Assembly: GCF_008122505.1 (NCBI RefSeq)
Contig: NZ_VSSB01000001.1
Location: forward strand, 790,891-854,890
Direction: 5' to 3'
DNA from: Agromyces mariniharenae
GTDB taxonomy: Bacteria > Actinomycetota > Actinomycetes > Actinomycetales > Microbacteriaceae
DNA length: 64,000 nt
The position numbers and the translations under genes are program-made. The notes beneath the pieces were generated by a model, which saw nothing but the letters and a program-made list of their open reading frames with translations, ran no database searches and was not told the DNA's origin. This document shows, one piece after another, positions 1 through 64,000 of this stretch. Numbering within the stretch: the stretch's first letter is position 1; every line of letters begins with the position of its first letter.

Positions 1-502
1 CGGCGAGCGCGACGCCCGCGATCACGAGGCCGAGCCGGGGCGCGAGGAAGAGTGCTGCGATCGCGACGCCGAAGTAGGCGACCATCGCGATGCCCTGGGG
101 CACCGTGACCCGCGGCCGGCGCACGAGGCCGACCACGAGGAACACGGCCCCCACCGCGGCGAGCACGATCCAGCGGGGCACGTCGAGCAGCTCGGCGCCG
201 ACCACGAGCACCGAGCCGAGGCCCGCCCACGCCCAGGCCATCCAGCGGATGCCGGTCGCCGCCGCCGCGACGTAGCAGAGCGTCGCGATGCCCACGGCCG
301 TCATCGGCGTCGTCGCGTCGAGTCCGCCCAGGGCGGCGCCGCCGAGGAGCAGACCGCCGCCCGTGATCACGCCCACGACGACGAGCAGCACGATGAACCA
401 CGCGCGCGGTCGCGGGGACCCCGACGCGGACGCCGCGGCATCCGTCGACGTTGCGTTCATCGTCGTCTCGGTCGTCGCCGTGTTCGTCTCGCTCGCACGC
501 AT
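1..502 (-). CDS. Integral membrane protein, 3' end cut by window edge
   Basis: The reading frame runs from an ATG at 502 down to base 1 with no stop, so the C-terminus lies outside the window. The N-terminus is a Thr/Ala-rich cytoplasmic tail of about 33 residues, followed by at least four hydrophobic segments (roughly residues 35-60, 66-85, 90-107, 110-127) separated by short Arg-containing turns. I do not recognise the family and no catalytic motif is visible. The useful clue is upstream: a CsoR-type inverted repeat covers the only -10-like hexamer (TATGAT, complement of 525-530), so expression may answer to copper or another metal or thiol signal. The family assignment is open. Codon use matches the flanking genes. 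Confidence 0.7.
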   Translation of the reverse strand, partial: MRASETNTATTETTMNATSTDAAASASGSPRPRAWFIVLLVVVGVITGGGLLLGGAALGGLDATTPMTAVGIATLCYVAAAATGIRWMAWAWAGLGSVLVVGAELLDVPRWIVLAAVGAVFLVVGLVRRPRVTVPQGIAMVAYFGVAIAALFLAPRLGLVIAGVALA

Positions 503-522
503 GATCGCTCCGTCCGTCGTTC

Positions 523-550
523 GTATCATACCCTAGTGGGGTATCGTACG
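523..550 (-). promoter_or_regulatory. CsoR-like operator overlapping the -10 of the 502 gene
   Basis: The core at 528-544 reads ATACCCTAGTGGGGTAT, an inverted repeat of ATACCC and GGGTAT arms. It closely resembles the CsoR/RcnR-family operators known from copper-efflux promoters. The outer flanks extend the dyad imperfectly (CGTATC on one side, GATACG on the other). The -10-like TATGAT of the minus-strand promoter lies inside the repeat, as expected for a repressor that blocks RNA polymerase. No csoR gene lies in the window. Confidence 0.6.
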
Positions 551-691
551 GAGGACGTCCAGATGCCGCAACCCCCGCGTCCCGTGCGCGCGTGGAGCTC
601 GAGGAGAGCGTCCGTTGTGATGCTGGCGCCGGCCGACGCCGTGGGAACGTCGCGACCGTCCCGATGAGCAGGCGGAGTCCTCCCCCGCGAG

Positions 692-1486
692 TCAGCCGCT
701 CCCCTCGACCACCTGCTCGAGCACGCGCTCGAACGCCTCGGGTCCCACCGCAATGGAGCCGGCGTACGGTCGGTCCATGTCGGCCGTCACGAAGATGACG
801 AGGCCGATGAACAACGAGAGCAGGCCCACCATGAGCAGGTGCAGGCGCGGGTTGCGGACGTCGAGGAACGCGAGCAGCACGACGTTGACCGCAGCACCCA
901 CCCAGATCACGAGCCAGAGCAGGAACGGCAGCTCGAGGGCCGTGGCGTCGATGCGAGCGCGACGCGACTCGATGAACGTGTCGAACGTGGTGAGCACCTG
1001 CTGGAGCGCGGCCTGTTCGTGGCCCGGTTGGGCCTCGACCCGGGCGAGCAGCTCCTCGAACTCGTCGACCTGCTCGTCGCTCGCCTCGGGGAGCACACCC
1101 CGCCGCTGCTCCGGCCAGTCCTGCTCGATGACCGCATGCATGTACCGGTCGAGCTCGGTGCGCAGCGGCACGCCGTCGGGCGCGTCGAGGAGGCTCGTCG
1201 CGCGGTACAACGTGCCGACGCGCCCGGCCTCCTCGACCGCCGTGTCGCGTGCGTAGGCGAAGTTCTCGTACACCGAGAGCGCGACGAGGGCGAGCAGGAT
1301 GCCGAAGAAGACGCCGAACGTGCCGATCACGTGCGCGAGCGCGCGGTCCCACTCCTTGTGGTCGGTCACGAGCTTGTGCACGAGCGGCCGGAGCGCGAGC
1401 ACGATCAAGCACGAGACGACCACGAATCCGCCGACGAACAGCGGCAGCGTGATCCAGATGGGTGTCTCGTAGAACCACTGCACCAC
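692..1486 (-). CDS. DUF4239 (bestrophin-like) membrane protein
   Basis: This 264-residue protein has four hydrophobic helices (about 12-35, 50-72, 184-204, 212-235). A long soluble helical stretch lies between helices 2 and 3 and carries an acidic segment near residues 130-150. The layout and the 'ENFAYARDTAVEEAGRVG' type segment after TM2 match DUF4239, a family with a bestrophin-like fold and no established function. The first ATG is followed at once by the first membrane helix, so no better start is needed. It is a single gene; the upstream 150 bases hold no other frame and show no clear regulatory site. An ion-channel role would be inference from fold only. Confidence 0.75.
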   Translation of the reverse strand: MVQWFYETPIWITLPLFVGGFVVVSCLIVLALRPLVHKLVTDHKEWDRALAHVIGTFGVFFGILLALVALSVYENFAYARDTAVEEAGRVGTLYRATSLLDAPDGVPLRTELDRYMHAVIEQDWPEQRRGVLPEASDEQVDEFEELLARVEAQPGHEQAALQQVLTTFDTFIESRRARIDATALELPFLLWLVIWVGAAVNVVLLAFLDVRNPRLHLLMVGLLSLFIGLVIFVTADMDRPYAGSIAVGPEAFERVLEQVVEGSG

Positions 1487-1636
1487 GGCTTCCCCCTGCC
1501 CCGACAGCGGGCGCGTCGACTGCGCCCGACCGACGTGGCTCAGCCTACGGATGCCACGGCGCGATGCGCCAGACCCGATTGCCGCCGACGCGGCCTCCGT
1601 CAGGCCTCGAAGCGCGCCCGGTCGACATTCGAACGG

Positions 1637-2824
1637 TTACGCCGTGACCGCCTCGCGCCGCCGCGGCAGGTTCGCGACGACGAGGGCCGAGACGCCGAGC
1701 AGCAGGATGAGCGGGGCGCCCAGGTCGAGGGCGGCCTGCAGGCCCGACGCCGTCGCGATGGCGCCGAGGCCGAGCGCGGCGAGCGCCTGCAGGAGGTACC
1801 CGACGACGTATGCCGCCGAGATGATCGCGGCCCGCTCGTGCACGGGCGCGCTCGTGGTGACGAGGCCGAGGCCGCCCGAGAACATCAGGGCGTAGCCGGC
1901 CCCCGCCACGACGGATGACGCGAGGAACGCGGGCAGGGAGTGCGCGAGCCCCGCCACGATCAGCAGTCCGAGCCCGGCGGTGGCGAGCAGCGGACCGAGC
2001 GTGACGGCGAGCCGCGGGCGGAGCCCGCGCGTCAGCACCGCGACGATGCCGATGACGACCGCCGAGAGCGCGATGATCGCGCCGTCGACGAACACGTCGT
2101 CGCTGCGCACCAGGTCGCGTGCGATCTGCGCGCCGAGGGCGAGGAAGATCGCGCCCATCGCGTAGGCGGCCGAGATGCCGAGCGTGCCCGCGACGAACGA
2201 CGGGCGCTCGCTCCGCGGCATCCGTGGCAGCCGGGGACGCCACGGGCCGGCGGCCTCGTCGCGCGTGTGGCGCGGGAGCCCGACGGCGAAGACGGCGACG
2301 ACCGCGGTCACGGCGGTGAGCACCCAGAAGCTGAGGTGCAGCGGCCAGGGCGCGTACTGCACGAGGGCGCCGCCCACGACCGTGGCGAGGGCGAGTCCGG
2401 TCGCCGTGGCCGCCGTCGTCGCGGAGCTCGCGCGCCGGGCGCCGTCACGGCCGCCGAACTCGACCATGGCCGCCGTGGCGGGGCTCAGCGAGAGGCCGAC
2501 GCCGACGCCCATGAGCGCGCGACCGATGAACGCCCAGGTGAGGTCGGGTGCGATCCCGAATGCGATCGAGCCGAGCCCGAGCGCCGCGAGTCCGAGCAGG
2601 ATGACGGCCCGCCGGCCGATCACGTCGGAGAGGTTGCCGAACACGATGAGAACCGGCACGAGCACGATCGGGTAGATCGCGAAGATCGCCGTCGTGACGG
2701 TCGGCTCGACCTGCCATTCGGCCGCGTAGAGCGGATACACGACGGTCGGCGCGCCGCTCGCCCACAGTGCCAGGCCGGCCACGGATGCCGCGGTCCAGAA
2801 GCTTCCACGGGTGCTGAGGGTCAT
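1637..2824 (-). CDS. MFS transporter (12 TM), likely drug/metabolite exporter
   Basis: The 395-residue protein is almost entirely hydrophobic with a 12-helix pattern. The MFS motif A appears after TM2 as GNLSDVIGRR (residues 63-72). A glycine-rich motif C-like stretch (GVGVGLSLSPATAAM) follows in TM4-5, typical of antiporters that export drugs. Length is normal for the DHA1 group. It is divergent from an HxlR regulator whose gene starts 87 bases away, with paired TTGGAAT/ATTCCAA half-sites between them, so it is probably the regulator's target. The substrate cannot be read from sequence. Confidence 0.85.
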   Translation of the reverse strand: MTLSTRGSFWTAASVAGLALWASGAPTVVYPLYAAEWQVEPTVTTAIFAIYPIVLVPVLIVFGNLSDVIGRRAVILLGLAALGLGSIAFGIAPDLTWAFIGRALMGVGVGLSLSPATAAMVEFGGRDGARRASSATTAATATGLALATVVGGALVQYAPWPLHLSFWVLTAVTAVVAVFAVGLPRHTRDEAAGPWRPRLPRMPRSERPSFVAGTLGISAAYAMGAIFLALGAQIARDLVRSDDVFVDGAIIALSAVVIGIVAVLTRGLRPRLAVTLGPLLATAGLGLLIVAGLAHSLPAFLASSVVAGAGYALMFSGGLGLVTTSAPVHERAAIISAAYVVGYLLQALAALGLGAIATASGLQAALDLGAPLILLLGVSALVVANLPRRREAVTA

Positions 2825-2841
2825 CCTGCGCCTTCCGCATG

Positions 2842-2889
2842 TTCCTGAGTTGGAATCACCAAGCTAGCAGGCTGAGTCCGGAATTCCAA
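2842..2889. promoter_or_regulatory. Candidate HxlR operators in divergent MFS/HxlR region
   Basis: A dyad TTCC-N6-GGAA lies at 2842-2855. A TTGGAAT half-site (2850-2856) is mirrored by ATTCCAA (2883-2889), 33 bases apart centre to centre, about three helical turns. GGAATTCC at 2880-2887 is a perfect palindrome. The spacing and the position between divergent starts fit a dimeric winged-helix repressor controlling both genes. Confidence 0.5.
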
Positions 2890-2911
2890 CCCAGTGTGCG
2901 AGAATGGTCGC

Positions 2912-3370
2912 ATGGCACCCATCGACCGTTCCGACGAGCGCTGCTCGATCGCCCGGAGCCTCGAGGTCATCGGGCAGAAGTGGTCGCTGCTCATCGTGCG
3001 CGAGGCGTTCCGCGGCCGCACGCGATTCGCCGACATCCGCTCGCGGCTCGGCGTCGCGCCCGACGTGCTGACCGACCGGCTGGCGCGGCTCGTCGACGCC
3101 GGCATCCTCGAGCGCCGGCCGTACCGCGAGGCGGGCGAGCGCGAGCGCGAAGAGTACGTGCTCACCGACGCGGGCCGAGCGCTGAAGCCCGTGCTCGCGT
3201 CGATCATCGAGTGGGGCGACGAGTACCGCCCCAGCGGGCACGGCCCCGCCTCGATCTACACGGCCGGCGGTCGGCCGGTGCGCCTGGCGTTCCTCGACGA
3301 GGACGGCGTGGAGCACGCACCCGACGAGGTCGTGTCGATCCCGGGGCCCGGGGCACGCCGCCCCGACTGA
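2912..3370 (+). CDS. HxlR-family winged-helix transcriptional regulator
   Basis: This 152-residue protein begins MAPIDRSDERCSIARSLEVI. It shows the HxlR hallmark of an N-terminal cysteine just before the first helix (C11), then WSLLIVREAFRGRTRFADI and a winged-helix recognition segment ending in the wing residues EREREEYVLTDAGRAL. An in-frame ATG lies 18 bases upstream, but the ATG at 2912 gives the family-typical N-terminus. The C-terminal 40 residues are an extra tail of unknown role. HxlR proteins often respond to electrophiles or oxidants through that cysteine. It probably represses the divergent MFS exporter. Confidence 0.88.
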   Translation: MAPIDRSDERCSIARSLEVIGQKWSLLIVREAFRGRTRFADIRSRLGVAPDVLTDRLARLVDAGILERRPYREAGEREREEYVLTDAGRALKPVLASIIEWGDEYRPSGHGPASIYTAGGRPVRLAFLDEDGVEHAPDEVVSIPGPGARRPD

Positions 3371-3416
3371 CCGGCGACCCGCATCGGGTGTCGGCGGCAT
3401 CCGGAACCATGGTCGG

Positions 3417-4340
3417 ATGGACGTCACCGAGTGGCTGCTCGAATCCGATCCCGCCATCCGCTGGCAGGTCATGCGCGACCTGCTCGACGCGCCGCCCGAT
3501 GCGGTCGCCGCCGAGCGATCCCGCATCGCGACCGAGGGCGTGGGCGCACGGCTCCTCGCCCTGCAGGCCGACGACGGCCACTGGGGCGATCACGAGTACG
3601 GCGAAGACGGCGACCGCCGCGGCACGCACTGGATCCTGCAGGACCTGCGCCGGATCGGCGTCGATCCCGCTGCGCCGCAGGTCCGGGCCGCGATCGACCG
3701 GGTGCGCGACGGCGTGACCTGGCGCTGGTGGGAGCACCGCCCGTACTTCCACGGCGAGGTCGAGGAGTGCGTCAACGGCGGCGTGCTGGCCCACGGCGCC
3801 TACTTCGGCGAGCTCGGCGAGGGCAGCGACCGCATCATCGGGATGCTGCTCGAGCAGCAGCTCCTCGACGGCGGATGGAACTGCGATCCGCCCGAGGAGT
3901 CGACGCGGTCGTCGTTCGACTCGACCCTGTGCGTCATCGAGGGGTTCCTCGCCTACGAGCGCGCCGTGCCCGACGCTCCGGCCGAGCTCACCGACTCCCG
4001 GCGGCGCGGCGAGGAGTACCTGCTCGAGCGGGGCCTGTACCGGCGTCGGTCGACCGGCGAGCTCGTGCTCGATCGCTACCTCGACTTCGCGTTCCCGCCG
4101 TACTGGCACTACGACGTGCTGCGTGCGCTCGACTACTTCCGCGAGGCCGGTGCCGACCCCGACCCGCGCGTCGATGACGCGGTCGGGCTCGTGCTCGACC
4201 AGCGCCTCGACGACGGCCGATGGCCGGCCGCGAAGCCCCGGCGAGGCGAGGTGTTCTTCCCGCTCGACGATCCCGAGGGCGAGCCGAGCCGGTGGAACAC
4301 GTTGCGCGCCCTGCGCGTGCTGCGCTGGGCGGGCCGGTAG
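3417..4340 (+). CDS. Squalene-cyclase/prenyltransferase-fold (alpha-toroid) protein
   Basis: The 307-residue protein carries three QW-like repeats at DDGHW (52-56), LDGGWNCD (150-157) and LDDGRW (264-269). These are spaced like the repeats that cap alpha/alpha-toroid helices in terpenoid cyclases and protein prenyltransferases. It is about half the length of a real squalene-hopene cyclase and lacks the DXDD protonation motif, so a cyclase reaction is unlikely. Homologues are usually annotated as squalene cyclase-like hypothetical proteins. It stands alone on the plus strand, ends 31 bases before a convergent gene, and has no obvious Shine-Dalgarno. Confidence 0.6.
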   Translation: MDVTEWLLESDPAIRWQVMRDLLDAPPDAVAAERSRIATEGVGARLLALQADDGHWGDHEYGEDGDRRGTHWILQDLRRIGVDPAAPQVRAAIDRVRDGVTWRWWEHRPYFHGEVEECVNGGVLAHGAYFGELGEGSDRIIGMLLEQQLLDGGWNCDPPEESTRSSFDSTLCVIEGFLAYERAVPDAPAELTDSRRRGEEYLLERGLYRRRSTGELVLDRYLDFAFPPYWHYDVLRALDYFREAGADPDPRVDDAVGLVLDQRLDDGRWPAAKPRRGEVFFPLDDPEGEPSRWNTLRALRVLRWAGR

Positions 4341-4370
4341 GAGCGGACCGGCAGCGGCCGGGCGCACGGC

Positions 4371-5006
4371 TCAGTCGGTGAACGCCACCGCCCGCACCGG
4401 TGCGCCGTCGGCGTCGATCGGCAGCGGGAAGAACCCGATGCGCACGCGCTCGGGCAGGCCTTCGAGCCCGGTGAGGTTCTCGACGATGAGCGCGTCACCC
4501 CCGAGCACGACGTCGTGCACCGGGAATCCGTCGCCGCCCGTCGGGTCGGGGCTCAGCGTGTCGACCGCGAGGAGGCGCATGCCGCGCCGCAGCAGCTCGG
4601 TCGCGGCATCGGGGTCGATCGCCGGATGCTCGAGCGCAGCATCCGTGCCGAACCGCGACGCCCACCCGGTGTCGACCACGACGATCGGCGGCAGCTGCTC
4701 GGGCACCTCGCCGCCGAGCGCGGTCGCGAGCTCGGCGACACCGTACCGCTGCCGAGGCGCCAGGCCCTCGAGATGCACGACGAGCGCCTCCCCCACGAGC
4801 TCGTCGAGCCCGATGCCCCCGGTCGTGCGCCCGCCGGACACGGTGTGCGACGGCGCGTCGAGGTGCGTGCCCGTGTGCGAGCCGAGGTGCAGCTGCGCCA
4901 CGTCCACGCCGTCGCGCGCCAGCTCGAGCGCGACCCCGATCTCGACGCCGGGGTCGCCCGGGTACACCTGCATCCCGCTCGTGATGCGGTGGCTCAGCTC
5001 GCGCAC
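4371..5006 (-). CDS. Cyclase family protein (kynurenine formamidase-like metal hydrolase)
   Basis: From the GTG at 5006 the product is 211 residues. The metal-binding signature HTGTHLDAPSH gives H44, H48, D50 and H54, the pattern of bacterial kynurenine formamidase, isatin hydrolase and related amidases/lactonases. A second conserved stretch (VDTLSPDP...GFPVHDVVLGG) matches the family's later active-site region. It begins 8 nt after the permease stop, so it is the last gene of the ureohydrolase operon. A formamide, hydantoin-like or cyclic amide substrate derived from the imported compound is likely, but which one is unknown. The choice of GTG rests on spacing; no other start lies before the conserved region. 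Confidence 0.8.
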   Translation of the reverse strand: MRELSHRITSGMQVYPGDPGVEIGVALELARDGVDVAQLHLGSHTGTHLDAPSHTVSGGRTTGGIGLDELVGEALVVHLEGLAPRQRYGVAELATALGGEVPEQLPPIVVVDTGWASRFGTDAALEHPAIDPDAATELLRRGMRLLAVDTLSPDPTGGDGFPVHDVVLGGDALIVENLTGLEGLPERVRIGFFPLPIDADGAPVRAVAFTD

Positions 5007-5014
5007 GCCCGACC

Positions 5015-6418
5015 TCAGCCCACCTCGGCGCGTGCGTCGGTCGCGGTCGCGGCATCGGCCTCGCTGAGGTGCACGATCGGCTCGCGCGGATGCCGCGACC
5101 GCTCGCGCAGCATCGCGAGGAGGTAGAGCGCGAAGCTCAGCACGAACGCCGGGATGGTCGCGCCGATGGGCGACGGCCAGACGTAGGTGAGCAGGTACGA
5201 GGTCAGCGCGCCGATGACCCAGACGGCCACCGCGATCCAGTTGATGCCGGCCGCGTACCAGTAGCGTCCGCCCCTCGCCCGCAGGATGTCGGCGGTGTAC
5301 GCCGATCGCTTCACGAGGTAGTAGTCGACGATCATGATCGCGAACACCGGCACGAACAGCGAGCTGATGAGCACGAGGAAGTTCGTGAACTGCGTGAGCA
5401 GCCCCAGCCAGGTCGCGCCGAGGATCGAGATCGCCCCGAGCACGAGCGCCGTGGGCAGGAACTTCAGTCGGCCGCCGACGCGGGCGTGCACGACCGACGT
5501 CACCATGCCGTAGACGACCATCGTGTTCGTCGCCATGACCGACAGGAAGATCACGATGGCGAGCGGGGCGCCGAACTCGGCCACGATCGTGGCGGGGTCG
5601 AACGGCACCGCGTCGCCGCCGGCGAGGATCACGTAGGCGAACGCGGTGAGGCCGAGCGTCATGGAGATGACCGTCGAGAGCGTGTAGCCGATGCCCGATC
5701 CGAGGATGCCGGCGCGGCTGCTCTTCGCGAGGCGGTTGAAGTCGGCCGACAGCACGGTCCATGAGATCGCGGTGGCGATCACGATGTCGAGCACGATCAC
5801 GGGCGTGTAGCCGATCGCCTCGTCGACCGGGATGGCCTGGAACTCGGCGGGCGTGAACGTGGTGAACGCGACGATGAAGATCCACGCGATGATGACGAGC
5901 ATGAGCACCGCGAGCCACGGCTCGACGCGGGCGATGCCCTCGTGGCCGAAGATCGCGAGGATCACGACGAGCGTCTGCGCGAGCACCGAGAACAGGATGG
6001 GGCTCGAGAAGCCGGTGAGGCTCTGCACCAGGTAGTCCACCGTGACGCCGGCGAGCATTGCCTGCACCCAGCTCCAGCCCATGAGGATCACGACGTTGGC
6101 GACGACGGGCAGGTAGCTGCCGCGCGTGCCGAACGACCCGCGCGTGAGCGCCATCGTGGGCAGCCCGGTGCGCGTGCCGATGTTGCCGACCGCGGCGAGC
6201 ACGATCGCGCCCGCGAGCGTGCCGAACACGATCATGGTGAACGCGGTGCCGAAGTCGACCCCCGGCACGAACAGCGTGCCGGTGAGCAGCGTCGTGACGA
6301 CGAGGTTCGCGGCGAGCCAGATCATGCCGATGCGCAGCAGCGACAGCGTGCCGCGCACGGGCCCGGCATTGTCGGCCTGCTGTTCGAGGCGGCGGTCGAG
6401 GCGTGAGTAGAGCGACAT
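5015..6418 (-). CDS. NCS1-family nucleobase/cation symporter
   Basis: The 467-residue membrane protein has about 12 helices and a cytoplasmic N-terminus ending in a Gly/Pro turn. The segment after TM1 with SFGTRGS, and GHEGIARVEPW near the middle, match the NCS1 (cytosine/uracil/hydantoin/allantoin permease) family. It probably imports a nitrogen-rich heterocycle or guanidino compound with H+ or Na+. In the operon it follows a ureohydrolase and a SnoaL protein and precedes a cyclase/amidase-like enzyme. That arrangement suggests uptake and stepwise hydrolysis of one nitrogen source. Confidence 0.85.
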   Translation of the reverse strand: MSLYSRLDRRLEQQADNAGPVRGTLSLLRIGMIWLAANLVVTTLLTGTLFVPGVDFGTAFTMIVFGTLAGAIVLAAVGNIGTRTGLPTMALTRGSFGTRGSYLPVVANVVILMGWSWVQAMLAGVTVDYLVQSLTGFSSPILFSVLAQTLVVILAIFGHEGIARVEPWLAVLMLVIIAWIFIVAFTTFTPAEFQAIPVDEAIGYTPVIVLDIVIATAISWTVLSADFNRLAKSSRAGILGSGIGYTLSTVISMTLGLTAFAYVILAGGDAVPFDPATIVAEFGAPLAIVIFLSVMATNTMVVYGMVTSVVHARVGGRLKFLPTALVLGAISILGATWLGLLTQFTNFLVLISSLFVPVFAIMIVDYYLVKRSAYTADILRARGGRYWYAAGINWIAVAVWVIGALTSYLLTYVWPSPIGATIPAFVLSFALYLLAMLRERSRHPREPIVHLSEADAATATDARAEVG

Positions 6419-6463
6419 TGCTCCTCCTGGGTGGGGTGTGGCGGTCGGATGCCGCGTGGCGCG

Positions 6464-6862
6464 TCAGCCGGGGAACGGGGAGAGGTGCTCGTGCACGGCG
6501 ACGAGGCGGTCGCCGTCGGCGCGGAAGACGATGGTCTCCCGCTCGCGATAGGCGTCGGGACCGTCACCGGTCTCGACGGCCGTGTCGACATCGTGGGCGA
6601 ACACCGCGCCGCCGGGGAACGTCTGCACGTGCCGGTTCGACGAGGTGCACGACGTGACGCGCCAGCCGCTCTCGATCCACTCGGCCCAGAGGCGTTCGTA
6701 GGTCGCGCGGTCGTCGAGCCGGTCGGACTCGGTGTGGAACACGAAGGAGGCCTCAGGGGCGAACGTGGCGAAGTAGCGCTCGCCGTCGGTCGCGGCGAAG
6801 GCGTCGACGATCGCGTCGGCGGCCGCGAGCACCTCCTGCTCGTCGGGTTCACGGTCGGTCAT
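6464..6862 (-). CDS. SnoaL/DUF4440-like NTF2-fold protein
   Basis: The 132-residue protein shows the NTF2-fold pattern: an N-terminal helix ([17 protein letters not shown]), a strand with SFVFHTES, and paired C-terminal strands ([25 protein letters not shown]). The [11 protein letters not shown] and terminal HEHLSP segments are typical of DUF4440/SnoaL-like proteins that bind or isomerise small molecules. Its start overlaps the end of the upstream ureohydrolase by 14 nt, so translation is probably coupled. Its role in the operon is unknown; it may process the ureohydrolase product. Confidence 0.75.
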
Positions 6863-7835
6863 CGGACTCCTCCTCCTGGCGGGGCGCCATCGCGCTGATG
6901 AGCTCGTAGGCGACGTGGGATGCCGCGATGCCCGTGAGCTGGGCGTGGTCGTAGGCCGGAGCGACCTCGACGACGTCGGCGCCGACGATGCGCCGGTCGG
7001 CGAGCGCGCGGATGATGCGCAGGAGCTCCCGACTCGTCATGCCGCCGGCCTCGGGCGTGCCGGTTCCCGGCGCGTGCGCGGGGTCGAGCACGTCGATGTC
7101 GATGGAGATGTAGAGCGGGGCGTCGCCGATGCGTGCCCGGATGCGCTCGATCGCGGCGGCGACCCCGTGCTCCTCGATCTCCTCGCTCGTCACGATGGCG
7201 AAGCCCAGGCGGGCGTCGTCGGTGAGGTCCTCGACGCCGTAGAGCGGACCGCGCGTGCCCACGTGCATGCTCGCGGTGAGGTCGATGAGCCCCTCCTCCG
7301 ACGCGCGGCGGAACGGCGTGCCGTGCGTGATGGGGGCGCCGAAGTACGTGTCCCAGGTGTCGAGGTGGGCGTCGAAGTGCAGCACGGCGACGGGCCCGTG
7401 CCGGTCGGCCACGGCGCGGAGCAACGGCAGCGCGATGGTGTGGTCGCCGCCGATCACGACGAGCCGATCGGCCCACTCGGCGAGCGCCCGTGCCCCGGCC
7501 TCGACCTGCTCGACGGCCTCCTCGATGCGGAACGGATTCACCGCGATGTCGCCCGCGTCCACGACCTGCTGCACGGCGAACGGCGAGATCTGCTGCGCCG
7601 GGTTGAACGGACGCAGGAGACGGGACGCCTCGCGCACGTGCGAGGGGCCGAACCTCGCCCCCGGGCGGTAGCTCACCCCGCTGTCGAACGGCACGCCGAC
7701 GACGGCGATGTCGGCGTGCTCGACCTCGCCGATCCGGGGCAGCCGCGCGAACGTCGCGATGCCCGCGAACCGGGGCACGACGCTCGCATCGACCGGGCCG
7801 ATCGGCCCCTCGGCAGGACCCTGCGTTTGTTGCAT
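6849..7835 (-). CDS. Ureohydrolase (agmatinase/guanidino-acid hydrolase family)
   Basis: Starting at the ATG at 7835, the product has 328 residues. All six manganese ligands are present: GGDH (H132), FDAHLDTWD (D155, H157, D159) and SIDIDVLDP (D246, D248). The reaction is hydrolysis of a guanidino compound to an amine and urea. The distal loop residues that set substrate choice do not distinguish agmatinase from guanidinobutyrase, guanidinopropionase or guanidine hydrolase. It heads an operon with SnoaL, NCS1 permease and cyclase genes. A longer frame upstream has no ribosome site. Upstream, AAGGTTT occurs twice 21 bp apart around an imperfect CGGT-N4-ACCG dyad (7849-7860). Confidence 0.9.
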
Positions 7836-7971
7836 ATTTGAAAACCTTCGGTAATCACCGGTAAACCTTGGGGTCAGGCTATGCCCACGGATGCGCCGTG
7901 TCAACGGAATTCGGCGCGGTCGTCACGGCTGCGCGGCATCCGCCCGACGACGGCCTCGCGAGGGCGGGCGC

Positions 7972-8901
7972 TCAGGCCGCCTGCGTGTCGGACTCGTGCG
8001 CGGTCTCGCTCGCCAGCCGCGCGATCCGGGCCCGCGCGTTCCGCTCGCTCGGCGAGACCGGACCGAGCACTCGGGCGGCCGACACGAGGAGGATGCGGGT
8101 CATCGTGATCGCTGGCCACCACGGCCGCCGCAGGCCGAGCAGCTCGCGGTAGCGCGGCGAGAGCGACGCCACGGCGCCGCCGAACAGGATCGGGTAGGCG
8201 CGACCGGTGAGGCCGGGGAGTCCGGGCTTGCGGATGAACCGCACGGCCTGGGCGACCCGTTCGTCGACCTTCGCCTCGCGCAGGAACCCGTCGAGCTCGG
8301 CGTCGAGTCGGGCGACCGACGTCGGCGGATCGACCACGCCCATCAGACGCCCGGCCTCCGCCCACTCCCGCACGTACGCGTCGGGCCCGCCGGGGATCGG
8401 CGCACCCCAGACCGCATGCGCGCCGAGGAACGCCTCGGTGAACGCGTCGTGCACCCAGCGCAGCAGCACCTGGTCGCTCGCCGCGTAGGCGCGCTCGGTT
8501 CCGGCGGCGTCGACGTAGGTGCCGGTGATGCGCTCGTGCAGCCGGGAAACGCGAGCGGATGCCGCCGCCGCCGCCCTGCGGTCGCCGAAGGTCGTCGTGG
8601 CGATCCACCGGATCGTCCCGTCGAGGCGCCCGAGCGGGTCCTCGTGGTAGCGCGACCAGTCGTGCACGCCCGCCATCGCACCCGGATGCAGCGTCTGCAG
8701 CAGCAGCGCCCGGATGCCCGCGACGAGCGTCGGGAGGGCACCGTTCACGGCCCAGACGGCGCTCCCCGGTCCGAAGTACCCGGCGTCGTCGCCCTCGACG
8801 AGCGCCGTCGTCCACGGAGGCAGCTCCTGGTGCGAACGCGGCGAGCGCGAGCGCAGCCGCCAGCGTGCGCCGCCCGCGCTCCGCAGCTCTCGCTCCGCCA
8901 T
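7972..8901 (-). CDS. Oxygenase MpaB family protein (DUF2236)
   Basis: The 309-residue protein matches the DUF2236/MpaB-like family. Visible hallmarks are GPGSAVWAVNG near residue 45, LLLQTLHPGAMAGVHDWSRYHEDPLGRL (residues about 66-93), and HDAFTEAFLGAH. These include conserved histidines and an arginine proposed to bind haem or metal in the latex-clearing-protein/MpaB superfamily. The substrate is unknown. The end lies 136 nt upstream of the ureohydrolase operon on the same strand, and its start is 110 nt from the XRE-cupin gene; neither gap looks like tight coupling. Confidence 0.85.
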   Translation of the reverse strand: MAERELRSAGGARWRLRSRSPRSHQELPPWTTALVEGDDAGYFGPGSAVWAVNGALPTLVAGIRALLLQTLHPGAMAGVHDWSRYHEDPLGRLDGTIRWIATTTFGDRRAAAAASARVSRLHERITGTYVDAAGTERAYAASDQVLLRWVHDAFTEAFLGAHAVWGAPIPGGPDAYVREWAEAGRLMGVVDPPTSVARLDAELDGFLREAKVDERVAQAVRFIRKPGLPGLTGRAYPILFGGAVASLSPRYRELLGLRRPWWPAITMTRILLVSAARVLGPVSPSERNARARIARLASETAHESDTQAA

Positions 8902-9011
8902 ATTCGACGTTAACCCCTGACCGAGCGGATGTCGCTGCGCAGTGGCTGCGAAATCCGCCGCGCCGCGGCATCCGATGGTGTGTCATCGGCGAGCCGCCGC
9001 GCCGCGAGCGC

Positions 9012-9638
9012 TCAGTCGCCGCCCGGCTCGCGCAGGTGCACCCGCTCGCCCTGCGCGCTGAGCAGGTTGATGATCTCGGCCGGCTCGAGCGACGCGCTCG
9101 CGGTGCCGTGCGGCGTGCGGGTGTCGAACTCGGCGGCCTCGCCGGGCTCGAGCACGATCTCCTCGTCGCCGAGCGCGAGGCGGACGCGACCGCTGAGCAC
9201 GTAGATCCAGTCGTAGCCCTCGTGCACGCGCCGCTCGACCGGCACGTCGGGCGGATGCCCCGGCAGCACCATCTTGAACGCGTGCACGTCGGGGTTGCTG
9301 CGGGTCAGCGGGATGATCGCCCGGCCGCCGCGGTAGAACGGCCGCGGCGCGACGCGCGGATCGGCGATCTGCGGCGCGCCGACGAGGTCGTCGAGGCTCG
9401 CGCGGTAGACGCCGGCGATGCGGATGAGCAGGTCGAGCGTCGGACGGCGACCGCCCGACTCCAGTCTTGAGAGCGTCGAGACCGAGATGCCCGTCTGCTC
9501 GGACAGCTCGGCGAGCGTGAGGCCGCGGCGCGTGCGGAGGGCGCGCAGGCGCGGCGCGACCGCGTCGAGCACGGCGTCGAGGTCGTCGTCGGGCCGACGG
9601 TCGGCGTCGGGCGATGGGTGATCGGGATCGTGGGGCAT
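9012..9638 (-). CDS. XRE-family regulator with C-terminal cupin
   Basis: The 208-residue protein has an N-terminal helix-turn-helix (about residues 28-86; RRGLTLAELSEQTGISVSTLSRLESG). A cupin-2 beta-barrel follows (about 125-200; VHEGYDWIYVLSGRVRLALG and LEPGEAAEFDTRTPHG). Such HTH-cupin proteins sense small ligands and control adjacent catabolic or redox genes. It is divergent from a thioredoxin-reductase-like flavoprotein with a strong palindrome between the starts, so it probably represses both. Confidence 0.9.
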   Translation of the reverse strand: MPHDPDHPSPDADRRPDDDLDAVLDAVAPRLRALRTRRGLTLAELSEQTGISVSTLSRLESGGRRPTLDLLIRIAGVYRASLDDLVGAPQIADPRVAPRPFYRGGRAIIPLTRSNPDVHAFKMVLPGHPPDVPVERRVHEGYDWIYVLSGRVRLALGDEEIVLEPGEAAEFDTRTPHGTASASLEPAEIINLLSAQGERVHLREPGGD

Positions 9639-9662
9639 GCGGCATCCGTTCGCAGGGTTCGC

Positions 9663-9690
9663 TTGCCATTATGGCAATCGATCTTGCCAT
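9663..9690. promoter_or_regulatory. Palindromic operator for the XRE-cupin/flavoprotein pair
   Basis: TTGCCATTATGGCAA at 9663-9677 is a 15-bp inverted repeat with a single central mismatch. A third TTGCCAT half-site follows at 9684-9690, 21 bases from the first. The site lies 25 nt upstream of the XRE-cupin start and 30 nt upstream of the flavoprotein start. Confidence 0.65.
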
Positions 9691-9719
9691 TCGATCAAAC
9701 CGCGACGACGATCGGAACC

Positions 9720-10658
9720 ATGCAGCAGCACTCATGGGACGTCATCATCGTCGGCGGCGGGAGCGCGGGCCTCAGCGCCGCGCTCATGCTCGGCCGTTCG
9801 CGCCGGAGCGTGCTCGTCGTCGACGAGGGCCGGCCGCGCAACCGCTTCGCGGGGCACATGCACGGCGTGCTCGGGCGCGACCACACCTCCCCGCTCGACC
9901 TGCTCGCCGCCGGGCGCGCCGAGCTCCGGCGCTACGAGGGCGTCGTCGTGCGCCCGGGCGAGGTGGCCGCGGCATCCGTCGCCGATGACGGGTTCGAGGT
10001 CGAGCTCGACGACGAGGGGCGGCACCTCGCACGGCGGCTGCTCGTCGCATCGGGGCTGCGCGACGAGCTGCCCGGGATCCCCGGGCTGGCCGAGCAATGG
10101 GGCCGCGGCGCGTTCATCTGCCCGTACTGCGACGGGTGGGAGCAGCGCGACGGGCGCATCGTCGTCATCGCGTCGAGCGCCGCGAACGTGCACCAGGCGC
10201 AGCTCATGCGCCAGCTGTCGGGCGACGTGACGTTCTACGGGCACGGCGTCGAGCTGCCGCCCGAGGCGCGAGCGGGCCTGGAGGCCCGTGGCATCCGGGT
10301 CGAGGATCGCGCCGTCGCGGAGGTGATCGCCGACGAGGAGGGCCGGCTCCGCGGCATCCGGCTCGATGACGGCACGGATGCCGCGGCCGACGCGATCTTC
10401 GTCGGGCCGACGCCGCGCCCCAACGACGGGATCCTCCTCGCGCTCGGCGCCGAGACGGCCGACCACCCGATGGGCGGATCGTGGGTCACGGTCGACCCGA
10501 TGGGACGCACCAGCGTGTCCGGGCTGTGGGCGGCCGGCAACGTCACCGACGGCCGGTCGTCGGTGCCCTACGCGATGGCCGCGGGCAGCCTCGCCGGCGC
10601 GGGGATCAATGCCGACCTGGTCGAGGACGAGGTGCGCGCGGCGATCGCGGCGGCATGA
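9720..10658 (+). CDS. Thioredoxin-reductase-like FAD/NAD(P) oxidoreductase
   Basis: The 312-residue protein has the FAD-binding GGGSAG at 12-17 and a two-Rossmann layout of normal length for low-Mr thioredoxin reductase. The usual CAxC redox centre is replaced by CPYC (C134, C137), followed by DGWE. This variant is seen in a subgroup whose partner is not always thioredoxin. The C-terminal GLWAAGNVTDGRSSVPYAMAAGS is the second FAD motif. A frame extending upstream would run through the operator, so the ATG at 9720 is preferred. It is probably controlled by the divergent XRE-cupin regulator. Confidence 0.88.
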   Translation: MQQHSWDVIIVGGGSAGLSAALMLGRSRRSVLVVDEGRPRNRFAGHMHGVLGRDHTSPLDLLAAGRAELRRYEGVVVRPGEVAAASVADDGFEVELDDEGRHLARRLLVASGLRDELPGIPGLAEQWGRGAFICPYCDGWEQRDGRIVVIASSAANVHQAQLMRQLSGDVTFYGHGVELPPEARAGLEARGIRVEDRAVAEVIADEEGRLRGIRLDDGTDAAADAIFVGPTPRPNDGILLALGAETADHPMGGSWVTVDPMGRTSVSGLWAAGNVTDGRSSVPYAMAAGSLAGAGINADLVEDEVRAAIAAA

Positions 10659-10771
10659 GGACGCGAACCGCCGATCGAGTGAACCGCTCGGTACCCTGAC
10701 CTCGTTGTCTCATCGTCGCGCTCGACCGCGGGGTCCCTCGCTGGTCGAGTCGACAGGCATGGAGGCGCAGC

Positions 10772-11248
10772 ATGGCGACGGCATCCGACTTCGAGTTCAC
10801 GACGGTGTGGGAGCTGCCTGCGCCCGTCGGGCGCGTCTGGGACGAACTGCTCGACATCGACGCCTGGCCGACGTGGTGGCGCGGGTTCGAGCGCGTGGAC
10901 GTCGTGCGAGAAGGCGACGCGAACGGTGTCGGCAACGTGCGCGACCTCGTCACCCACGGCCGGCTGCCCTATCGGCTGCGCTACCGGGTCGAGGTCGTGC
11001 GGGTCGAGCCGCTGCGGCTCATCGAAGCCAGGTCGACGGGCGACCTCGAGGGGTTCGGCCGATGGACCACCGAGTCGACCGACGGGGGCACGCGAGCGGT
11101 GTACCTCTGGCAGGTGCGCACGACGAATCGGCTCCTGCGGGCGCTCAGCCCGCTCGCGCGCGGCACGCTGACCCGGAACCACGACCAGGTCATGGAGTGG
11201 GGTCGCCAGGGGATCCTCGAACGACTCCGCGTTCCTGCTGCGTCCTGA
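10772..11248 (+). CDS. SRPBCC-family protein (START/Bet v1-like)
   Basis: The 158-residue protein opens with the SRPBCC signature: an N-terminal strand (FEFTTVWELPAPVGRVWDELLDIDAWPTWWRGF), then mixed strands and a long C-terminal helix (LARGTLTRNHDQVMEWGRQGILERL). The fold makes a deep hydrophobic pocket for lipids, polyketides or other ligands. No catalytic residues can be assigned. Spacing to the neighbours (113 and 53 nt) gives no operon evidence. Confidence 0.8.
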   Translation: MATASDFEFTTVWELPAPVGRVWDELLDIDAWPTWWRGFERVDVVREGDANGVGNVRDLVTHGRLPYRLRYRVEVVRVEPLRLIEARSTGDLEGFGRWTTESTDGGTRAVYLWQVRTTNRLLRALSPLARGTLTRNHDQVMEWGRQGILERLRVPAAS

Positions 11249-11301
11249 TCTCGATCGATCGCCTCACGCTCCGCTGCGGCGGATGCCACTACGCTGGCGC
11301 C

Positions 11302-11763
11302 GTGATCGACACGCCGCCCACCGGGCGCCGACGCCCCCACGTCGTCGCGCTCATCTGGATCTGGGGCCTCGTCACGGTCTTCGTGGGCCCCGTGCTGATC
11401 CTGGCCCAGTTCGCCGCCGCCTTCGGCGCGTTCGGCGGCCCCGGCGCGCCGCCCGTGGAGGATGCCGTGGTCCCCGCCCTGACCTTCACGAGCCTGCTCG
11501 GCGGGGTCGGGGCGCTCGTGATCGGGGGCCGCTGGTGGACCGCACTGCTGTCCGGGTCCCCCGGCCTGCTCACCCTGCTCACCGGCATCGACGACCCCGT
11601 CAGGAACCTCTTCGCGATCATGCTGCTGGCCAGCCCGGCGGCCGCCATCATCGGCGTCCTCTTCGCGGTGGGGCAGTCCAACGACGCCGTGTACGGGCCG
11701 GCGGCCGACGCGGAGGCGGACGAGGTCGAGCCCGACGTCGAGACCGACGACGAACGACCCTGA
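11302..11763 (+). CDS. Four-helix membrane protein with GGRWWTALL motif
   Basis: From the GTG at 11302 the protein is 153 residues with four predicted membrane helices and an acidic C-terminal tail (DAEADEVEPDVETDDERP). Between helices 2 and 3 it has GGRWWTALL, the same motif in the same place as the protein at 23909. A TACGCT hexamer ends 7 nt before the GTG and no Shine-Dalgarno is present, so the mRNA may be leaderless. Function unknown. Confidence 0.65.
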   Translation: MIDTPPTGRRRPHVVALIWIWGLVTVFVGPVLILAQFAAAFGAFGGPGAPPVEDAVVPALTFTSLLGGVGALVIGGRWWTALLSGSPGLLTLLTGIDDPVRNLFAIMLLASPAAAIIGVLFAVGQSNDAVYGPAADAEADEVEPDVETDDERP

Positions 11764-11826
11764 CGCTGCTAGCATGCGCGGACGGACGGTCGCCGATCGG
11801 ACGACCGCGACCAGGGGGGAGCCCGA

Positions 11827-12600
11827 ATGCCCGGACCCGACGACCTCGTGCCGGGCGCCCCGGCCTGGGTGGACCTGAGCACGACGGATGTCGACGCGGC
11901 ATCCGCCTTCTACGAGACGCTGTTCGGCTGGGAGGCCGAGGACGTCGTCGACGAGCGCTTCGGCGGCTACCGCGTGTTCCGCCTCGGGGGCAAGCGGATC
12001 GGCGGGATCGGCATGCGCATGGACGACGACGTGTCGGCGCCGCACTGGACCGTGTTCCTGCTCACGTTCAACGCCGCGACGACCGACGAGCTCATCGCGG
12101 AGGCGGGCGGCACGGTGCTCTTCGAGCCCATGGTCGTGCCGACGCGCGGCGTGATCGGCATGGCGATCGACGGCACCGGCGCGGTGGTCGGCTACTGGCA
12201 GCCCGGCATCGTCGAGGGGTTCGACGTGTTCGGAGAACCGGGCAGTGCCGTGTGGTTCGAGCTCGCGGCGGGCGACTTCGACGCGGCGACGCAGTTCTAC
12301 GCGCACGCGTTCGACTGGAGCCTCGCCCTCGGCGAGGACGAGCCCCGCTATGCCGTGTTCGAGCGTCGCGGACGCGACTTCGCCGGCATCGTCGACGCGG
12401 CGTCGACGCTCGGCGCCGACGAGGCGCCGGCGTGGCGCGTGGTGTTCGGCGTCGACGACGTCGACGACACGGTCGCTCGTGCCGTCGAGGCGGGCGGCAC
12501 GGTCGTGGACCCGCCGTCCGACGTGGCGTCGGGCCGCAGCGCCGGGCTGCTCGACCCGACGGGCGCCTTCTTCCTCGTGATGTCGCGCGCGGCCTCGTGA
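11827..12600 (+). CDS. VOC-family protein with two glyoxalase-like domains
   Basis: The 257-residue protein contains two VOC modules (about 8-120 and 135-255). Each begins with WVDLSTTDVDAASAFYETLFGW-type or VWFELAAGDFDAATQFYAHAFDW-type strands and ends in a DPTGAFF-like motif. The tandem arrangement is the 27-kDa antigen Cfp30B-like type found in actinobacteria. The usual metal-binding His/Glu positions are not convincingly kept, so it may bind a ligand and not catalyse. GGGGGA just before the ATG is a good ribosome site. Confidence 0.85.
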   Translation: MPGPDDLVPGAPAWVDLSTTDVDAASAFYETLFGWEAEDVVDERFGGYRVFRLGGKRIGGIGMRMDDDVSAPHWTVFLLTFNAATTDELIAEAGGTVLFEPMVVPTRGVIGMAIDGTGAVVGYWQPGIVEGFDVFGEPGSAVWFELAAGDFDAATQFYAHAFDWSLALGEDEPRYAVFERRGRDFAGIVDAASTLGADEAPAWRVVFGVDDVDDTVARAVEAGGTVVDPPSDVASGRSAGLLDPTGAFFLVMSRAAS

Positions 12601-12619
12601 TGTCGCGCGCGGCCCGACT

Positions 12620-12784
12620 TCAGTAGTCCTCGCGCGCCTCGCGGTACTCCTGCACCTGGTCCTCGGAGGCCTCCCAGCCCTCGAGCGCCGCGACGAGCTG
12701 CCGGTGCAGCCACGCCGCGTCGCCCGGTTCGCCGGCACGCAGCTGTGCGAGTCGCTCGGTCGCCGTTCCCCGCAGGTCGTCCAT
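12620..12784 (-). CDS. Small acidic hypothetical protein (54 aa)
   Basis: From the ATG at 12784, preceded by a GGGAGG ribosome site, the product begins MDDLRGTATERLAQLRAGEP and ends QEYREAREDY. It is acidic and helical with no recognised domain. A longer frame starting at 12844 lacks a ribosome site. It is convergent with the VOC gene, 19 nt away. Confidence 0.55.
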   Translation of the reverse strand: MDDLRGTATERLAQLRAGEPGDAAWLHRQLVAALEGWEASEDQVQEYREAREDY

Positions 12785-12870
12785 CACGACCTCCCTCCGC
12801 GCGGATGGCGGCGCCGTTCGCCGGCGCGGCTCCGCACGGCACACATCCTGCCACCGCCTGAGACTCGCCG

Positions 12871-12980
12871 GAATCCCCGGCGTGCGCTGGAATCCCCGGC
12901 GTGCGCTGGAATCCCCGGCGTGCGCTGGAATCCCTCACGAACGGGATTCCAGCGCCTCGGCGGGATTCCGGCACGCGCGG
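12871..12980. repeat. 19-bp tandem repeat array ending in a perfect hairpin
   Basis: GAATCCCCGGCGTGCGCTG occurs three times head to tail (12871-12889, 12890-12908, 12909-12927). A fourth unit breaks into a perfect 13-bp hairpin, GCGCTGGAATCCC (12922-12934) against its complement (12943-12955), with an 8-nt loop. A further degenerate inverted unit (GGGATTCCGGCACGCGCG) follows to about 12980. It lies between two minus-strand genes and may end TetR transcription. Confidence 0.75.
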
Positions 12981-13003
12981 GGTGCACGCGCCGCGCGCTG
13001 TGC

Positions 13004-13582
13004 CTACCGCGTGCGCAGCCCGTCGAGCGCGAGGTCGACCACGCGCTCGCGCTGCTCGGCGTCGGGGAACGCGACGCCGGCCACGCCCGCGACCAGCCGC
13101 ACGGCGTCGTCGATCCGGACGTCGGTGCGCACCTCGCCGGCCTCCTGCGCGCGGTGCAGGAGCGGCTCCCCCGACTCGTACATGATGCCGCGACAGGTCT
13201 GCAGCAGCTCGGAGTCGCGGTTCAGCCCCTCGAGCAGCACCTTCTTGCGGCTCGCGTAGTCGGCGAAGCGGCGCAGCCACGCCGCGAGCGCGTCGAAGGG
13301 CGCGGCGTCGTCGAGCTCCTCGGCGAAGGACGCGACACCCGCGACCTCGTCGAGGTACACGGCCTCCACGAGCGCGTCGCGCGTGGGGAAGTTGCGGTAG
13401 AGCGTGCCGATGCCGACGCCGGCCCGGCGGGCGATGTCCTCGAGCGAGGCATCCACCCCGTGCTCGGCGAAGGCCGCGCGACCCGCCTCGATGAGCGCGT
13501 CGAAGTTGCGCCGTGCGTCGGCACGCGTCGGACGACGCTCGTCGAGCAGCGCGCGGAGCGCCGGATCGGTCAACGGGAACAC
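13004..13582 (-). CDS. TetR-family repressor
   Basis: The 192-residue protein has a canonical TetR N-terminal HTH (about 24-70; AFAEHGVDASLEDIARRAGVGIGTLYRNFPTRDALVEAVY). An all-helical ligand domain of the SCO-type TetR_C family follows. The gene is divergent from a DHA2 exporter and a 25-bp inverted repeat lies between them, so the usual model applies: the repressor is released by a substrate of the pump. Confidence 0.9.
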   Translation of the reverse strand: MFPLTDPALRALLDERRPTRADARRNFDALIEAGRAAFAEHGVDASLEDIARRAGVGIGTLYRNFPTRDALVEAVYLDEVAGVASFAEELDDAAPFDALAAWLRRFADYASRKKVLLEGLNRDSELLQTCRGIMYESGEPLLHRAQEAGEVRTDVRIDDAVRLVAGVAGVAFPDAEQRERVVDLALDGLRTR

Positions 13583-13604
13583 CTCGCTTGCAAAGTGGAG
13601 GCTC

Positions 13605-13629
13605 CCTCCGCTAAAGTACTAAGCGGAGG
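13605..13629. promoter_or_regulatory. TetR operator: CCTCCGCT-N9-AGCGGAGG
   Basis: Perfect 8-bp arms at 13605-13612 and 13622-13629 flank a 9-nt centre. The site is 22 nt upstream of the tetR start and 62 nt upstream of the exporter start. Additional CCTCC/GGAGG fragments around it suggest partial half-sites. Confidence 0.7.
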
Positions 13630-13691
13630 CAACCTCCGATCGGAGTCTCCCTCCAGTATATCCCCTTCCGCCTGATCGAAAGGCGTTTCGC

Positions 13692-15119
13692 TTGTCTGCA
13701 TCTCGCATCACCTTCCTCGCGGTGGCCACGAGCTTCACCGCGGTCGCAAGCCTGCAATCGCTCATCATCCCCGTGCTCTCGACGATCGGCGCCGACCTCG
13801 GCGCCGACGCGGTCGGCCAGACGTGGATGCTCACCGCCTGGCTCATCTCCGCGGCGGTCGCCACGCCGCTGCTCGGCCGCGCCGGCGACCTCGTCGGCCG
13901 CCGCCGCATGTACCTCCTCGCGCTCGGCGCGGTGGCGGTCGGCTCCCTGCTCTCCGCGTTCGCGCCGAACCTCACCGTCATGCTGTTCGCCCGCGTGCTG
14001 CAGGGCCTCGGCGCCGCAGTGTTCCCGCTCGGCTTCGGGCTCGTGCGCGACGCCTTCCCGCCCGCACGCCTCGCCGGTGCGATCGGGGGCCTCTCGGCGA
14101 TCATGGCCGTCGGCAGCGGCCTCGGCACCGTCATCGCCGGTCCGGTCTCGGCCGTGATCGGATGGCGCGGGCTCTTCGCCCTGCCGCTCGTGCTCGCCGC
14201 GACGGGCCTCGTCCTCGGCTGGTTCGGCCTCGCGCGCTCGACCACCCGGGCGACCGGGCGTATCAACGTGCTCGCGGCCGTGCTCCTCTCGGGCTGGCTC
14301 GTCGCGCTGCTCCTGCCGCTCAGCTCGGGCAACCAGTGGGGCTGGGGCTCGCCCATCGTGCTGTCGCTCTTCGTGGTCGCGGCGATCCTCGCCGCCGCGT
14401 GGGTCGCGGTCGAGCTCCGCTCGCGCAACCCGCTCGTCGACATGAAGATCATGCGCCTGCCCGCGGTCTGGACGACGAACGCCACCGCCCTCCTCACGGG
14501 CGCGGCCATGTTCGGCGTCTGGGCGTACCTGCCCCGCCTCGCCGAGACGCCGACCTCGAGCGGCTACGGCCTCGGCGTGGACGCGAGCACGGCCGGCCTC
14601 ATCATGCTGCCGATGCTCGTGACGATGGCCTCGGTCGGATTCGTCGCCGGTCCCCTGAGCCGCGTGCTTCCGTTCGCGGCGCAGCTCACGCTCGGCGCGT
14701 TCCTCTCGGCGCTCGCGTCGCTCGGCATCGCGTTCCTGCACGACAACGTCTGGACGCTCGCCGCAGCCGCCGCGGTGCTCGGCCTCGGCACGGGGCTCGT
14801 CACCTCGTCGACGCCGAACCTCATCGTCCGCAGCGTGCCGGCCGACCAGGTCGGCATCGCGACCGGCATGAACGCGAACATCCGCACGATCGGCGGCGCG
14901 ATCGGCACGACCGTGTTCGCCGCCGCGATCGGCGCGACGCTCGGTGCCGCGGGCCTGCCCGCCGAGTCGGGCTACGTCGCCGCGTTCGTGATCGGCGCTG
15001 TGCTCGCGCTGGTCGGCGGCCTGGTGCCGTTCTTCGGCCGCAGCCGTCCGGTCCGGCCCGAGGCCCGGGCGATCCCGGTCATCGAGTCCCCGCTCGAGGA
15101 GCTCGCCGAAGCGGCCTGA
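13692..15119 (+). CDS. DHA2-family MFS multidrug exporter (14 TM)
   Basis: The 475-residue protein has 14 predicted helices, with motif A GRAGDLVGRRRM after TM2 and a glycine-rich motif C in TM5 (MAVGSGLGTVIAGPVSAVIGW). These features place it in the DHA2 drug:H+ antiporter group. I use the TTG at 13692 because AAAGG lies 9 nt upstream and the encoded MSASRITF leads straight into TM1; later starts would cut TM1. It is the evident target of the divergent TetR repressor. The substrate is unknown. Confidence 0.88.
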   Translation: MSASRITFLAVATSFTAVASLQSLIIPVLSTIGADLGADAVGQTWMLTAWLISAAVATPLLGRAGDLVGRRRMYLLALGAVAVGSLLSAFAPNLTVMLFARVLQGLGAAVFPLGFGLVRDAFPPARLAGAIGGLSAIMAVGSGLGTVIAGPVSAVIGWRGLFALPLVLAATGLVLGWFGLARSTTRATGRINVLAAVLLSGWLVALLLPLSSGNQWGWGSPIVLSLFVVAAILAAAWVAVELRSRNPLVDMKIMRLPAVWTTNATALLTGAAMFGVWAYLPRLAETPTSSGYGLGVDASTAGLIMLPMLVTMASVGFVAGPLSRVLPFAAQLTLGAFLSALASLGIAFLHDNVWTLAAAAAVLGLGTGLVTSSTPNLIVRSVPADQVGIATGMNANIRTIGGAIGTTVFAAAIGATLGAAGLPAESGYVAAFVIGAVLALVGGLVPFFGRSRPVRPEARAIPVIESPLEELAEAA

Positions 15120-15151
15120 GCCGCCGATCGGATGCCCCGACGACTCGAACG

Positions 15152-15180
15152 CCCGGCCCGCGCGACACCGCGGGACCGGG
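15152..15180. terminator. Bidirectional hairpin between convergent genes
   Basis: CCCGGCCCGCG (15152-15162) pairs with CGCGGGACCGGG (15169-15180), with one bulged A and a 6-nt loop. It sits between the exporter end (15119) and the GNAT end (15192), and there is no U-tract, as is common in high-GC genomes. Confidence 0.6.
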
Positions 15181-15191
15181 TGTTCGTCGTG

Positions 15192-15665
15192 TCAGCGCCC
15201 GAGCTCGAGGGTCATGAACACGCTGTTCGGGTCGAGCACGTAGTCGCCGAACGGACCGCACACCTCGAACCCGTACTTCGCGTAGAGCGTGCGGGCCGGT
15301 CGGAAGAACTCCTGCGATCCGGTCTCGAGGCTCACGCGGCGGTAGCCGCGCCGGGCGGACTCGGCGAGCACGTGCTCGAGCAGGCGCGCACCGAGCCCGC
15401 GGCCGCGTGCCGCGGCATCCGTGCGCATCGACTTCAGCTCGCCGTGCTCGGGGCCGAGCTCCTTGAGGGCGACGCAGCCGTGCAGTCCGTCGGCGTCGCC
15501 GATGGTCCAGAAGGTGACCTCGGGCACCGCCAGCCCCGAGACGTCGAGGGCGTGCACGCTCTCGGCCGGCGAGGTCGCGAACATGTCGTCGAGGTGGTCG
15601 GTGAGCAGGCGGATGACCCGCTCGTCGGCGAGGTCGCCGGGTCGGATGTCGGTGGTGGTCGTCAC
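15192..15665 (-). CDS. GNAT-family N-acetyltransferase
   Basis: From the GTG at 15665 the protein has 157 residues. The acetyl-CoA motif A region is clear (LKSMRTDAAARGRGLGARLLEHVLAE), followed by YRRVSLETGSQEFFRPARTLYAKYGFEVCGPFGDY, the motif B pattern of small-molecule GNATs. The GTG start follows ENGG-like non-coding sequence and precedes the first conserved strand. The substrate is unknown; relatives are usually stand-alone detoxifying or amino-acid acetyltransferases. Confidence 0.85.
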   Translation of the reverse strand: MTTTTDIRPGDLADERVIRLLTDHLDDMFATSPAESVHALDVSGLAVPEVTFWTIGDADGLHGCVALKELGPEHGELKSMRTDAAARGRGLGARLLEHVLAESARRGYRRVSLETGSQEFFRPARTLYAKYGFEVCGPFGDYVLDPNSVFMTLELGR

Positions 15666-15705
15666 CGCCCCATTCTCGCCGATGCACGAAGCCCGCCCCG
15701 ACCCG

Positions 15706-16488
15706 TCACCAGGCCGCACCGTTCGCGCGCGCCGCGTCGACGGCGGCGTCGACCGGGCCGAACCACGCCTCGCCGTGACCCGGCAGCAGGACGCGTGCCG
15801 AGGAGGCGCGGAGCACGTCGAGCGAGCGCCGCGCCTCATCGCGGTCGTGGTGGAAGATCGACGGCAGCAGCTGCGGACCGGAGATCGGCGAGGTGCGATG
15901 GCGGGTCACGAGCGCGTCGCCGGCGACGAGCACGTCCTCGGCCTCGAAGTCGTACGCGGTGTGTCCGCTCGTATGGCCGGTGACGGATAGGGCTCGCGGT
16001 CGCCCGGGCACCGCGACATGCTCCCCCTCGAGCGGCAGCGGCGTCACCCCCGGCACGCCGAGCCTGGCGCCGCCGCGCAGCAGCGGCATGATCGCCGCGG
16101 ACCAGGCGGCGACCGCGGGTCGCCACACGTTCGGGAGCACGTTGCCCGGACCGGCCTGCTCGACGATGTCGCGGCGCACGTTCGGCACCTCCGCGGGGTG
16201 CGCGTGCACCGGCGTGCCGAAGTCCGCGGCGAGCCACGCGGCGCCGCCGAGGTGGTCGGCATGCCCGTGGGTGATGAGCACCGCGGTGACGTCCTCGGGG
16301 CGGCACCCGACCTCGTCGAGCGAGGCGATGAGCAGGTCGCGCTGGCCCGCATACCCCGAGTCGACCAGGGTGATGCCGTCGGGTCCCGCGTACACGATCC
16401 AGTTCACGTGCTCGGTGTGCGCGAAGTGCAGGCGCTCGCTCACCCGATCGACGTGGAGTCCACGCCGGTCGCCCTCGCGGCCTGCCAC
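15706..16488 (-). CDS. Metallo-beta-lactamase-fold hydrolase
   Basis: The 260-residue protein carries the HxHxDH motif THGHADH (H74, H76, D78, H79). Further zinc ligands are in VTGHTSGHTAYDF, AGDALV and the C-terminal LPGHGEAWFG. This is the glyoxalase II/lactonase-like branch. Its start lies 26 nt downstream of the NYN-domain gene on the same strand, and GGAGGA precedes the start, so the two are likely cotranscribed. The substrate cannot be deduced. Confidence 0.87.
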   Translation of the reverse strand: MAGREGDRRGLHVDRVSERLHFAHTEHVNWIVYAGPDGITLVDSGYAGQRDLLIASLDEVGCRPEDVTAVLITHGHADHLGGAAWLAADFGTPVHAHPAEVPNVRRDIVEQAGPGNVLPNVWRPAVAAWSAAIMPLLRGGARLGVPGVTPLPLEGEHVAVPGRPRALSVTGHTSGHTAYDFEAEDVLVAGDALVTRHRTSPISGPQLLPSIFHHDRDEARRSLDVLRASSARVLLPGHGEAWFGPVDAAVDAARANGAAW

Positions 16489-16513
16489 GACGACCTCCTC
16501 CCCCGGCCGAGGG

Positions 16514-16945
16514 CTACCGGCCGAGCAGTGTGTTCAACCAGCCCGGGCCGGCGACGATCACGTCGTCGCCGAGGCGCGTCCGGAGCCCGCGGTCGGCGGT
16601 CACGACGAGCACCCGGTGACCGCCGTCAGTCCCAGTCTCGCGAAGCTCGGTCGCGATGTCGACGATCGCGCGGTCGCCGTCCTCCGGCGCACGCACCACG
16701 TCGATCCCGGGCACGGATGCCGCCGCCTTCGCGGCGCCCTCGATCACGGCGGTCACGCGCTCGATTCGCATGCCGCCACCGTCGGGCCCGTCGACGACCC
16801 GCCCGACGAGGCCCGGCAGTCCGGCCATGACGCGCTCGGCTCCCGCGGCGCGATCGCGCCACCACCCGTCGGGACGCGACCCCATCACGTTGGCCACGTC
16901 CACGACCACGGTGACGTCGATCGCCAGCGCTTCGTCGTGGGTCAT
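16514..16945 (-). CDS. NYN/PIN-like domain protein (putative nuclease)
   Basis: Starting at the ATG at 16945, the 143-residue product opens with a hydrophobic strand ending in Asp-Asn chemistry (VTVVVDVANVMGSRPDGWW). It closes with VLVVTADRGLRTRLGDDVIVAGPGWL, the pattern of NYN (PIN-like) RNase domains, in which these acidic residues bind Mg2+. An open frame continues upstream through the tandem octamer array and encodes repeats of 'VPKCRSAE', which I regard as read-through of non-coding repeats. It is the first gene of a pair with the MBL hydrolase. Confidence 0.65.
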   Translation of the reverse strand: MTHDEALAIDVTVVVDVANVMGSRPDGWWRDRAAGAERVMAGLPGLVGRVVDGPDGGGMRIERVTAVIEGAAKAAASVPGIDVVRAPEDGDRAIVDIATELRETGTDGGHRVLVVTADRGLRTRLGDDVIVAGPGWLNTLLGR

Positions 16946-16965
16946 CCGCCGATCATGCCACTTCC

Positions 16966-17074
16966 GGAACTTCGGAACTTCGGAACTTCGGCACTTCGGC
17001 ACTCCGGCACTTCGGCACTTCGGCACTTGGGCACTCCGGCACTTCGGCACTTCGGCACTTCGGCACTTGGGCAC
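16966..17074. repeat. 8-bp tandem array (GGCACTTC), about 13 copies
   Basis: Units begin every 8 bases from 16966 to 17062 with a partial unit at 17070. The first three are GGAACTTC, the rest GGCACTTC with single-base variants (GGCACTCC, GGCACTTG). The array lies between the stop of the frameshifted reductase and the start of the NYN gene, so it forms the NYN leader. Because 8 is not a multiple of 3, each 24 bp would encode a different 8-residue repeat. The same octamer array occurs at 30108. Confidence 0.9.
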
Positions 17075-17077
17075 CCT

Positions 17078-17631
17078 TCACGCCGCGAGCACGCTGAACG
17101 TCGCGGGTCCCCTCGACTCGATCGACACCAGTTCGAGCTCCACGGGGGACGCGAAGAGCCGCATCGCGGCCGGATCGCCGACCACGGTCGGGAACGTGAA
17201 GAGCCGGTACTCGTCGACCAACCCCGCAGCCTGCAGCTCTCGCACCACGCTGAGGCTCCCGATGATCACGACGTCGCCCTCGCTCGCGAGGCGGGTGACG
17301 CCGTCGACGAGGTCGCCGTCGAGCCGCTCGGAACCGTCCCACGCGTCGAGGTCCGGCGAGCCGGCCGACACGACCACCTTCCGTGCCCGGTTCATCGCGG
17401 TCGAGAACGGGTCGGTGCGTGCGGGCCACAGGCGCGAGAGGTGCTCCCACGTGCGGCGTCCGAACAGGAGGACGCCGGGGTCGAGCGCCGGCACGATCCC
17501 GAACGCGTCGCCCGCGATCGCCTCCACGCCGAAGCGGAACGCCCAGCCGCCGAAGCCGGCTCCGCCGCGCCCGTCGGGTCCTCGACGACCCCGTCGAGGG
17601 TGATGAACTCGATGACGATGACCGTGCCCAT
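17078..17631 (-). pseudogene. RibD C-terminal-like reductase, frameshifted
   Basis: The N-terminus MGTVIVIEFITLDGVVEDP reads from 17631 in one frame. The remainder (from FGGWAFRFGVEAIAGDAFGIVPALDPGVLLFGRRTWEHL onward) reads in another frame to the stop at 17078. The switch falls near 17572-17580, where the family consensus predicts GACCCGGAC and the sequence reads GACCCGAC, one G short. With the base restored the protein would be a full-length DHFR/RibD-C family member. An intact relative lies at 62765. Either this is a true pseudogene or a single sequencing error in a GC run; the sequence alone cannot decide. Confidence 0.75.
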
Positions 17632-17713
17632 GGTCGTGCTCCTTCGACTCGCGGGCCGGCCGAGTGCCGGTCCTCCGAGTACCTACCGGGGGCGAGGCGC
17701 GAACTCATCGCGG

Positions 17714-18649
17714 TCAGCGAATCACGGCGTCGCCGTCGAGCCCGAACGCCGCGAACGCCTCCGGCGACTGGAACACGGTCGTGCGAGCGACGCGTCCGCC
17801 CTCGACCGTGAGCACCTGCACGGTGTGCAGCCTCCCGTCGACGTACGCCACGAACCCCGCCTCGCCGTTCGCCCAGATGGGCTCCGTGCGCCAGTCGGTG
17901 CCGCGCAGTCGGTAGACGCGCCGCATGAAGCCCGCGTAGTCGTCGCGACCGGCGTACCAGTTCTCGTTCGGCGGCATCTCGAGCACGATGTCGTCGGTGA
18001 GCAGGGCGGTGATCGCCGGCACGTCGGCGCGCTCGAACGCGTCGACGTAGCGGTCGACGACCGCCCGCTGCTCCGCCGGCGGCTCGGCCGCCGCCTCGGG
18101 ATCCACGCCGGCCGACGCGAGCGTCCTCCGCGCCCGCTGCAGCGCGCTGTTCACGGCGGCCGTCGACATGCCGAGCGACTCCCCCACCTCGGCGGCCGGC
18201 ACGTCGAGCGCCTCGCGCAGGATGAGCGCGGCACGCTGCCGCGCGGGCAGCAGCTGCAGCGCCGCGACCAGCGCGAGCCGCAGGCGGCTCCGTTCGACGG
18301 CGGATGCCTCGGGGTCGCCGGGGATGGGCGTGAGCCAGGTCACCTCGAGGTTCGGGACCAGCGGGGCATCCGGGTCATCGAAGGCCGGACCGACGCTCGA
18401 CGGGAGCGGGCGTGACGAGCGGGACTCGAGCGCGGTGAGGCACGCGTTGGTCGCGATGCGATAGAGCCAGGTTCGCAGCGAGGCGCGCGCCGGATCGAAG
18501 CGGTCGGCGGCGCGCCAGGCGCGCAGCAGCGTCTCCTGCACGGCGTCCTCGGCGTCGTGCACCGAGCCGAGCATGCGGTAGCAGTGCACGAGCAGCTCGT
18601 GGCGATGGCGCGCGACGGCCCGCTCGAAATCGGCCTCCACACGCGACAT
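17714..18649 (-). CDS. ECF sigma factor, SigG-type, with C-terminal SnoaL domain
   Basis: The 311-residue protein has region 2 (CYRMLGSVHDAEDAVQETLLRAWRA, residues about 22-46), a linker with VTWLTPIPG, region 4 (LLPARQRAALILREALDVPAAEVGESLGMSTAAVNSALQRARRTL) and a C-terminal NTF2-like SnoaL domain (about 200-311) that likely controls activity. This fits the SigG/TIGR02960 group and not ECF41, because the WLPEP and NPDKL motifs are absent. No anti-sigma gene is adjacent. Target promoters are not evident. Confidence 0.85.
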   Translation of the reverse strand: MSRVEADFERAVARHRHELLVHCYRMLGSVHDAEDAVQETLLRAWRAADRFDPARASLRTWLYRIATNACLTALESRSSRPLPSSVGPAFDDPDAPLVPNLEVTWLTPIPGDPEASAVERSRLRLALVAALQLLPARQRAALILREALDVPAAEVGESLGMSTAAVNSALQRARRTLASAGVDPEAAAEPPAEQRAVVDRYVDAFERADVPAITALLTDDIVLEMPPNENWYAGRDDYAGFMRRVYRLRGTDWRTEPIWANGEAGFVAYVDGRLHTVQVLTVEGGRVARTTVFQSPEAFAAFGLDGDAVIR

Positions 18650-18760
18650 CCTGTCACCGAACCGGTGGCCCGCCTCGACGCGAACACTCGGCGCGCCGAC
18701 GGCCCGACCCCCGCGAACGAGGACCGGGCCGACGTGCCGACCGAAGCGGACGCGGCCGCG

Positions 18761-21700
18761 TCAGCCGCAGTTCCGCGCATCGTATGCGGCAGACTGCGTG
18801 AGGCTCACCTCCTCGCCGTCGATCGTCGCGGTCGCGATCACGACGACCTCGCCCGCGGGCGCCTCGGTCGCCTTCGTGTTGAAGGTGTGCGACAGCGCCT
18901 TGCCCGGCACGACGTCGACCGCCGTCTTGGTGCCGTACTCGGTCTCGAAGGCCAGGGCGATCGGCACCTCCTCGCCGTTCACCGCCGTGGCCGTGACGCG
19001 CACCTTGCCGGCCAGGCACTTGGCGGTCGCCTCGACCGGCACGTCGAGCGGGAGCGCGCTGAACGGCGACACCGTGACGCGGTCGATGATCGGCGCCTCC
19101 TTCGCGCGCAGCGGGATGCCGGGCCAGTTCTCGCCGGCATAGGTCACGCCGTCGAAGTTCGGCTGCTCCTCGGCCGAGAACGTGATCGTGTTCTCGCCCG
19201 CCTCGAGGTCGAGCACGATCGTGCGCTCCCAGAAGTTGTTCCGGTGGAACGTCGGCGCGAAGAGCACGCGCTGCACGTCGCCGCCGTTCACCGAGAGGTC
19301 GGCATGCCGCGCCATCGGGTTGGGGTTGTAGTGCGTCGCGGGCACCTGCTCGGGGTTCGAGTAGCGCACCACGACCGCGTGCGCGCCCGCCTCCGCGGCA
19401 TCCACCCGGAACGTGAGCGTGTTCTCGTTGCCCGGGTCGCCGCCGATGCCGCTGACGGCGGAGCCGCCCTCGGCGAGCGTCAGCGCGGTGGCCGCCGCGG
19501 TGCCGGCGAGCTCGGCGTCCTCGGCCTGGTACTCGGTCGCGCCGAGACGCTCCGCCGAGCCGCCGATGCGCAGCTTGTCGAGCACCACGCCCGCGGCGTC
19601 GCCGGTGACGGTGACCTTGTTGATGCCGCCGTCGAGGTGCACCGCGGCGCGGGTTGCCGAAGACAGGTCCAGCACGTCCCGGCCGTTGACCGCGAGCGAA
19701 CCGGCCGCGTCGCCGGCGACGTCGACGGTCACGGTCGCCTCGGCGTCGCGAGCGCCATACACCCAGAACGTCGCCGACTCGCCGTCGCCGAGTTCCACCG
19801 CGCCCGATCCGGTGACGCCGTCACCCGACACGTCGTACGCCGCCTCACCGTCGAAGTCCGACAACTCGGCCTCGTAGACGGATGCCGCGGCCACGTCGCG
19901 ATCGCGAGCGAGCGTGATGCGGTCGACGATCGCGTCGCCGATCGTGCCGCGCGTTCCGTCGAGACTTCGCGCACTGAGCGAGATGGTGTGCGTACCGGCG
20001 GTCAGGTCGACCGTGGTGTCGGCGTGGTCCCAGACCACCCACTTGTACCCGAGCGTCAGGAAGACCTCCTGCTCGGCGGCCCCGTCGACCGTGAGGAAGA
20101 CGTTCGTCGGGCCCTGCTCCTGCACGAGCGGGTAGGTGTTCAGGCTGTTCGCGAACACCGACAGGTCGTACGTGCCGTCCTCGGGCACCTCGACCGTGAA
20201 GTCGAGCTTCCCGTCGGAGCCCGTGCGGAGGCCGCCCACGTCGAACGAGCCCGACGTGTAGAACTTCGACACGTCGGCCGGCGACCCCTCGGGGCCGTTC
20301 CGGCTGTAGCCGCCACCGGTGTACGCGGCGTCCTCGGCCTCGTAGCCGGCGTGCCAGGCCTGCGACACCGAGCCCTCGGAGCCGGTCGCGCCAGCCGGGG
20401 TCACGATGATCTCGTACGCCGACGACTCGAGGAGCTGCGGCAGTTCGGTCCCGTCGAAGTCGACGGTCACCGTTCCGTCGGTCACGGGCCGCACGAGCTC
20501 GGCGAGCAGCTCGGGCTGCTCGGAGTCGCCGAGCTGGCCCGTCCACGGGATCTCGCGCACGAAGACGCGCACCTCATCGCCGAACACGTCGGCGGGCACG
20601 TCGACGAAGTCGACCGGGGCGGGGCCGGTCGCACCGCCGATGATGGCCCGCGCGGTGGCGTGCTCCTCGTCGAGCGCAGCGACGCCCTGCAGCGAATAGT
20701 TCTGGCCGGGGAACGGCGGCGTGACCTCGACGGTGTGGCCGCTGAGCTGCGCGTAGGCGTTGTAGAGCCACCACTGGCCGTTGCCGCGGTTCACCTGCAC
20801 GGCCGAGTCCGACAGGTTGCCGTTGATGTTCCAGAACGCGATCATCGCGTCGACCTTCGAGTCCTCGATCGCCGAGATCCACTGGATCATCTGGCCGGGC
20901 ACGGAGGTGTGGTAGTTGAACGCGTACTCGTTGATGTTGATCGGCAACTCGGTGCCCTCGCGTGACGTGCCGTCGAATGCGGCGGCCTCCCAGCCGCGGA
21001 ACTGCTCGACCGAGTCGCGGATGGCCTGCGGGTGCGAGAGCTCGTGCCACGTGATGATGTCGGGCACGGTGTCCTCGGCGATGGCGTGCTCGAGGAATCC
21101 CTGCACCTGGCCGAAGAGCACGCTCGTGCCCGGGCCGGCGACGCGCAGGTCGGGGAAGACCTCCTTGATGCGCCGGTACGTCGCATCCCACGCGGCGAAG
21201 TAGTCGGTCGGGTCGTTCAGCCACGATGTGCGGTCGAGGCTCCACTGGCCGGTGCCGAACATGTTGCCCTCGGGCTCGTTGAACGGCTCGATCACGAGGT
21301 GCTCGCGCTGCTCGGCCGGGATCTGCCCGATCATCTCGAGCTGCGCGTCGAGCACCCTGCGGTAGTCGGCGAGCTTCGCCTCGGGCGTCGAGCCGGGCCA
21401 CTGGTAGGGGAAGCCCCGATACCAGTCGGTGACGCGCAGGTACACGTCGCCGCCGGTCGTCTCCGAGAGGGTCGGCAGGATCTCGAGGGCGTCGGAGCCC
21501 GGGTGCTGCGAGCCGTCCTGCGCCTTCGTCGCGACGCTGCGCACGTTCATGCCCTCGACGAGGTTGTCGGTCGGCATGCCCTCGCCGTACAGGCCGTAGA
21601 GCACGCCGGATGCCCCGCCGTGCACGTCGCCCGTGTCGGTGCCCAGGTCGACGCGCACCTCACCACGGTGCACGGTGACGTCGGCGGTCACGGCCACGCC

Positions 21701-22651
21701 GGCCGCCTCGCCGGCGACGGTGAACGTCCCGGATGCCGCGTACTGCTCGGGCGCGATCGGCTCCCACTCCACGGGCACATCGCGAGCGTAGCCGTCGGAG
21801 AAGTCCGCCCGCACCGACGCGGGGAGCGGCGGCGCCTCGCCCACGCGGGTGCGCACGTCGAACGCCGTGTCGGCGAGCTCGATGACGGTCGGCAGCTCGC
21901 TGCCGACGAGGTCGGCCACCTGGTCGGCGTTGAGCGCAGAGCGGTAGATGCTGAACTCGTCGACGGCGCCGTTGAAGGGCGGGTCGGGGTAGAACGAGCG
22001 GCCGATGAACCCCGCCGAGGTGGCGGTCGCCGTGAGCAGGTCGCTCGCCGTGACATCCGTCGCCTTGGAAGCGAGCGCGACGCCGTTGAGGTACGTCGTG
22101 ATGCGGTCGGCCGCGGTGTCGAGCGTCACCGTGAGGGTCGCCCACTCCCCGGTGTGCAGCGGGCCCGTGCCAGTGATCTGCGCCTCGCCGCCGGCCCAGG
22201 TGCGGGTGATGGCCGTGCGCAGGTTTCCGTCGCCGTTGGACGGCGTCGAGAAGAGGTACCGCTCCGTGTTCGTACCGAGCGCGTAGATCCACTGCCACGG
22301 CCCGCCGTCGCCGTCCCAGCGCACCCGCGTCGAGACGGTGAGGTCCTGGGCGCCGGCGATCGCGTCGCGCGGGATCGTGACGTAGCCGCCCTGCAGGTCG
22401 AGGGCGCTGCCGTCGCCGGCTCCGACGACCGCGGTGGCGCCGCTGATCGTGCCGTTGAGTCCGTGGCCCGACGTGTCGGGCACGGACGTGCCGGTCACGT
22501 CGTCCATGGAGTAGTGCAGGTCGGGCGCGGGTGGTGCGGCTGCGGCGGGTGCCGCGGCGCCCGCCGCGACGAGGCCCGCGCCGAGCGCGATCGCGGTCGA
22601 CAACGCGGCGGTGCGCCGTGCTGCCGAGCGACGCGTGTTGGCGTTTCGCAT
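18761..22651 (-). CDS. Secreted multidomain glycoside hydrolase (clan GH-A-like) with LamG and CBM modules
   Basis: The 1296-residue protein begins with a 38-residue signal peptide ending AAAA. Domains in order are LamG/concanavalin-like (about 45-250), a bacterial Ig-like domain (255-330), a TIM-barrel catalytic region (about 335-740), a linker domain, then two or three CBM6/35-like modules (from about 790, 930 and 1025). Candidate catalytic acids are E459 in EPFNEPEG and E575 in ININEYAF, the spacing expected for clan GH-A retaining enzymes (GH30/GH39-like). There is no LPXTG or dockerin, so the enzyme is probably free or wall-associated through its CBMs. It begins 43 nt after a LacI gene on the same strand, which probably controls it. 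The substrate is probably a plant or algal polysaccharide, not determined here. Confidence 0.75.
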   Translation of the reverse strand: MRNANTRRSAARRTAALSTAIALGAGLVAAGAAAPAAAAPPAPDLHYSMDDVTGTSVPDTSGHGLNGTISGATAVVGAGDGSALDLQGGYVTIPRDAIAGAQDLTVSTRVRWDGDGGPWQWIYALGTNTERYLFSTPSNGDGNLRTAITRTWAGGEAQITGTGPLHTGEWATLTVTLDTAADRITTYLNGVALASKATDVTASDLLTATATSAGFIGRSFYPDPPFNGAVDEFSIYRSALNADQVADLVGSELPTVIELADTAFDVRTRVGEAPPLPASVRADFSDGYARDVPVEWEPIAPEQYAASGTFTVAGEAAGVAVTADVTVHRGEVRVDLGTDTGDVHGGASGVLYGLYGEGMPTDNLVEGMNVRSVATKAQDGSQHPGSDALEILPTLSETTGGDVYLRVTDWYRGFPYQWPGSTPEAKLADYRRVLDAQLEMIGQIPAEQREHLVIEPFNEPEGNMFGTGQWSLDRTSWLNDPTDYFAAWDATYRRIKEVFPDLRVAGPGTSVLFGQVQGFLEHAIAEDTVPDIITWHELSHPQAIRDSVEQFRGWEAAAFDGTSREGTELPININEYAFNYHTSVPGQMIQWISAIEDSKVDAMIAFWNINGNLSDSAVQVNRGNGQWWLYNAYAQLSGHTVEVTPPFPGQNYSLQGVAALDEEHATARAIIGGATGPAPVDFVDVPADVFGDEVRVFVREIPWTGQLGDSEQPELLAELVRPVTDGTVTVDFDGTELPQLLESSAYEIIVTPAGATGSEGSVSQAWHAGYEAEDAAYTGGGYSRNGPEGSPADVSKFYTSGSFDVGGLRTGSDGKLDFTVEVPEDGTYDLSVFANSLNTYPLVQEQGPTNVFLTVDGAAEQEVFLTLGYKWVVWDHADTTVDLTAGTHTISLSARSLDGTRGTIGDAIVDRITLARDRDVAAASVYEAELSDFDGEAAYDVSGDGVTGSGAVELGDGESATFWVYGARDAEATVTVDVAGDAAGSLAVNGRDVLDLSSATRAAVHLDGGINKVTVTGDAAGVVLDKLRIGGSAERLGATEYQAEDAELAGTAAATALTLAEGGSAVSGIGGDPGNENTLTFRVDAAEAGAHAVVVRYSNPEQVPATHYNPNPMARHADLSVNGGDVQRVLFAPTFHRNNFWERTIVLDLEAGENTITFSAEEQPNFDGVTYAGENWPGIPLRAKEAPIIDRVTVSPFSALPLDVPVEATAKCLAGKVRVTATAVNGEEVPIALAFETEYGTKTAVDVVPGKALSHTFNTKATEAPAGEVVVIATATIDGEEVSLTQSAAYDARNCG

Positions 22652-22694
22652 CTCGAGTACCTCTCTGTCTCGTGGGTGGTGGGGTTCCGCCCGA

Positions 22695-23720
22695 TCAGGA
22701 GACCGGGCGGGGTGCGGCGGTGCTGCCGCGATCGGTGAAGACGGGTGGGATGAGGCGCACGACGTGCGGCGCCTCCTCGGCGAGGCGATGCTCGATGCGG
22801 GCCACGAGCTGGGCGACGGCGAGCCGGCCGAGCTCGCCGGCCGCGCTGTCGATCGCGGAGTACGGCAGCGAGAACGTGCGGGCGAAGTCGTCGGAGTAGC
22901 GGCCGATCACCGAGAGGTCGCGCGGCGACCGGAGGCCGCGTTCGGTGAGCACGCCGGGGAGCGCCGCCGCGGCGGCCTCGTTGTTGAGGAGCAGCCCGGT
23001 GGCGCCGGGGTGCGCGTCGAGGATCGCGTCGAGCTCGCGGCCGATCTCCGGCTGGCCGGATGCCGCGAAGCGGGCATGCAGGGTGATCCCCCGCTCCTCG
23101 GCCTGCTGCCGGGCGGCGTCCGCCAGGCGCCACACGTAGGCGCCGCCGCGGGCGACGACGTGCTCGGGCTGCGACACGAGGATGAGCTCGCGGTGCCCCA
23201 GCGCATGCAGGTGGTCGACCATGACCCGGCCGACCGCCGCGAAGTCGTGGTCGAACACGTCGACCCCTGCCGTGTCGGCCGGGAGCCCGACGAGCGCGCC
23301 CGGCTGGCGGGCGTCGCGCAGCACGGGCAGCCGGTCGTCGTGCTCGGCGACGTTCAGCAGCACGAAGCCGTCGACCATGCGCGAGTCGGCGAGCCGGCGC
23401 AGGGCCCGCACGCCGTCCTCCTCCGAGACGAGCAGGGTGTCGTAGCCGAGGTCGCGCGCCCCGTCGGTGACGCCGAGGATGTACTGCATCATGGCCGGCG
23501 CGAACTCGTCTTCGAGCACGCGCGCGAGCAGGCCGAGCACCTTCGTCTGCGAGGTCGCGAGCGCCCTGGCGCCGGCGTTCGGAGTGTAGCCGAGCCGCTC
23601 GACGGCGGCGGCGACCCTGTGCCGCACCTCGGGCGAGATCGCCCGCTTGCCCGACAGCGCGTACGACGCCGTGCTCCGCGAGACGCCCGCGACGCGCGCG
23701 ACGTCGCCGATGGTGACCAT
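22695..23720 (-). CDS. LacI-family transcriptional regulator
   Basis: From the ATG at 23720 the 341-residue protein starts MVTIGDVARVAGVSRSTASYALSG, the standard LacI headpiece with hinge helix (GYTPNAGARALATSQ) and then a periplasmic-binding-protein-like sugar domain. A frame running further upstream would pass through the operator, so the later start is correct. The gene lies directly upstream of the secreted glycoside hydrolase and likely represses it in response to an oligosaccharide. A perfect palindrome 17 nt upstream suggests autoregulation of the pair. Confidence 0.92.
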   Translation of the reverse strand: MVTIGDVARVAGVSRSTASYALSGKRAISPEVRHRVAAAVERLGYTPNAGARALATSQTKVLGLLARVLEDEFAPAMMQYILGVTDGARDLGYDTLLVSEEDGVRALRRLADSRMVDGFVLLNVAEHDDRLPVLRDARQPGALVGLPADTAGVDVFDHDFAAVGRVMVDHLHALGHRELILVSQPEHVVARGGAYVWRLADAARQQAEERGITLHARFAASGQPEIGRELDAILDAHPGATGLLLNNEAAAAALPGVLTERGLRSPRDLSVIGRYSDDFARTFSLPYSAIDSAAGELGRLAVAQLVARIEHRLAEEAPHVVRLIPPVFTDRGSTAAPRPVS

Positions 23721-23737
23721 GCGATCGACCTCCGTTG

Positions 23738-23751
23738 TCGAACCGGTTCGA
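23738..23751. promoter_or_regulatory. LacI-type operator TCGAACCGGTTCGA
   Basis: A perfect 14-bp palindrome with the central CG typical of LacI-family sites lies 17 nt upstream of the lacI start. It would sit over or just after the promoter of the lacI-glycoside hydrolase transcript. No second copy occurs in the 43 nt before the hydrolase gene. Confidence 0.75.
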
Positions 23752-23908
23752 AAGCGAACGCGTCCGACCATAGCGAGCCGTGAATCGCACCGCAACCCTT
23801 TTCGGTGGTTTTCGGTTCGCCACCGATCGCTGCCGCATTCTGGACCGAAAGGCCTCTCTCACCATCGGCCTCCACCGGCGACGTGCCGTCACCGAATATC
23901 CTGACCGC

Positions 23909-24307
23909 GTGACGTCATCGCCGAGCGCATCGCGCAGTCCGCTTCGCATCGTCCTCATCGTCGTCTGGGTGCTCGTCGCCGTCGCCTCGGCGGGGGCGAT
24001 CGTGCTCGGCGCCCTGACCGCGGCGCTGAGCGGTGCGGGCTTCGACACGAGGTTCTCGAACCCGACGCCGCTGTTCATCCTGGTCATCGTGGTGAACCTC
24101 GCGGCGGGGGCCTGCGGCATCCTGCTCGGCGGCCGCTGGTGGACCGCCCTGCTCGTCGCCGCGCCGGCGCTGCTCTTCCTCGCGAACCTGATGCTCAACG
24201 GGCAGTGGGTGTCGACGATCCTCGTCCCGAGCCCGCTCGTCACGATCGTGGGCGTCGTGCTCGTGCTGGCGCTGCCGCGTCGGCGACGCCCGGTCGCCCC
24301 GGCCTGA
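23909..24307 (+). CDS. Four-helix membrane protein with GGRWWTALL motif (paralogue)
   Basis: The GTG at 23909 gives 132 residues with four hydrophobic helices and a basic tail (PRRRRPVAPA). It shares the central GGRWWTALL motif and topology with the protein at 11302. A TATCCT hexamer ends 6 nt before the GTG with no ribosome site, consistent with leaderless transcription. The longer upstream frame overlaps the lacI promoter and is not credible. Function unknown. Confidence 0.65.
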   Translation: MTSSPSASRSPLRIVLIVVWVLVAVASAGAIVLGALTAALSGAGFDTRFSNPTPLFILVIVVNLAAGACGILLGGRWWTALLVAAPALLFLANLMLNGQWVSTILVPSPLVTIVGVVLVLALPRRRRPVAPA

Positions 24308-24429
24308 GCGGCAGCCGCGGCATCCGCTGACGTCGGTGCACGGATGCCGCGGCGCCTCGGCCGATCGGCCGATGCAGTCGGACCGCACGGCCGATGCGCC
24401 CGCCGCCCCGCCCGCGCGACCATCGACGC

Positions 24430-25146
24430 ATGACCGCCACCACCACCGCAGGCCGCGTGACGCGGCGCACGCGCAAGCGCCCCGAGTGGCTCGCGCCCGC
24501 GGGCCTCATCGTGCTCAGCCTCGTCCCGATCGCCGCGGGCGCCTTCCGCCTCACCGACCTCACGACCGGCGGCACCGTCACGCCCGAGAACGCCCGGTTC
24601 TTCGCCTCCCCCGTGCCCGTGATCGCGCACATCATCGGCTCGAGCGTGTTCCTCCTCCTGGGTGCGCTGCAGTTCGCGCCCTCGCTGCGGCGGCGACGCT
24701 GGCATCGCATCTCGGGACGCATCGCCGCGCCCGCCGGCCTCGTCTCGGCGCTGTCGGCGCTCTGGATGACGCTGTTCTACGCCATGCCGGCGATCAACGG
24801 GCCCGGCCTCTACGTGATGCGTCTCGTGTTCGCCACGGGCATGGCGGCCGCGATCGTCGTCGCGTTCATCGCGATCCGCCGCGGCGACGTCTCGACGCAC
24901 AGCGCGTGGATGACCCGCGCCTACGCGATCGGGCTCGGCGCCGGCACCCAGGTGTTCACGTTCCTGCCCTGGACGCTGTTCTTCGGCGCGCCCGACCAGT
25001 TCGTGCACACGGTGCTCATGGGCGCGGGCTGGGTCATCAACCTCGCCGTCGCCGAGGTCGTGATCCGACGTCGAGCGCGCGGCACGCGGCGGCCGGGCAC
25101 GCGGCGGCCCGCGCCGTCGGCGGTGGCCGGTGCCCACCTATCATGA
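24430..25146 (+). CDS. DUF2306 membrane protein
   Basis: The 238-residue protein has about six to seven helices. Conserved histidines are seen in VIAHIIGSSVFLLLGALQF, RRWHRISGRI and STHSAWMTRAYAI, the DUF2306 pattern, which resembles haem-binding four-helix cytochrome folds. A role in membrane redox chemistry is possible but not shown. It is followed after 4 nt by the histidine kinase start, so it is likely in the same transcript. Confidence 0.75.
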   Translation: MTATTTAGRVTRRTRKRPEWLAPAGLIVLSLVPIAAGAFRLTDLTTGGTVTPENARFFASPVPVIAHIIGSSVFLLLGALQFAPSLRRRRWHRISGRIAAPAGLVSALSALWMTLFYAMPAINGPGLYVMRLVFATGMAAAIVVAFIAIRRGDVSTHSAWMTRAYAIGLGAGTQVFTFLPWTLFFGAPDQFVHTVLMGAGWVINLAVAEVVIRRRARGTRRPGTRRPAPSAVAGAHLS

Positions 25147-25150
25147 GGGC

Positions 25151-26299
25151 ATGACGAGCCCCGCCCGGGCGCTGTGGGACGCGCCGCCGGCGTCCCCGCC
25201 CCCGCCGCGCCGGGTCTGGCGGGACTGGGTGCTCGTCGCCGCGATCCCGCTGCTCGCCCTGCTCGAGGCGCTGCTGCGCACGGATGTCCCGTGGCGCTGG
25301 CTCTGGGCGATCCTGCTCATCGCGCTCGTGCCGACGCTCCTGTGGCGGCGCACCCGCCCGTTCACGATGCTCGCCGTCGCGTTCGGCGTCGGCACGATCG
25401 TCAGCGTCGCGACGGGCGGCGACCCGCAGCTGTTCACGACGGCGTACTTCCTGCTCCTCGTCTACGCCGTGTTCCGGTGGGGCTCTGGCCGCGCGATGCT
25501 CGGCGGCGGGGCGCTCGTGCTCGGCGGCAGTCTGCTCTCGCTCGTCTCCTCCGCGCCGACCGCTGCCGACGTCATCGGCGGCCTGGCCGTGGTCGTCACG
25601 ACGGGAACGCTCGGCGTCGCGTTCCGCTGGCGCGCCGGCGCGCGGGCCCGGGAGCTCGACCGGATGCGGCTCCTCGAACGCGAGCAGCTCGCCCGCGACC
25701 TCCACGACACGGTCGCGCACCACGTCTCGGCGATCGCGATCCAGGCGCAGGCGGGAACCGTGGTCGCGCAGGGCGATCCGGCCGCGGCCGTCGACGTGCT
25801 GCGCGTCATCGAGGGCGAGGCGTCGCGCACGCTCGACGAGCTGCGATCCATGGTGCGCGTGCTCCGGCGCACGGATGCCGCGGACCGCGCACCGACGCCC
25901 GGCTTCGACGACCTGCGGCGGCTCGCGCGATCGGATGCCGCGGGCTCGGGCTCCACCCCCGGGCCCACGGTCGACGTCCAGGTCGACGGCGACGTCGACG
26001 CGTTGCCTCCCCCGGTGTCCGCAGCGGTGTTCCGCCTCGCGCAGGAGGCCGTGACGAACGCGCGCCGGCACGCCAGGAACGCGACGCGCGTCGACGTGCA
26101 CGTGCGGGTCGACGGCTCCGGCGTGCGACTCGACGTGCGCGACGACGGGGAGCCCGCGGCATCCGCTGCACCCGGCTACGGACTCACCGGCATGGCCGAG
26201 CGGGCCGACCTGCTCGGCGGCACGTGCGAGGCCGGCCCGGCGCCGGGCGGCGGGTGGGCGGTCACCGCGGTGCTGCCGCGGGCAGGATGGGCGACATGA
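25151..26299 (+). CDS. Sensor histidine kinase (NarL-type, HisKA_3)
   Basis: The 382-residue protein has an N-terminal membrane sensor of about four to five helices with no large extracellular loop. HisKA_3 follows (ARDLHDTVAHHVSAIAIQAQ, phospho-acceptor His in LHD), then a HATPase with RLAQEAVTNARRHA (N box) and GYGLTGMAERADLLGG (G box). This is the actinobacterial intramembrane-sensing NarL/DesK-like type. Its stop overlaps the response regulator start (ATGA), so the two are translationally coupled. Confidence 0.92.
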   Translation: MTSPARALWDAPPASPPPPRRVWRDWVLVAAIPLLALLEALLRTDVPWRWLWAILLIALVPTLLWRRTRPFTMLAVAFGVGTIVSVATGGDPQLFTTAYFLLLVYAVFRWGSGRAMLGGGALVLGGSLLSLVSSAPTAADVIGGLAVVVTTGTLGVAFRWRAGARARELDRMRLLEREQLARDLHDTVAHHVSAIAIQAQAGTVVAQGDPAAAVDVLRVIEGEASRTLDELRSMVRVLRRTDAADRAPTPGFDDLRRLARSDAAGSGSTPGPTVDVQVDGDVDALPPPVSAAVFRLAQEAVTNARRHARNATRVDVHVRVDGSGVRLDVRDDGEPAASAAPGYGLTGMAERADLLGGTCEAGPAPGGGWAVTAVLPRAGWAT

Positions 26300-26982
26300 C
26301 CGTGCGCGTGCTCATCGCCGACGACCAGGAGCTCGTCCGCACGGGGTTGCGGCTCATCCTCGACGCGCAGGCCGACATCGAGGTGGTGGGCGAGGCGGTC
26401 GACGGCGCCGAGGCCGTGGCGCTGGCGCGCGGCATCCGGCCCGACGTGTGCCTGTTCGACATCCGGATGCCGGTCATGGACGGCCTCGAGGCGACCCGCG
26501 AGCTCGCCGGGCCCGACGTCGCCGACCCGCTCCCGGTCGTCGTGATCACGACGTTCGACCTCGACGAGTACGTCTACGAGGCGCTGCGCTCGGGCGCCCG
26601 GGGGTTCCTGCTGAAGAACGCCGGGCCGACGCTGCTCGCCGAGGCCGTGCACGCGGCCGCGCGCGGCGACGCGCTCATCGACCCGAACGTCACCGTGCGG
26701 CTCATCGCGGCGTTCGCCGGGGCCGGCCGCGGCCCTGGCGGCGCGGCCGGTGCCGGCGGCTCGACTCGCGACAACCGGCCGGCCCGCCCGTCGTCGCCGC
26801 TCACCGATCGCGAGGAGGACGTGCTCGCCGGGGTCGCCCGCGGCCTCGGCAACACCGAGATCGGGCAGGAGCTGCACGTCTCGCTCAGCACGGTGAAGAC
26901 GCACATCGCGAGCATCATGGCCAAGATCGGCGCCCGCAACCGCGTCGAGCTCGCGATCTGGGCGCACGAGCGGCGGCGGTAG
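26296..26982 (+). CDS. NarL/LuxR-family response regulator
   Basis: The 228-residue protein has a receiver domain with D9/D10, the phosphoacceptor D55 in LFDIRMP, a conserved Thr in VITTFD and the Lys in LLKNAGP. A Gly/Ala-rich linker (about 135-160) precedes a LuxR-type HTH (LTDREEDVLAGVARGLGNTEIGQELHVSLSTVKTHIASIM). It pairs with the overlapping kinase. Targets are probably the adjacent DUF2306 gene or a distant transporter. Confidence 0.93.
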   Translation: MTVRVLIADDQELVRTGLRLILDAQADIEVVGEAVDGAEAVALARGIRPDVCLFDIRMPVMDGLEATRELAGPDVADPLPVVVITTFDLDEYVYEALRSGARGFLLKNAGPTLLAEAVHAAARGDALIDPNVTVRLIAAFAGAGRGPGGAAGAGGSTRDNRPARPSSPLTDREEDVLAGVARGLGNTEIGQELHVSLSTVKTHIASIMAKIGARNRVELAIWAHERRR

Positions 26983-27000
26983 CGGCCTCGGCCGGCGTTC

Positions 27001-27064
27001 GTCGGGCGCGCGTCGGGCGCGCGTCGGCCGCGCGTCAGCCGCGCCTCGGCGCGCCTCGGCGCGC
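27001..27064. repeat. 11-bp GC-rich tandem repeat
   Basis: Six imperfect units of GTCGGGCGCGC (later GTCAGCCGCGC and CTCGGCGCGC) run between the response-regulator stop and the next gene. There is no hairpin with a clear loop, though the units are self-complementary enough to fold. Confidence 0.6.
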
Positions 27065-27102
27065 CGATTGTGCGCGGCGCCGAGTCGGAGGATCCTGAAT
27101 CC

Positions 27103-27510
27103 ATGAGCGACCGAGACGACTTCCTGGCCTGGGTGGACACCGCGCTCGTCGACGCCGAGCGCGCCATGCTCGACGGCGACGAGGGCCCCCGCAAGGAGAT
27201 CTGGTCGCGTGTCGAGCCCGTGAGCGTGCTCGGCGCGTGGCGCAATGCGGTGGGGCGGGACCAGCTGGTGGAGGCCTTCGAGGTGCTCGCCATGGTCTTC
27301 TCGGACTGCACGGACTACCAGATGGACCTGATCTCGTTCGACGTCGTCGGCGACATGGCCTACTCGGTGGGCTACGAGCGCTTCACGACCTCGATCGACG
27401 GGGAGCCCCGCACGATCACGCTGCGGGCCACGCAGGTGTACCGCCGCGAGAACGGCCAGTGGCGGGTGGTGCACCGCCACGCGGACGGCGTCGGCGACCA
27501 CCAGCCGTGA
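27103..27510 (+). CDS. SnoaL-like (NTF2-fold) protein
   Basis: From the ATG at 27103 the product is 135 residues. It starts MSDRDDFLAWVDTALVDAERAMLDGDEGPR and has paired strands ending in RATQVYRRENGQWRVVHRHADGVGD, the DUF4440/SnoaL_3 pattern seen in stress-responsive small proteins. GGAGG lies 11 nt upstream. It is unlinked to the two-component system except by proximity (121 nt). Confidence 0.8.
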   Translation: MSDRDDFLAWVDTALVDAERAMLDGDEGPRKEIWSRVEPVSVLGAWRNAVGRDQLVEAFEVLAMVFSDCTDYQMDLISFDVVGDMAYSVGYERFTTSIDGEPRTITLRATQVYRRENGQWRVVHRHADGVGDHQP

Positions 27511-27515
27511 CGGGC

Positions 27516-27547
27516 GCGGCCGACTCTCCAGGGTGAGAGCCGGCCGC
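27516..27547. terminator. Bidirectional intrinsic-type hairpin
   Basis: GCGGCCGACTCTC (27516-27528) pairs with GAGAGCCGGCCGC (27535-27547), with a single A-C mismatch and a 6-nt loop. It lies between convergent genes ending at 27510 and 27577, so it can stop both. Confidence 0.75.
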
Positions 27548-27576
27548 GATCGCTGGGCACTTGGGCACCGCGTGCG

Positions 27577-28212
27577 TCAGGCCGACGCGCTCCCCCACTC
27601 GAAGCCGTCGGGGTCGGTGAACGAGCCCGCGTCGCTGTTGACCGTGATGCGGTGCGAGCCGCTGCCCGCTTCGGCGATGCCCGACGTCTTGGCAAGGGCG
27701 CGCCGCTTGTAGAGGCCGAGTCCGATCGGGCTCTCGGGCGTCGCGAAGTCGACGTAGCTGCCGAAGCTCTTCGCGGTCGCGAGCCCGCGGTCGCCGTAGA
27801 ACCGCTTGCTGGCGCCGACGTCCTCGACGCCCAGCAGCAGCACGATGTGCTCGAAGTCCTTCGATGCCGGGCCCGAGTCCTTCTTCGCCGACGTCGCGAG
27901 GTTCCAGATCGCGCCGTCGGGCGCCTGCACGACCCCGCCGACGCCCCAGAGCGACTTCTCGACGGGCTTGAGCACGGTCGCGCCGGCCGCGACGGCGGCG
28001 TCGAACAGCGTCCGCACGTTCGCGGGCTGCGAGGTGACGAGGGACATGGTGTAGCCGCGGAAGCCGGTGCTCGCGGCATCCGCTCGACGTGTGCGAATGC
28101 GGTCGGCGCCCAAGCCGAACGCGTCGGCGTAGAAGCGCTGGGCCGCCTCGGGATCGGCGGCCTCGAGCGTGATGGAGTCGATGGCGGTGATGCTGGTGGT
28201 CTGCGTGTTCAT
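27577..28212 (-). CDS. VOC-family (glyoxalase/bleomycin-resistance-like) protein
   Basis: The 211-residue protein has two VOC half-modules. The first starts ITAIDSITLEAADPEAAQRFYADAFGLG, the second HIVLLLGVEDVGASKRFYGDRGL, and it ends SFTDPDGFEWGSASA. The arrangement resembles proteins annotated as glyoxalase or lyase of unknown substrate. Metal-binding His/Glu sites are only partly kept. It stands alone with a strong hairpin at its 3' side. Confidence 0.82.
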   Translation of the reverse strand: MNTQTTSITAIDSITLEAADPEAAQRFYADAFGLGADRIRTRRADAASTGFRGYTMSLVTSQPANVRTLFDAAVAAGATVLKPVEKSLWGVGGVVQAPDGAIWNLATSAKKDSGPASKDFEHIVLLLGVEDVGASKRFYGDRGLATAKSFGSYVDFATPESPIGLGLYKRRALAKTSGIAEAGSGSHRITVNSDAGSFTDPDGFEWGSASA

Positions 28213-28291
28213 GTCCCCGACGCTACGCCGGGCGCGTGACGCCGGACTTCTCGATTCCTGCTCGATCGCGACCGGGCGACGATCGCGTCGA

Positions 28292-29017
28292 TCAGTGCGT
28301 CGCAGCCCAGTTCTGCAGCACGGAGAGGCTGATGCCCGACTGCGTCGTGTTCTTCGGCAGCCCGAGCGACTTGGCGACCTGGGTTGCGGAGCATCCGCCC
28401 GTGTCGACCACGGTGATGCCCGCCGTGCGGTTCGCGCCGTCGGCGAAGAATCCGGTGGAGCGCGCGTAGTAGCTTCCGGCAGCCGGCTTCTTCACGCTGT
28501 CGGGAAGGGTCGTGCCGGCGCACTTGTCGGCGGAGTCGGCGACTCCGTCACGGTCGGAGTCGGTCACGACCGGCGTGGTGCCGCCGCCTCCCGAACCACT
28601 CGAGCAGGTGAACGACCAGGTGAGGCTGGTCGGGCGGGTGCCGGCCGCCTCGAGCGACCAGCCGAAGTTGTACGAGCCGTCGGCGGGCGCGGTGAACTTC
28701 AGGCCCGACGTGGCGGGAGCCTCCTCGAAGAAGATCCCGTTCCCACCGACGCTCAGGATGATCATGTCGCCCTCGCGAGCCGGCGAAACGGTGACGCCGA
28801 TCGCCTCGCCCGCCTTCAGCCCGACCGAGTTGACGGCGACGTAGTCGCCCGTGACGGTTCGACCGGCGAAGTACGCGCAACTGTAGGTGGCCGTGGTTGC
28901 AGCGGTGGGTCCGGGCTTCGCCGCGGATGCCGGGGCGACGGCGGTCGTGGCGGCCAGGACGAGTCCGAAGACGGCTCCGAGGGCGGCCAGCCCCGTGGTG
29001 CGTGCACGTGCTCGCAT
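28292..29017 (-). CDS. Secreted protein with thrombospondin-type-3-like Ca-binding segment
   Basis: The 241-residue protein has an N-terminal signal peptide (arginine-rich n-region, hydrophobic core, cut near ASA-AKP at residue 32). A beta-rich domain (35-140) follows with a cysteine pair (C47, C137). A Gly/Ser linker then leads to DSDRDGVADSADKCAGT, which matches a type-3 thrombospondin Ca2+-binding repeat, and a C-terminal domain with one more cysteine. Function unknown; probably cell-surface or exported. GGGAGA precedes the ATG. Confidence 0.7.
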   Translation of the reverse strand: MRARARTTGLAALGAVFGLVLAATTAVAPASAAKPGPTAATTATYSCAYFAGRTVTGDYVAVNSVGLKAGEAIGVTVSPAREGDMIILSVGGNGIFFEEAPATSGLKFTAPADGSYNFGWSLEAAGTRPTSLTWSFTCSSGSGGGGTTPVVTDSDRDGVADSADKCAGTTLPDSVKKPAAGSYYARSTGFFADGANRTAGITVVDTGGCSATQVAKSLGLPKNTTQSGISLSVLQNWAATH

Positions 29018-29286
29018 GGGTGTCTCCCTTGCTCTCCGGTCGCGATGCCGTGGTCGACATCGAACCCGTCGAGCGGGCGCGACACATGGCTTTTCCTATC
29101 AGACCAGCCTGAATGCCGCCAGAGCGCATGCCCATCGGGGTACATTGCCACGGTCGGATGGGGTACACGTCGGGCCGGTGGCGAGCGGATGGAGCCCACG
29201 TCGGTCGAGGGGCGCCGCCGGAGGCGACGCGTATCGAGAACGGACATGCTGCCAGAATCACGAAGGGCATCCGAACGGAGGAGTTC

Positions 29287-30099
29287 ATGCAGGACGACGA
29301 CTACGTCGAGCAGGCGCTGCAGCGCGATCCGAAGGTCGCGGACGAATGGCTGCGCCAGAACAACCTGATGTACGGCGGCCTCGTCGGCATCTGCGTCGTG
29401 CTGGTGCAGCCGTTGATCACGGATGCCGCGCCGTCGCCGCTCGGGCTCGCGAGCATCGTGCTGTTCGCGATCGCGATCCCGCTGCTCGCCGCGCTCATCG
29501 TGCTGAACTGGCAGGAGCTCTACCGCCACCGCCTCGCGACCTCGCGCACGGTGACCGTCGCCCGGTCGCTCGCGATGGGAGCCGCGATCGCCGGCATGGT
29601 GACGACGTTCTGGGACGTCAGCTGGATCGCCGGGGCTGCGCTGCTCGTGACCGCGTTCGTCGCGATGTTCGTGCACAGCGCGGGCTATGTGGGCGTCGAG
29701 GGGATGCTGCGGTGGGGGCGCTGGTCGGCTGGGCCCGACGCGGAGGGCGGCGCCGCGGCATCCGCTGAGCCTGGCCGATCGGCTGGGCCGGCTCACCCGA
29801 CAGCAGAGGAAGCCCCGTTCACCATGTGCTGCCTGCTCTGGGCGCAGCCCGGGCTCGAGGACGATCTCGTCGCCTACGAGGATCGCGTGCTCGCGCTGCT
29901 GCCCGACTACGGCATCGAGGTGACGGAGCGCATCCGGAGCGATCGCGGGCCCCAGCGCCCGGTCGAGGTGCAGCTCTACCGGGTGCCGGGCCAGGCGCTG
30001 CTCGACGCGTACCTCGCCGATCCGCGGCGGCTCGAGCTCGCCGCCGAGCGCGATCGGGTTGTTGCGCGGACCGAGCTGTTCCGGGTGTCGAGCCCCTAG
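29287..30099 (+). CDS. Membrane protein fused to a DUF1330-like ferredoxin-fold domain
   Basis: From the ATG at 29287 the protein is 270 residues. The N-terminal half (1-150) has four hydrophobic helices and starts MQDDDYVEQALQRDPKVADEWLRQNNLMYGG. A Gly/Ala/Pro linker follows, then a soluble domain (about 180-270) starting MCCLLWAQPGLEDDLVAYEDRVLALLP that looks like a small dimeric alpha/beta barrel (DUF1330/YCII-like). The second part starts with an ATG (29824) and could once have been a separate gene. The longer upstream frame has no support. Function unknown. Confidence 0.65.
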   Translation: MQDDDYVEQALQRDPKVADEWLRQNNLMYGGLVGICVVLVQPLITDAAPSPLGLASIVLFAIAIPLLAALIVLNWQELYRHRLATSRTVTVARSLAMGAAIAGMVTTFWDVSWIAGAALLVTAFVAMFVHSAGYVGVEGMLRWGRWSAGPDAEGGAAASAEPGRSAGPAHPTAEEAPFTMCCLLWAQPGLEDDLVAYEDRVLALLPDYGIEVTERIRSDRGPQRPVEVQLYRVPGQALLDAYLADPRRLELAAERDRVVARTELFRVSSP

Positions 30100-30107
30100 C
30101 GGCATCC

Positions 30108-30153
30108 GGCACTTCGGCACTTCGGCACTTCGGCACTTCGGCACTTCGGCACC
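30108..30153. repeat. 8-bp tandem array (GGCACTTC), five full copies
   Basis: Units start at 30108, 30116, 30124, 30132 and 30140, then degrade into GGCACCC. The unit is identical to that of the array at 16966, and it again sits in an intergenic gap, here between convergent genes ending at 30099 and 30174. Confidence 0.9.
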
Positions 30154-30173
30154 CGCGAGGGCACCCCGGGTGC

Positions 30174-30599
30174 TCACCGCGACGGGTCGAAGGTGCTGTT
30201 CATCCGGATGAAGAGCCGGTTCTTCTTCGTGTTCTGGAACGCGGCGCACTGCCAGCGACCATCGCGGCGCAACATCGTGAAGGTCTGCACCTTGTCGATC
30301 GGGATGCGTCGCTTGCCGATGCCGCCCTCGGTCAGCACGACCGCGACGTCGTCGCCGATGGGCCGCACCGAGATCACTCGCATGCGCATGCGGCTGCCCT
30401 TCTGCCACTTCTCGAACACCGGCACATGACCGCGCTCGATCGCCTCGCGACCCGCGTAAACGATGCCCGCATAGATCACGTAGGTCGCATCGTCCGTGAA
30501 CTCGTTCGCGTAAGCGGTGGCGTCACCGGCATCCCACGCGGCACTGACGCGTGCCAACGCGGCTTCGATCGTGTCCGGCGTGGTGGTGGTCTGGTCCAT
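30174..30599 (-). CDS. SgcJ/EcaC-type SnoaL-like protein
   Basis: From the ATG at 30599, preceded by AGGGGAG, the protein is 141 residues. It shows the NTF2 fold of the SgcJ/EcaC group: PDTIEAALARVSAAWDAGDATAYANEFTDDATYVIYAG, then AVVLTEGGIGKRRIPIDKVQTFTMLRRDGRWQCAAFQNT. These proteins are often annotated as oxidoreductases or steroid-isomerase-like, with function unproven. It is divergent from a MarR gene across a long inverted repeat and is probably its target. Confidence 0.8.
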   Translation of the reverse strand: MDQTTTTPDTIEAALARVSAAWDAGDATAYANEFTDDATYVIYAGIVYAGREAIERGHVPVFEKWQKGSRMRMRVISVRPIGDDVAVVLTEGGIGKRRIPIDKVQTFTMLRRDGRWQCAAFQNTKKNRLFIRMNSTFDPSR

Positions 30600-30616
30600 G
30601 TCATCTCCCCTAGAGT

Positions 30617-30653
30617 TATCTGCGTACATGCATTAGTTGCACACATGCAGATA
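30617..30653. promoter_or_regulatory. MarR operator, 37-bp inverted repeat
   Basis: TATCTGC (30617-30623) is perfectly mirrored by GCAGATA (30647-30653), with inner ACATGCA repeats. The site lies between divergent starts at 30599 and 30673, the normal position for MarR autoregulation. Confidence 0.65.
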
Positions 30654-30672
30654 CTATCGGAGGGCAGCGAAC

Positions 30673-31128
30673 ATGGCAACGGACGACCTCGAGCGCCTCT
30701 CGGCCGGGTACCGTCGCTACCTCGCGGCGATCGTGATGTTCCACCTGGCAGCTGCCGACGAGGTCGGCATCGGCGCGACCGATTACCAGGCGCTGAACGT
30801 GCTCGACGTCGACGGGCCCATGACGAGCGGCGAGCTGGCCCAACGCCTCGCGCTCAGCACGGGCGCCACCACTCGCCTCATCGACCGACTCGAGGCGTCG
30901 GATGTCGCGCGGCGCGTGCCCGACCCTGCAGATCGGCGGCGCGTCATGGTCGAGGCGACCGGCCGCATGCCCGACGGGATGGCGGAGGTGCTCGCCGGCG
31001 TCCGCGAGCCGGTGAGCAAGGCGTTCACGGGCCTCGATGAGCACCAGCTCGAGGGACTCGCGACGTACCTCGCCACCGCAACGGACGCCTACCGCGCGGC
31101 CGCGCGCGATCTCCGCGCTCGATCCTGA
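30673..31128 (+). CDS. MarR-family transcriptional regulator
   Basis: From the ATG at 30673 (GGAGGG upstream) the 151-residue protein has the winged-helix core GELAQRLALSTGATTRLIDRLEASDVARRVPDPADRRRVMVEAT, with the DxRxxxV wing of the family, and flanking dimerisation helices. It probably represses the divergent SgcJ-like gene and itself through the 37-bp dyad. Confidence 0.9.
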   Translation: MATDDLERLSAGYRRYLAAIVMFHLAAADEVGIGATDYQALNVLDVDGPMTSGELAQRLALSTGATTRLIDRLEASDVARRVPDPADRRRVMVEATGRMPDGMAEVLAGVREPVSKAFTGLDEHQLEGLATYLATATDAYRAAARDLRARS

Positions 31129-31173
31129 CGCGAACCGACGGATACCCGGGGCGCGAGGCGGCGCGCACGCGGG

Positions 31174-31845
31174 TCAGAACCGGGCCGGGAAGCTGAGGAG
31201 CACGAGGAACCCGCCCACGGCGATGGCGCCGGCCAGCCCGAGCATGACCCAGGCCGCGACGTGGTGGATGTCGCGCTGGGCCATCGCGGTCAGGAAAAGC
31301 ACCAGCGCGAACAGCACCGTCAACAGCGAGTAGTTGTCGCCCCGCTCGGTGTACTCGAGCGCGTCCGCGAACCTCGCCTCGGCGTAGGCCGAGCGCTCCA
31401 CCGCTTCCTCGGTGCCCGGCGGCACGTACTCGGCCATCGAGAACGGCCCTGGCTCAGCCATCCCGTCGGCCTGCCAGGCGTCGAACGCGACGCGGAAGTG
31501 CGGCGTGAAGCGTTCCGCGATCTCGTCAGCGAGCACCCGGTCGCCCTGGGCCGTGGCCGTCACCCACTCGGCGTAGATGATCAGGTCGACCACCCGGGCC
31601 TCACGTGCCTGGTCGTCGGCATCGGTCGCCTCGACCCGTGCGGTGGATGCCTCGGCGAACGCGATCGACCGCTCTCCGCTCCACTTCGACGCCTGGAACC
31701 CGCACCAGGCGGTGAGGATGGCGGTCACCGAGAGCATCGCCACCGCGACGATCTCGATGAAGGGCCGGTGACGCCAGCGCGACACCCGCGCCGGTGGCTC
31801 GGCTGTCGGGGCGGCCGTGGCCGAGTCCGCCGATTCCTCGCTCAT
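31174..31845 (-). CDS. DUF4337-like membrane protein
   Basis: The 223-residue protein has one N-terminal helix (about 28-50, IEIVAVAMLSVTAILTAWCGFQASKWSGE), a helical soluble region rich in Ala/Glu, and two C-terminal helices (about 170-190 and 195-218). The WCGFQASKWSGERS segment resembles the DUF4337 signature. Function unknown. It is single and convergent with the MarR gene, 45 nt apart. Confidence 0.65.
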   Translation of the reverse strand: MSEESADSATAAPTAEPPARVSRWRHRPFIEIVAVAMLSVTAILTAWCGFQASKWSGERSIAFAEASTARVEATDADDQAREARVVDLIIYAEWVTATAQGDRVLADEIAERFTPHFRVAFDAWQADGMAEPGPFSMAEYVPPGTEEAVERSAYAEARFADALEYTERGDNYSLLTVLFALVLFLTAMAQRDIHHVAAWVMLGLAGAIAVGGFLVLLSFPARF

Positions 31846-31955
31846 CGGTACCCCTTCGTCGCCGATCCCGACACGGGCTGCAGCTCACACTGGCACAGCC
31901 CGCCGCATCCCCACCACCGTCCCGTTCAGCCGCTCGGCCGTGCGACGACCCTGAT

Positions 31956-32399
31956 TCAGCCGACGGCGTCGCCGCTCGACGCAGCGGTCGAGTAGACGGC
32001 GAGACGTCCACGCAGGGAACCGGCGTGCAGCTCGAAGAGGTGGCCGTCGTGGTCGTGGAAGTAGATGGAGTCGCCCTCGCCCTCGACGCGCGAGCGCGGC
32101 GGTCGGACGTCGAGCCCGAGCCCCGTGATCGTCTCGCGCAGGGCCGGCAGGTCGTCGCGCCGCACGTGGAACGCGACGTGGTTGTAGGTGCGTGGCAGCG
32201 CAGTGTCGCCCTGCATGATGGCGACCCAGGTCGCGGCGTCGCCCTCACCGATGAGGAAGAAGCGCTCTTCCGAGAGCGAGAAGGTGTCGCTCCCGCTGTC
32301 GTAGACCCGAACGGCGCCGAGCACGGCCACGAGCACCTGCTCCATGCGATCGAGGTCGCGCACGATGAAGGTGACGTGGCTGAGGCCGCTGCTGCTCAT
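31956..32399 (-). CDS. fosX: Fosfomycin resistance protein FosX (epoxide hydrolase)
   Basis: The 147-residue VOC protein matches FosX closely from memory of the Listeria enzyme: GLSHVTFIVRDL, DTFSLSEERFFLIGEGDA, TYNHVAFHV, SRVEGEGDSIYFHDHDGHLF and FELHAGSLRGRL. Metal ligands are H8, H74 and E123. FosX uses Mn2+ to add water to the fosfomycin epoxide, unlike FosA (glutathione) or FosB (bacillithiol). The catalytic Glu expected in the first half of FosX appears to be present in the SLSEERFF region. The gene is chromosomal in context, next to a MarR gene; whether it confers resistance is untested. Confidence 0.85.
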   Translation of the reverse strand: MSSSGLSHVTFIVRDLDRMEQVLVAVLGAVRVYDSGSDTFSLSEERFFLIGEGDAATWVAIMQGDTALPRTYNHVAFHVRRDDLPALRETITGLGLDVRPPRSRVEGEGDSIYFHDHDGHLFELHAGSLRGRLAVYSTAASSGDAVG

Positions 32400-32431
32400 C
32401 CGATCACGCTACCGCTGGCGACGCGAGGGGA

Positions 32432-32902
32432 TCACCGGCGCGACGGCGACCGACGCTCGCGGATCGGCGCCTCGGGGTCGACCGCCGCGAGCGCCGTCTC
32501 GAGTGCCTCGGCGAGCCGTCGCAGCCCGTCGGAACCGACAGGCGCGAACTCGCGGTCGATGGCCGGCAGGTACGCCTTCGCCCCCGCGAGGAAGCGGCGG
32601 CGCCCGTCGGCGGTGAGCACGGCGAAGGCCGAGCGCCGGTCGTCGGGGTTCACTTCGCGGGCGACGAGACCGGCCGCGACGAGGTCGTCGACAAGCCGAC
32701 TCACACGGGTGCGACTGAGCACGACGCGCTCGGCGAGCTGGCCCATGGTGAGCCGGCCGCCCGCGTCGTTCAGCTCGAGCAGCACGTCGTACCAGCTGAG
32801 CGGCAGTCCGCCGTCGCTCGCCACGGCACGCTCGAGTCGCGGCAGCACGGCGGCGTGCAGCCGCAGCAGGGACTCCCAAGCTCGTTCGGCATCACTCGGC
32901 AT
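32432..32902 (-). CDS. MarR-family transcriptional regulator
   Basis: The 156-residue protein has a MarR winged helix (LTMGQLAERVVLSRTRVSRLVDDLVAAGLVAREVNPDDRRSAFAVLT). It is divergent from an azoreductase-like gene, with two matching 14-bp dyads between the starts. It probably senses quinones, azo dyes or other electrophiles. It lies 32 nt upstream of fosX on the same strand, so fosX might be cotranscribed under the same control. Confidence 0.9.
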   Translation of the reverse strand: MPSDAERAWESLLRLHAAVLPRLERAVASDGGLPLSWYDVLLELNDAGGRLTMGQLAERVVLSRTRVSRLVDDLVAAGLVAREVNPDDRRSAFAVLTADGRRRFLAGAKAYLPAIDREFAPVGSDGLRRLAEALETALAAVDPEAPIRERRSPSRR

Positions 32903-32921
32903 GGATCGACCCTACCACTTG

Positions 32922-32978
32922 CGTGCGTGCGCACACATATGTCATGCTTGCCGTGCCGCAAATATGTGCGTCCGCACA
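32922..32978. promoter_or_regulatory. Two MarR operators, (T/C)GTGCG-N2-CGCACA
   Basis: CGTGCGTGCGCACA covers 32922-32935 and TGTGCGTCCGCACA covers 32965-32978. Both have 6-bp arms around a 2-nt centre, nearly identical, and their centres are 43 bp apart (about four turns). They lie between the divergent marR and azoreductase starts. Confidence 0.7.
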
Positions 32979-32998
32979 CACTTGAAAGGACTTCGCGC

Positions 32999-33652
32999 AT
33001 GACCACGCTCCTGCACATCTCCGCGTCCCCTCGCGGCGACGCCTCGCATTCGCGCGCGATCGCCCGCACCTTCGTCGAGGCGTTCGAGCAGGTCGCGCCG
33101 GACGCATCCGTCGACCACTGGAACCTCTGGGACGGATCGCTGCCCGACTTCGGCCCCGACGCCGCCGGCGCGAAGATGCGGGTGTTCGCCGGCGAGGCAC
33201 CGCAGGGCGCTGAGGAGCTCGCGTGGCACCGCGCCCGACTCGCGTTCGAGCGGTTCGCCGCCGCCGACCTCTACCTGTTCAGCCTGCCGATGTGGAACTC
33301 GGGCGTGCCCTATATCGCGAAGCAGTTCATCGATGTCGTCAGCCAGCCGGGCTGGGTGTTCGGATTCGATGGCGAGACGGGCTACACGGGCCTGCTCGAG
33401 GGCAAGCGCGCCGCGGTCGTCTACACCAGCGCGGTCTACGGTGACGAGCGGCCGCCGGCGTTCGGCAGCGACTTCCAGCAGCCGTTCTTCGACGGCTGGC
33501 TGCGCTGGGCGGGCGTGCACGAGATCGACTCGATTGAGTTCCGGCCGAACCTCGCCGTGGGAGATCCCGAGCCCGGGCGTCTCGCCGCGCACGCCGAGGC
33601 GCGTCGCCTCGGGGCTGAGTTCGCGCGCGATGCGCGGGCGGCGGCGGCCTGA
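32999..33652 (+). CDS. FMN-dependent NADH-azoreductase-like flavodoxin-fold protein
   Basis: From the ATG at 32999 (GAAAGGA upstream) the 217-residue protein has HISASPRGDASHSRAIARTF (phosphate-binding loop of FMN), FSLPMWNSGVPYIAKQFIDVVSQPGWVF (flavin ring-binding PMYNF-like loop) and TSAVYG. Length and motifs match AzoR/FMN-dependent NADH:quinone reductase. It likely detoxifies quinones or azo compounds and is controlled by the divergent MarR. Confidence 0.88.
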   Translation: MTTLLHISASPRGDASHSRAIARTFVEAFEQVAPDASVDHWNLWDGSLPDFGPDAAGAKMRVFAGEAPQGAEELAWHRARLAFERFAAADLYLFSLPMWNSGVPYIAKQFIDVVSQPGWVFGFDGETGYTGLLEGKRAAVVYTSAVYGDERPPAFGSDFQQPFFDGWLRWAGVHEIDSIEFRPNLAVGDPEPGRLAAHAEARRLGAEFARDARAAAA

Positions 33653-33772
33653 GGCGACGAAATGTTCCCGTCACCGACATATCGTGGAGGTGCTGCAGTC
33701 GTCTGAACCCGGGGCGGCCCGCGATGTGCGGGAGCATCGCACCGGATCGAAGAGGAGATTCGATGTCCTTCG

Positions 33773-34213
33773 CTACTGACCGTAGCTCGCGAGTATCACG
33801 ACGCAGACGCCGAGCAGCACGATGGGCGCCGCGGCGAGGCTGATCAGCGCGCCGACAGCGTAGGAGCGCGCGGGCTTCCAGAACATCAACCCGATCCCGG
33901 CGAGCAGCACGAGGAGCCAAGGGAGGATGGGCCAGGGGAACGCACTCCCCGCGAAGACGAGATTCAGTGTGAGGAGGAAGCCTCCGACGGAGATCGCCGT
34001 GCCGGCGACGATTCCGATGACCAGGGGCCATCCCCCGATCTTGCCGCTCCGGGACGAAGCGTGCGCCGCGACATCCGCCGCGATGGTCTCACCGGATGCG
34101 CCGACATCCGGCCGGGGCTGAACGTGCGAGGTCCACTGCGCACCATCCCACCAGCGGATCGAGGCCGGATCCTGCGGGTCGGGGTACCAGCCGGCGGGGA
34201 CGCTGTCGCTCAT
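33773..34213 (-). CDS. DUF2510 membrane protein
   Basis: The 146-residue protein starts with a DUF2510 motif (PAGWYPDPQDPASIRWWDGAQWTSHV), an actinobacterial surface/cytosolic module of unknown role. Three hydrophobic helices follow (about 62-83, 90-110, 117-140). Its ATG overlaps the Lgt-like stop (ATGA), so it belongs to the radical SAM operon as last gene. Confidence 0.85.
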   Translation of the reverse strand: MSDSVPAGWYPDPQDPASIRWWDGAQWTSHVQPRPDVGASGETIAADVAAHASSRSGKIGGWPLVIGIVAGTAISVGGFLLTLNLVFAGSAFPWPILPWLLVLLAGIGLMFWKPARSYAVGALISLAAAPIVLLGVCVVILASYGQ

Positions 34214-35061
34214 CGTCGAACCTCTCGTGAAGGGATGCGCTGAAGGGGGACGGGTGGTGGGGCGTCGTGAGCGGTTCCTGGAACGGGTGCGGGCAACCGG
34301 AAGCGGTCATGGCGGACCATCCAGAGGATGCGCGCGAACAGCACGGGCAGCGTCACCAGCAGGAACAACTGCGGCCGGGTCAGGTCCATCCACGCCACCT
34401 CGTTGCCGCGAACGAACTCCACGATGAAGCGGAGCACGCCGTACGCGGCGATGTAGAGGGTGAGGGTCTCCCCCGCGGCGATCGGGCGGTGCCGCAGCCA
34501 GAACCAGAGCAGCGCGAACGCGAGCGCATGGAACGCGATCTCGTAGACAAAGCTCGGATGCAGCGGCACCCCGGCCGGCCCGCCCGTGTATGCCGCCGCA
34601 TCCGCGTCGAGCACGATGCCCCATCCAGCGCCTGTCGGCGTGCCGGGCTTCTCGGTGAGGAGGCATCCGATCCGGCCGATAGCCATCGCGACCGCGACGG
34701 CCGGAGCGAACAGGTCGCCCGTGCGGTCGGGGTAGCGGACGATGCGCTTGGCGACGTGCACTCCCAGCCAAGCACCGACGAGCGCCGAGAGCATCGAAGC
34801 GTTGCCGTAGGCGAGTTGGTCGATGAGGCTCAGGTTGTGTGTCGGGTCGAGGTGCTGCGCCCACGTGCCGAGCCGCGCCAGGACGGCCGCGCCCGCAAGT
34901 GCCCCCAGCATGACGTACCAGACCCGGTCGTCTGATACGCCGCGACGGCGCTTCTCGAAGACGAACACGACACCGCCGGCCAGCAGCCCGAGCGCGACGA
35001 ACGCGGAGTGCGTGTCGATCGGTGGCAACCAACCGGCGAGATCCTGCAGCGTCGGGAACAT
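34210..35061 (-). CDS. Lgt homologue with degenerate active site
   Basis: The 283-residue membrane protein has about seven helices and clear similarity to prolipoprotein diacylglyceryl transferase. It has the GRIGCLLTEKPG motif at 129-140 where Lgt has GRxxNFxNxExxG, and HPSFVYE at 168-174 where Lgt has HPTxLYE. The Lgt SFHGG motif is replaced by SMLSALVG (89-96) and the conserved Asn residues of the signature are Cys and Thr. So the phosphatidylglycerol fold is kept but the transferase chemistry is probably changed or lost. Its neighbours are a radical SAM gene and a small membrane protein, 2 nt and 4-nt-overlap spacing, suggesting a membrane-lipid substrate. Confidence 0.75.
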   Translation of the reverse strand: MFPTLQDLAGWLPPIDTHSAFVALGLLAGGVVFVFEKRRRGVSDDRVWYVMLGALAGAAVLARLGTWAQHLDPTHNLSLIDQLAYGNASMLSALVGAWLGVHVAKRIVRYPDRTGDLFAPAVAVAMAIGRIGCLLTEKPGTPTGAGWGIVLDADAAAYTGGPAGVPLHPSFVYEIAFHALAFALLWFWLRHRPIAAGETLTLYIAAYGVLRFIVEFVRGNEVAWMDLTRPQLFLLVTLPVLFARILWMVRHDRFRLPAPVPGTAHDAPPPVPLQRIPSREVRR

Positions 35062-35063
35062 GA

Positions 35064-35375
35064 TCAGCCCAGCACGTGGATCCAGAGCGCGATCCAGAAC
35101 GGGATCGCAACGGCCGACGCGACGGCGAGCACCGTCAGGTAGGCGAGCACGAGGCGGGTGTCGCCGAGCTTGCAATGGGACCGCAGCAGCCCGGCGCGGC
35201 GCGCCCGGGCATAGCCGGCGATCGCGATGACGCTGAATGCGAGCACGGCCACGGGCCCGAGCACGCACGCGATCAGCGCGACCGTCGTGAAGACGCACAG
35301 CCGCAGCGGGTCGAACGGCGGCGCCGGGTCGCCGACCGACTCGTCGTAGCGATTGAGGTCCGCATACCCGCTCAT
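35064..35375 (-). CDS. Small two/three-helix membrane protein in radical SAM operon
   Basis: The 103-residue product starts MSGYADLNRYDESVGDPAPP and has hydrophobic helices at about 26-55 and 75-102 with a basic loop between (RARRAGLLRSHCKLGDTR). The layout resembles DUF4190-like proteins but lacks a firm motif. The start overlaps the radical SAM stop (ATGA), and its stop is 2 nt before the Lgt-like ATG. It probably anchors or assists its neighbours. Confidence 0.7.
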   Translation of the reverse strand: MSGYADLNRYDESVGDPAPPFDPLRLCVFTTVALIACVLGPVAVLAFSVIAIAGYARARRAGLLRSHCKLGDTRLVLAYLTVLAVASAVAIPFWIALWIHVLG

Positions 35376-37006
35376 GCGACGGTCACCGGCAACTGGGTGC
35401 GCCCTGTGGCGCGCACCGGGCTGAGGCGCTCGGGTTGCACCTGCGTGCCGGTCGCGGTCGAGAGGCGCGTCCGGCTGAGCGGTGCCCAGGCCTGCACGGC
35501 GCAGAACGGGGCGCACTGGTGCGCGTCGGTCGTCTCGTTGACCGTGGCGACGTGCACGCAGCACTGGGTGAGGCGCTCCTCGATCATCGTGTTGATGTCC
35601 ATGAACGGCTTCACCGTGATGCGCAGGACGCGCTCGCCCAGCATGTTCCGCAGTCGCTGGTGCTGGCCGGGAAGCTGCGACGCGGCGAGCGTCGCCAGCG
35701 TGCCGATGCCCAGGTCGCAGGCCTGGCAGATGTCGCGCCAGATGTCGGACATCGATGGATGCGACAGCGACGACTGCTCGCTCAGCAGGTCGAGGAGAGA
35801 GCTCTTCACGACCTCGCGTATCCGCTTGTTGACCTGTGAGTCGGCGATCCGGTTCGCGATCAGGTCGGGTTCGAGGTCGAGGAACTCCTTGAGCCGGTCG
35901 TGCCCGATCAGTCCGACCAGCGACTTCCAGTCGCCGGAGTCGTCCTTGAGCAGGTAGCCGACCGAGCAGCAGTGCGGATGGCTGCACGGCAGTGCGGTGA
36001 GGTCGTGCCAGTTCACCTCGCCGTCGGTCTGCGGGCCGAGGCGCGCGAGCACGCCCGTGTGGGTGAGGCGGTCGGTGGGATCGATCCCCGCCGAGCGGCC
36101 CGATCCGAACACCGGCTGGATCGTGACGCCGCCGACGAACGGCGTCGCCATGGCTCGGTGGATGACCGCCCCGATCTCGCCGTCGTTGACCCCGAGTGCG
36201 GCGGTCATGGTCAGGGTGGTGAAGACCCCGGCTGCCGAGAGCCGCTCGATCGCGCGCTCCTTGAAGCGGCGGATGTCGGCACCGCGGTGGTACGCCGACG
36301 CCTCCTTCGACTCGCCGTCGTACTGCAGATACACCTCGACGCGCTGGCGGTGCTTCTTGAGCACCTCGACGAATGCGTCGTCCTGGGCGATCCGCAGCCC
36401 GTTCGAGTTGAGCAGGATGCGCACGACCGGCCGGGCGACGAGGTGCTCGAGAAGCTGCTCGAGCCAGGGATAGAGCGTCGGCTCGCCGCCCGAGAGCATC
36501 AGCACGTCGATGCGATTGTTCTCGCGCGCGAGACGCGCGTCCACCGACGCCAGGACCTGGGCGAGCGGTGCGATCGCGGATGCGGCAGGGCTCGACTCGG
36601 CGAAGCACGTCGGGCACCGCAGGTTGCAGTGGTCGGTGATGTCCTGCAACAGGATGCACGTGTGCTGGGTCTGCATCTGCGGCAGGCCGTCCTCGTACGC
36701 CGACGGCACCGGCTTGAAGTTGCCGATCGTGTCGGGCGAGTGCACCTTCGTCGGCGCAGTCCACTGCTCCAAGTACGTCAGGATCTCGGCCGACTCGTCG
36801 TACATCGTGCTGATCATGCCGTGGTCGGGGCATCCGCGCTCGAGCCAGACCCGGCCATCGCGGTCGGCGAGCCAACCGGAGAGCCGTCGCACCTCCGACA
36901 GCGGGCGATCCGGATCCTCATCGTGGCAGCGCGGGCAGAACGCGTTGACGTAGCGATGGATGCGGTAATCGCGCAGCGGCATCCCGGCACCTGCGGCCTG
37001 TTTCAT
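35372..37006 (-). CDS. Radical SAM enzyme, Tes/MJ0619-like
   Basis: The 544-residue protein has N-terminal metal-type cysteines (C24, C27 in FCPRCHDED; C59, H62 in RGCPDHG), the radical SAM CX3CX2C at 127/131/134 in DHCNLRCPTC, and SGGEPTLYPWLEQL. The C-terminus has FMDINTMIEERLTQCCVHV and QCAPFCAVQAW, a cysteine-rich tail. This three-part layout is that of the MJ0619/tetraether synthase (Tes) group, some of which join lipid chains by C-C bonds. No lipid role is shown for this branch; assignment to Tes-like is from motif memory. It heads the operon; TAGTGT before the ATG may be a -10 of a near-leaderless mRNA. Confidence 0.8.
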   Translation of the reverse strand: MKQAAGAGMPLRDYRIHRYVNAFCPRCHDEDPDRPLSEVRRLSGWLADRDGRVWLERGCPDHGMISTMYDESAEILTYLEQWTAPTKVHSPDTIGNFKPVPSAYEDGLPQMQTQHTCILLQDITDHCNLRCPTCFAESSPAASAIAPLAQVLASVDARLARENNRIDVLMLSGGEPTLYPWLEQLLEHLVARPVVRILLNSNGLRIAQDDAFVEVLKKHRQRVEVYLQYDGESKEASAYHRGADIRRFKERAIERLSAAGVFTTLTMTAALGVNDGEIGAVIHRAMATPFVGGVTIQPVFGSGRSAGIDPTDRLTHTGVLARLGPQTDGEVNWHDLTALPCSHPHCCSVGYLLKDDSGDWKSLVGLIGHDRLKEFLDLEPDLIANRIADSQVNKRIREVVKSSLLDLLSEQSSLSHPSMSDIWRDICQACDLGIGTLATLAASQLPGQHQRLRNMLGERVLRITVKPFMDINTMIEERLTQCCVHVATVNETTDAHQCAPFCAVQAWAPLSRTRLSTATGTQVQPERLSPVRATGRTQLPVTVA

Positions 37007-37157
37007 GCGCTCACACTAGGGCGCGTCGAGGGTGTGGTCGGTGAGTCCTGGGTACGTGTCGCGCGATGTGATGTCCGATCAGGTCTGGGCCGTGATCGGC
37101 CCGGCCACAGGCCAACGAGCGGCCCCGCACCCGCGCTCCGCGAATTGGGGGACAAGC

Positions 37158-37193
37158 GAAGACCCGGCCGCTCCAAGGAGCGACCGGGCCTTC
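37158..37193. terminator. Strong hairpin downstream of clp gene
   Basis: GAAGACCCGGCCGCTCC pairs with GGAGCGACCGGGCCTTC around an AA loop, with two mismatches/wobbles over 17 bp. It lies 55 nt past the clp stop and between it and the upstream flank of the radical SAM gene. Confidence 0.8.
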
Positions 37194-37201
37194 GCGCGGG
37201 G

Positions 37202-37245
37202 GATCTCGATACGCGTCGCCTTCGGCGGCGCTACTCGACCACCGG
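37202..37245 (+). repeat. REP-like palindromic element, copy A
   Basis: The element reads CTCGATACGCGTCGCC, a TTCG loop, then GGCGGCGCTACTCGACC and CACCGG. It ends 3 nt before the clp stop codon. A second copy lies in inverted orientation inside the clp coding region at 39275-39318. Confidence 0.7.
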
Positions 37246-37247
37246 CA

Positions 37248-39863
<2,616 letters not shown>

Positions 39864-39880
39864 CTAGTCCTCCTGGGGAA

Positions 39881-39901
39881 CTTGAGTTGGGTACGCTCAA
39901 G
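39881..39901. promoter_or_regulatory. HAIR element (HspR operator)
   Basis: CTTGAGT-N7-GCTCAAG matches the HspR-associated inverted repeat CTTGAGT-N7-ACTCAAG with one mismatch. It lies 18 nt upstream of the clp start, in position to repress it. AACTTGAG...CTCAAGTT extends the dyad to 39879-39903. Confidence 0.85.
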
Positions 39902-39903
39902 TT

Positions 39904-40234
39904 CAACGCGGTGGGGGCGTGGGTATTCCCGCGATTGGACTCGTTATTCAGACGAGGCGGACCACAAATCGCGACCACCTGAGCTTGCGACACCTGGCGG
40001 AAGACTACGTGGCGATGTCTGGCGTCAACTCCGGCAACCACGTAGCCAGCCGACTGCCCGGGCCGACCGGCTTGCGAACGTCCGATGACGGACCCTCGCG
40101 AGACGTCCGTACCTCCAGCTGGTTGACGAGCGGGCGGCTGAACCCGATCACTACGCCGGCGGGCCGGCCGGGATTCGTGTCGTCACCGAAAGTGAGCGGA
40201 CCTTCCCGGGGCTACGGAAATCCGGCTCTTCGTT
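39904..40234. other. Non-coding gap between clp promoter and ISL3 remnant
   Basis: No credible gene is visible. Short frames on both strands have no recognisable domain and no ribosome site. The last part (about 40200-40230, around GGCTCTTCG) may include the decayed end of the ISL3 element. Confidence 0.5.
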
Positions 40235-41100
40235 ATGAAGCGGGGCGCGGGTCTGGTTCGCCAGGGCTTGTGCCTGCCAGCGGCGAGCAGGATGCGTAGT
40301 TGGTGGAGTTGGGAAACGGTGCGCGAGCCTGAGGATCTTCTCGACGATGAGGTCGATGGCCTCGGTGCCGCCGTTGTTGGCCCCGCCGGTGTCGAAGTAG
40401 GCCAGGAACTGGGTCCGCCAAGCCCGCAGGCTCCGGCCGAGCCGGGCGACCTCGTGTACAGGGAAGGTGTGGAACGACTCGAGGATCTTCTCCGCGTCCC
40501 CTCGCCCGTCGACAGGCTGGTCGTGGCGGTAGACCGCACGGAGCTGCCGGTAGCACTGCCCGCGACGGTGACGTGCCAGTCCGGTCACCCGAGTGCAGGA
40601 ACGCGTCGATCTTCGCGAGCTGCCGTTCAGTCAGGTGCCCGATACCGTGCCTCAGCAACCCGCGGATCCTGCACAGCGGGTCGTCCGTGTGCGCCGCGTG
40701 TCCCAACGTTTGCTGCTGCATGCGTTGACGGGCCTTCGCGAGCACCTTCACGCTGAGCCGGACCACTTGGAACGCGCCCAGCACGACGACAGCGTCGGGC
40801 AGCTCGTCCCGGTCCCGGATCGCATTCGCGTACCCGCGGAACGGATCCAGCGCAGCATGCTAGACGGCTGGCGTGAAGCCTGCGGGCGCGCTGCGAAGCC
40901 ACGCCGCGTACGCGCTACCGGACCGGCCGGGCACCACATCCAGCAACCTCGCCCCGGACCCGCCCGTCGCCATCGTGTGTCAGGCCCACCATCGAGGTGA
41001 CCGCCCGGTCTTGGCCACGACGGGACGGCTTCCAGATGTGCTCGTCCAGCGTCTTGTACGGTATGCCCAATGCTCGATGCCGTGTTGGGTGCACCGGCAC
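40235..41100 (-). pseudogene. ISL3-family transposase remnant
   Basis: Fragments of one protein occur in several frames on the minus strand: IPYKTLDEHIWKPSRRGQDR and TSMVGLTHDGDGRVRGEV near 40915-41100, then FQVVRLSVKVLAKARQRMQQ and QTLGHAAHTDDPLCRIRGLL (about 40570-40780), then LRAWRTQFLAYFDTGGANNG and GTEAIDLIVEKILRLAHRF (about 40300-40450). Together they match the catalytic and C-terminal parts of ISL3 transposases (the DDE core and the TGGxxNGGTEAIN motif). The N-terminal zinc-ribbon/HTH is missing and at least two frameshifts separate the parts. It borders the low-GC island at its left edge. Confidence 0.85.
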
Positions 41101-41128
41101 GAGTCATGGCAGCGACTTTGGGGGACGG

Positions 41129-42688
41129 ATGAAGTATCGGAACGCCACCCATGCATTTGTTTCCGAGCTGGCTCAGTTACGAGAACGTGGACAAGTCGTC
41201 GAAGTGCGCGGGGCTACCACTACGGAGTTACTGAGCCGTCTTGTTGTTCTGGAACGGCCGACGGAACGATTCATCACCGTTCCGGGTCGCCGCAACGATC
41301 CCTGGGCCACCGTAGCTGAGACAATGTGGGTAATTGCTGGCCGTGAAGATGTGGCCTATCTCGAACGTTATCTGCCGCGCGCCCCGGACTATTCGGACGA
41401 TGGGCAGGTTTGGCGAGGTGCGTATGGACCTCGCATCCGCGATTGGGCCGGAACTGACCAAGTGGATGAGGTCCGGCAACTCTTGCTCAATGACCCGCTG
41501 ACGCGGCGTGCTGTAATCAACATCTTCGACCCCGCCCGTGACTTTATCGAGACTCGCGACGTTCCTTGCAACAACTGGATTCATTTCATCCAGCGGGACG
41601 GGCGCCTCGACATGAACGTGGCGATTCGATCGAACGACATCGTGTGGGGATTCTCGGGAATTAACACGTTTGAATGGAGTGTCCTCCACGAGATGATGGC
41701 CTACTGGACGGGCTTTGGCGTCGGCCATTGCTCGTACTTCATTTCGTCACTTCATTTCTACAATGATCGGCTGAATCAGGTGGATCGAACGCTGTCTGGC
41801 TTTTCCGGAGGGTCTGGTTACGAAGCGGGATGGGTCGCTCCGTCATTTATCACGGCTTGGGAAGATTTCCCAATGGTCATGCAGGAGTGGTTTCGGATCG
41901 AGCATGAGCTCGCGAGCGGGGCCGACGCTGCCGCAGCGATCACCCAGTTTCCGGACCCACTGCTGAGGCATTTCCTCGAGCTGCTGCGCATCAAGTGGCT
42001 TCAGCGAGGTGACGTCAACGACGGAGCCCTGATGACGGAGGTCGAGAATCTCGGCCGAACCGACGGCGCGTTCGCCCTCCGCGAGTTGTTGTTTCGCGAC
42101 TCTGCGTTGATCGCCAATGCAGGAACAGCCCACGGGGCTGACGAGCTGCGTGACGATATCTCCAGGCTCCACCGCATGAAGGACGCTGCATACGGTGACG
42201 CTTGGAAGCGGCGCGGCGAGCTGATCAGCATCGCGTCAAACTTGGCCAGGAAGGCCGATCGAATCGGGAGCGTAACTGCCGGTGCTCCCGCAGGCTCAGA
42301 GTCGTTGCTCGATACGGCCGTCGACCTGCTTGTCTACGCTCTAAAGTATCAGCTCTTCATCATGGAGCATGATTCAGAGCTGGCGGCCCACACACTCGGG
42401 ACGTCAGGGCTTCCGTTCAGTGACGGCACTCGGTGGTTCGACGCCCTGCTCTGGCACCTCGATTTCGATGTGCAGGTTGGGAGCGTCGAGCAAGAGGCTG
42501 TACAAACGGTCACAGCGTTCAATCGACTTGACGAGCTGCTTCAAGACACACCCGAAGGACCGTGGGCGACCAAGCAGGTCCTTGCCGAGCACCTGACGGT
42601 GAGCGCATTGCGGTTGGTCCATGCCGTCGCCGCCGTCGATTGGGGTGCCCGCTCGGCGCTTCGCCGCGAGGCAAGGGGCGAGCGATGA
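41129..42688 (+). CDS. Thymidylate synthase-like enzyme fused to Nmad1 (DUF1599) domain
   Basis: The 519-residue protein starts at the ATG at 41129 after GGGGGACGG. Residues 1-250 are a thymidylate synthase fold: catalytic C147 in DVPCNNWIHF, RSND at 167-170, N179 in GINTFEWSVL (the position that selects uracil over cytosine in TS), and SLHFY at 207-211. Residues about 345-415 (KDAAYGDAWKRR, then SLLDTAVDLLVYALKYQLF) match Nmad1/DUF1599, an all-alpha domain linked to nucleotide modification systems. So it probably adds a one-carbon group to a dUMP-like base and does not replace housekeeping ThyA. It overlaps the next gene by 4 nt. Confidence 0.78.
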   Translation: MKYRNATHAFVSELAQLRERGQVVEVRGATTTELLSRLVVLERPTERFITVPGRRNDPWATVAETMWVIAGREDVAYLERYLPRAPDYSDDGQVWRGAYGPRIRDWAGTDQVDEVRQLLLNDPLTRRAVINIFDPARDFIETRDVPCNNWIHFIQRDGRLDMNVAIRSNDIVWGFSGINTFEWSVLHEMMAYWTGFGVGHCSYFISSLHFYNDRLNQVDRTLSGFSGGSGYEAGWVAPSFITAWEDFPMVMQEWFRIEHELASGADAAAAITQFPDPLLRHFLELLRIKWLQRGDVNDGALMTEVENLGRTDGAFALRELLFRDSALIANAGTAHGADELRDDISRLHRMKDAAYGDAWKRRGELISIASNLARKADRIGSVTAGAPAGSESLLDTAVDLLVYALKYQLFIMEHDSELAAHTLGTSGLPFSDGTRWFDALLWHLDFDVQVGSVEQEAVQTVTAFNRLDELLQDTPEGPWATKQVLAEHLTVSALRLVHAVAAVDWGARSALRREARGER

Positions 42689-43635
42689 ACGATACGAGCG
42701 CCAAACTCCTGGACGATGTCGCCGCGCTGGTCGAGGGCGGCGAGACATCGTTTGGTCTCGTCGGCGACGCGACCATCTCTCTTCCGGTGTCGAGGTGGTT
42801 TCGTGAGAACGCACCCGGCTGCTCACTCGACGCCTTCGGCCTCGCAGCCGCAACCGCTCTGGGTTTGGCGTCTCACCGGTACGCGGAGCTTGAGGTCATC
42901 CGACCAGCGAACCTCATCGTCGCGGCCGATGCAGACAAGGAGCTGGTGATCCGACACTGCCTCCCGTTCATCGACTACGTCCCCCGACTGCTTGTGGCGG
43001 GCTATGGTCACTACCAATTCCACGACCAGCGTTTCGAGGCGATCCGATCAAGCCTGATGGTACCTTCGCTCGCGAACGGCTACCCGAACACACTCGTGCA
43101 CCTTTACCAGTGCATGGTGAATGCTGCACGCCTCGGTCTACAGGGCTCGGTCGTCGAGTTCGGTACGTACAAGGGCGGGACAACACGATTCCTCGCTGAA
43201 ACAGTCCGCGAGCTCCACCAGCAATGGCGCGTGGTCAGCCTCGACAGCTTCGACGGCTTTCCACCGCGGCGCTCGCCACTCGACATGTACGACCATCCAG
43301 GGGCAGAGTTCCGCGACCTCGCGGCGGTTGAGCGCTATCTTGAGTCCTGTGGCGTCGACCTCCTCGCCGGAGACATCGTCCTCACGGCCCGCCAAGTGGC
43401 CGGGCGGCCGGTGGTGCTCGCCTTCATCGACACCGACAACTACAGCGCTGCGACCGCGGCACTGGACGCCATACAGGATCACGTCGTACCCGGAGGCGCG
43501 ATCGTCTTCGATCATTTCACTGGCGTCGACCGCTTCCGATACACCCTCGGCGAGAGAATGGCCGCGGCGCGATTACTTGACGATTCACGCTATTTCAATT
43601 TGCACGCAACAGGCGTATTTCATAGGCAGAAGTAA
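42685..43635 (+). CDS. TylF/MycF-type SAM-dependent methyltransferase
   Basis: The 316-residue protein has an unassigned N-terminal region (1-120), then a class I methyltransferase of the TylF group: VVEFGTYKGGTTRFLAETVR (158-177), VSLDSFDGFPPRRSPLDMYD, VLAFIDTDNYSAATAALD and VPGGAIVFDHF. TylF enzymes methylate sugar hydroxyls and need Mg2+ (the D pairs are visible). Here it is translationally coupled (ATGA) to the TS-Nmad1 gene, so the substrate may be a modified nucleoside or a group attached to it. Codon use is more A/T-rich than the flanking chromosome. Confidence 0.78.
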   Translation: MNDTSAKLLDDVAALVEGGETSFGLVGDATISLPVSRWFRENAPGCSLDAFGLAAATALGLASHRYAELEVIRPANLIVAADADKELVIRHCLPFIDYVPRLLVAGYGHYQFHDQRFEAIRSSLMVPSLANGYPNTLVHLYQCMVNAARLGLQGSVVEFGTYKGGTTRFLAETVRELHQQWRVVSLDSFDGFPPRRSPLDMYDHPGAEFRDLAAVERYLESCGVDLLAGDIVLTARQVAGRPVVLAFIDTDNYSAATAALDAIQDHVVPGGAIVFDHFTGVDRFRYTLGERMAAARLLDDSRYFNLHATGVFHRQK

Positions 43636-43652
43636 ACGGAGATCCACATAGA

Positions 43653-44666
43653 ATGGCAAAGCCAAAGCCAAGACCAGGCGTGTACGATCTATATTGGCAG
43701 TTTGCGGCACGCAGGCAGCACGCATTCGAGTCGCGAATCGCAGGAAATCCTTGGCCCTGGACGTCGGATCCAATCTTGCGCGCGTACAAATTCTGCAACG
43801 TTTTCCGGGCCGCGGATCGCGTTAGTCAGTACATGATTCGAAATGTTGCATATCGCGATGACGATTCGTCAGCACAGGATCGGTTATTTCAGATCGTTGC
43901 CTTCCGAACCTTTAGCAATATCGCGACGTGGGAGTACGTGACCACTTGGCTGGAGCATTCCCCGCGCATTGACGACCTCGGTTCGGGTCAGTTTGAGGCT
44001 GCGCTCAATGCAGCACTCGAGGCCAATGGCGGCCTATACACCGGGGCGTTCATTCTCTGCGCGACTAATGCCTACGGTAGGTCCCGCAAACACCTCAACC
44101 ATGTAGAGCTCTTCCGCGACATGTTCGTGAAGCGTGACTTGGGAACGAAACTGCTCACGGCGACCTCCCTTCGAGAAATTTACGATCGTCTTCACACCTT
44201 TCCCCTCATGGGCGATTTCATGTCATACCAGACGGCAATCGATCTGAACTACTCCGACTACATCAACTTCTCAGAGGACGACTTCACGCAACCTGGGCCA
44301 GGCGCTGTTCGCGGTATCAAGAAGGTCTTCACCGACTTGGACGGGCTATCCCCGCAAGAGGTGATCATGTGGATGGTTGATCACCAGGAGGAAGAGTTCG
44401 AACGTCTCGGTCTGGAGTTCAATGGCCTCTGGGGGCGCCGGCTGCATGCCATCGACGCGCAGGGCCTCTTCTGCGAGACAGACAAGTACTGTCGCGAGGC
44501 CGTGCCAGAGCTCCGGAGTGCTCGCTCCCGCATAAAAGCGCGATTCGTGGAGTCCCCTGCCCCGATTGAGCTCTTTTTCCCACCCAAGTGGGGTCTCAAC
44601 AAACTGGTTCCGCGACAGCCTGTGCTCGGGAGCTCACGGCCGGACGCACTCATTCCGATGTTCTAG
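43653..44666 (+). CDS. HMUDK_hel / aGPT-Pplase-type base hypermodification protein
   Basis: The 337-residue protein matches the helical domain family described for 5-hmdU DNA kinases and alpha-glutamyl/putrescinyl-thymine pyrophosphorylases. Visible features are FAARRQHAFESRIAGNPWPW, TSDPILRAYKFCNVFRAADR, VSQYMIRN, then LNYSDYINFSEDDF, GPGAVRGIKKVF and FCETDKY. In phages such proteins act after a TS-like hydroxymethylase to activate or replace 5-hydroxymethyl-pyrimidines in DNA. Family assignment is from motif memory. GGAG lies 9 nt upstream. The gene ends 11 nt before a 35-bp palindrome. Confidence 0.75.
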   Translation: MAKPKPRPGVYDLYWQFAARRQHAFESRIAGNPWPWTSDPILRAYKFCNVFRAADRVSQYMIRNVAYRDDDSSAQDRLFQIVAFRTFSNIATWEYVTTWLEHSPRIDDLGSGQFEAALNAALEANGGLYTGAFILCATNAYGRSRKHLNHVELFRDMFVKRDLGTKLLTATSLREIYDRLHTFPLMGDFMSYQTAIDLNYSDYINFSEDDFTQPGPGAVRGIKKVFTDLDGLSPQEVIMWMVDHQEEEFERLGLEFNGLWGRRLHAIDAQGLFCETDKYCREAVPELRSARSRIKARFVESPAPIELFFPPKWGLNKLVPRQPVLGSSRPDALIPMF

Positions 44667-44677
44667 GTCCGGAGGGT

Positions 44678-44712
44678 TGACATCAGTGTCGGATTATCCG
44701 ACACTGATGTCA
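44678..44712. promoter_or_regulatory. 35-bp palindrome overlapping the ACP start codon
   Basis: TGACATCAGTGTCGGA (44678-44693) is perfectly mirrored by TCCGACACTGATGTCA (44697-44712) around TTA. The last base is the A of the ACP ATG. As DNA it could be the operator of the cluster's XRE repressor; as RNA it would make a 16-bp hairpin hiding the start codon. GGAGGG (44671-44676) precedes it. Confidence 0.85.
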
Positions 44713-44715
44713 TGA
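44686..44715 (+). other. Possible 9-codon leader peptide inside the palindrome
   Basis: GTG at 44686, 9 nt after GGAGGG, opens a frame VSDYPTLMS that ends in TGA at 44713-44715, overlapping the ACP ATG (ATGA). Translating it would open the hairpin and couple ribosomes into ACP. This is a suggestion from layout only. Confidence 0.35.
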
Positions 44716-45113
44716 CAGGTGAAGCCCAGAACGAGGGTCTGTTCCCTGCGGTGGCGGACATCGGATCCCCAACTCGCTCTCAGTCGTTTGACGCGCTGGG
44801 GGCACCTCTTTCGCCTGAAGCTGCACTTGCAATGACGTCTGGCGAGGTCGAGTCCGCTGTCGCGAATGTGCTCGCAGATCTCGACGGCATTGACTCTGGC
44901 ACCTTCTTCGCTGAAGCCTCTCGCACGCCCCGTGGGGACGTGGTGCTTGATTCTCCCCAGGCGGTCTTTGTGATCGCGAGGTTCAACCGGGTCTTCGGCA
45001 AGAAGAAGCTGATCAAGCTGTCGACAGTCACGGAGACCGACTGGTCGACACTCCATGCTCTTGTCGCCGTCTTAGTGCAAGCGCTGTTGGCACGACGAAA
45101 GGTTGCGGCATGA
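44712..45113 (+). CDS. Acyl/peptidyl carrier protein
   Basis: The 133-residue protein has an extra N-terminal 40 residues, then a carrier-protein four-helix core. The phosphopantetheine site is D80-S81 in GDVVLDSPQAVFVIARFN, followed by FGKKKLIKLSTVTETDWSTLHALVAVL, typical of ACP helix III/IV. An AcpS-type transferase is encoded two genes downstream, which supports the call. No ketosynthase, AT or adenylation gene is present, so the thing loaded is unknown. It overlaps the next gene by 4 nt and starts at the palindrome. Confidence 0.72.
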   Translation: MTGEAQNEGLFPAVADIGSPTRSQSFDALGAPLSPEAALAMTSGEVESAVANVLADLDGIDSGTFFAEASRTPRGDVVLDSPQAVFVIARFNRVFGKKKLIKLSTVTETDWSTLHALVAVLVQALLARRKVAA

Positions 45114-45994
45114 CCCTCTCGCTCGGCACCTGGCCGTCAATCGAGGAGGCGTGGTGGCAGACAACGTCAGGTCTTCTTTCGATGCCCGATGGACGTGCCG
45201 TGAACACAGTCGTCACAGTCGACCGACCTTCACTGGAGGTCGCGACGTCTTTCGTCGAACCGATCGACCTGATGCTTACCAGCCATGGCAGGCAACCGAT
45301 TCGCACCGTGGCAAACACGCTCTTTCCGAGTCGCCTCTATAGGAGCCCAGGCTTCACATGGCAGCCAGACTCGGACGAGAAGACCGCTGCGCTCGACGCA
45401 GCGGCCGACAAACTCTACGGCAACTATCTCGCGATGCTCCCGACCCTTATGACTGACCGACTCAACGCATCCGGCACCTACTTCAGTCGGATGATCGCAT
45501 GGCCCGGAAAGGAGGTAACGGGCGGCGTCAACCAGTTAGCGAAACGTATTCACTACCTTCGGGCCGTGAAGGGCCGCGCCCACAACGCGAGCGATGTGAC
45601 GCTCCAATCGCCTGACGACGTCGACGCTCTTTCACCGCTGCCGATTCAGGAGTACGCCGCAACCGACGATCGACAGCTCTCGTTCCCGTGTTTGGTGCAT
45701 GTGTCGCTGACAACGCTTCACGGCCGGCTCTCAATGGTGGCCGTGTATCGGCACTGGTTCGTGATCACGCGCGGGTTCGGCAACCTGGTGGGACTGAGCC
45801 GTCTGCTGCACTTCTTGGCAGAACAATCGGGCTACGCAGTCGGTGAGCTCATGATCGTTGCAACCAAGGGAAGCGCTGAGCGATCCCCCTATCGAGTGGA
45901 AGGGATCAAGCAGCTGCTCACGACCACGCGCGATCTGCTGGGCGCCCCTCCTGTTGCCAGCGATGCCAACGCTCCCGAGAAGGTGCCAGTATGA
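45110..45994 (+). CDS. Second thymidylate-synthase-like protein
   Basis: The 294-residue protein has TVANTLFPSRLY (67-78), SGTYFSRMIAWPG (121-133), a TS-type cysteine in FPCLVHVSL (C194), R214 in AVYRHW and FGNLVGLSRLL (N225) followed by GYAVGELMIVATKG. The order and spacing follow the thymidylate synthase core (Cys, RxD, N, then vGEl). The Arg-Ser-x-Asp phosphate motif is altered and the N-terminal substrate loop is short, so the substrate may not be free dUMP. Coupled by ATGA overlaps to both ACP and AcpS, it may act on a carrier-bound molecule. Confidence is in the fold, not the reaction. Confidence 0.62.
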   Translation: MTLSLGTWPSIEEAWWQTTSGLLSMPDGRAVNTVVTVDRPSLEVATSFVEPIDLMLTSHGRQPIRTVANTLFPSRLYRSPGFTWQPDSDEKTAALDAAADKLYGNYLAMLPTLMTDRLNASGTYFSRMIAWPGKEVTGGVNQLAKRIHYLRAVKGRAHNASDVTLQSPDDVDALSPLPIQEYAATDDRQLSFPCLVHVSLTTLHGRLSMVAVYRHWFVITRGFGNLVGLSRLLHFLAEQSGYAVGELMIVATKGSAERSPYRVEGIKQLLTTTRDLLGAPPVASDANAPEKVPV

Positions 45995-46368
45995 CCCTCC
46001 GCGTCCACGTTGGAACCGATCTCGTCACGATCTCTCGCATCGACGCAATGACCGTGAAGGGTGGCCGGGACTGGCTCGAGTCGATTTGGACCGCCCAGGA
46101 GCTCGCGTACTCTGAGTTGAGGCCCGACCGCTTGGCGACGCGCTGGGCGGCTAAGGAAGCCACAATCAAGGCACTTGGGCTGGGCATCGGGAGAATCGAG
46201 CCGATCGATATCGAGATCGTCTCGACTTCCGGCGCGGCGCCGTCGTTGAGACTTTCAGCCTCCGCTGAGCGGCGCGCGTCGGAGATGAAGGTGACATCGA
46301 TGTCCGTGTCACTCAGTCATGAACGCGACCTTGCGCTCGCGTATGTTGCACTTCTCGCAGAGGAATAG
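45991..46368 (+). CDS. AcpS-type 4'-phosphopantetheinyl transferase
   Basis: The 125-residue protein has the AcpS signature: VGTDLV (D10), then WTAQELAYSELRPDRLATRWAAKEATIKALG, with E56 in the WAAKEA motif, and VSLSHERDLALAYV at the end. These bind Mg2+ and coenzyme A. It should activate the ACP encoded just upstream by transferring phosphopantetheine to S81. Its start overlaps the TS-like stop (ATGA). A dedicated, non-housekeeping AcpS is the best evidence that the cluster's ACP is functional. Confidence 0.85.
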   Translation: MTLRVHVGTDLVTISRIDAMTVKGGRDWLESIWTAQELAYSELRPDRLATRWAAKEATIKALGLGIGRIEPIDIEIVSTSGAAPSLRLSASAERRASEMKVTSMSVSLSHERDLALAYVALLAEE

Positions 46369-46370
46369 AA

Positions 46371-46736
46371 ATGCCCACTCCATCCTCACAACCAGATGAC
46401 GAGCTCGTCGCGCTGGGAACGCGCCTCCGCGATGCGCGTGAAACGATCGGCTTTACGCAATCTGAGGTCAGCGGGGCGATCGGCATCCCGCGAACAAGCG
46501 TTCTTGCGATCGAGGCTGGCAAGCGAAACGTGACAACCGCCGAGCTCAAGAAATTCGCACGCTTGTACCGCCGGAGCATCGAATGGTTGCTCGGGGAAGC
46601 TGAGCCCGACCTCTCTTCGAACGTGGCACTCTTCCGGGCCACAGATGCACTGTCCCCTCGAGACCGAGAACAGGTCCTTCGCTTCGCTGAGTTCCTTGCG
46701 TCCGGCAGGCCACCCGAAGACTCAGGTGCCTCGTAA
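46371..46736 (+). CDS. XRE-family repressor
   Basis: The 121-residue protein has an HTH (about 12-70; LGTRLRDARETIGFTQSEVSGAIGIPRTSVLAIEAGKRNVTTAELKKFARLY) and a C-terminal helix. XRE next to ImmA is the classical pair in which ImmA cleaves or inactivates the repressor. The 35-bp palindrome at 44678 is a plausible target. It begins 2 nt after AcpS and overlaps ImmA by 1 nt (TAATG). Confidence 0.88.
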   Translation: MPTPSSQPDDELVALGTRLRDARETIGFTQSEVSGAIGIPRTSVLAIEAGKRNVTTAELKKFARLYRRSIEWLLGEAEPDLSSNVALFRATDALSPRDREQVLRFAEFLASGRPPEDSGAS

Positions 46737-47887
46737 TGCGACGCCGGGAAGGACGACTTGATGCGATGCAGGCGGCGGCGGACGCGCTGCAGGACCTGGA
46801 CATCGACCAGACGCGTCCGGTCGACCCTTTTGATGCAGTGGCTCGCCTCGACCTCGAGTTGCTCTTCGCACCTCTCGACAATTTGCTCGGCGCGATCGTT
46901 CCCAGTCCGACCATGTCTGCAGCTTCAGGCGTCTTGATCACGACCGAACGGCAGGCATCAATCCAGCGATACACCGCGGCTCACGAAATCGGCCATTGGT
47001 ACCTCGACCAGGATTACCTCGCGGTCGACATACAGGTCGACACGCAAGACGAGGTGGTCGGCATTCCATCGAACGAAAGGGAGCGCCGGGCACAACTTTT
47101 CGCGTCGTACTTTCTCATGCCGCTCCCGCTCGTCAGTCGAACGGCCAGGCGCCACGGCCTCCGCCGCGGCGACGAAGCAACGGCGGTCCAGGCGTACGCG
47201 ATCGCCCGGGATATGCATGTGAGCTTTGAAGCGGCTACCCGACAGCTTTACAACTGTGGCTTCATCCTGGATTCAAACGTGAGATCGCTGCTGAAGTCTC
47301 GACCAATCAGCGTCAAAAGCGAGCTCGCCCTCGGGCATCGGCCGACCGAAGCTCGCGGCGATGTCTGGACGGTGGCCGGCGAAGACCCGCCGGCCGAGCT
47401 CGAGGTGTTCGAGGGTGACGATGTGGTGGTTTCACTTCCCGAGAACCGGACCACAGGGTACAGATGGCTGTCGGCCGACAAGACAGACCCCGCCCGTAGG
47501 CCTGCACGACCCGCACCGCCCAGTTTCGGCGGAACGGAGGGGGAACTGGACACAGCCTCGGACCGTGTCGATCGCCAAGAGCTCGTCCCCCGACCCGAGC
47601 TCGAGACTTCGCTCCCGCTTGTTTACGACGATTTCCAGCTCAGTTCCTCCGCTGGGCCGGCGGACGCCGGTCTACCGGTGGGAGGTGGCGGCAACCGGTA
47701 CCTCATCCTCTATGCTCAGGCTCCTGGGGTTTGGGAGGAGCACTTCCAATACGCCTCTCCCTTCCGTCCTGATTCGGAACCGATCGATGACGTACGGCTT
47801 CGATTCGCTGTGCGCCCGAAACCAGCGGTCGAAACTCGGCAACGATGGTTGGACGAATTCAAGCGTGCCCCGGACTTCAATGACTAG
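46736..47887 (+). CDS. ImmA/IrrE metallopeptidase fused to chagasin-type inhibitor
   Basis: The 383-residue protein has an N-terminal ImmA domain with zinc motif HEIGH (H83, E84, H87) and a downstream acidic ligand near NERERRAQLFASYFLMP. From about 207 a second domain has the chagasin (MEROPS I42) hallmark NRTTGYRW (237-244), the glycine loop GGGGNRYLILY and a C-terminal strand RLRFAV. Chagasins bind papain-like proteases with this NPTTGYxW loop. The next gene is a papain-like protease, overlapping by 8 nt. So this chain likely joins an XRE-inactivating peptidase and an inhibitor of its neighbour. Confidence 0.78.
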   Translation: MRRREGRLDAMQAAADALQDLDIDQTRPVDPFDAVARLDLELLFAPLDNLLGAIVPSPTMSAASGVLITTERQASIQRYTAAHEIGHWYLDQDYLAVDIQVDTQDEVVGIPSNERERRAQLFASYFLMPLPLVSRTARRHGLRRGDEATAVQAYAIARDMHVSFEAATRQLYNCGFILDSNVRSLLKSRPISVKSELALGHRPTEARGDVWTVAGEDPPAELEVFEGDDVVVSLPENRTTGYRWLSADKTDPARRPARPAPPSFGGTEGELDTASDRVDRQELVPRPELETSLPLVYDDFQLSSSAGPADAGLPVGGGGNRYLILYAQAPGVWEEHFQYASPFRPDSEPIDDVRLRFAVRPKPAVETRQRWLDEFKRAPDFND

Positions 47888-48602
47888 ACCGAATATCGAC
47901 CTTCGTGAGCGTCTTGCGCCCGGCATTCACGACCAAGGCCCAAGACCAACCTGCGTGCCCTTCGCGGTCTCATTGGCACACGAGTCGAATCGTTATCAGG
48001 CGCGGGACCCCGCCGCCGCGCTCGCGCCTGAGGCGATTTGGGAGCACGCCTGGAATCGCGGTCTCGCTGGGCACAACGGCATGGACCTAGCGCACGCCAA
48101 CGACGCACTGCGAGAGCGCGGTCAGCCAGAGGACCAGAATTGGCCTTACGATGCGACACTCGGCTCAGATACCGAGCCGCCGCCCCTAAGTGCCGGAGTA
48201 CCACCGTGGCACGTCGCAGAGCTCAGCACCATTCCTCTGGCCTTGGATGGCGTCGAGGACGCCGTCGAGGATTCGATAGCGGCGGGCCGAGTGGTGGTCC
48301 TCGTTCTCGGCGTAACGGCTGCATTCGACTACCCGGACGCGGATGGGCTGATCCTTCCTTCGCCGGGGCCTGGGCACCGAGGGCTACACGCGGTCGCAGC
48401 AGTCGGTGCTGCTGAAGTCGCGGGCTCCGGCCGATGCCTGTTGATCCAGAACAGCTGGGGGGAGGGTTGGGGCCTCGGGGGCTACGGCTGGCTTCACCCC
48501 TCCTACATTCAGGGTCTGGGAATCTCCGCACATGAAGTTCTCCGACTCCCCATGCGCACACCTGTCCGCACGGACGTGACCACGGTGACCCGCGCGCGCT
48601 AG
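47880..48602 (+). CDS. Papain-like (C1) cysteine peptidase
   Basis: The 240-residue protein starts with the mature fold and has no signal peptide or propeptide. The tetrad is intact: Q19 and C25 in DQGPRPTCVPFA, H170 in GHRGLHAVAAVG, N191 in LLIQNSWGEGWG. It should be an active cytoplasmic endopeptidase unless inhibited. The ATG overlaps the ImmA-chagasin stop by 8 nt, so inhibitor and protease are made together. The substrate is unknown; candidates are phage or host proteins. Confidence 0.85.
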   Translation: MTRPNIDLRERLAPGIHDQGPRPTCVPFAVSLAHESNRYQARDPAAALAPEAIWEHAWNRGLAGHNGMDLAHANDALRERGQPEDQNWPYDATLGSDTEPPPLSAGVPPWHVAELSTIPLALDGVEDAVEDSIAAGRVVVLVLGVTAAFDYPDADGLILPSPGPGHRGLHAVAAVGAAEVAGSGRCLLIQNSWGEGWGLGGYGWLHPSYIQGLGISAHEVLRLPMRTPVRTDVTTVTRAR

Positions 48603-48670
48603 CTAGCGGGAGTCGTTCCTGCTGGCGCGGATCGTCCTCCAGAAGCAACCCGCAGCGCTCCCATCGCAAT

Positions 48671-48862
48671 ATGTGCTGTCATGCACTTTGCTCAGCCAGT
48701 TCTTTGGACCGCCGCAACGGATGGTCGGAACAGACCTTCAAGTTCTTGGACGAGCGTGACCAATGGATGCCACTAGTCACGGTCTGTACCCAGTGCGGCA
48801 CCAAGCGGGCTCGCCCTGGCGAAGTGAAGAGGACGTGGGCTGAGCTGATGGAGATGGACTAG
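48671..48862 (+). CDS. Small putative zinc-ribbon-like protein (63 aa)
   Basis: The frame from the ATG at 48671 contains N-terminal cysteines (C2, C3, C7) and a CxxC near the end (VTVCTQCGTKRARPGE). That could be half a zinc ribbon. There is no good ribosome site and the product is short. The surrounding 353 bases hold nothing else. I list it as tentative. Confidence 0.4.
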   Translation: MCCHALCSASSLDRRNGWSEQTFKFLDERDQWMPLVTVCTQCGTKRARPGEVKRTWAELMEMD

Positions 48863-48897
48863 CTGCGCATTCACGGTCTACCCCGAACCTACCCGAG

Positions 48898-48918
48898 CGA
48901 TATATCGTTGATATATCG
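48898..48918. promoter_or_regulatory. PadR operator, two GATATATC palindromes
   Basis: CGATATATCG (48898-48907) is a perfect palindrome and GATATATC recurs at 48910-48917, giving two sites one turn apart. They lie 38 nt upstream of the padR start, fitting autoregulation. Confidence 0.65.
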
Positions 48919-48955
48919 TCGAGACCCGACCAGGGCCCGCTTCAGGGAGGTCATC

Positions 48956-49528
48956 ATGAGCGATTCGTACATGGGCGGCGGCGGCTTCGCCGGTTCGTCG
49001 AGCAACTGGGGCCAAGGCGCTCCCGGCCCGAACCTGTGGGACGCCCTCAACCAGCTCCGCGGCATGTTCGAGCAGAAGGCCGGCCCGCGAATGGGCCGCG
49101 GCGACGTCCGCGCGGCGGTGCTCGCGCTCCTCGCTGAGAAGCCGATGCACGGCTACCAGATCATCAGCGAGATCGCCGAGCGCAGCGGCGGCGCGTGGAA
49201 GCCGAGCGCGGGCTCGGTGTATCCGACGCTGCAGCTGCTCACCGACGAGGGGCTCGTCACCGCAGAGGAGGCGGATGGCCGCAAGACCTACTCGCTGACG
49301 GAAGCGGGACGGGCGGAGGCCGAGGCATCCGCTGATCGCCCGGCGCCGTGGCAGACCTCGAGCCCGCGCGACTTCGGACCCGGCGGGGCGCTGCCCAAGG
49401 CCGGCATCGAGCTCGCGCAGGCGGCGGCGCAGATCCAGCGTTCGGGCACGCCCGAGCAGGTGAAGCAGGCGGTCGAGGTGCTCGACGACGCGCGTCGTCG
49501 GCTCTACTCGATCCTCGCCCAGGGCTGA
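48956..49528 (+). CDS. PadR-family transcriptional regulator
   Basis: From the ATG at 48956 (GGGAGG upstream) the 190-residue protein has a Gly/Ser-rich head, then the PadR winged helix (LALLAEKPMHGYQIISEIAERSGGAWKPSAGSVYPTLQLLTDEGLVTAEEADGRKTYSLTEAGR), and a C-terminal dimerisation helix. It is followed closely by an AarF kinase gene, probably in the same transcript. GC content returns to the chromosome norm here. Confidence 0.92.
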   Translation: MSDSYMGGGGFAGSSSNWGQGAPGPNLWDALNQLRGMFEQKAGPRMGRGDVRAAVLALLAEKPMHGYQIISEIAERSGGAWKPSAGSVYPTLQLLTDEGLVTAEEADGRKTYSLTEAGRAEAEASADRPAPWQTSSPRDFGPGGALPKAGIELAQAAAQIQRSGTPEQVKQAVEVLDDARRRLYSILAQG

Positions 49529-49565
49529 CTCGGTGCCCTCGACACGTCGGCGTCCAGCAGGCAGG

Positions 49566-51338
49566 ATGCCCGATGTGGGGAACACTCGCGCCCGCTACCG
49601 GCGGATCCTTCGATTCGCCGCGCGATACATCGTCCAGACGTGGTGGTACGAGCTCGTGCTGCCGCGCATCGGCTTGGGCAAGGTCGCGGCGCGCGGGCGC
49701 GAGGCGCGGCTGACGACGATCGCCCGGCACTTCCACGCGCTCGCTGTCGACCTCGGCGGCCTCATGATCAAGGTCGGTCAGTACATGTCGTCGCGGCTCG
49801 ACGTGCTGCCGCCCGAGATCACGCGCGAGCTGGCCGGCCTCCAAGACGAAGTGCCGCCCGTGCCGTTCGACGCGATCCGGCAGCTCGCCGAGGCCGAGCT
49901 GGGCGTGCCGCTCGAGCGGGCGTATGCGTCGTTCGACCCGACACCGCTCGCCGCGGCATCCCTCGGCCAGGCGCACCGCGCCACGCTCTCGCCGCTCGAC
50001 GCCGCCGACATGGGCTACGACGAGGCCGTCGTCAAGGTGCAGCGACCGGGCATCGAGACGATCGTCGACGTCGACCTGTCGGCGCTGCGTCGCGTCGCCG
50101 GATGGCTCAGCCGCGTGCGATTCGTCGCGAACCATGTGGACGTCCCGTCCCTCGTCGAGGAGTTCGCCACCACGAGCCTCGAGGAGATCGACTACCTGCA
50201 CGAGGCGGCCAACGCCGAGCGATTCGCCGCGAGGTTCGCCGGCGACCCGCGCGTCGCCGCGCCCGAGGTCGTCTGGGAGCGCACCACGCGCCGCGTGCTG
50301 ACGCTCGCCGACGTGACCGCCATCAAGATCAACGACCGCGCGGCCCTGCTGGCCGCGGGCATCGACCCGAAGGCCGTCGCGAAGCAGTTCGCGACCGTCA
50401 TGTTCGACCAGCTCTTCCGCGACGGCTACTTCCATGCAGACCCGCACCCCGGCAACATCTTCGTCACGCCGGTCGAGCGGGTGACGGATGCCGCGTCGCC
50501 GGCCGCGAGGGGCACGGATGCCGCGTCGCCGGCCTCGAACGTGACGGCTGCGGCATCCCCTCGCTCGTCGCCGGCCTACCGGCTCACGTTCATCGACTTC
50601 GGCATGATGGGCGAGGTGCCCGACGGATTGCGCCGCGGCCTGCAGCAGCTCATGCTCGCGGTCGCCGCGCGCGACGGAAAGCGCCTCGTCGAGAGCATCC
50701 GCGGTGTCGGCATCCTGCTGCCGTCGGCCGACACGGCCGAGCTCGAACGCGCGATGTCCGAGCTGTTCGCCCGCTTCGGCGGGATGGGCCTGGCCGAGGT
50801 GCGGCAGGTCGACGAGCGCGAGCTGCGCAGCTTCGCGATCGAGTTCGGCGAGGTGGTGCGGGCGCTGCCGTTCACGCTGCCCGACAACTTCCTCCTCATC
50901 ATCCGGGCGATGTCGCTGACCTCTGGCATGTGCAGCTCGCTCGACCCCGACTTCAACATGTGGGACGCCGTCGAGCCCTACGCCGCGCAACTCCTGCGCG
51001 ACGAGCGCGGCAATTTCGTGCAGGCGCTCGGGCAGCAGGCGCTGTCGTATGCGAGCACGCTCGCCGGGCTCCCCCAGCGCGTCGACGCACTCGCGACCCG
51101 TATCGAGGACGGGCGCGTGGTCGCGAGCTCACCGAAGATCGAGCACCGGATGGTGCGACTCGAGAACGCGGCCCAGCGGGTCGTCTCGGCGGTGCTGTTC
51201 GTCGGCCTGTTCCTCGGCGGGGTCCTGCTCCGCAACGACGAGCCGGTGTGGGGCATCACGCTGATGGTGCTGTCGGTGATCCCGTTCCTGCATGCCGTGT
51301 TCGCCGGGCTGTTCGGCCGGCGGCGCGGGCCGCGGTGA
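49566..51338 (+). CDS. ABC1/AarF/UbiB-family atypical kinase
   Basis: The 590-residue protein has the ABC1 nucleotide loop (ASLGQAHRATL), catalytic DGYFHADPHPGNIF and metal-binding FIDFGMMGEV, and two C-terminal membrane helices (about 545-585). UbiB-like proteins control quinone or lipid handling. Between HADPHPGN and DFG there is an unusual insertion of about 30 residues with three near-repeats of TDAASPA, built from GGATGCCGCGTCGCCGG DNA. I use the ATG at 49566 (AGGCAGG); a GTG at 49533 is the alternative. Confidence 0.85.
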   Translation: MPDVGNTRARYRRILRFAARYIVQTWWYELVLPRIGLGKVAARGREARLTTIARHFHALAVDLGGLMIKVGQYMSSRLDVLPPEITRELAGLQDEVPPVPFDAIRQLAEAELGVPLERAYASFDPTPLAAASLGQAHRATLSPLDAADMGYDEAVVKVQRPGIETIVDVDLSALRRVAGWLSRVRFVANHVDVPSLVEEFATTSLEEIDYLHEAANAERFAARFAGDPRVAAPEVVWERTTRRVLTLADVTAIKINDRAALLAAGIDPKAVAKQFATVMFDQLFRDGYFHADPHPGNIFVTPVERVTDAASPAARGTDAASPASNVTAAASPRSSPAYRLTFIDFGMMGEVPDGLRRGLQQLMLAVAARDGKRLVESIRGVGILLPSADTAELERAMSELFARFGGMGLAEVRQVDERELRSFAIEFGEVVRALPFTLPDNFLLIIRAMSLTSGMCSSLDPDFNMWDAVEPYAAQLLRDERGNFVQALGQQALSYASTLAGLPQRVDALATRIEDGRVVASSPKIEHRMVRLENAAQRVVSAVLFVGLFLGGVLLRNDEPVWGITLMVLSVIPFLHAVFAGLFGRRRGPR

Positions 51339-51385
51339 CGGCCGCGGTGACGGATGCCGCGCCTCCGCGGCATCCGTCGTGCAGG

Positions 51386-51826
51386 TCAAACCCGCTCGAA
51401 CACGATCGCCGCAGGGAAGCGCTTGAGCACCGGCCGGAACGGCGCCTTCGCGCGACGCTCGGCCTCAGCGGCGTCGACGATCCGCGGATGCACCAGTTCG
51501 ACATCGCGCCCCTTCCACCGGAGGGATGCGCCACCGGATGCCACGACGTTGCGCGCCCAGTTGGTCGTCCCGCCCCACGGCAAGCCGATCATGATGATGG
51601 AGGCATCCGTCGTCGGCACCACCGCGATCGGCGTCTCGTACGCGGTGCCGCTCCGGCGCCCTCGGTGGCGGATGATCGCCCAGATCGGGGTCCAGCGGCG
51701 GCCCGCCAGGGCTCGTGCGACGGGCGCGGTCGCGTTCACGAGCCGGCGGGGCGGCCCGCCCGAGGCGCGCGGCACTTGCGGTCGGGACTGTTGGGGCGTG
51801 TCGTTCATGGAGAGAGCGTCGTTCAT
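51386..51826 (-). CDS. F420-type (Ddn/DUF385-like) nitroreductase-family oxidoreductase
   Basis: The product is 146 residues from the ATG at 51826. RLVNATAPVARALAGRRWTPIWAIIRHRGRRSGTAYETPI is the deazaflavin-dependent nitroreductase core, with the Arg/Ser loop for F420 phosphate. WGGTTNWARNVVASGGASLRWKGRDVELVHP completes the split barrel. An ECF41-type promoter ends 9 nt upstream, so the start is nearly leaderless; the ATG at 51808 is also possible. Electron transfer from F420H2 to an unknown acceptor is expected. Confidence 0.82.
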   Translation of the reverse strand: MNDALSMNDTPQQSRPQVPRASGGPPRRLVNATAPVARALAGRRWTPIWAIIRHRGRRSGTAYETPIAVVPTTDASIIMIGLPWGGTTNWARNVVASGGASLRWKGRDVELVHPRIVDAAEAERRAKAPFRPVLKRFPAAIVFERV

Positions 51827-51834
51827 ACAGGGAG

Positions 51835-51861
51835 AACGGATGAGCCGGGCCGGATGTGACA
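51835..51861 (-). promoter_or_regulatory. ECF41 promoter toward the nitroreductase gene
   Basis: On the minus strand TGTCACA (-35) is followed by exactly 16 nt and CGTT (-10), against the known ECF41 consensus TGTCACA-N16-CGTC. The start site would lie at about 51828. Confidence 0.75.
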
Positions 51862-51896
51862 TCCCGCGGCGAAATTCGACGCGGCATCCGTGCTTG

Positions 51897-51923
51897 CGTC
51901 ACATTCGCGGCCGATGGATCGTC
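51897..51923 (+). promoter_or_regulatory. ECF41 autoregulatory promoter
   Basis: CGTCACA (51897-51903), a 16-nt spacer and CGTC (51920-51923) match the ECF41 consensus with one change. The sigma-factor ATG follows 8 nt later, so the message is probably leaderless. Confidence 0.75.
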
Positions 51924-51931
51924 TACATCTC

Positions 51932-52807
51932 ATGACCGAGTTCGCCGACCTCTGGACCGCGCACCGGCCCGTCGTGCGCGACGTCGCCTACCGGGTGCTG
52001 GGTTCCGTGGCCGAGGCCGAGGATGTCACCCAGGAGACCTACATCCGGCTGCTCGCTCGCGGCGACGAGCCCGACGCGGCGCCGCTCGACGACCCGCGCG
52101 CCTGGCTCGTGACGGTGGCGTCGCGACTCTCGATCGACCGGCTGCGCGCGCACGAGCATTCCCGCCGCGGGTACGTCGGGCCCTGGCTGCCTGAGCCGAT
52201 CGTCACCGACGATCGCATCCTCCCCGAGGACCGGGTCACCCTCGACGACTCGGTGCGGATGGCGCTGCTCGTCGTGCTCGAGCAGCTCACGCCCGCGGAG
52301 CGCACGGCGTTCCTCCTCCACGACGTCTTCGACCTGGGGTTCGACCGCATCGCGGACGTCCTCGGGGTGAGCCCGGCGAGCGCGCGGCAGTCCGCCTCGC
52401 GTGCGCGGAAGCGGATCGCCGCGCACGGCGAAGCCCGGTTCGCCGTCGACCCCGTCGCCGCCCGCCGGCTGACGGAGCGATTCGCCGTCGCGGCATCCGA
52501 CGGCGACCTCGATGGGCTGGTCGAGGTGCTCGCGACGGATGCCGCGGGCCACTTCGACTCGGGTGGCGTCTTCCCGGACGCGCCGACCGAGGTGGTCGTC
52601 GGTGCCGAGAGGGTCGGCCGTCGATTCCTCGCTGCAGTGGGCGGTCTCGGCGTCGACTTCGAGGTCGCGGAGGTGAACGGCGAACCCGGGATCGTCGTTC
52701 GCCGCCGGGGTCGGGTGCTCGCCGTGCTCGCGCTCGAGTTCGCCGACGGCCGGATCTCGGCCATCCACGGCGTCGGGAATCCGAAGAAGCTCGGGCACGT
52801 GCGGTGA
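51932..52807 (+). CDS. ECF41-family sigma factor with SnoaL domain
   Basis: The 291-residue protein has region 2 (VAYRVLGSVAEAEDVTQETYIRLLAR), the ECF41 linker motif WLPEP (in GYVGPWLPEP), region 4 (LTPAERTAFLLHDVFDLGFDRIADVLGVSPASARQSASRARKRI) and a C-terminal SnoaL-like domain ending in GVGNPKKLGHV, the NPDKL-like motif. In this group the C-terminal domain replaces an anti-sigma factor. The start at 51932 is chosen because it lies just after its own promoter. Targets in the window are itself and the divergent F420-type oxidoreductase. Confidence 0.92.
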   Translation: MTEFADLWTAHRPVVRDVAYRVLGSVAEAEDVTQETYIRLLARGDEPDAAPLDDPRAWLVTVASRLSIDRLRAHEHSRRGYVGPWLPEPIVTDDRILPEDRVTLDDSVRMALLVVLEQLTPAERTAFLLHDVFDLGFDRIADVLGVSPASARQSASRARKRIAAHGEARFAVDPVAARRLTERFAVAASDGDLDGLVEVLATDAAGHFDSGGVFPDAPTEVVVGAERVGRRFLAAVGGLGVDFEVAEVNGEPGIVVRRRGRVLAVLALEFADGRISAIHGVGNPKKLGHVR

Positions 52808-52837
52808 GGTGATCGTGGTGGGCGCGTGCTGCGCCGC

Positions 52838-52891
52838 CACGCGGCATCCGTCACCGTTCGCCGGCACGCGGCATCCGTCACGGTTCGCCGT
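52838..52891. repeat. 27-bp direct repeat, two copies
   Basis: CACGCGGCATCCGTCACC plus GTTCGCCGG is at 52838-52864; its near-identical copy is at 52865-52891. Both include the GCGGCATCC motif. The pair follows the ECF41 gene in a 279-nt gap with no other feature. Confidence 0.7.
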
Positions 52892-53086
52892 CGGCCAGGA
52901 TCGTCTCGAGCCGGGCTCGGCATTCGGCGACGAGCTCGACGGTGACGGATGTCGCGCGCTCAACGGAAGGGAGGCGACTTGTCCTCCACAGGCGAACAGC
53001 GGGTCGACTCATCCACAGGCAAATCCCCGATCATGGGCGCTTTCCACGCGCGATCGAATGTCAGTGGGTGGGTGCAGGATCGAAGC

Positions 53087-54499
53087 ATGGAACAGCCCCC
53101 ACAGCACGAGCAGCCGCTGCCGCTCATCGCGCTCGAGCGCGACGTCGCGGCGCTGTGCGAGGCGTGGACCGGGTCCCTGCCGGCCGCAGGTGCCATCAGC
53201 GGAGGTGCGCAGGTCGAGGTCGAGCAGATGAGCGACAGCGGGCTCGTGCGGGTCACCGATGCGCTGGCGATGGTTCGGCGAGGGGTCGACGTCATGCTCG
53301 CGAGGGTCGCGGCGGAGGTGACGAAGCGATCGGCGCAGGAGTTCGGTGACACCGGGCTCGCGAAGGCCCAGGGATTCCACAACCCGGTGCGACTCATCGC
53401 CGCGTCGACCGGAGCATCCCGAGCCGACGCGCAGAAGCTGGTCGCCGTGGGCACCGCCACCGCGACCCGGCAGACGTTCACCGGTGAGCGGCTGCCCGCG
53501 CGGCATCCGCATGTCGCCGCTGCGCTGGACGCAGCGAAGATCGGCATCGAGGCGGCGTCAGCGATCACTTCGATGCTCGACCGGGCGTCGGCGAGGGCCG
53601 AGGCGACCAGCATCGATCACGTCGAGGCGGCGCTCGTCGACCTGGCAGCGACGGTGCCGCTCGAGACGCTCGTTCGCGGCGTGCGAGAAGCGGAGGCGCG
53701 ACTCGATCCCGACGGGGTCGAGCCGCGCGAGGAGCTGCTGCGCATGGAGCGTTCGTTGACGATGCGTGAAGACGGGCGGGGCATGGTCAACCTGCACGCC
53801 CGCCTCGACCCCGAGAGCGCCGCGCCGGTGAAGGCTGCGATCGAGGCGCTGGTCAGCGACGTGCTCCGGCGACGCGAACCCGGCGACGGCGATCCCGATC
53901 CCGTCGTCGACGACCACCGGTCGATCCCGCAGATCCAGGCCGACGCGCTCGCGGCGCTCGCCCGCCACGCGCTCGGCTGCACGCAGACGCTCACGCCGCT
54001 CGCGAAGACCACCGTGGTCGTGCGCGTCGACCTCGACACCCTCGTCACCGGGCTCGGACACGCGCGGATCGACGGACTCGATCAGCCCATCTCCGCCGGC
54101 ACGGCGCGCCGCATGGCGGCGGACGCCGAGCTGATCCCCGCCGTCCTCGGTAGGGAGAGCCTCCCGCTCGACCTCGGAAGGGCGGCACGGCTGTTCACCA
54201 AGGCCCAGCGGCTCGCACTCGGCGAGCGCGACGGCGGTTGCGCGTCATGCGGCCAGAACATCGCATACGTCGAAGCACATCACATCTTCTGGTGGCTCCG
54301 CGATGCCGGCCCGACCGACCTCTCGAACGGGGTCCTCCTCTGCAGTTTCTGCCATCACATGATCCACCGCGACGGGTGGGAGATCCGCCCGGGCGCGACC
54401 GAGGTGTGGTTCATCCCACCGCCGCACGTCGACCCGGCGCAGGTGCCACGACTCGGAGGTCGGGCCCGCTTCGAATTGCAGCGACGCCAGGCGGCGTGA
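53087..54499 (+). CDS. DUF222-HNH endonuclease-like protein
   Basis: The 470-residue protein has a helical DUF222 region (about 20-340) and a C-terminal HNH motif: CASCGQN, EAHHIFWWLRDAGPTDLSNGVLLCSFCHHMIH, with paired CxxC zinc ligands. Such proteins are multicopy in actinobacteria and resemble 13E12-type repeat-family proteins of uncertain mobility. Nuclease activity is likely but target and role are unknown. A longer N-terminus is open but the ATG at 53087 gives the usual start. Confidence 0.85.
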   Translation: MEQPPQHEQPLPLIALERDVAALCEAWTGSLPAAGAISGGAQVEVEQMSDSGLVRVTDALAMVRRGVDVMLARVAAEVTKRSAQEFGDTGLAKAQGFHNPVRLIAASTGASRADAQKLVAVGTATATRQTFTGERLPARHPHVAAALDAAKIGIEAASAITSMLDRASARAEATSIDHVEAALVDLAATVPLETLVRGVREAEARLDPDGVEPREELLRMERSLTMREDGRGMVNLHARLDPESAAPVKAAIEALVSDVLRRREPGDGDPDPVVDDHRSIPQIQADALAALARHALGCTQTLTPLAKTTVVVRVDLDTLVTGLGHARIDGLDQPISAGTARRMAADAELIPAVLGRESLPLDLGRAARLFTKAQRLALGERDGGCASCGQNIAYVEAHHIFWWLRDAGPTDLSNGVLLCSFCHHMIHRDGWEIRPGATEVWFIPPPHVDPAQVPRLGGRARFELQRRQAA

Positions 54500-54537
54500 C
54501 GCGCTCGCTTGAAATCTCGCGCCGCGCGCCGACGTTG

Positions 54538-54840
54538 CGAACCCGCCGCCCTGGAGCGTGCCCCGGACGGTGCGAACCCGCCTCCCGGGGGCGTACCCCG
54601 GACATTGCAGACCCGCCGCCTGGGGCGTGCCCCGGACATTGCGAACCCGCAGCCCGGGGGGGCGTGCCCCGGACATTGCAGACCCGCCGCCTGGGGCGTG
54701 CCCCGGACATTGCGAACCCGCAGCCCGGGGCGCGCGCCCGACATTGCGAACCCGCCGCCCCGGGACGTGCCCGGAACGGCGGGTGAGTCGGCTCGAATTA
54801 CCCGCCGCCCGGGGGTGTGCCCCGGAACGGCGGGTGAGTG
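54538..54840. repeat. About 34-bp tandem array ending in large hairpins
   Basis: About seven units of CGAACCCGCCGCCTGGGG plus CGTGCCCCGGACATTG run from 54538 to about 54760. The bases alternate between CGAACCCG and CAGACCCG beginnings. Each unit contains GGGGCGTGCCCC, a self-complementary core. The final part (54745-54840) has two longer dyads with ACCCGCCG and CGGCGGGT arms. The array fills the gap between convergent genes, so it may work as a bidirectional terminator. No spacers of uniform length exist, so it is not a CRISPR. Confidence 0.8.
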
Positions 54841-54849
54841 GGTTGAATC

Positions 54850-55212
54850 TCAGTAGCCGTAGAACCCGCTGTAATAGCCGCCGACCCGCTCTCGGTAGGT
54901 GGCGTCATCCCAGTTGGTTCCTTCGTCGAGTTCGGGTGAGTCCTTGATCTGGTCCTTGGTCAGGTCCACATACACCCGCTCCTCGGCGTCATCGACTCGG
55001 TCGATGGTCCCAGCCGGCAGCAGGACCTTGCGACCGAAGATCCATGGGCCGGTGTCGACGACGATTTGGCTCGCGCCGACGTCGTAGGTCGCCTCATCCA
55101 CCTTGCCGATGTGGCCATCGGTGGCGTGCACCTCGTACCCGACGATGTCTGCGCTCTGCGCGGTGCGCGCGGCTGACGTGCGGTAGGTCCACGCGTCCCA
55201 TGTGGCGCTCAT
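54850..55212 (-). CDS. PRC-barrel domain protein
   Basis: The 120-residue protein has a PRC-barrel core (ADIVGYEVHATDGHIGKVDEATYDVGASQIVVDTGPWIFGRKVLLPAGTIDRVD) and a Tyr/Gly-rich tail ending GGYYSGFYGY. GGGAGGAACG precedes the start. Bacterial PRC-barrel proteins are often stress-linked; binding partner unknown. Confidence 0.85.
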   Translation of the reverse strand: MSATWDAWTYRTSAARTAQSADIVGYEVHATDGHIGKVDEATYDVGASQIVVDTGPWIFGRKVLLPAGTIDRVDDAEERVYVDLTKDQIKDSPELDEGTNWDDATYRERVGGYYSGFYGY

Positions 55213-55371
55213 CGTTCCTCCCTTCGCAGGTACCCGTGCGGGCCCTGATCGTGATGGGTGATTACGTCCGACGGTAGGTCGGCCGCAGAGCCGATCCCAG
55301 AGGGTTGACAGCGCGGTGGCGGCGCTCTGCGCAGGGCTCCACCGCGGATCGGCAACTGCCAGACTGGCGTG

Positions 55372-55863
55372 ATGCAGAACGCCCCGATCGACGAAGCGGC
55401 CGCGCGCGAGTTCTGGGGGCAGTACCGAGCCGCTCACCCGGCGCAGGCGACCGACTCGGAGCTGCCCCCGGCCGAGAACTTCGGCGACCACCCCGAGCTC
55501 ACCGACGAACTGCTCGAGCTCGTGCTCGCCGGCACGAAGCGTGCGACCGCAGGCCTGGTGAAGGAGTTCGAGCTCGACGAGCAGCCGCTTCCGAGGATCG
55601 GCAGTCACTGGATCGCGTGCGACTCGCACGGGCGACCGCGAGTCATCCTGCGCAGCGTCGAGCTGCGCGTCGGCGACTTCACGACCGCCGACGAGGCGTT
55701 CGCGTTCGACGAAGGCGAGGACGACCGATCACTCGCAACGTGGCGCGAGGGTCACAGCCGGTACTGGCGCCGCGTCGGTGCCGCGTCGGGCTTCGAGTGG
55801 ACGGAACGGGACGAGATCGTCTTCGAGCGCTTCGAAGTGGTGTGGCCGGAGTTCGCCAGATGA
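55372..55863 (+). CDS. ASCH domain protein
   Basis: The 163-residue protein starts MQNAPIDEAAAREFWGQYRA and has the ASCH pattern: GDHPELTDELLELVLAGTKRATAGLV, then GSHWIACDSHGRPRVILRSVELRVGDFTTADEAFAFDEGEDDRSLATWREGHSRYW. ASCH domains bind RNA, and some hydrolyse N4-acetylcytidine. The GxKxxT motif (AGTKRAT) is present. The stop overlaps the SDR start (ATGA). Confidence 0.85.
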   Translation: MQNAPIDEAAAREFWGQYRAAHPAQATDSELPPAENFGDHPELTDELLELVLAGTKRATAGLVKEFELDEQPLPRIGSHWIACDSHGRPRVILRSVELRVGDFTTADEAFAFDEGEDDRSLATWREGHSRYWRRVGAASGFEWTERDEIVFERFEVVWPEFAR

Positions 55864-56756
55864 CCCATCTCCGCACCGCGATCACCGGCGGCACCGGATT
55901 CGTCGGACGCCACTTGGCCGAACGGCTCGGGCCCGAGGCATCCGTCGTCGTCTCGCGCCGCACCGGCGTCGACACCGCCGACGTCGATGCGCTCGCCGCC
56001 GCGTTCGCAGGGTGCGATGTGGTTGCGCACTGCGCGGGCATCAACCGCGAGATCGGCGACCAGACCTACCGGCGCGTGCACATCGAGGGCACGGCCAACG
56101 TGATCGAGGCGGCGAAGCGAGCCGGCGTCGGCAAGGTCATCATGCTGAGCTTCCTGCGGGCACGACCCGACTGCGGATCGCCGTACCACGAGTCGAAGTG
56201 GGCCGCCGAGGAGCTCATCCGCGACTCCGGCTTGGACTACACGATCCTGAAGGCGGGCATGATCTACGGCCGGGGCGACCACCTCATCGACCACCTCAGC
56301 CACACGGTGCAGACGCTGCCGGTCTTCGCGACCGTCGGCTTCCGCGAGCGCCCGATCCGGCCCATCCCGATCGAGGACCTCACCGACATCCTCGAAGCAG
56401 CAGTCGACGCACGGATGTCGCGCGAGACCGTCGCGGTCGTCGGCGCCGAACAGCTGAACCTGTCGAAGGCCGTGCGGCGCGTGGCATCCGTCGTCGACCG
56501 CCGAGTGATCGTGGTGCCGTGGCCGGTGTGGGCGCAGTACGCGCTCGCGCAGGTCGCCGAGTGGACGATGAAGGTGCCGCTCGTCTCGAAGGCGCAGGTG
56601 CGCATGCTGGCCGAAGGCGTGACGGATGCCGCGCCGCCCGCGACATCCGTGCCCGAAGACCTGCGACCGCGGCGGATGTTCACGGCGGATCAGATTCGCG
56701 GTGCGCTGCCCGAACCCGGCGGGTTCGGATGGCGCGACCTGCGGGTCAGCCGCTGA
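55860..56756 (+). CDS. NAD-dependent epimerase/SDR (atypical, complex I subunit-like)
   Basis: The 298-residue protein has the nucleotide loop TGGTGFVGRHLAERLG near the start, VVAHCAGINREIG, YHESKWAAEELIRDSGLDYTILKAGMIYG, the atypical SDR (NDUFA9-like) arrangement in which Tyr/Lys of the active site are in YHESK. Role unknown; ubiquinone- or isoprenoid-linked in relatives. Coupled to the ASCH gene. Confidence 0.82.
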   Translation: MTHLRTAITGGTGFVGRHLAERLGPEASVVVSRRTGVDTADVDALAAAFAGCDVVAHCAGINREIGDQTYRRVHIEGTANVIEAAKRAGVGKVIMLSFLRARPDCGSPYHESKWAAEELIRDSGLDYTILKAGMIYGRGDHLIDHLSHTVQTLPVFATVGFRERPIRPIPIEDLTDILEAAVDARMSRETVAVVGAEQLNLSKAVRRVASVVDRRVIVVPWPVWAQYALAQVAEWTMKVPLVSKAQVRMLAEGVTDAAPPATSVPEDLRPRRMFTADQIRGALPEPGGFGWRDLRVSR

Positions 56757-56884
56757 CCTCGGCGCGAATCGCTGGCTCAGCCCGGGGGCCCTGACGCCGA
56801 TCGACCCCAGAAGTGGGGCAGCTCCCTTCGTCGGGGCTGAGCACCCGCGGCGTAGTGTCGCGAATGACACCGAGGGGGGCTGCG

Positions 56885-58093
56885 ATGCGGAACTCGAGAT
56901 GGGCGGTCGTCACGGTCGCGACGATCGCGGTGCTCGTGTTGGGTGGATGCGTCGCGGCGCCGGCGGGCGACGGTTCGTCGCCGTCGACCGCTGCTGCTGA
57001 TGCCTCCCTCGACGCCGACGTGCGGGCGCAACTCGAGGACGCGCTCGACGAGGGCTTCGCGGCATCCGGAATGCCCGGTGTGACCGTCGGGCTCTGGATC
57101 CCCGGCGAAGACGAATGGGTGGCCACCCGAGGCGTGTCGGACCTCGCCTCGAACGAGCCGATGGACCGGACCAATCAGTCCAAGATCGGGAGCATCACCA
57201 AGACCCTGGTCGGCACGGTTGCGCTGCAGGTGATCGGGGATGGAGAGGTCGGACTCAAGCTCGACGACACGATCGACGAGTGGTATCCCGATTTCCCGCT
57301 CGCGGACGAGATCACCGTTCGAATGATCATGAACATGTCGAGCGGCATCGGCAGTCCGGGCCAGGCGCAGATCGATCGGATCTGCGCGGATCCGTATTCG
57401 ACGATCACGCCCGATGAGATGATCGCGATCGGCGCAGCGACGCCGCGTGCGGACTTCGCCCCCGGCGAGGGAGACAACTACTCGGGATTCAACACCTTCC
57501 TCCTCGGGCGCATCCTCGAGAAGACGACTGGCACCGACCTCGGCACGCTGATAGACGAGCACCTGGTCGGGCCGCTCGGGATGACGCGCAGCCGGTTCGC
57601 TCCCGACGGGGTGCTTGCAGAGCCGCTGAACCACGGCTACTCCGAGTTCTGCCCGCAGCTCCCGCAGCCCACCGACACCACCGACTGGGCCAACCACGAG
57701 TCCTGGGCCGCCGGAGCCATGCTCTCGACGATCGACGATCTCCACACCTGGGGCGTCGCACTCGGCGACGGGTATGGGCTCACCCCGGAACTGCAGGCCG
57801 CACGCATCGCCGACCGTGCGCCCGGGGCCGTGGCCCCGGGGTACGAGTACGGCCTCGCCGTGCTGGTCCACGTCGACCCCGACTCCGGCTGCCTCCTCGA
57901 CCTCAGCCACAGCGGCGCCGAGCCGGGATACGGCGCGCACGTGCAGTACTTCGAGGGTTCAGAGGCCGTGCTCGCCCTGATCGGCAACGGCGACGGTGGC
58001 ACCGGCGAGGAGTTCGCCAAGGTCCTCAGGGCGCTGCTCCCGGTGCTGCCGGAGTCGGTGGCCGCCACCTCGAACGACGCATGTGACGAGTAG
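56885..58093 (+). CDS. Serine hydrolase lipoprotein (class C beta-lactamase/DD-peptidase fold)
   Basis: From the ATG at 56885 (GAGGGGGG upstream) the 402-residue protein has a lipoprotein signal with LGGC (C22), then SxxK S103-ITK106, a YSG-type second motif in GDNYSGFNTFLLG and HSG in LSHSGAEPGYGAH. This is the serine beta-lactamase-like family, which includes D-Ala-D-Ala carboxypeptidases and esterases. Whether it hydrolyses beta-lactams is unknown; most stand-alone family members do not. Confidence 0.85.
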   Translation: MRNSRWAVVTVATIAVLVLGGCVAAPAGDGSSPSTAAADASLDADVRAQLEDALDEGFAASGMPGVTVGLWIPGEDEWVATRGVSDLASNEPMDRTNQSKIGSITKTLVGTVALQVIGDGEVGLKLDDTIDEWYPDFPLADEITVRMIMNMSSGIGSPGQAQIDRICADPYSTITPDEMIAIGAATPRADFAPGEGDNYSGFNTFLLGRILEKTTGTDLGTLIDEHLVGPLGMTRSRFAPDGVLAEPLNHGYSEFCPQLPQPTDTTDWANHESWAAGAMLSTIDDLHTWGVALGDGYGLTPELQAARIADRAPGAVAPGYEYGLAVLVHVDPDSGCLLDLSHSGAEPGYGAHVQYFEGSEAVLALIGNGDGGTGEEFAKVLRALLPVLPESVAATSNDACDE

Positions 58094-58166
58094 ACGGCCA
58101 GCATCGCTCGTCACCGGCAAGCGTCCGAGCCCGATCGTGTCGCGCCTCGCGCGCTAGGTTGGTGCA

Positions 58167-58712
58167 ATGGAGCCCGGTGAGGTCGGGATCGAGATCACGC
58201 CGATCCTGTCGGCCTCCTCGCCCGAGCCCGAATTCGCCGCTCAGCTCGACGCGCTGCTGCGCCGCACCTGCAGGATCGCCCGCGCGCTGACCAGCGCCGA
58301 GCTGGCGGCCGCCAAGCTCTGGATCGGCGACAAGTCGCAGGCACGCAAGTACTTCAGCATGAGCGAGAAGTACGCCGCGTTCCGTGACTTCCGAGTCGAC
58401 CCGAGGGGCGACGGCCTGCACGGGATGAGGATCGCACCCGGCGAGGTCATCCGCCTGACGGATGCCGAGGTGCTGTCGCATCCGCTCTACCAGGCCTTCG
58501 GGCCGTTCGCCGACGCCCACCCGCCGATGCGTGGATGGCTGGCCACGAGTGTCTGCGGCGACGGCGGTCGACGACACGGCATGCTGCAACTGAGCGACAA
58601 GAGCAGTGGGCGCGACTTCGACGAAGCCGACGAGGCGAACATCCGCGAACTCGCAGCCCTGATCGGTGAGACACTCGACGCGCTTCGACTGGCAGCCCAG
58701 CGACGGGCGTAG
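58167..58712 (+). CDS. GAF-domain protein
   Basis: The 181-residue protein has a single GAF module (about 20-170): LDALLRRTCRIARALTSAELAAAKLWIG, then LHGMRIAPGEVIRLTDAEVLSHPLYQAF, MRGWLATSVCGDGGRRHGMLQLSDK. It has no output domain, so it may sense a ligand or redox cofactor and act through a partner. The upstream gap gives no operator. Confidence 0.75.
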   Translation: MEPGEVGIEITPILSASSPEPEFAAQLDALLRRTCRIARALTSAELAAAKLWIGDKSQARKYFSMSEKYAAFRDFRVDPRGDGLHGMRIAPGEVIRLTDAEVLSHPLYQAFGPFADAHPPMRGWLATSVCGDGGRRHGMLQLSDKSSGRDFDEADEANIRELAALIGETLDALRLAAQRRA

Positions 58713-58756
58713 CTGATCGGGTGCTCGCACGCTCCCGAGCGCGTGACGGATGCCTC

Positions 58757-58828
58757 GCGGTGCACTACGCCCAGCCGAGCTCCCGCAGCCGCGCGGTGCA
58801 CTATGCCCAGCCGAGCTCCCGCAGCCGA
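58757..58828. repeat. 36-bp tandem duplication of the zincin gene's 3' end
   Basis: GCGGTGCACTACGCCCAG plus CCGAGCTCCCGCAGCCGC at 58757-58792 is repeated at 58793-58828 with two changes. The second copy carries the stop codon and last codons (LRELGWA) of the minus-strand gene; the first is an extra, non-coding copy beyond it. Confidence 0.85.
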
Positions 58829-59151
58829 GCGTCGTCGAGCCCGAAGTAGTGGCCGATCTCGTGCACGAGCGTGATGCGCACCCGGGCCCGCAAGGCGTCG
58901 AGATCCTCACTGCGCGCCTGCATGTTGTTCTTGAAGAGCGTGATCCGGTCGGGCAGCTCGCCGTAGCCGTAGACCCCGCGCGTCTTCAGGGGACGCCCGC
59001 TGTACAGCCCGTACAGCCGCGGCCACTGCCCCGCCGGCTGGTTCTCGATGAGGATCGCGACGTTCTCGAGTCCCCGGACCATGTCGTCGGGCAGCCCGTC
59101 GTACACCTCGCCGACCATGCGCTCGAAGTCGTCGTCGGAGATCTCGACCAT
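58801..59151 (-). CDS. Metallopeptidase family (zincin-like, HEIGHYFG)
   Basis: From the ATG at 59151 the 116-residue protein has HEIGHYFGLDD near the C-terminus, the HExxHxxG..D zincin motif of the small actinobacterial metallopeptidase family (Mtb Rv2525-unrelated, DUF1025-like). GVYGYGELPDRITLFKNNM is its conserved first half. The substrate is unknown. A longer frame upstream lacks a ribosome site. Its stop lies in a duplicated 36-bp unit. Confidence 0.8.
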   Translation of the reverse strand: MVEISDDDFERMVGEVYDGLPDDMVRGLENVAILIENQPAGQWPRLYGLYSGRPLKTRGVYGYGELPDRITLFKNNMQARSEDLDALRARVRITLVHEIGHYFGLDDARLRELGWA

Positions 59152-59304
59152 GTGTCGATTGTCGCTGCTCGGAAACGGACGGGGTCGCGCCTTCGCGGTG
59201 AGCGAAACGACCTCGCCGAATGACGGCCCATGGCCCGCCAGACGGATGCCTCGCCGAGGACGTGCTCGGCGAGGCATCCGCTCGCTCAGCTCGTGCGCGC
59301 CCGG

Positions 59305-62300
59305 TCAGGCGGCGCCGAGGTCGCGCATCGGGTTGCCGCTCGTGGGGTTCGCCGGCTTCACCTTGCGTCGCTCGCCGTTGACGAGCACCGTCACGTTGCT
59401 CATGTTCGAGGCGCGGTCGGCCACGACGTCGTATGAGACCACCGTGCCGTCGCGCCATTCGCAGCTCACCGAATAGCCGCCACGAGCCCGAAGACCGGTG
59501 AACGAGCCCGACGGCGCCCAGTCGTCGGGAAGCGCGGGCAGCAGCCGGATGACGCCGTCGTGGCTCTGCAGGAGCATCTCGGCGATGGCGCCGGTGATGC
59601 CGAAGTTGCCGTCGAGCTGGAACGGCGGGTGGTTGCACCACAGGTTCGAGAGGGTGTTGTAGGTGAGGAGGCCCCGCAGCATGATGCGGGCGCGCTCGGC
59701 ATCGCCGAGGCGGGCGAACAGGGCAGTGCGCCAGGGCCAGGTCCATGAGCGGCGACTGTCGCCCGACACGGTCCCCGCCGTGAACGGAACCCCGTCCTTC
59801 TCGCCGCAGCGCGCCTTCAGCGAGACGAGCGCCGCGGCCGCGAACTCGGGCGTCTCCGGAGTGATCTGCCGGCCCGGGTACACCGCGAACAGGTGCGAGG
59901 TGTGCCGATGGATGTCGGTGGGGCTGTCCCGGTCGGCCTGCCACTCCTGCAGCTGTCCCCAGCTGCCGATCTTGTTCGGCGCGAGCCGGGACTGCAGGTC
60001 GGCGACCGTCGCGCGGTACTCGGCGTCGATCCCGAGCGCGTCGGCGCAGTCGAGGTAGTTCTGGAAGAGGTCCCAGATGATCTGCTGGTCGTGCATCACG
60101 CCGTCTTCGCGGGGGCCGTGCTCGGGTGACCAGCCATTCGGCGAGACGAGCGTGCCGTCCGGCAGCTCCTTCAGGCGGTCCTCCCAGAACTCGCAGATCT
60201 CCTTGATCATCGGATAGGCGATGTCGCGCAGGTACGTCTTGTCCTGCGTGAACGCCCAGTGCTCGTAGAAGTGCTGCGCGTACCACGCGCTCGAGACCGT
60301 GTTCCACTCCCACGCATTGCCACCGAAGATGCTCTGCGAGGTGCGAGCGGTCCAGCCGCGGGTGTCGGCGCCGAACGCGTTGCGCGTGGCGACCCGGCTC
60401 GGCACCGCCACCTGCTGCACGAAGGCGATGAGGGCCTCGTGCGACTCGGGCAGGTCGGTGGTCTCGGCGCCCCAGTAGTTCATCTGCACGTTGATGTTCG
60501 TGTGGTAGTCGCTCGCCCAGGCCGGCTGGTTGCTCTGGTTCCACAGCCCCTGCAGGTTCGCCGGCAGGCCGCCGGGCCGAGAGGAACTCTGCAGCAGGTA
60601 GCGGCCGAAATCGTACATCGCCTGCTCGAGCGTCGGGTCGGGCTCGCCCGCACCGTAGCGTGCGAGGCGTGCCTTCGTCGGCAACGCGAGCACCGCGGCA
60701 TCCGTCTCGCCCCATTCGACGGCGGCTCGTGACATGAGCGCCGAGACCTGCTCGACGTGCTCGTCGCGCAGCTCGTCGTAGGCTCGGCCCGCCACCGCGT
60801 CGAGCGCCGCGTCGATGCCCGGCTGGGGGGCGTCGCCGCGCCAGCCGTCGGCGGCGCTCAGTCGGTAGTCGGTGCGGGCGTCGAGGGCGATCGTGATCAC
60901 GGATGCCCCGGCCACACGCAATCCGCCGCCGGCCGCCGTGACCTCGCCATCGGTCTCGATGATGCGGGCGGTCGCCGCGTGCCGGAGTCCGTTGCCCATG
61001 GTTCCGGCGAATCCGACCCGGCGGGTGCCGGCGTCGGCGGTCGACGGCGCGTCCTCCTGGGCCGAGCTGAGGGTCAGCGTCCCGCTGAGCCCCCCTTCGC
61101 CGTCGCTCGTGTACCGGAGCACGACGATGTCGGCCTCGCGGCTCGCGAACGCCTCGCGCAGCACGCTGCCCGCGACCGTCGCGAAGTGGGTCGTGTGCAG
61201 GCCGACCGTCGGGTCGAGCGCCCTGCGGTAGGCGACGACGGTGCGCTGGCTCCGCGTGTCGAAGCCGCTGCCGGTGAGGGCGGCGCCCGCGATCCGGAGC
61301 GCAGCCGGCGCGGTGAACGTGATCCGGTAGAGGGAGTACGCGGCGCTGTTCGCGAACGTGAACGTCTTCGTCTCGCCGCGCCCGGCGAAGGTCACCCCGT
61401 TCTTCGTGTCGAGCGTCTGCCAGCCGATGCCGTCGTTCGAGGCGGCGAGGGTCCAGCTGCTCGGATCGTGGGCCGGGTCGTCGGCCGCACTCATGATCGC
61501 GTAGCCCGTGAGTGCTCGCCTCGAGCCGAGCTCGAGCTGCCAGATCGCACCGTCACCGGCTTCGTCGACCTGCCAGACGGTGGATGCCTCGCCGTCGATG
61601 CTGCCCACGAGCGAGCCCTCGTGCCCGCTCGGCGAGGAGACGTAGACGGTCCCGCCCTGCGCGAGGTCGACGCCTCCGAGCGCGATCTCGGCCACCTGGA
61701 AATGACTGACGCCCGGCTTCGGGACGATGTCGATGCGATAGAAGCGATAGGCGGTCGAGTTCGGGAACTGGAACGTCTTGGTCTGGAATCGTTGCTCGAA
61801 CGGTGTGACTGAGCGCGTGTCGAGAGGCGACCAGGTGCTCCCGTCGTTCGAACCGAGCACGGTCCAGTCCTGCGGGTCGCGCGCGGGTACGTCGTTCGCG
61901 CTCGTGAAGCTGTACGAGCTGACGACCGCCGGCGACGGCAGCTGCGCCTGCCAGATCACGTGCGACGGTGGCGCGATGATGCACCACTTGGTGTTCGGGC
62001 TGCCGTCGTAGGTGTTCTCGAGTCGTTCGGAACCTGAGATCTGGTACGGCCCACCCGGCGACGTCACCTCGGGTCGAGCACCGAAGGCGACCTTCAGCGT
62101 GCCGAAGTTGCGATAGGAGCCGAAGCCCATCATGCCGGTGTCGAAGGCCCCGTCGGGCTGGCCCGCGAGGGCGTTGTCGTAGTCGTTGACGCCGCCCCAC
62201 AGGCTCTGCTCGTTGAACTGCACGACCTCCTCGTCGGGGTTGCCGAACAGCATCGCGCCGAGCCGGCCGTTGCCGATGGGCAGCGCCTGCGACTCCCAGT

Positions 62301-62502
62301 CCGTCGCCGGGGCACCGTACCAGAGCGCCTTCGGCGACAGTGCGGGCTGAGGGATGCCGCCCGCTGTCGCGGCGGTTGCGAATCGTCCGGCGACCGCTGC
62401 GGTGGCAGGCTGGGCTGCGAGGAACTGTGGGATGAACGGGGCGAGTGCGACGAGGCCGCCGAGTTGGAGCGCGCGACGGCGCGGGAATTCGCGTTCGAGC
62501 AT
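59305..62502 (-). CDS. GH95 alpha-L-fucosidase with inserted CBM32-like pair
   Basis: From the ATG at 62502 (GGAGGG upstream) the protein has 1065 residues. A twin-arginine-like signal ([10 protein letters not shown]) is followed by the GH95 N-terminal beta domain ([27 protein letters not shown]). That domain is interrupted by two discoidin/F5-8 C-type modules (about 145-275 and 290-405), then resumes. The (alpha/alpha)6 barrel has NINVQMNYW (the Asn pair), [20 protein letters not shown] (general acid Glu) and LDGNFG (Asp). GH95 enzymes invert alpha-1,2-L-fucosides or L-galactosides. The secreted enzyme probably trims plant or mucin glycans. Confidence 0.9.
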
Positions 62503-62534
62503 AGGGACCCTCCGGAGCATCATTGATCTGGTGT

Positions 62535-62605
62535 TTCGCGAAGTAGATTCGCGATTTCTCAGGAAAATCGCGAACGCAGCCCATCATGTCGGATTAAAGA
62601 TCCGA
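62535..62605. promoter_or_regulatory. Cluster of dyads upstream of the GH95 gene
   Basis: TTCGCGAA (62535-62542) is a perfect palindrome. TTCGCGATTT (62548-62557) is mirrored by AAATCGCGAA (62565-62574) with a 7-nt loop, giving three half-sites of one type. TCGGAT-N5-ATCCGA lies at 62589-62605. No regulator gene is adjacent. Confidence 0.6.
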
Positions 62606-62764
62606 TGTATAGCCCTCGTCGAGTGCGGTCAAGCGGCAGCGCACTGCGCGAGCACTGGGGCGAGTGCGCGAAGTTCTTCGCATGCGGTGTCGGATCGCGG
62701 CATCCGTGTTCGTGGCATCGGTGAGAGGCTGCCCGGAGTGGGCGCCCAGGAGAGGACCACGATC

Positions 62765-63364
62765 ATGAGGCTGATCACCAACACCCAGATCACCGTCGAC
62801 GGCGTGATGCAGGCGAACGGCGGCAACAACCCAGAGTTCGATCCCGGATTCGACCGCGGCGGGTGGGCGCTGCCTCTGGGCGATCAGGAGTCGGTCGACT
62901 ACATCGGCGACTACTACCTGCGTGCCGACGCGTTCCTGTTCGGGCGGCGCACCTATGAGCTGTTCGCCGGCTACTGGGGCGTGCAGGACGACGTCGACAA
63001 CCCGTTCGTGCGCTCGCTGAACTCGCGCCCGAAGTACGTCGCGTCCAACACGATCACCGACCCGCACTGGGCCGACACGACCGTGCTCTCGGGCGACCTC
63101 GAGGCGGCGATCCGCGAGCTCAAGGCCCAGCCGGGCGGCGAGCTGCAGGTGCACGGGAGCGGCCAGCTCATCCGCTGGCTGCTCGAGCACGAGCTCGTCG
63201 ACGAGATGACGCTGATCGTCTTCCCGGTGATCGTCGGCGGCGGCACGCGACTCTTCCCCGAGACGGGCCGCGACTTCGCCCTCGAGCTGCTCGAATCGCG
63301 CACGTTCGAGCCGGGCATCACGGTGCAGACCTACCGGCCGAGCGGACGCCCGCAGTACGCATAG
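62765..63364 (+). CDS. Dihydrofolate reductase/RibD C-terminal family protein
   Basis: The 199-residue protein starts MRLITNTQITVDGVMQANGG and has DAFLFGRRTYELFAGYW, then VASNTI and VHGSGQLIRWLLEHELVDEMTLIVFPVIVGGGTRLFPETG. It is an intact relative of the frameshifted gene at 17078. NADPH-dependent reduction of a pteridine-like or other ring is likely; true DHFR activity is doubtful. AGGAGAGG lies 10 nt upstream. It is followed by a YCII gene, possibly one transcript. Confidence 0.88.
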   Translation: MRLITNTQITVDGVMQANGGNNPEFDPGFDRGGWALPLGDQESVDYIGDYYLRADAFLFGRRTYELFAGYWGVQDDVDNPFVRSLNSRPKYVASNTITDPHWADTTVLSGDLEAAIRELKAQPGGELQVHGSGQLIRWLLEHELVDEMTLIVFPVIVGGGTRLFPETGRDFALELLESRTFEPGITVQTYRPSGRPQYA

Positions 63365-63415
63365 CGGCGGCACGCAGTACACGCAGCGAATGTCCTTGAT
63401 TTCAGGAGGTGTGAG

Positions 63416-63745
63416 ATGCAGTACCTGGTTTCCGTGATCGACGACAAGACCAACTCGGGCACGCCCGAGGAGATGGTCGCGATCGACGAGTTCAACGACC
63501 GCCTCCGCGCGGGTGGCCACTGGGTGTTCGCCGGCGGACTCGCGGCGCCCGAGACGTCGACCGTCATCGACGGACGAGGCGAGAAGCCGGTCTTCACCGA
63601 CGGGCCCTTCATCGAATCGAAGGAGCACATGGCCGGCTTCTGGATCATCGAGGCGCCCGACCTCGACGTCGCGCTCGCGCTCATGGCCGACGGGTCGAGG
63701 GCATGCAACCGGCGGGTCGAGGTGCGGCCGTTCCTGGAGGTGTGA
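63416..63745 (+). CDS. YCII/DGPF-family protein
   Basis: The 109-residue protein has the YCII ferredoxin-like pattern, VFTDGPFIESKEHMAGFWIIEAPDLDVALALMADG. The DGPF motif is diagnostic of the group often found next to ECF sigma factors. AGGAGG precedes the ATG. Function unknown. Confidence 0.88.
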   Translation: MQYLVSVIDDKTNSGTPEEMVAIDEFNDRLRAGGHWVFAGGLAAPETSTVIDGRGEKPVFTDGPFIESKEHMAGFWIIEAPDLDVALALMADGSRACNRRVEVRPFLEV

Positions 63746-63850
63746 GGTCGACGGGCGCGTCTGGCTCGGAGAGGTCGGACGCGCACTATTCCGAATCGAG
63801 CTCGACCCCGACCATGGTGCTACTGAGAGTAGTATTATTGGTCACGAACC

Positions 63851-64000
63851 ATGAGGCAACCGGACCCCGCCAAGCGCCGTCGCACGAACACGTGGGCGTT
63901 CGTCGGGCTGCTCGCCTTCGCCATCCTCGCAGCCGGCTGCACCGGGACGCCGACGCCTCCCGGCGGCCCTGCGTCGTCAGCCTCGGCGCCCACCCTGGAC
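63851..64000 (+). CDS. Lipoprotein, 3' end beyond window
   Basis: The frame from the ATG at 63851 encodes a basic n-region (MRQPDPAKRRRTNT), a hydrophobic core and a lipobox LAAGC, then a Thr/Pro/Ser-rich start of the mature protein. It runs off the window at 64000. A TATTAT -10-like hexamer is at 63833-63838. Identity unknown because only 50 codons are visible. Confidence 0.75.
   Translation, partial: MRQPDPAKRRRTNTWAFVGLLAFAILAAGCTGTPTPPGGPASSASAPTLD

What the first reader, a model, noticed from the sequence alone, without database searches (positions are those of the whole stretch)
41129..48602. Nine-gene base-modification and protease cluster in a low-GC island
Seen: nine codirectional genes with seven of eight junctions at overlap or near-zero spacing. 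Order: TS-Nmad1, TylF methyltransferase, HMUDK_hel/aGPT-Pplase-type protein, ACP, second TS-like, AcpS, XRE, ImmA-chagasin, C1 peptidase. Established: TS-like, Nmad1 and HMUDK_hel/aGPT-Pplase families belong to pyrimidine hypermodification in phage and bacterial DNA. Inference: a uracil/thymine-derived base or nucleotide is built with help of a carrier-bound group and then methylated, and the XRE-ImmA-peptidase arm adds regulation or an effector. I know of no described system with this exact set, but I cannot search.
Basis: partly seen in the sequence, partly recalled or inferred. Interest (0 to 1): 0.95.

Follow-up and report, generated by a model that had tools for sequence, protein, structure and literature searches.

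The report
Protease-locked nucleotide-modifying defence gene cassette
Nine bacterial genes combine two swappable modules, one of them also present in archaea, that likely make an unusual pyrimidine building block with the help of a carrier protein and are predicted to release a locked protease when a virus or foreign DNA arrives.

Summary
In detail: nine codirectional genes, 60.7% GC in 71.0% surroundings, seven of eight junctions within 17 bp. One other genome (probably Leifsonia) has all nine in the same order. The cluster is two modules. Module A (TS1–TylF–HMUDK_hel) also occurs beside TIR genes; cousins sit beside TIR and SLATT genes. Module B (carrier protein ACP, second TS-like enzyme TS2, phosphopantetheinyl transferase, XRE, ImmA-chagasin, C1 peptidase) recurs, with few gaps, in 35 fetched genome loci and, variably, on plasmids of Proteobacteria, cyanobacteria and a haloarchaeon; TS2 had no match in 50,697 phage records. 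New: a palindromic operator before the ACP gene, shared across phyla and unique in this genome; TS2 keeps the Cys, Arg and Asn of thymidylate synthase but never the folate Asp (0 of 51); the chagasin domain is found in 42 of 42 examined loci with C1 and is absent or degenerate in 4 of 4 without it. Best reading, inferred: an inducible, protease-gated, carrier-protein-dependent pyrimidine-modification defence. Thymidylate synthase and 5-hydroxymethyluracil kinase domains were recently reported in E. coli anti-phage systems.

The parts
41129..42688 (+). TS1: thymidylate-synthase/nucleotide 5-hydroxymethylase-like domain fused to a C-terminal Nmad1-like domain (519 aa)
   Evidence: PF00303 1.5e-19; best PDB relative MilA CMP 5-hydroxymethylase 1.3e-28 against 4.7e-13 for the best thymidylate synthase; C147, D170 in 18 of 19 rows and R167, N179 in 19 of 19; PF07659 in 8 of 54 members at E up to 5
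42685..43635 (+). TylF-type SAM-dependent O-methyltransferase
   Evidence: PF13578 1.2e-11, PF05711 3e-10; same position in L053 and L085
43653..44666 (+). HMUDK_hel: helical domain of 5-hmdU DNA kinase / aGPT-PPlase family; no other Pfam domain found
   Evidence: PF18723 8.6e-96; matched in 431 of 50,697 phage records, one of the listed ones annotated alpha-glutamyl/putrescinyl thymine pyrophosphorylase clade 1
44679..44711 (.). Operator (predicted): perfect 16-bp inverted repeat with 1-bp spacer, core TGTCGGATTATCCGACA at 44687-44703, ending at the ACP start codon
   Evidence: only site with up to 2 mismatches in the 4.08-Mb genome; site with up to 3 mismatches upstream of the ACP gene in 35 of 43 loci
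44712..45113 (+). ACP: dedicated carrier protein, predicted 4'-phosphopantetheine on Ser81
   Evidence: Ser invariant in 31 of 31 aligned; PDB profile search returns mostly carrier proteins; no single-sequence Pfam hit
45110..45994 (+). TS2: thymidylate-synthase-superfamily protein with C194, R214, N225 but no Asp at the folate-Asp position
   Evidence: TIGR03283 1.7e-9; hhalign to ThyA E 2.4e-8; residue counts in 51 sequences
45991..46368 (+). AcpS-type phosphopantetheinyl transferase
   Evidence: PF01648 7.4e-14; D10, K55, E56 in 37 of 37; the genome has a second AcpS match over cut-off elsewhere
46371..46736 (+). XRE repressor, CapH-like
   Evidence: PF01381 2.2e-11; PADLOC capH 5.6e-15
46736..47887 (+). 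ImmA/IrrE zinc peptidase (CapP-like) fused to a chagasin-type (I42) cysteine-peptidase inhibitor domain
   Evidence: PF06114 3e-8, PF09394 5.2e-9; PADLOC capP 7.4e-21; M78 in 43 of 43 and I42 in 41 of 43 members, window included
47880..48602 (+). C1 (papain-family) cysteine peptidase with Cys25, His170, Asn191
   Evidence: PF00112 1.2e-5; these residues in 36 of 36; their roles are recalled

Best explanation
The nine genes are two exchangeable modules joined in one cassette, a predicted pyrimidine-modifying module (TS1–TylF–HMUDK_hel) and a carrier-protein/protease module (ACP–TS2–AcpS–XRE–ImmA/chagasin–C1), which together likely work as an inducible, protease-gated defence against phages or other invading DNA. 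Shown: the gene order, its conservation, the conserved palindrome, the residues and the change of partners. Inferred steps follow. (1) At rest the XRE protein sits on TGTCGGAWWATCCGACA and represses the ACP-led operon, while the chagasin domain of ImmA blocks the C1 peptidase. (2) A signal of invasion or DNA damage activates the zinc site of ImmA, which cuts XRE, as reported for CapP/CapH (recalled), so the operon is induced and the C1 peptidase is freed. (3) AcpS arms the ACP with phosphopantetheine. TS2 uses its Cys to activate C5 of a uracil nucleotide and takes the carbon group from the carrier protein instead of methylene-folate. (4) TS1 makes a 5-hydroxymethyl-uracil nucleotide, HMUDK_hel exchanges the activated group on the base, and TylF methylates the product. 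(5) The modified nucleotide poisons phage DNA synthesis or acts as a signal, and the freed peptidase stops the infected cell.
For: Module B is conserved as a unit: of the 35 genome loci, TS2 is in 35, ACP 34, phosphopantetheinyl transferase 34, XRE 34, ImmA 34, C1 33 and HMUDK_hel 31 (several misses are on cut contigs). The palindrome precedes the ACP gene in 35 of 43 loci with up to 3 mismatches (16 exact), with 3 such sites elsewhere in 0.8 Mb, one of them just upstream of the core of L017, and is the only site with up to 2 mismatches in this genome. XRE and ImmA match CapH and CapP. C1 and chagasin go together: 42 of 42 examined loci with C1 have the domain by my profile (Pfam 41 of 43 members); of 4 loci without C1, L057 and L080 have no Pfam I42 and only a remnant, and L086 and L088 none by my profile. 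TS2 keeps C194, R214, N225 in 51 of 51 and has Tyr, His, Phe or Leu, never Asp, where ThyA has its folate Asp; its gene overlaps that of the ACP. In Paenibacillus L039 the AcpS is replaced by a longer, Sfp-like transferase. Module A or cousins sit beside ThsB-type TIR, SLATT (L056) and Nmad2 genes. Flanks hold ThsB, HmaC, GajB, a DRT-associated helicase model and a type I methyltransferase. The PMC13092281 text lists a thymidylate synthase and a 5-hydroxymethyluracil kinase among domains newly validated as anti-phage in E. coli.
Against: No phage assay, no nucleoside analysis and no known inducer. No enzyme that would load an acyl or aminoacyl group on the ACP was recognised in the nine genes, so the carried group is unknown. 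Module A is not constant: 23 of 35 loci have MazG and no TS1, and 5 of 8 plasmid loci have an annotated uracil-DNA glycosylase and no HMUDK_hel, so one product for all is doubtful. Four loci lack C1, so the peptidase is not indispensable. With my own profile a weak chagasin signal remains in L057 (9e-4) and L080 (7e-8, profile trained with L080). ACP-like ORFs of L086 and L088 were not matched by my ACP profile. The loci were found through TS2, which inflates conservation of its neighbours, and the profiles and the palindrome consensus came from the same loci. The flank scan had no control set. The ACP and TS2 folds were not modelled.
Confidence: 0.5

Rival explanations
1. Self-marking DNA hypermodification: the enzymes place a modified thymine in the host's own DNA and the cassette is a modification system without a classical nuclease.
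For: HMUDK_hel matches proteins of phages, one of them annotated as a thymine pyrophosphorylase; TS1 keeps the residues of a uracil-nucleotide hydroxymethylase (roles recalled).
Against: No restriction nuclease family in the nine proteins. Module B has a repressor-type palindrome, unlike a constitutive marker. Annotated UDG stands in place of HMUDK_hel in 5 of 8 plasmid loci, which would remove rather than keep a uracil-type base.
Confidence: 0.15
2. Counter-hypermodification: the enzymes recognise and destroy modified thymidine nucleotides or bases made by phages with hypermodified DNA (pyrophosphatase, HMUDK_hel or UDG), and the protease arm kills the cell on recognition.
For: MazG, Nmad1-like, dCTP deaminase and UDG parts are nucleotide- or base-removing types; UDG and HMUDK_hel were not found together in the 8 plasmid loci (profiles).
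Against: Two synthase-like enzymes, an ACP and its transferase are biosynthetic parts that a pure removal system would not need.
Confidence: 0.15
3. Nucleoside natural-product cluster: a uracil nucleoside is hydroxymethylated, acylated from a carrier protein and O-methylated to give a secreted antibiotic.
For: TS1 is closest in the PDB to MilA (its nucleoside-antibiotic pathway is recalled); TylF and ACP/AcpS are common in natural-product clusters (recalled).
Against: No exporter, NRPS/PKS or resistance family among the nine proteins; the XRE-ImmA-chagasin-C1 arm is a near-constant partner; neighbours include immune genes.
Confidence: 0.08
4. Addiction unit: the C1 peptidase is a toxin, ImmA-chagasin its antidote and XRE the autorepressor, kept by mobile elements, with the nucleotide enzymes as passengers.
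For: TS2 is on 22 plasmid records; the palindrome fits autoregulation; inhibitor and peptidase occur together.
Against: ACP and TS2 are as constant as the peptidase. Cassettes without C1 persist with XRE, ImmA and TS2 and an ACP-like ORF (L080, L086, L088; in L086 and L088 the ACP is by eye only).
Confidence: 0.12

Closest known systems
Thymidylate synthase and 5-hydroxymethyluracil kinase domains newly validated as anti-phage in E. coli (DefensePredictor, PMC13092281; section 5 and passages seen, figures not held)
   Same: Thymidylate synthase and 5-hmdU kinase (HMUDK) domains; the Fig. 3 legend text also spells out dNMP kinase and NMAD, and our relatives have TMK-like genes
   Different: Main text does not mention acyl carrier, chagasin or papain; ACP, AcpS, TS2, chagasin and C1 are extra here. 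Which domains share a system there, and in what order, could not be seen.
CapH/CapP regulatory pair of CBASS and other immune operons (function recalled)
   Same: XRE repressor gene followed by a zinc peptidase gene; PADLOC capH 5.6e-15, capP 7.4e-21
   Different: ImmA here carries a chagasin inhibitor domain and is followed by a C1 peptidase; no CD-NTase among the nine genes; ssDNA response untested
Phage thymine hypermodification pathways (aGPT-PPlase; pathway details recalled)
   Same: HMUDK_hel/aGPT-PPlase family, in some listed Pseudomonas phages under or beside an annotated thymidylate synthase, and a TS-family hydroxymethylase-like enzyme
   Different: Cellular and plasmid-borne; TS2 has no match in 50,697 phage records; no kinase domain recognised on HMUDK_hel in the window; ACP and protease arm absent from the phage pathways (recalled)
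MilA CMP 5-hydroxymethylase (PDB 5b6d)
   Same: Closest solved relative of TS1, 1.3e-28
   Different: Asn179 in TS1 is the uracil-type residue (recalled); TS1 is fused to an Nmad1-like domain
Chagasin (I42) inhibitors and papain-family peptidases
   Same: I42 profile and C1 residues
   Different: The inhibitor is part of a zinc peptidase with which the C1 gene travels

Membership tests
Thymidylate synthase (ThyA), for TS2 | Catalytic Cys, phosphate-binding Arg and uracil-binding Asn | tested here: met
   C194, R214, N225 in 51 of 51, aligned to ThyA by hhalign; the roles of the residues are recalled
Thymidylate synthase (ThyA), for TS2 | Folate-binding Asp after the Arg (QRSxD motif, recalled) | tested here: not met
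   Position F217 is Y20, H17, F12, L2, D0 of 51. TS2 is not filed as a thymidylate synthase.
Uracil-nucleotide hydroxymethylase/TS, for TS1 | Cys, Arg, Asp and Asn of the active site | tested here: met
   C147 18, R167 19, D170 18, N179 19 of 19 rows; one row, from L057, is a suspected false hit
Acyl carrier protein | Phosphopantetheine Ser in a DSL-like motif | tested here: met
   Ser invariant in 31 of 31 (L013, L014, L015, L017 were not given, L035 lacks the gene); D-S seen in 8 of 8 plasmid homologues, of which my profile matched 5 at E below 0.1
Acyl carrier protein | Carrier-protein fold | tested here: inconclusive
   Profile A3 finds 25 PDB sequences at E up to 10, 19 named carrier proteins and 3 PKS/NRPS, best 1.5e-3; PP-binding Pfam in 1 of 31 members; modelling unavailable
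CapH/CapP regulatory pair | XRE repressor plus HExxH zinc peptidase in one operon | tested here: met
   H83 43, E84 42, H87 43 of 43
CapH/CapP regulatory pair | ssDNA-triggered cleavage of the repressor | not testable with these tools
   Needs biochemistry
Chagasin-type inhibitor with C1 target | I42 domain in the protein next to a C1 peptidase with its triad | tested here: met
   I42 Pfam in 41 of 43, own leave-one-out profile 42 of 43; C1 residues 36 of 36
Phage thymine hypermodification pathway | HMUDK_hel fused to a P-loop kinase (recalled) | tested here: not met
   Window protein is 337 aa with HMUDK_hel only; a separate TMK-like gene exists in 19 of 35 relatives, none among the nine genes
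Phage thymine hypermodification pathway | Hypermodified thymine in DNA | not testable with these tools
   Needs LC-MS
Restriction-modification system | Restriction nuclease in the cluster | tested here: not met
   No nuclease family in the nine proteins
TS/5hmdU-kinase defence (PMC13092281) | Anti-phage activity | not testable with these tools
   Needs plating assay

The most novel reading that the evidence does not exclude
This is the first immune system built on a carrier protein: TS2, a thymidylate synthase relative that has lost its folate Asp, takes its carbon group from a phosphopantetheine-bound donor on a dedicated ACP and adds it to C5 of a uracil nucleotide, while a papain-like executioner peptidase is held shut by an inhibitor domain welded to the metallopeptidase that senses infection. 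The core spans Bacteria and Archaea and accepts different nucleotide modules (TS1, MazG, thymidylate-kinase-like, HMUDK_hel or UDG).
Probability: 0.3. Interest if true: 0.95.

Novelty: new variant of a known kind. Interest (0 to 1): 0.86.

Why it matters
If right, it links three fields that did not meet in the papers searched here: carrier-protein chemistry, thymidylate synthase enzymology and protease-gated immunity. It would give a folate-free route to a C5-modified pyrimidine, a metallopeptidase with a built-in lock for a papain-like peptidase, and a sequence-defined operator (TGTCGGAWWATCCGACA) that makes induction directly testable. It also offers the TS and 5hmdU-kinase domains recently validated in E. 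coli a set of partner modules whose change (TIR, SLATT, or ACP/TS2/C1) suggests that their product is read by, or feeds, different effectors.

Tried and rejected
A phage origin was considered and set aside: TS2 gave no match in 50,697 phage records and no confirmed relative in the viral contigs, although HMUDK_hel is common in phages.

The idea that all nine genes are always one unit was rejected: only L053 showed the full nine-gene order among the loci examined; TylF and the Nmad1-like part had no profile match in the 35 genome-contig loci (stretches of up to 20.8 kb).

Strict exclusion of TS1 and MazG was considered: 0 of 35 loci have both (8 TS1, 23 MazG, Fisher p 2.1e-5 without correction for relatedness), but the Sinorhizobium fredii plasmid L086 has both, so it is a tendency.

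TS1 matches in L007 at 16412 and L057 at 8229 were judged false profile hits: the L007 protein is a Metallophos protein, and the L057 protein is taken as its counterpart by length. The L057 row was still among the 19 rows. The L032 hit lay between 1e-3 and 1e-6 and was not counted.

Profile comparison of TS2 with the TS1 family was weak (probability 7.4, E 0.0047); with ThyA it was clear (95.3, 2.4e-8). The TS2 profile found no PDB sequence at 1e-3.

ORFs of the ClpC-PadR interval of the genus were listed for a defence scan but not scanned. No promoter scan was run. Two papers that may describe parts of this (NAR 2015 gkv1267 as PMC4678834, and gkt573, recalled) are not held, so novelty is bounded by that.


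Full report
What is there. Nine + strand genes fill 41129-48602. The cluster is 60.7% GC against 71.0% for the rest of the window, and the junctions are -4, 17, 45, -4, -4, 2, -1 and -8 bp. Pfam, NCBIfam and PADLOC give: TS1 (PF00303), TylF, HMUDK_hel (8.6e-96), no single-sequence hit for the ACP-like protein, TS2 (TIGR03283 1.7e-9, below cut-off), AcpS, XRE (capH 5.6e-15), ImmA (M78, capP 7.4e-21) with an I42 chagasin domain, and a C1 peptidase. PHROGs link TS1 to phage thymidylate synthases (2.3e-67). The genome has another PP-binding match, a second AcpS match and a strong ThyA match elsewhere, so these are extra copies. The genus is probably Agromyces: genome G012, of the same genus, has a contig of the length of an Agromyces bauzanensis contig; this is inference.

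Distribution. A 51-sequence TS2 alignment found 35 loci in the genome collection, mostly Actinobacteria, also MAGs labelled Chloroflexi, Verrucomicrobiales and Planctomycetaceae, and one Paenibacillus. It found no confirmed relative in viral contigs, and TS2 had no match in 50,697 phage records. In the window's family 3 of 398 genomes have TS2 at 1e-15; 4 of 199 relatives have HMUDK_hel at 1e-3; 10 of 396 genomes of the order have a TS1 match at 1e-20. Each of these counts includes this genome. TS2 is on 22 plasmid records and HMUDK_hel on 21. The window's HMUDK_hel is 63.7% identical to copies on two rhizobial plasmids but 44-45% to those in two species of its own genus. This is the pattern of a rare, moving cassette. 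Transposition (TniA/TniB-like), integrase and relaxase families occur near some loci.

Conserved module B. With profiles built from these loci, the 35 loci hold TS2 35, ACP 34, phosphopantetheinyl transferase 34, XRE 34, ImmA 34, C1 33, HMUDK_hel 31, MazG 23, TMK-like 19 and TS1 8 (TS1 at 1e-6, the others at 1e-3). Misses include contigs cut at an end (L025, L032, L035). Wherever the genes were called, the order ACP, TS2, AcpS, XRE, ImmA, C1 is the same in the 34 loci other than L039. I looked at 8 of the 22 plasmid records with TS2. On plasmids of Sphingobium, Sulfitobacter, Burkholderia, Bradyrhizobium, Sphingomonas, Rhizobium and Haloarcula the order is ACP-like, XRE, ImmA, C1, TS2, with UDG and/or MazG next to it, or in Haloarcula TMK, HMUDK_hel and a phosphopantetheinyl transferase. 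A Streptomyces plasmid has MazG, a gene annotated acyl carrier protein, XRE, ImmA, TS2 and HMUDK_hel, without C1. A Nostoc plasmid and a Sinorhizobium fredii plasmid, found through HMUDK_hel, also have XRE, ImmA, TS2 and MazG without C1. Selection through TS2 inflates these counts, and the profiles share their training loci.

The same nine genes elsewhere. Locus L053, from another genus of the family, has TS1-Nmad, TylF, HMUDK_hel, ACP, TS2, AcpS, XRE, ImmA, C1 in this order. Its contig length equals that of a Leifsonia sp. AK011 contig. Among the 120 listed TylF homologues at least 6 sit on contigs of the same length as TS2 hits and at least 6 as TS1-Nmad hits; this is a match by length only, counted by hand.

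Module A can change partner. I looked at 6 of the 21 plasmid records with HMUDK_hel by that search. On a Sinorhizobium chiapasense plasmid TS1-Nmad, TylF and HMUDK_hel stand together behind three genes annotated TIR and an Nmad2-like gene, without an annotated module B in the 17-kb stretch; two of the TIR genes and one unnamed neighbour match my ThsB-type profile. L054 has a ThsB-type TIR gene there (PF08937 3.3e-24) and L056 a SLATT_3/SLATT_1 protein; the TIR genes of L056 and L058 and the SLATT gene of L058 were matched by eye, and no SLATT gene was seen in L054. Of 284 flank ORFs listed, the nearest 124, from 39 loci, were scanned. PADLOC matches at 1e-8 include ThsB (5 members), HmaC (2e-291), GajB, a DRT-associated helicase model and a type I methyltransferase (25 of 163 families shown). 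No control set was scanned, so this is a description, not an enrichment test.

Operator. The only larger gap, before the ACP gene, is filled by a perfect 33-bp palindrome, 44679-44711. Its core TGTCGGAWWATCCGACA occurs once in the 4.08-Mb genome at up to 2 mismatches. In the window it is the only match at up to 3 mismatches, though 9 of 100 shuffles gave as many. Upstream of the ACP gene it is present with up to 3 mismatches in 35 of 43 loci, 16 exact, including plasmids of Sphingobium and Sphingomonas. Elsewhere in the same 0.8 Mb there are 3 such sites on the strand scanned, one of them just upstream of the core of L017. L014, L015, L037, L039, L078 and L079 lack it; L030 and L080 have 4 mismatches. 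The consensus was read from these same loci; its uniqueness in the genome is the independent test. I infer that the XRE protein binds it and that the ACP-led genes are separately induced.

The lock. ImmA carries M78 in 43 of 43 and I42 in 41 of 43 members, the window included. By leave-one-out profiles the C-terminal domain scores 33 bits or more in 42 of 43, L080 (4.6 bits) being the outlier. All 42 have a C1 gene. Four loci show no C1: L080 and L057, L086 and L088. L080 and L057 have no I42 by Pfam, while my profile still finds a remnant, 7e-8 with L080 in its own training set and 9e-4 for L057; L086 and L088 show none (Pfam not run on them). The C1 Cys, His and Asn are present in 36 of 36, and HExxH has H 43, E 42, H 43 of 43. 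An inhibitor that comes and goes with its target argues that it inhibits it; this is inference.

TS2 and the carrier protein. hhalign places TS2 on ThyA with E 2.4e-8. Cys194, Arg214 and Asn225 are invariant in 51 of 51, while the place of the folate Asp is Tyr 20, His 17, Phe 12, Leu 2. The roles of these residues in thymidylate synthase are recalled. TS1 in contrast keeps Cys, Arg, Asp and Asn and is closest to MilA in the PDB. The ACP Ser is invariant in 31 of 31. Its core profile returns 25 PDB sequences at E up to 10, 19 named carrier proteins and 3 PKS/NRPS, each at a weak E-value, best 1.5e-3; Pfam PP-binding matches 1 of 31 members. In Paenibacillus L039 the place of AcpS is taken by a longer transferase (PF01648 5.5e-11, 239 aa), Sfp-like from memory. 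Replacement of the arming enzyme by another type is good evidence that the arming matters. Together this suggests that TS2 takes its carbon from the carrier protein; nothing here shows it.

Literature. PMC13092281 (section 5 read in full, other passages and legend text seen, figures not held) reports 42 of 94 tested transcription units with an effect on phage in E. coli. It lists a 5-hydroxymethyluracil kinase and a thymidylate synthase among domains newly validated, and predicts MazG, MazG-C, aGPT-PPlase and a nucleotide modification associated domain as defensive. Passages of PMC10853773 and PMC7159879 were searched without finding such a set. Searches for the combination with acyl carrier protein, phosphopantetheinyl transferase or chagasin listed no paper that describes it, as far as listings and abstracts show. 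CapP/CapH function is recalled; one search shows listings. Two likely relevant papers were not held.

Verdict. A defence role is likely but untested; the chemistry is a proposal.

Noticed in passing
window 40151-41000, - strand: Overlapping minus-strand ORFs look to me like a broken ISL3-type transposase next to the island; the family is recalled and was not tested.
   Followed up: no
window 39864-48955, between ClpC (37248-39863, -) and PadR (48956, +): In the genus the ClpC-PadR interval varies: of 35 genomes that I listed by hand with strong hits to both on one contig (60 searched), 24, this one included, have them divergent and within 50 kb, 2.9 to 37.6 kb apart; it looks like a hotspot for variable genes. 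The names ClpC and PadR are recalled.
   Followed up: partly
L085, L090: HMUDK_hel stands beside ThsB-type TIR and Nmad2-like genes on Sinorhizobium and Parabacteroides plasmids, in L090 also beside a radical SAM gene: a possible separate immune type.
   Followed up: partly
L089: On an Erythrobacter aureus plasmid HMUDK_hel lies between DNA polymerase III epsilon and alpha genes, near a SAM methyltransferase, as if for a replicon with modified DNA.
   Followed up: no
L081 10873-11538, L086 3838-4623, L030 14561-15250: dCTP deaminase genes beside the cassette (annotated in L081 and L086; by eye in L030), which would feed a dUMP supply. L081 also has a Shedu nuclease gene nearby.
   Followed up: no
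L076, L077, L079, L081, L083: Annotated uracil-DNA glycosylase genes occupy the place of HMUDK_hel in 5 of 8 plasmid loci; Pfam UDG 3.4e-6 for L076, the only one tested.
   Followed up: partly
L007 16412-18589, L032 2-2338, L057 8229-10409: A protein of about 730-780 aa recurs next to the cassette (L007 and L032 in one cluster; L057 by length); PF00149 metallophosphoesterase for L007.
   Followed up: no
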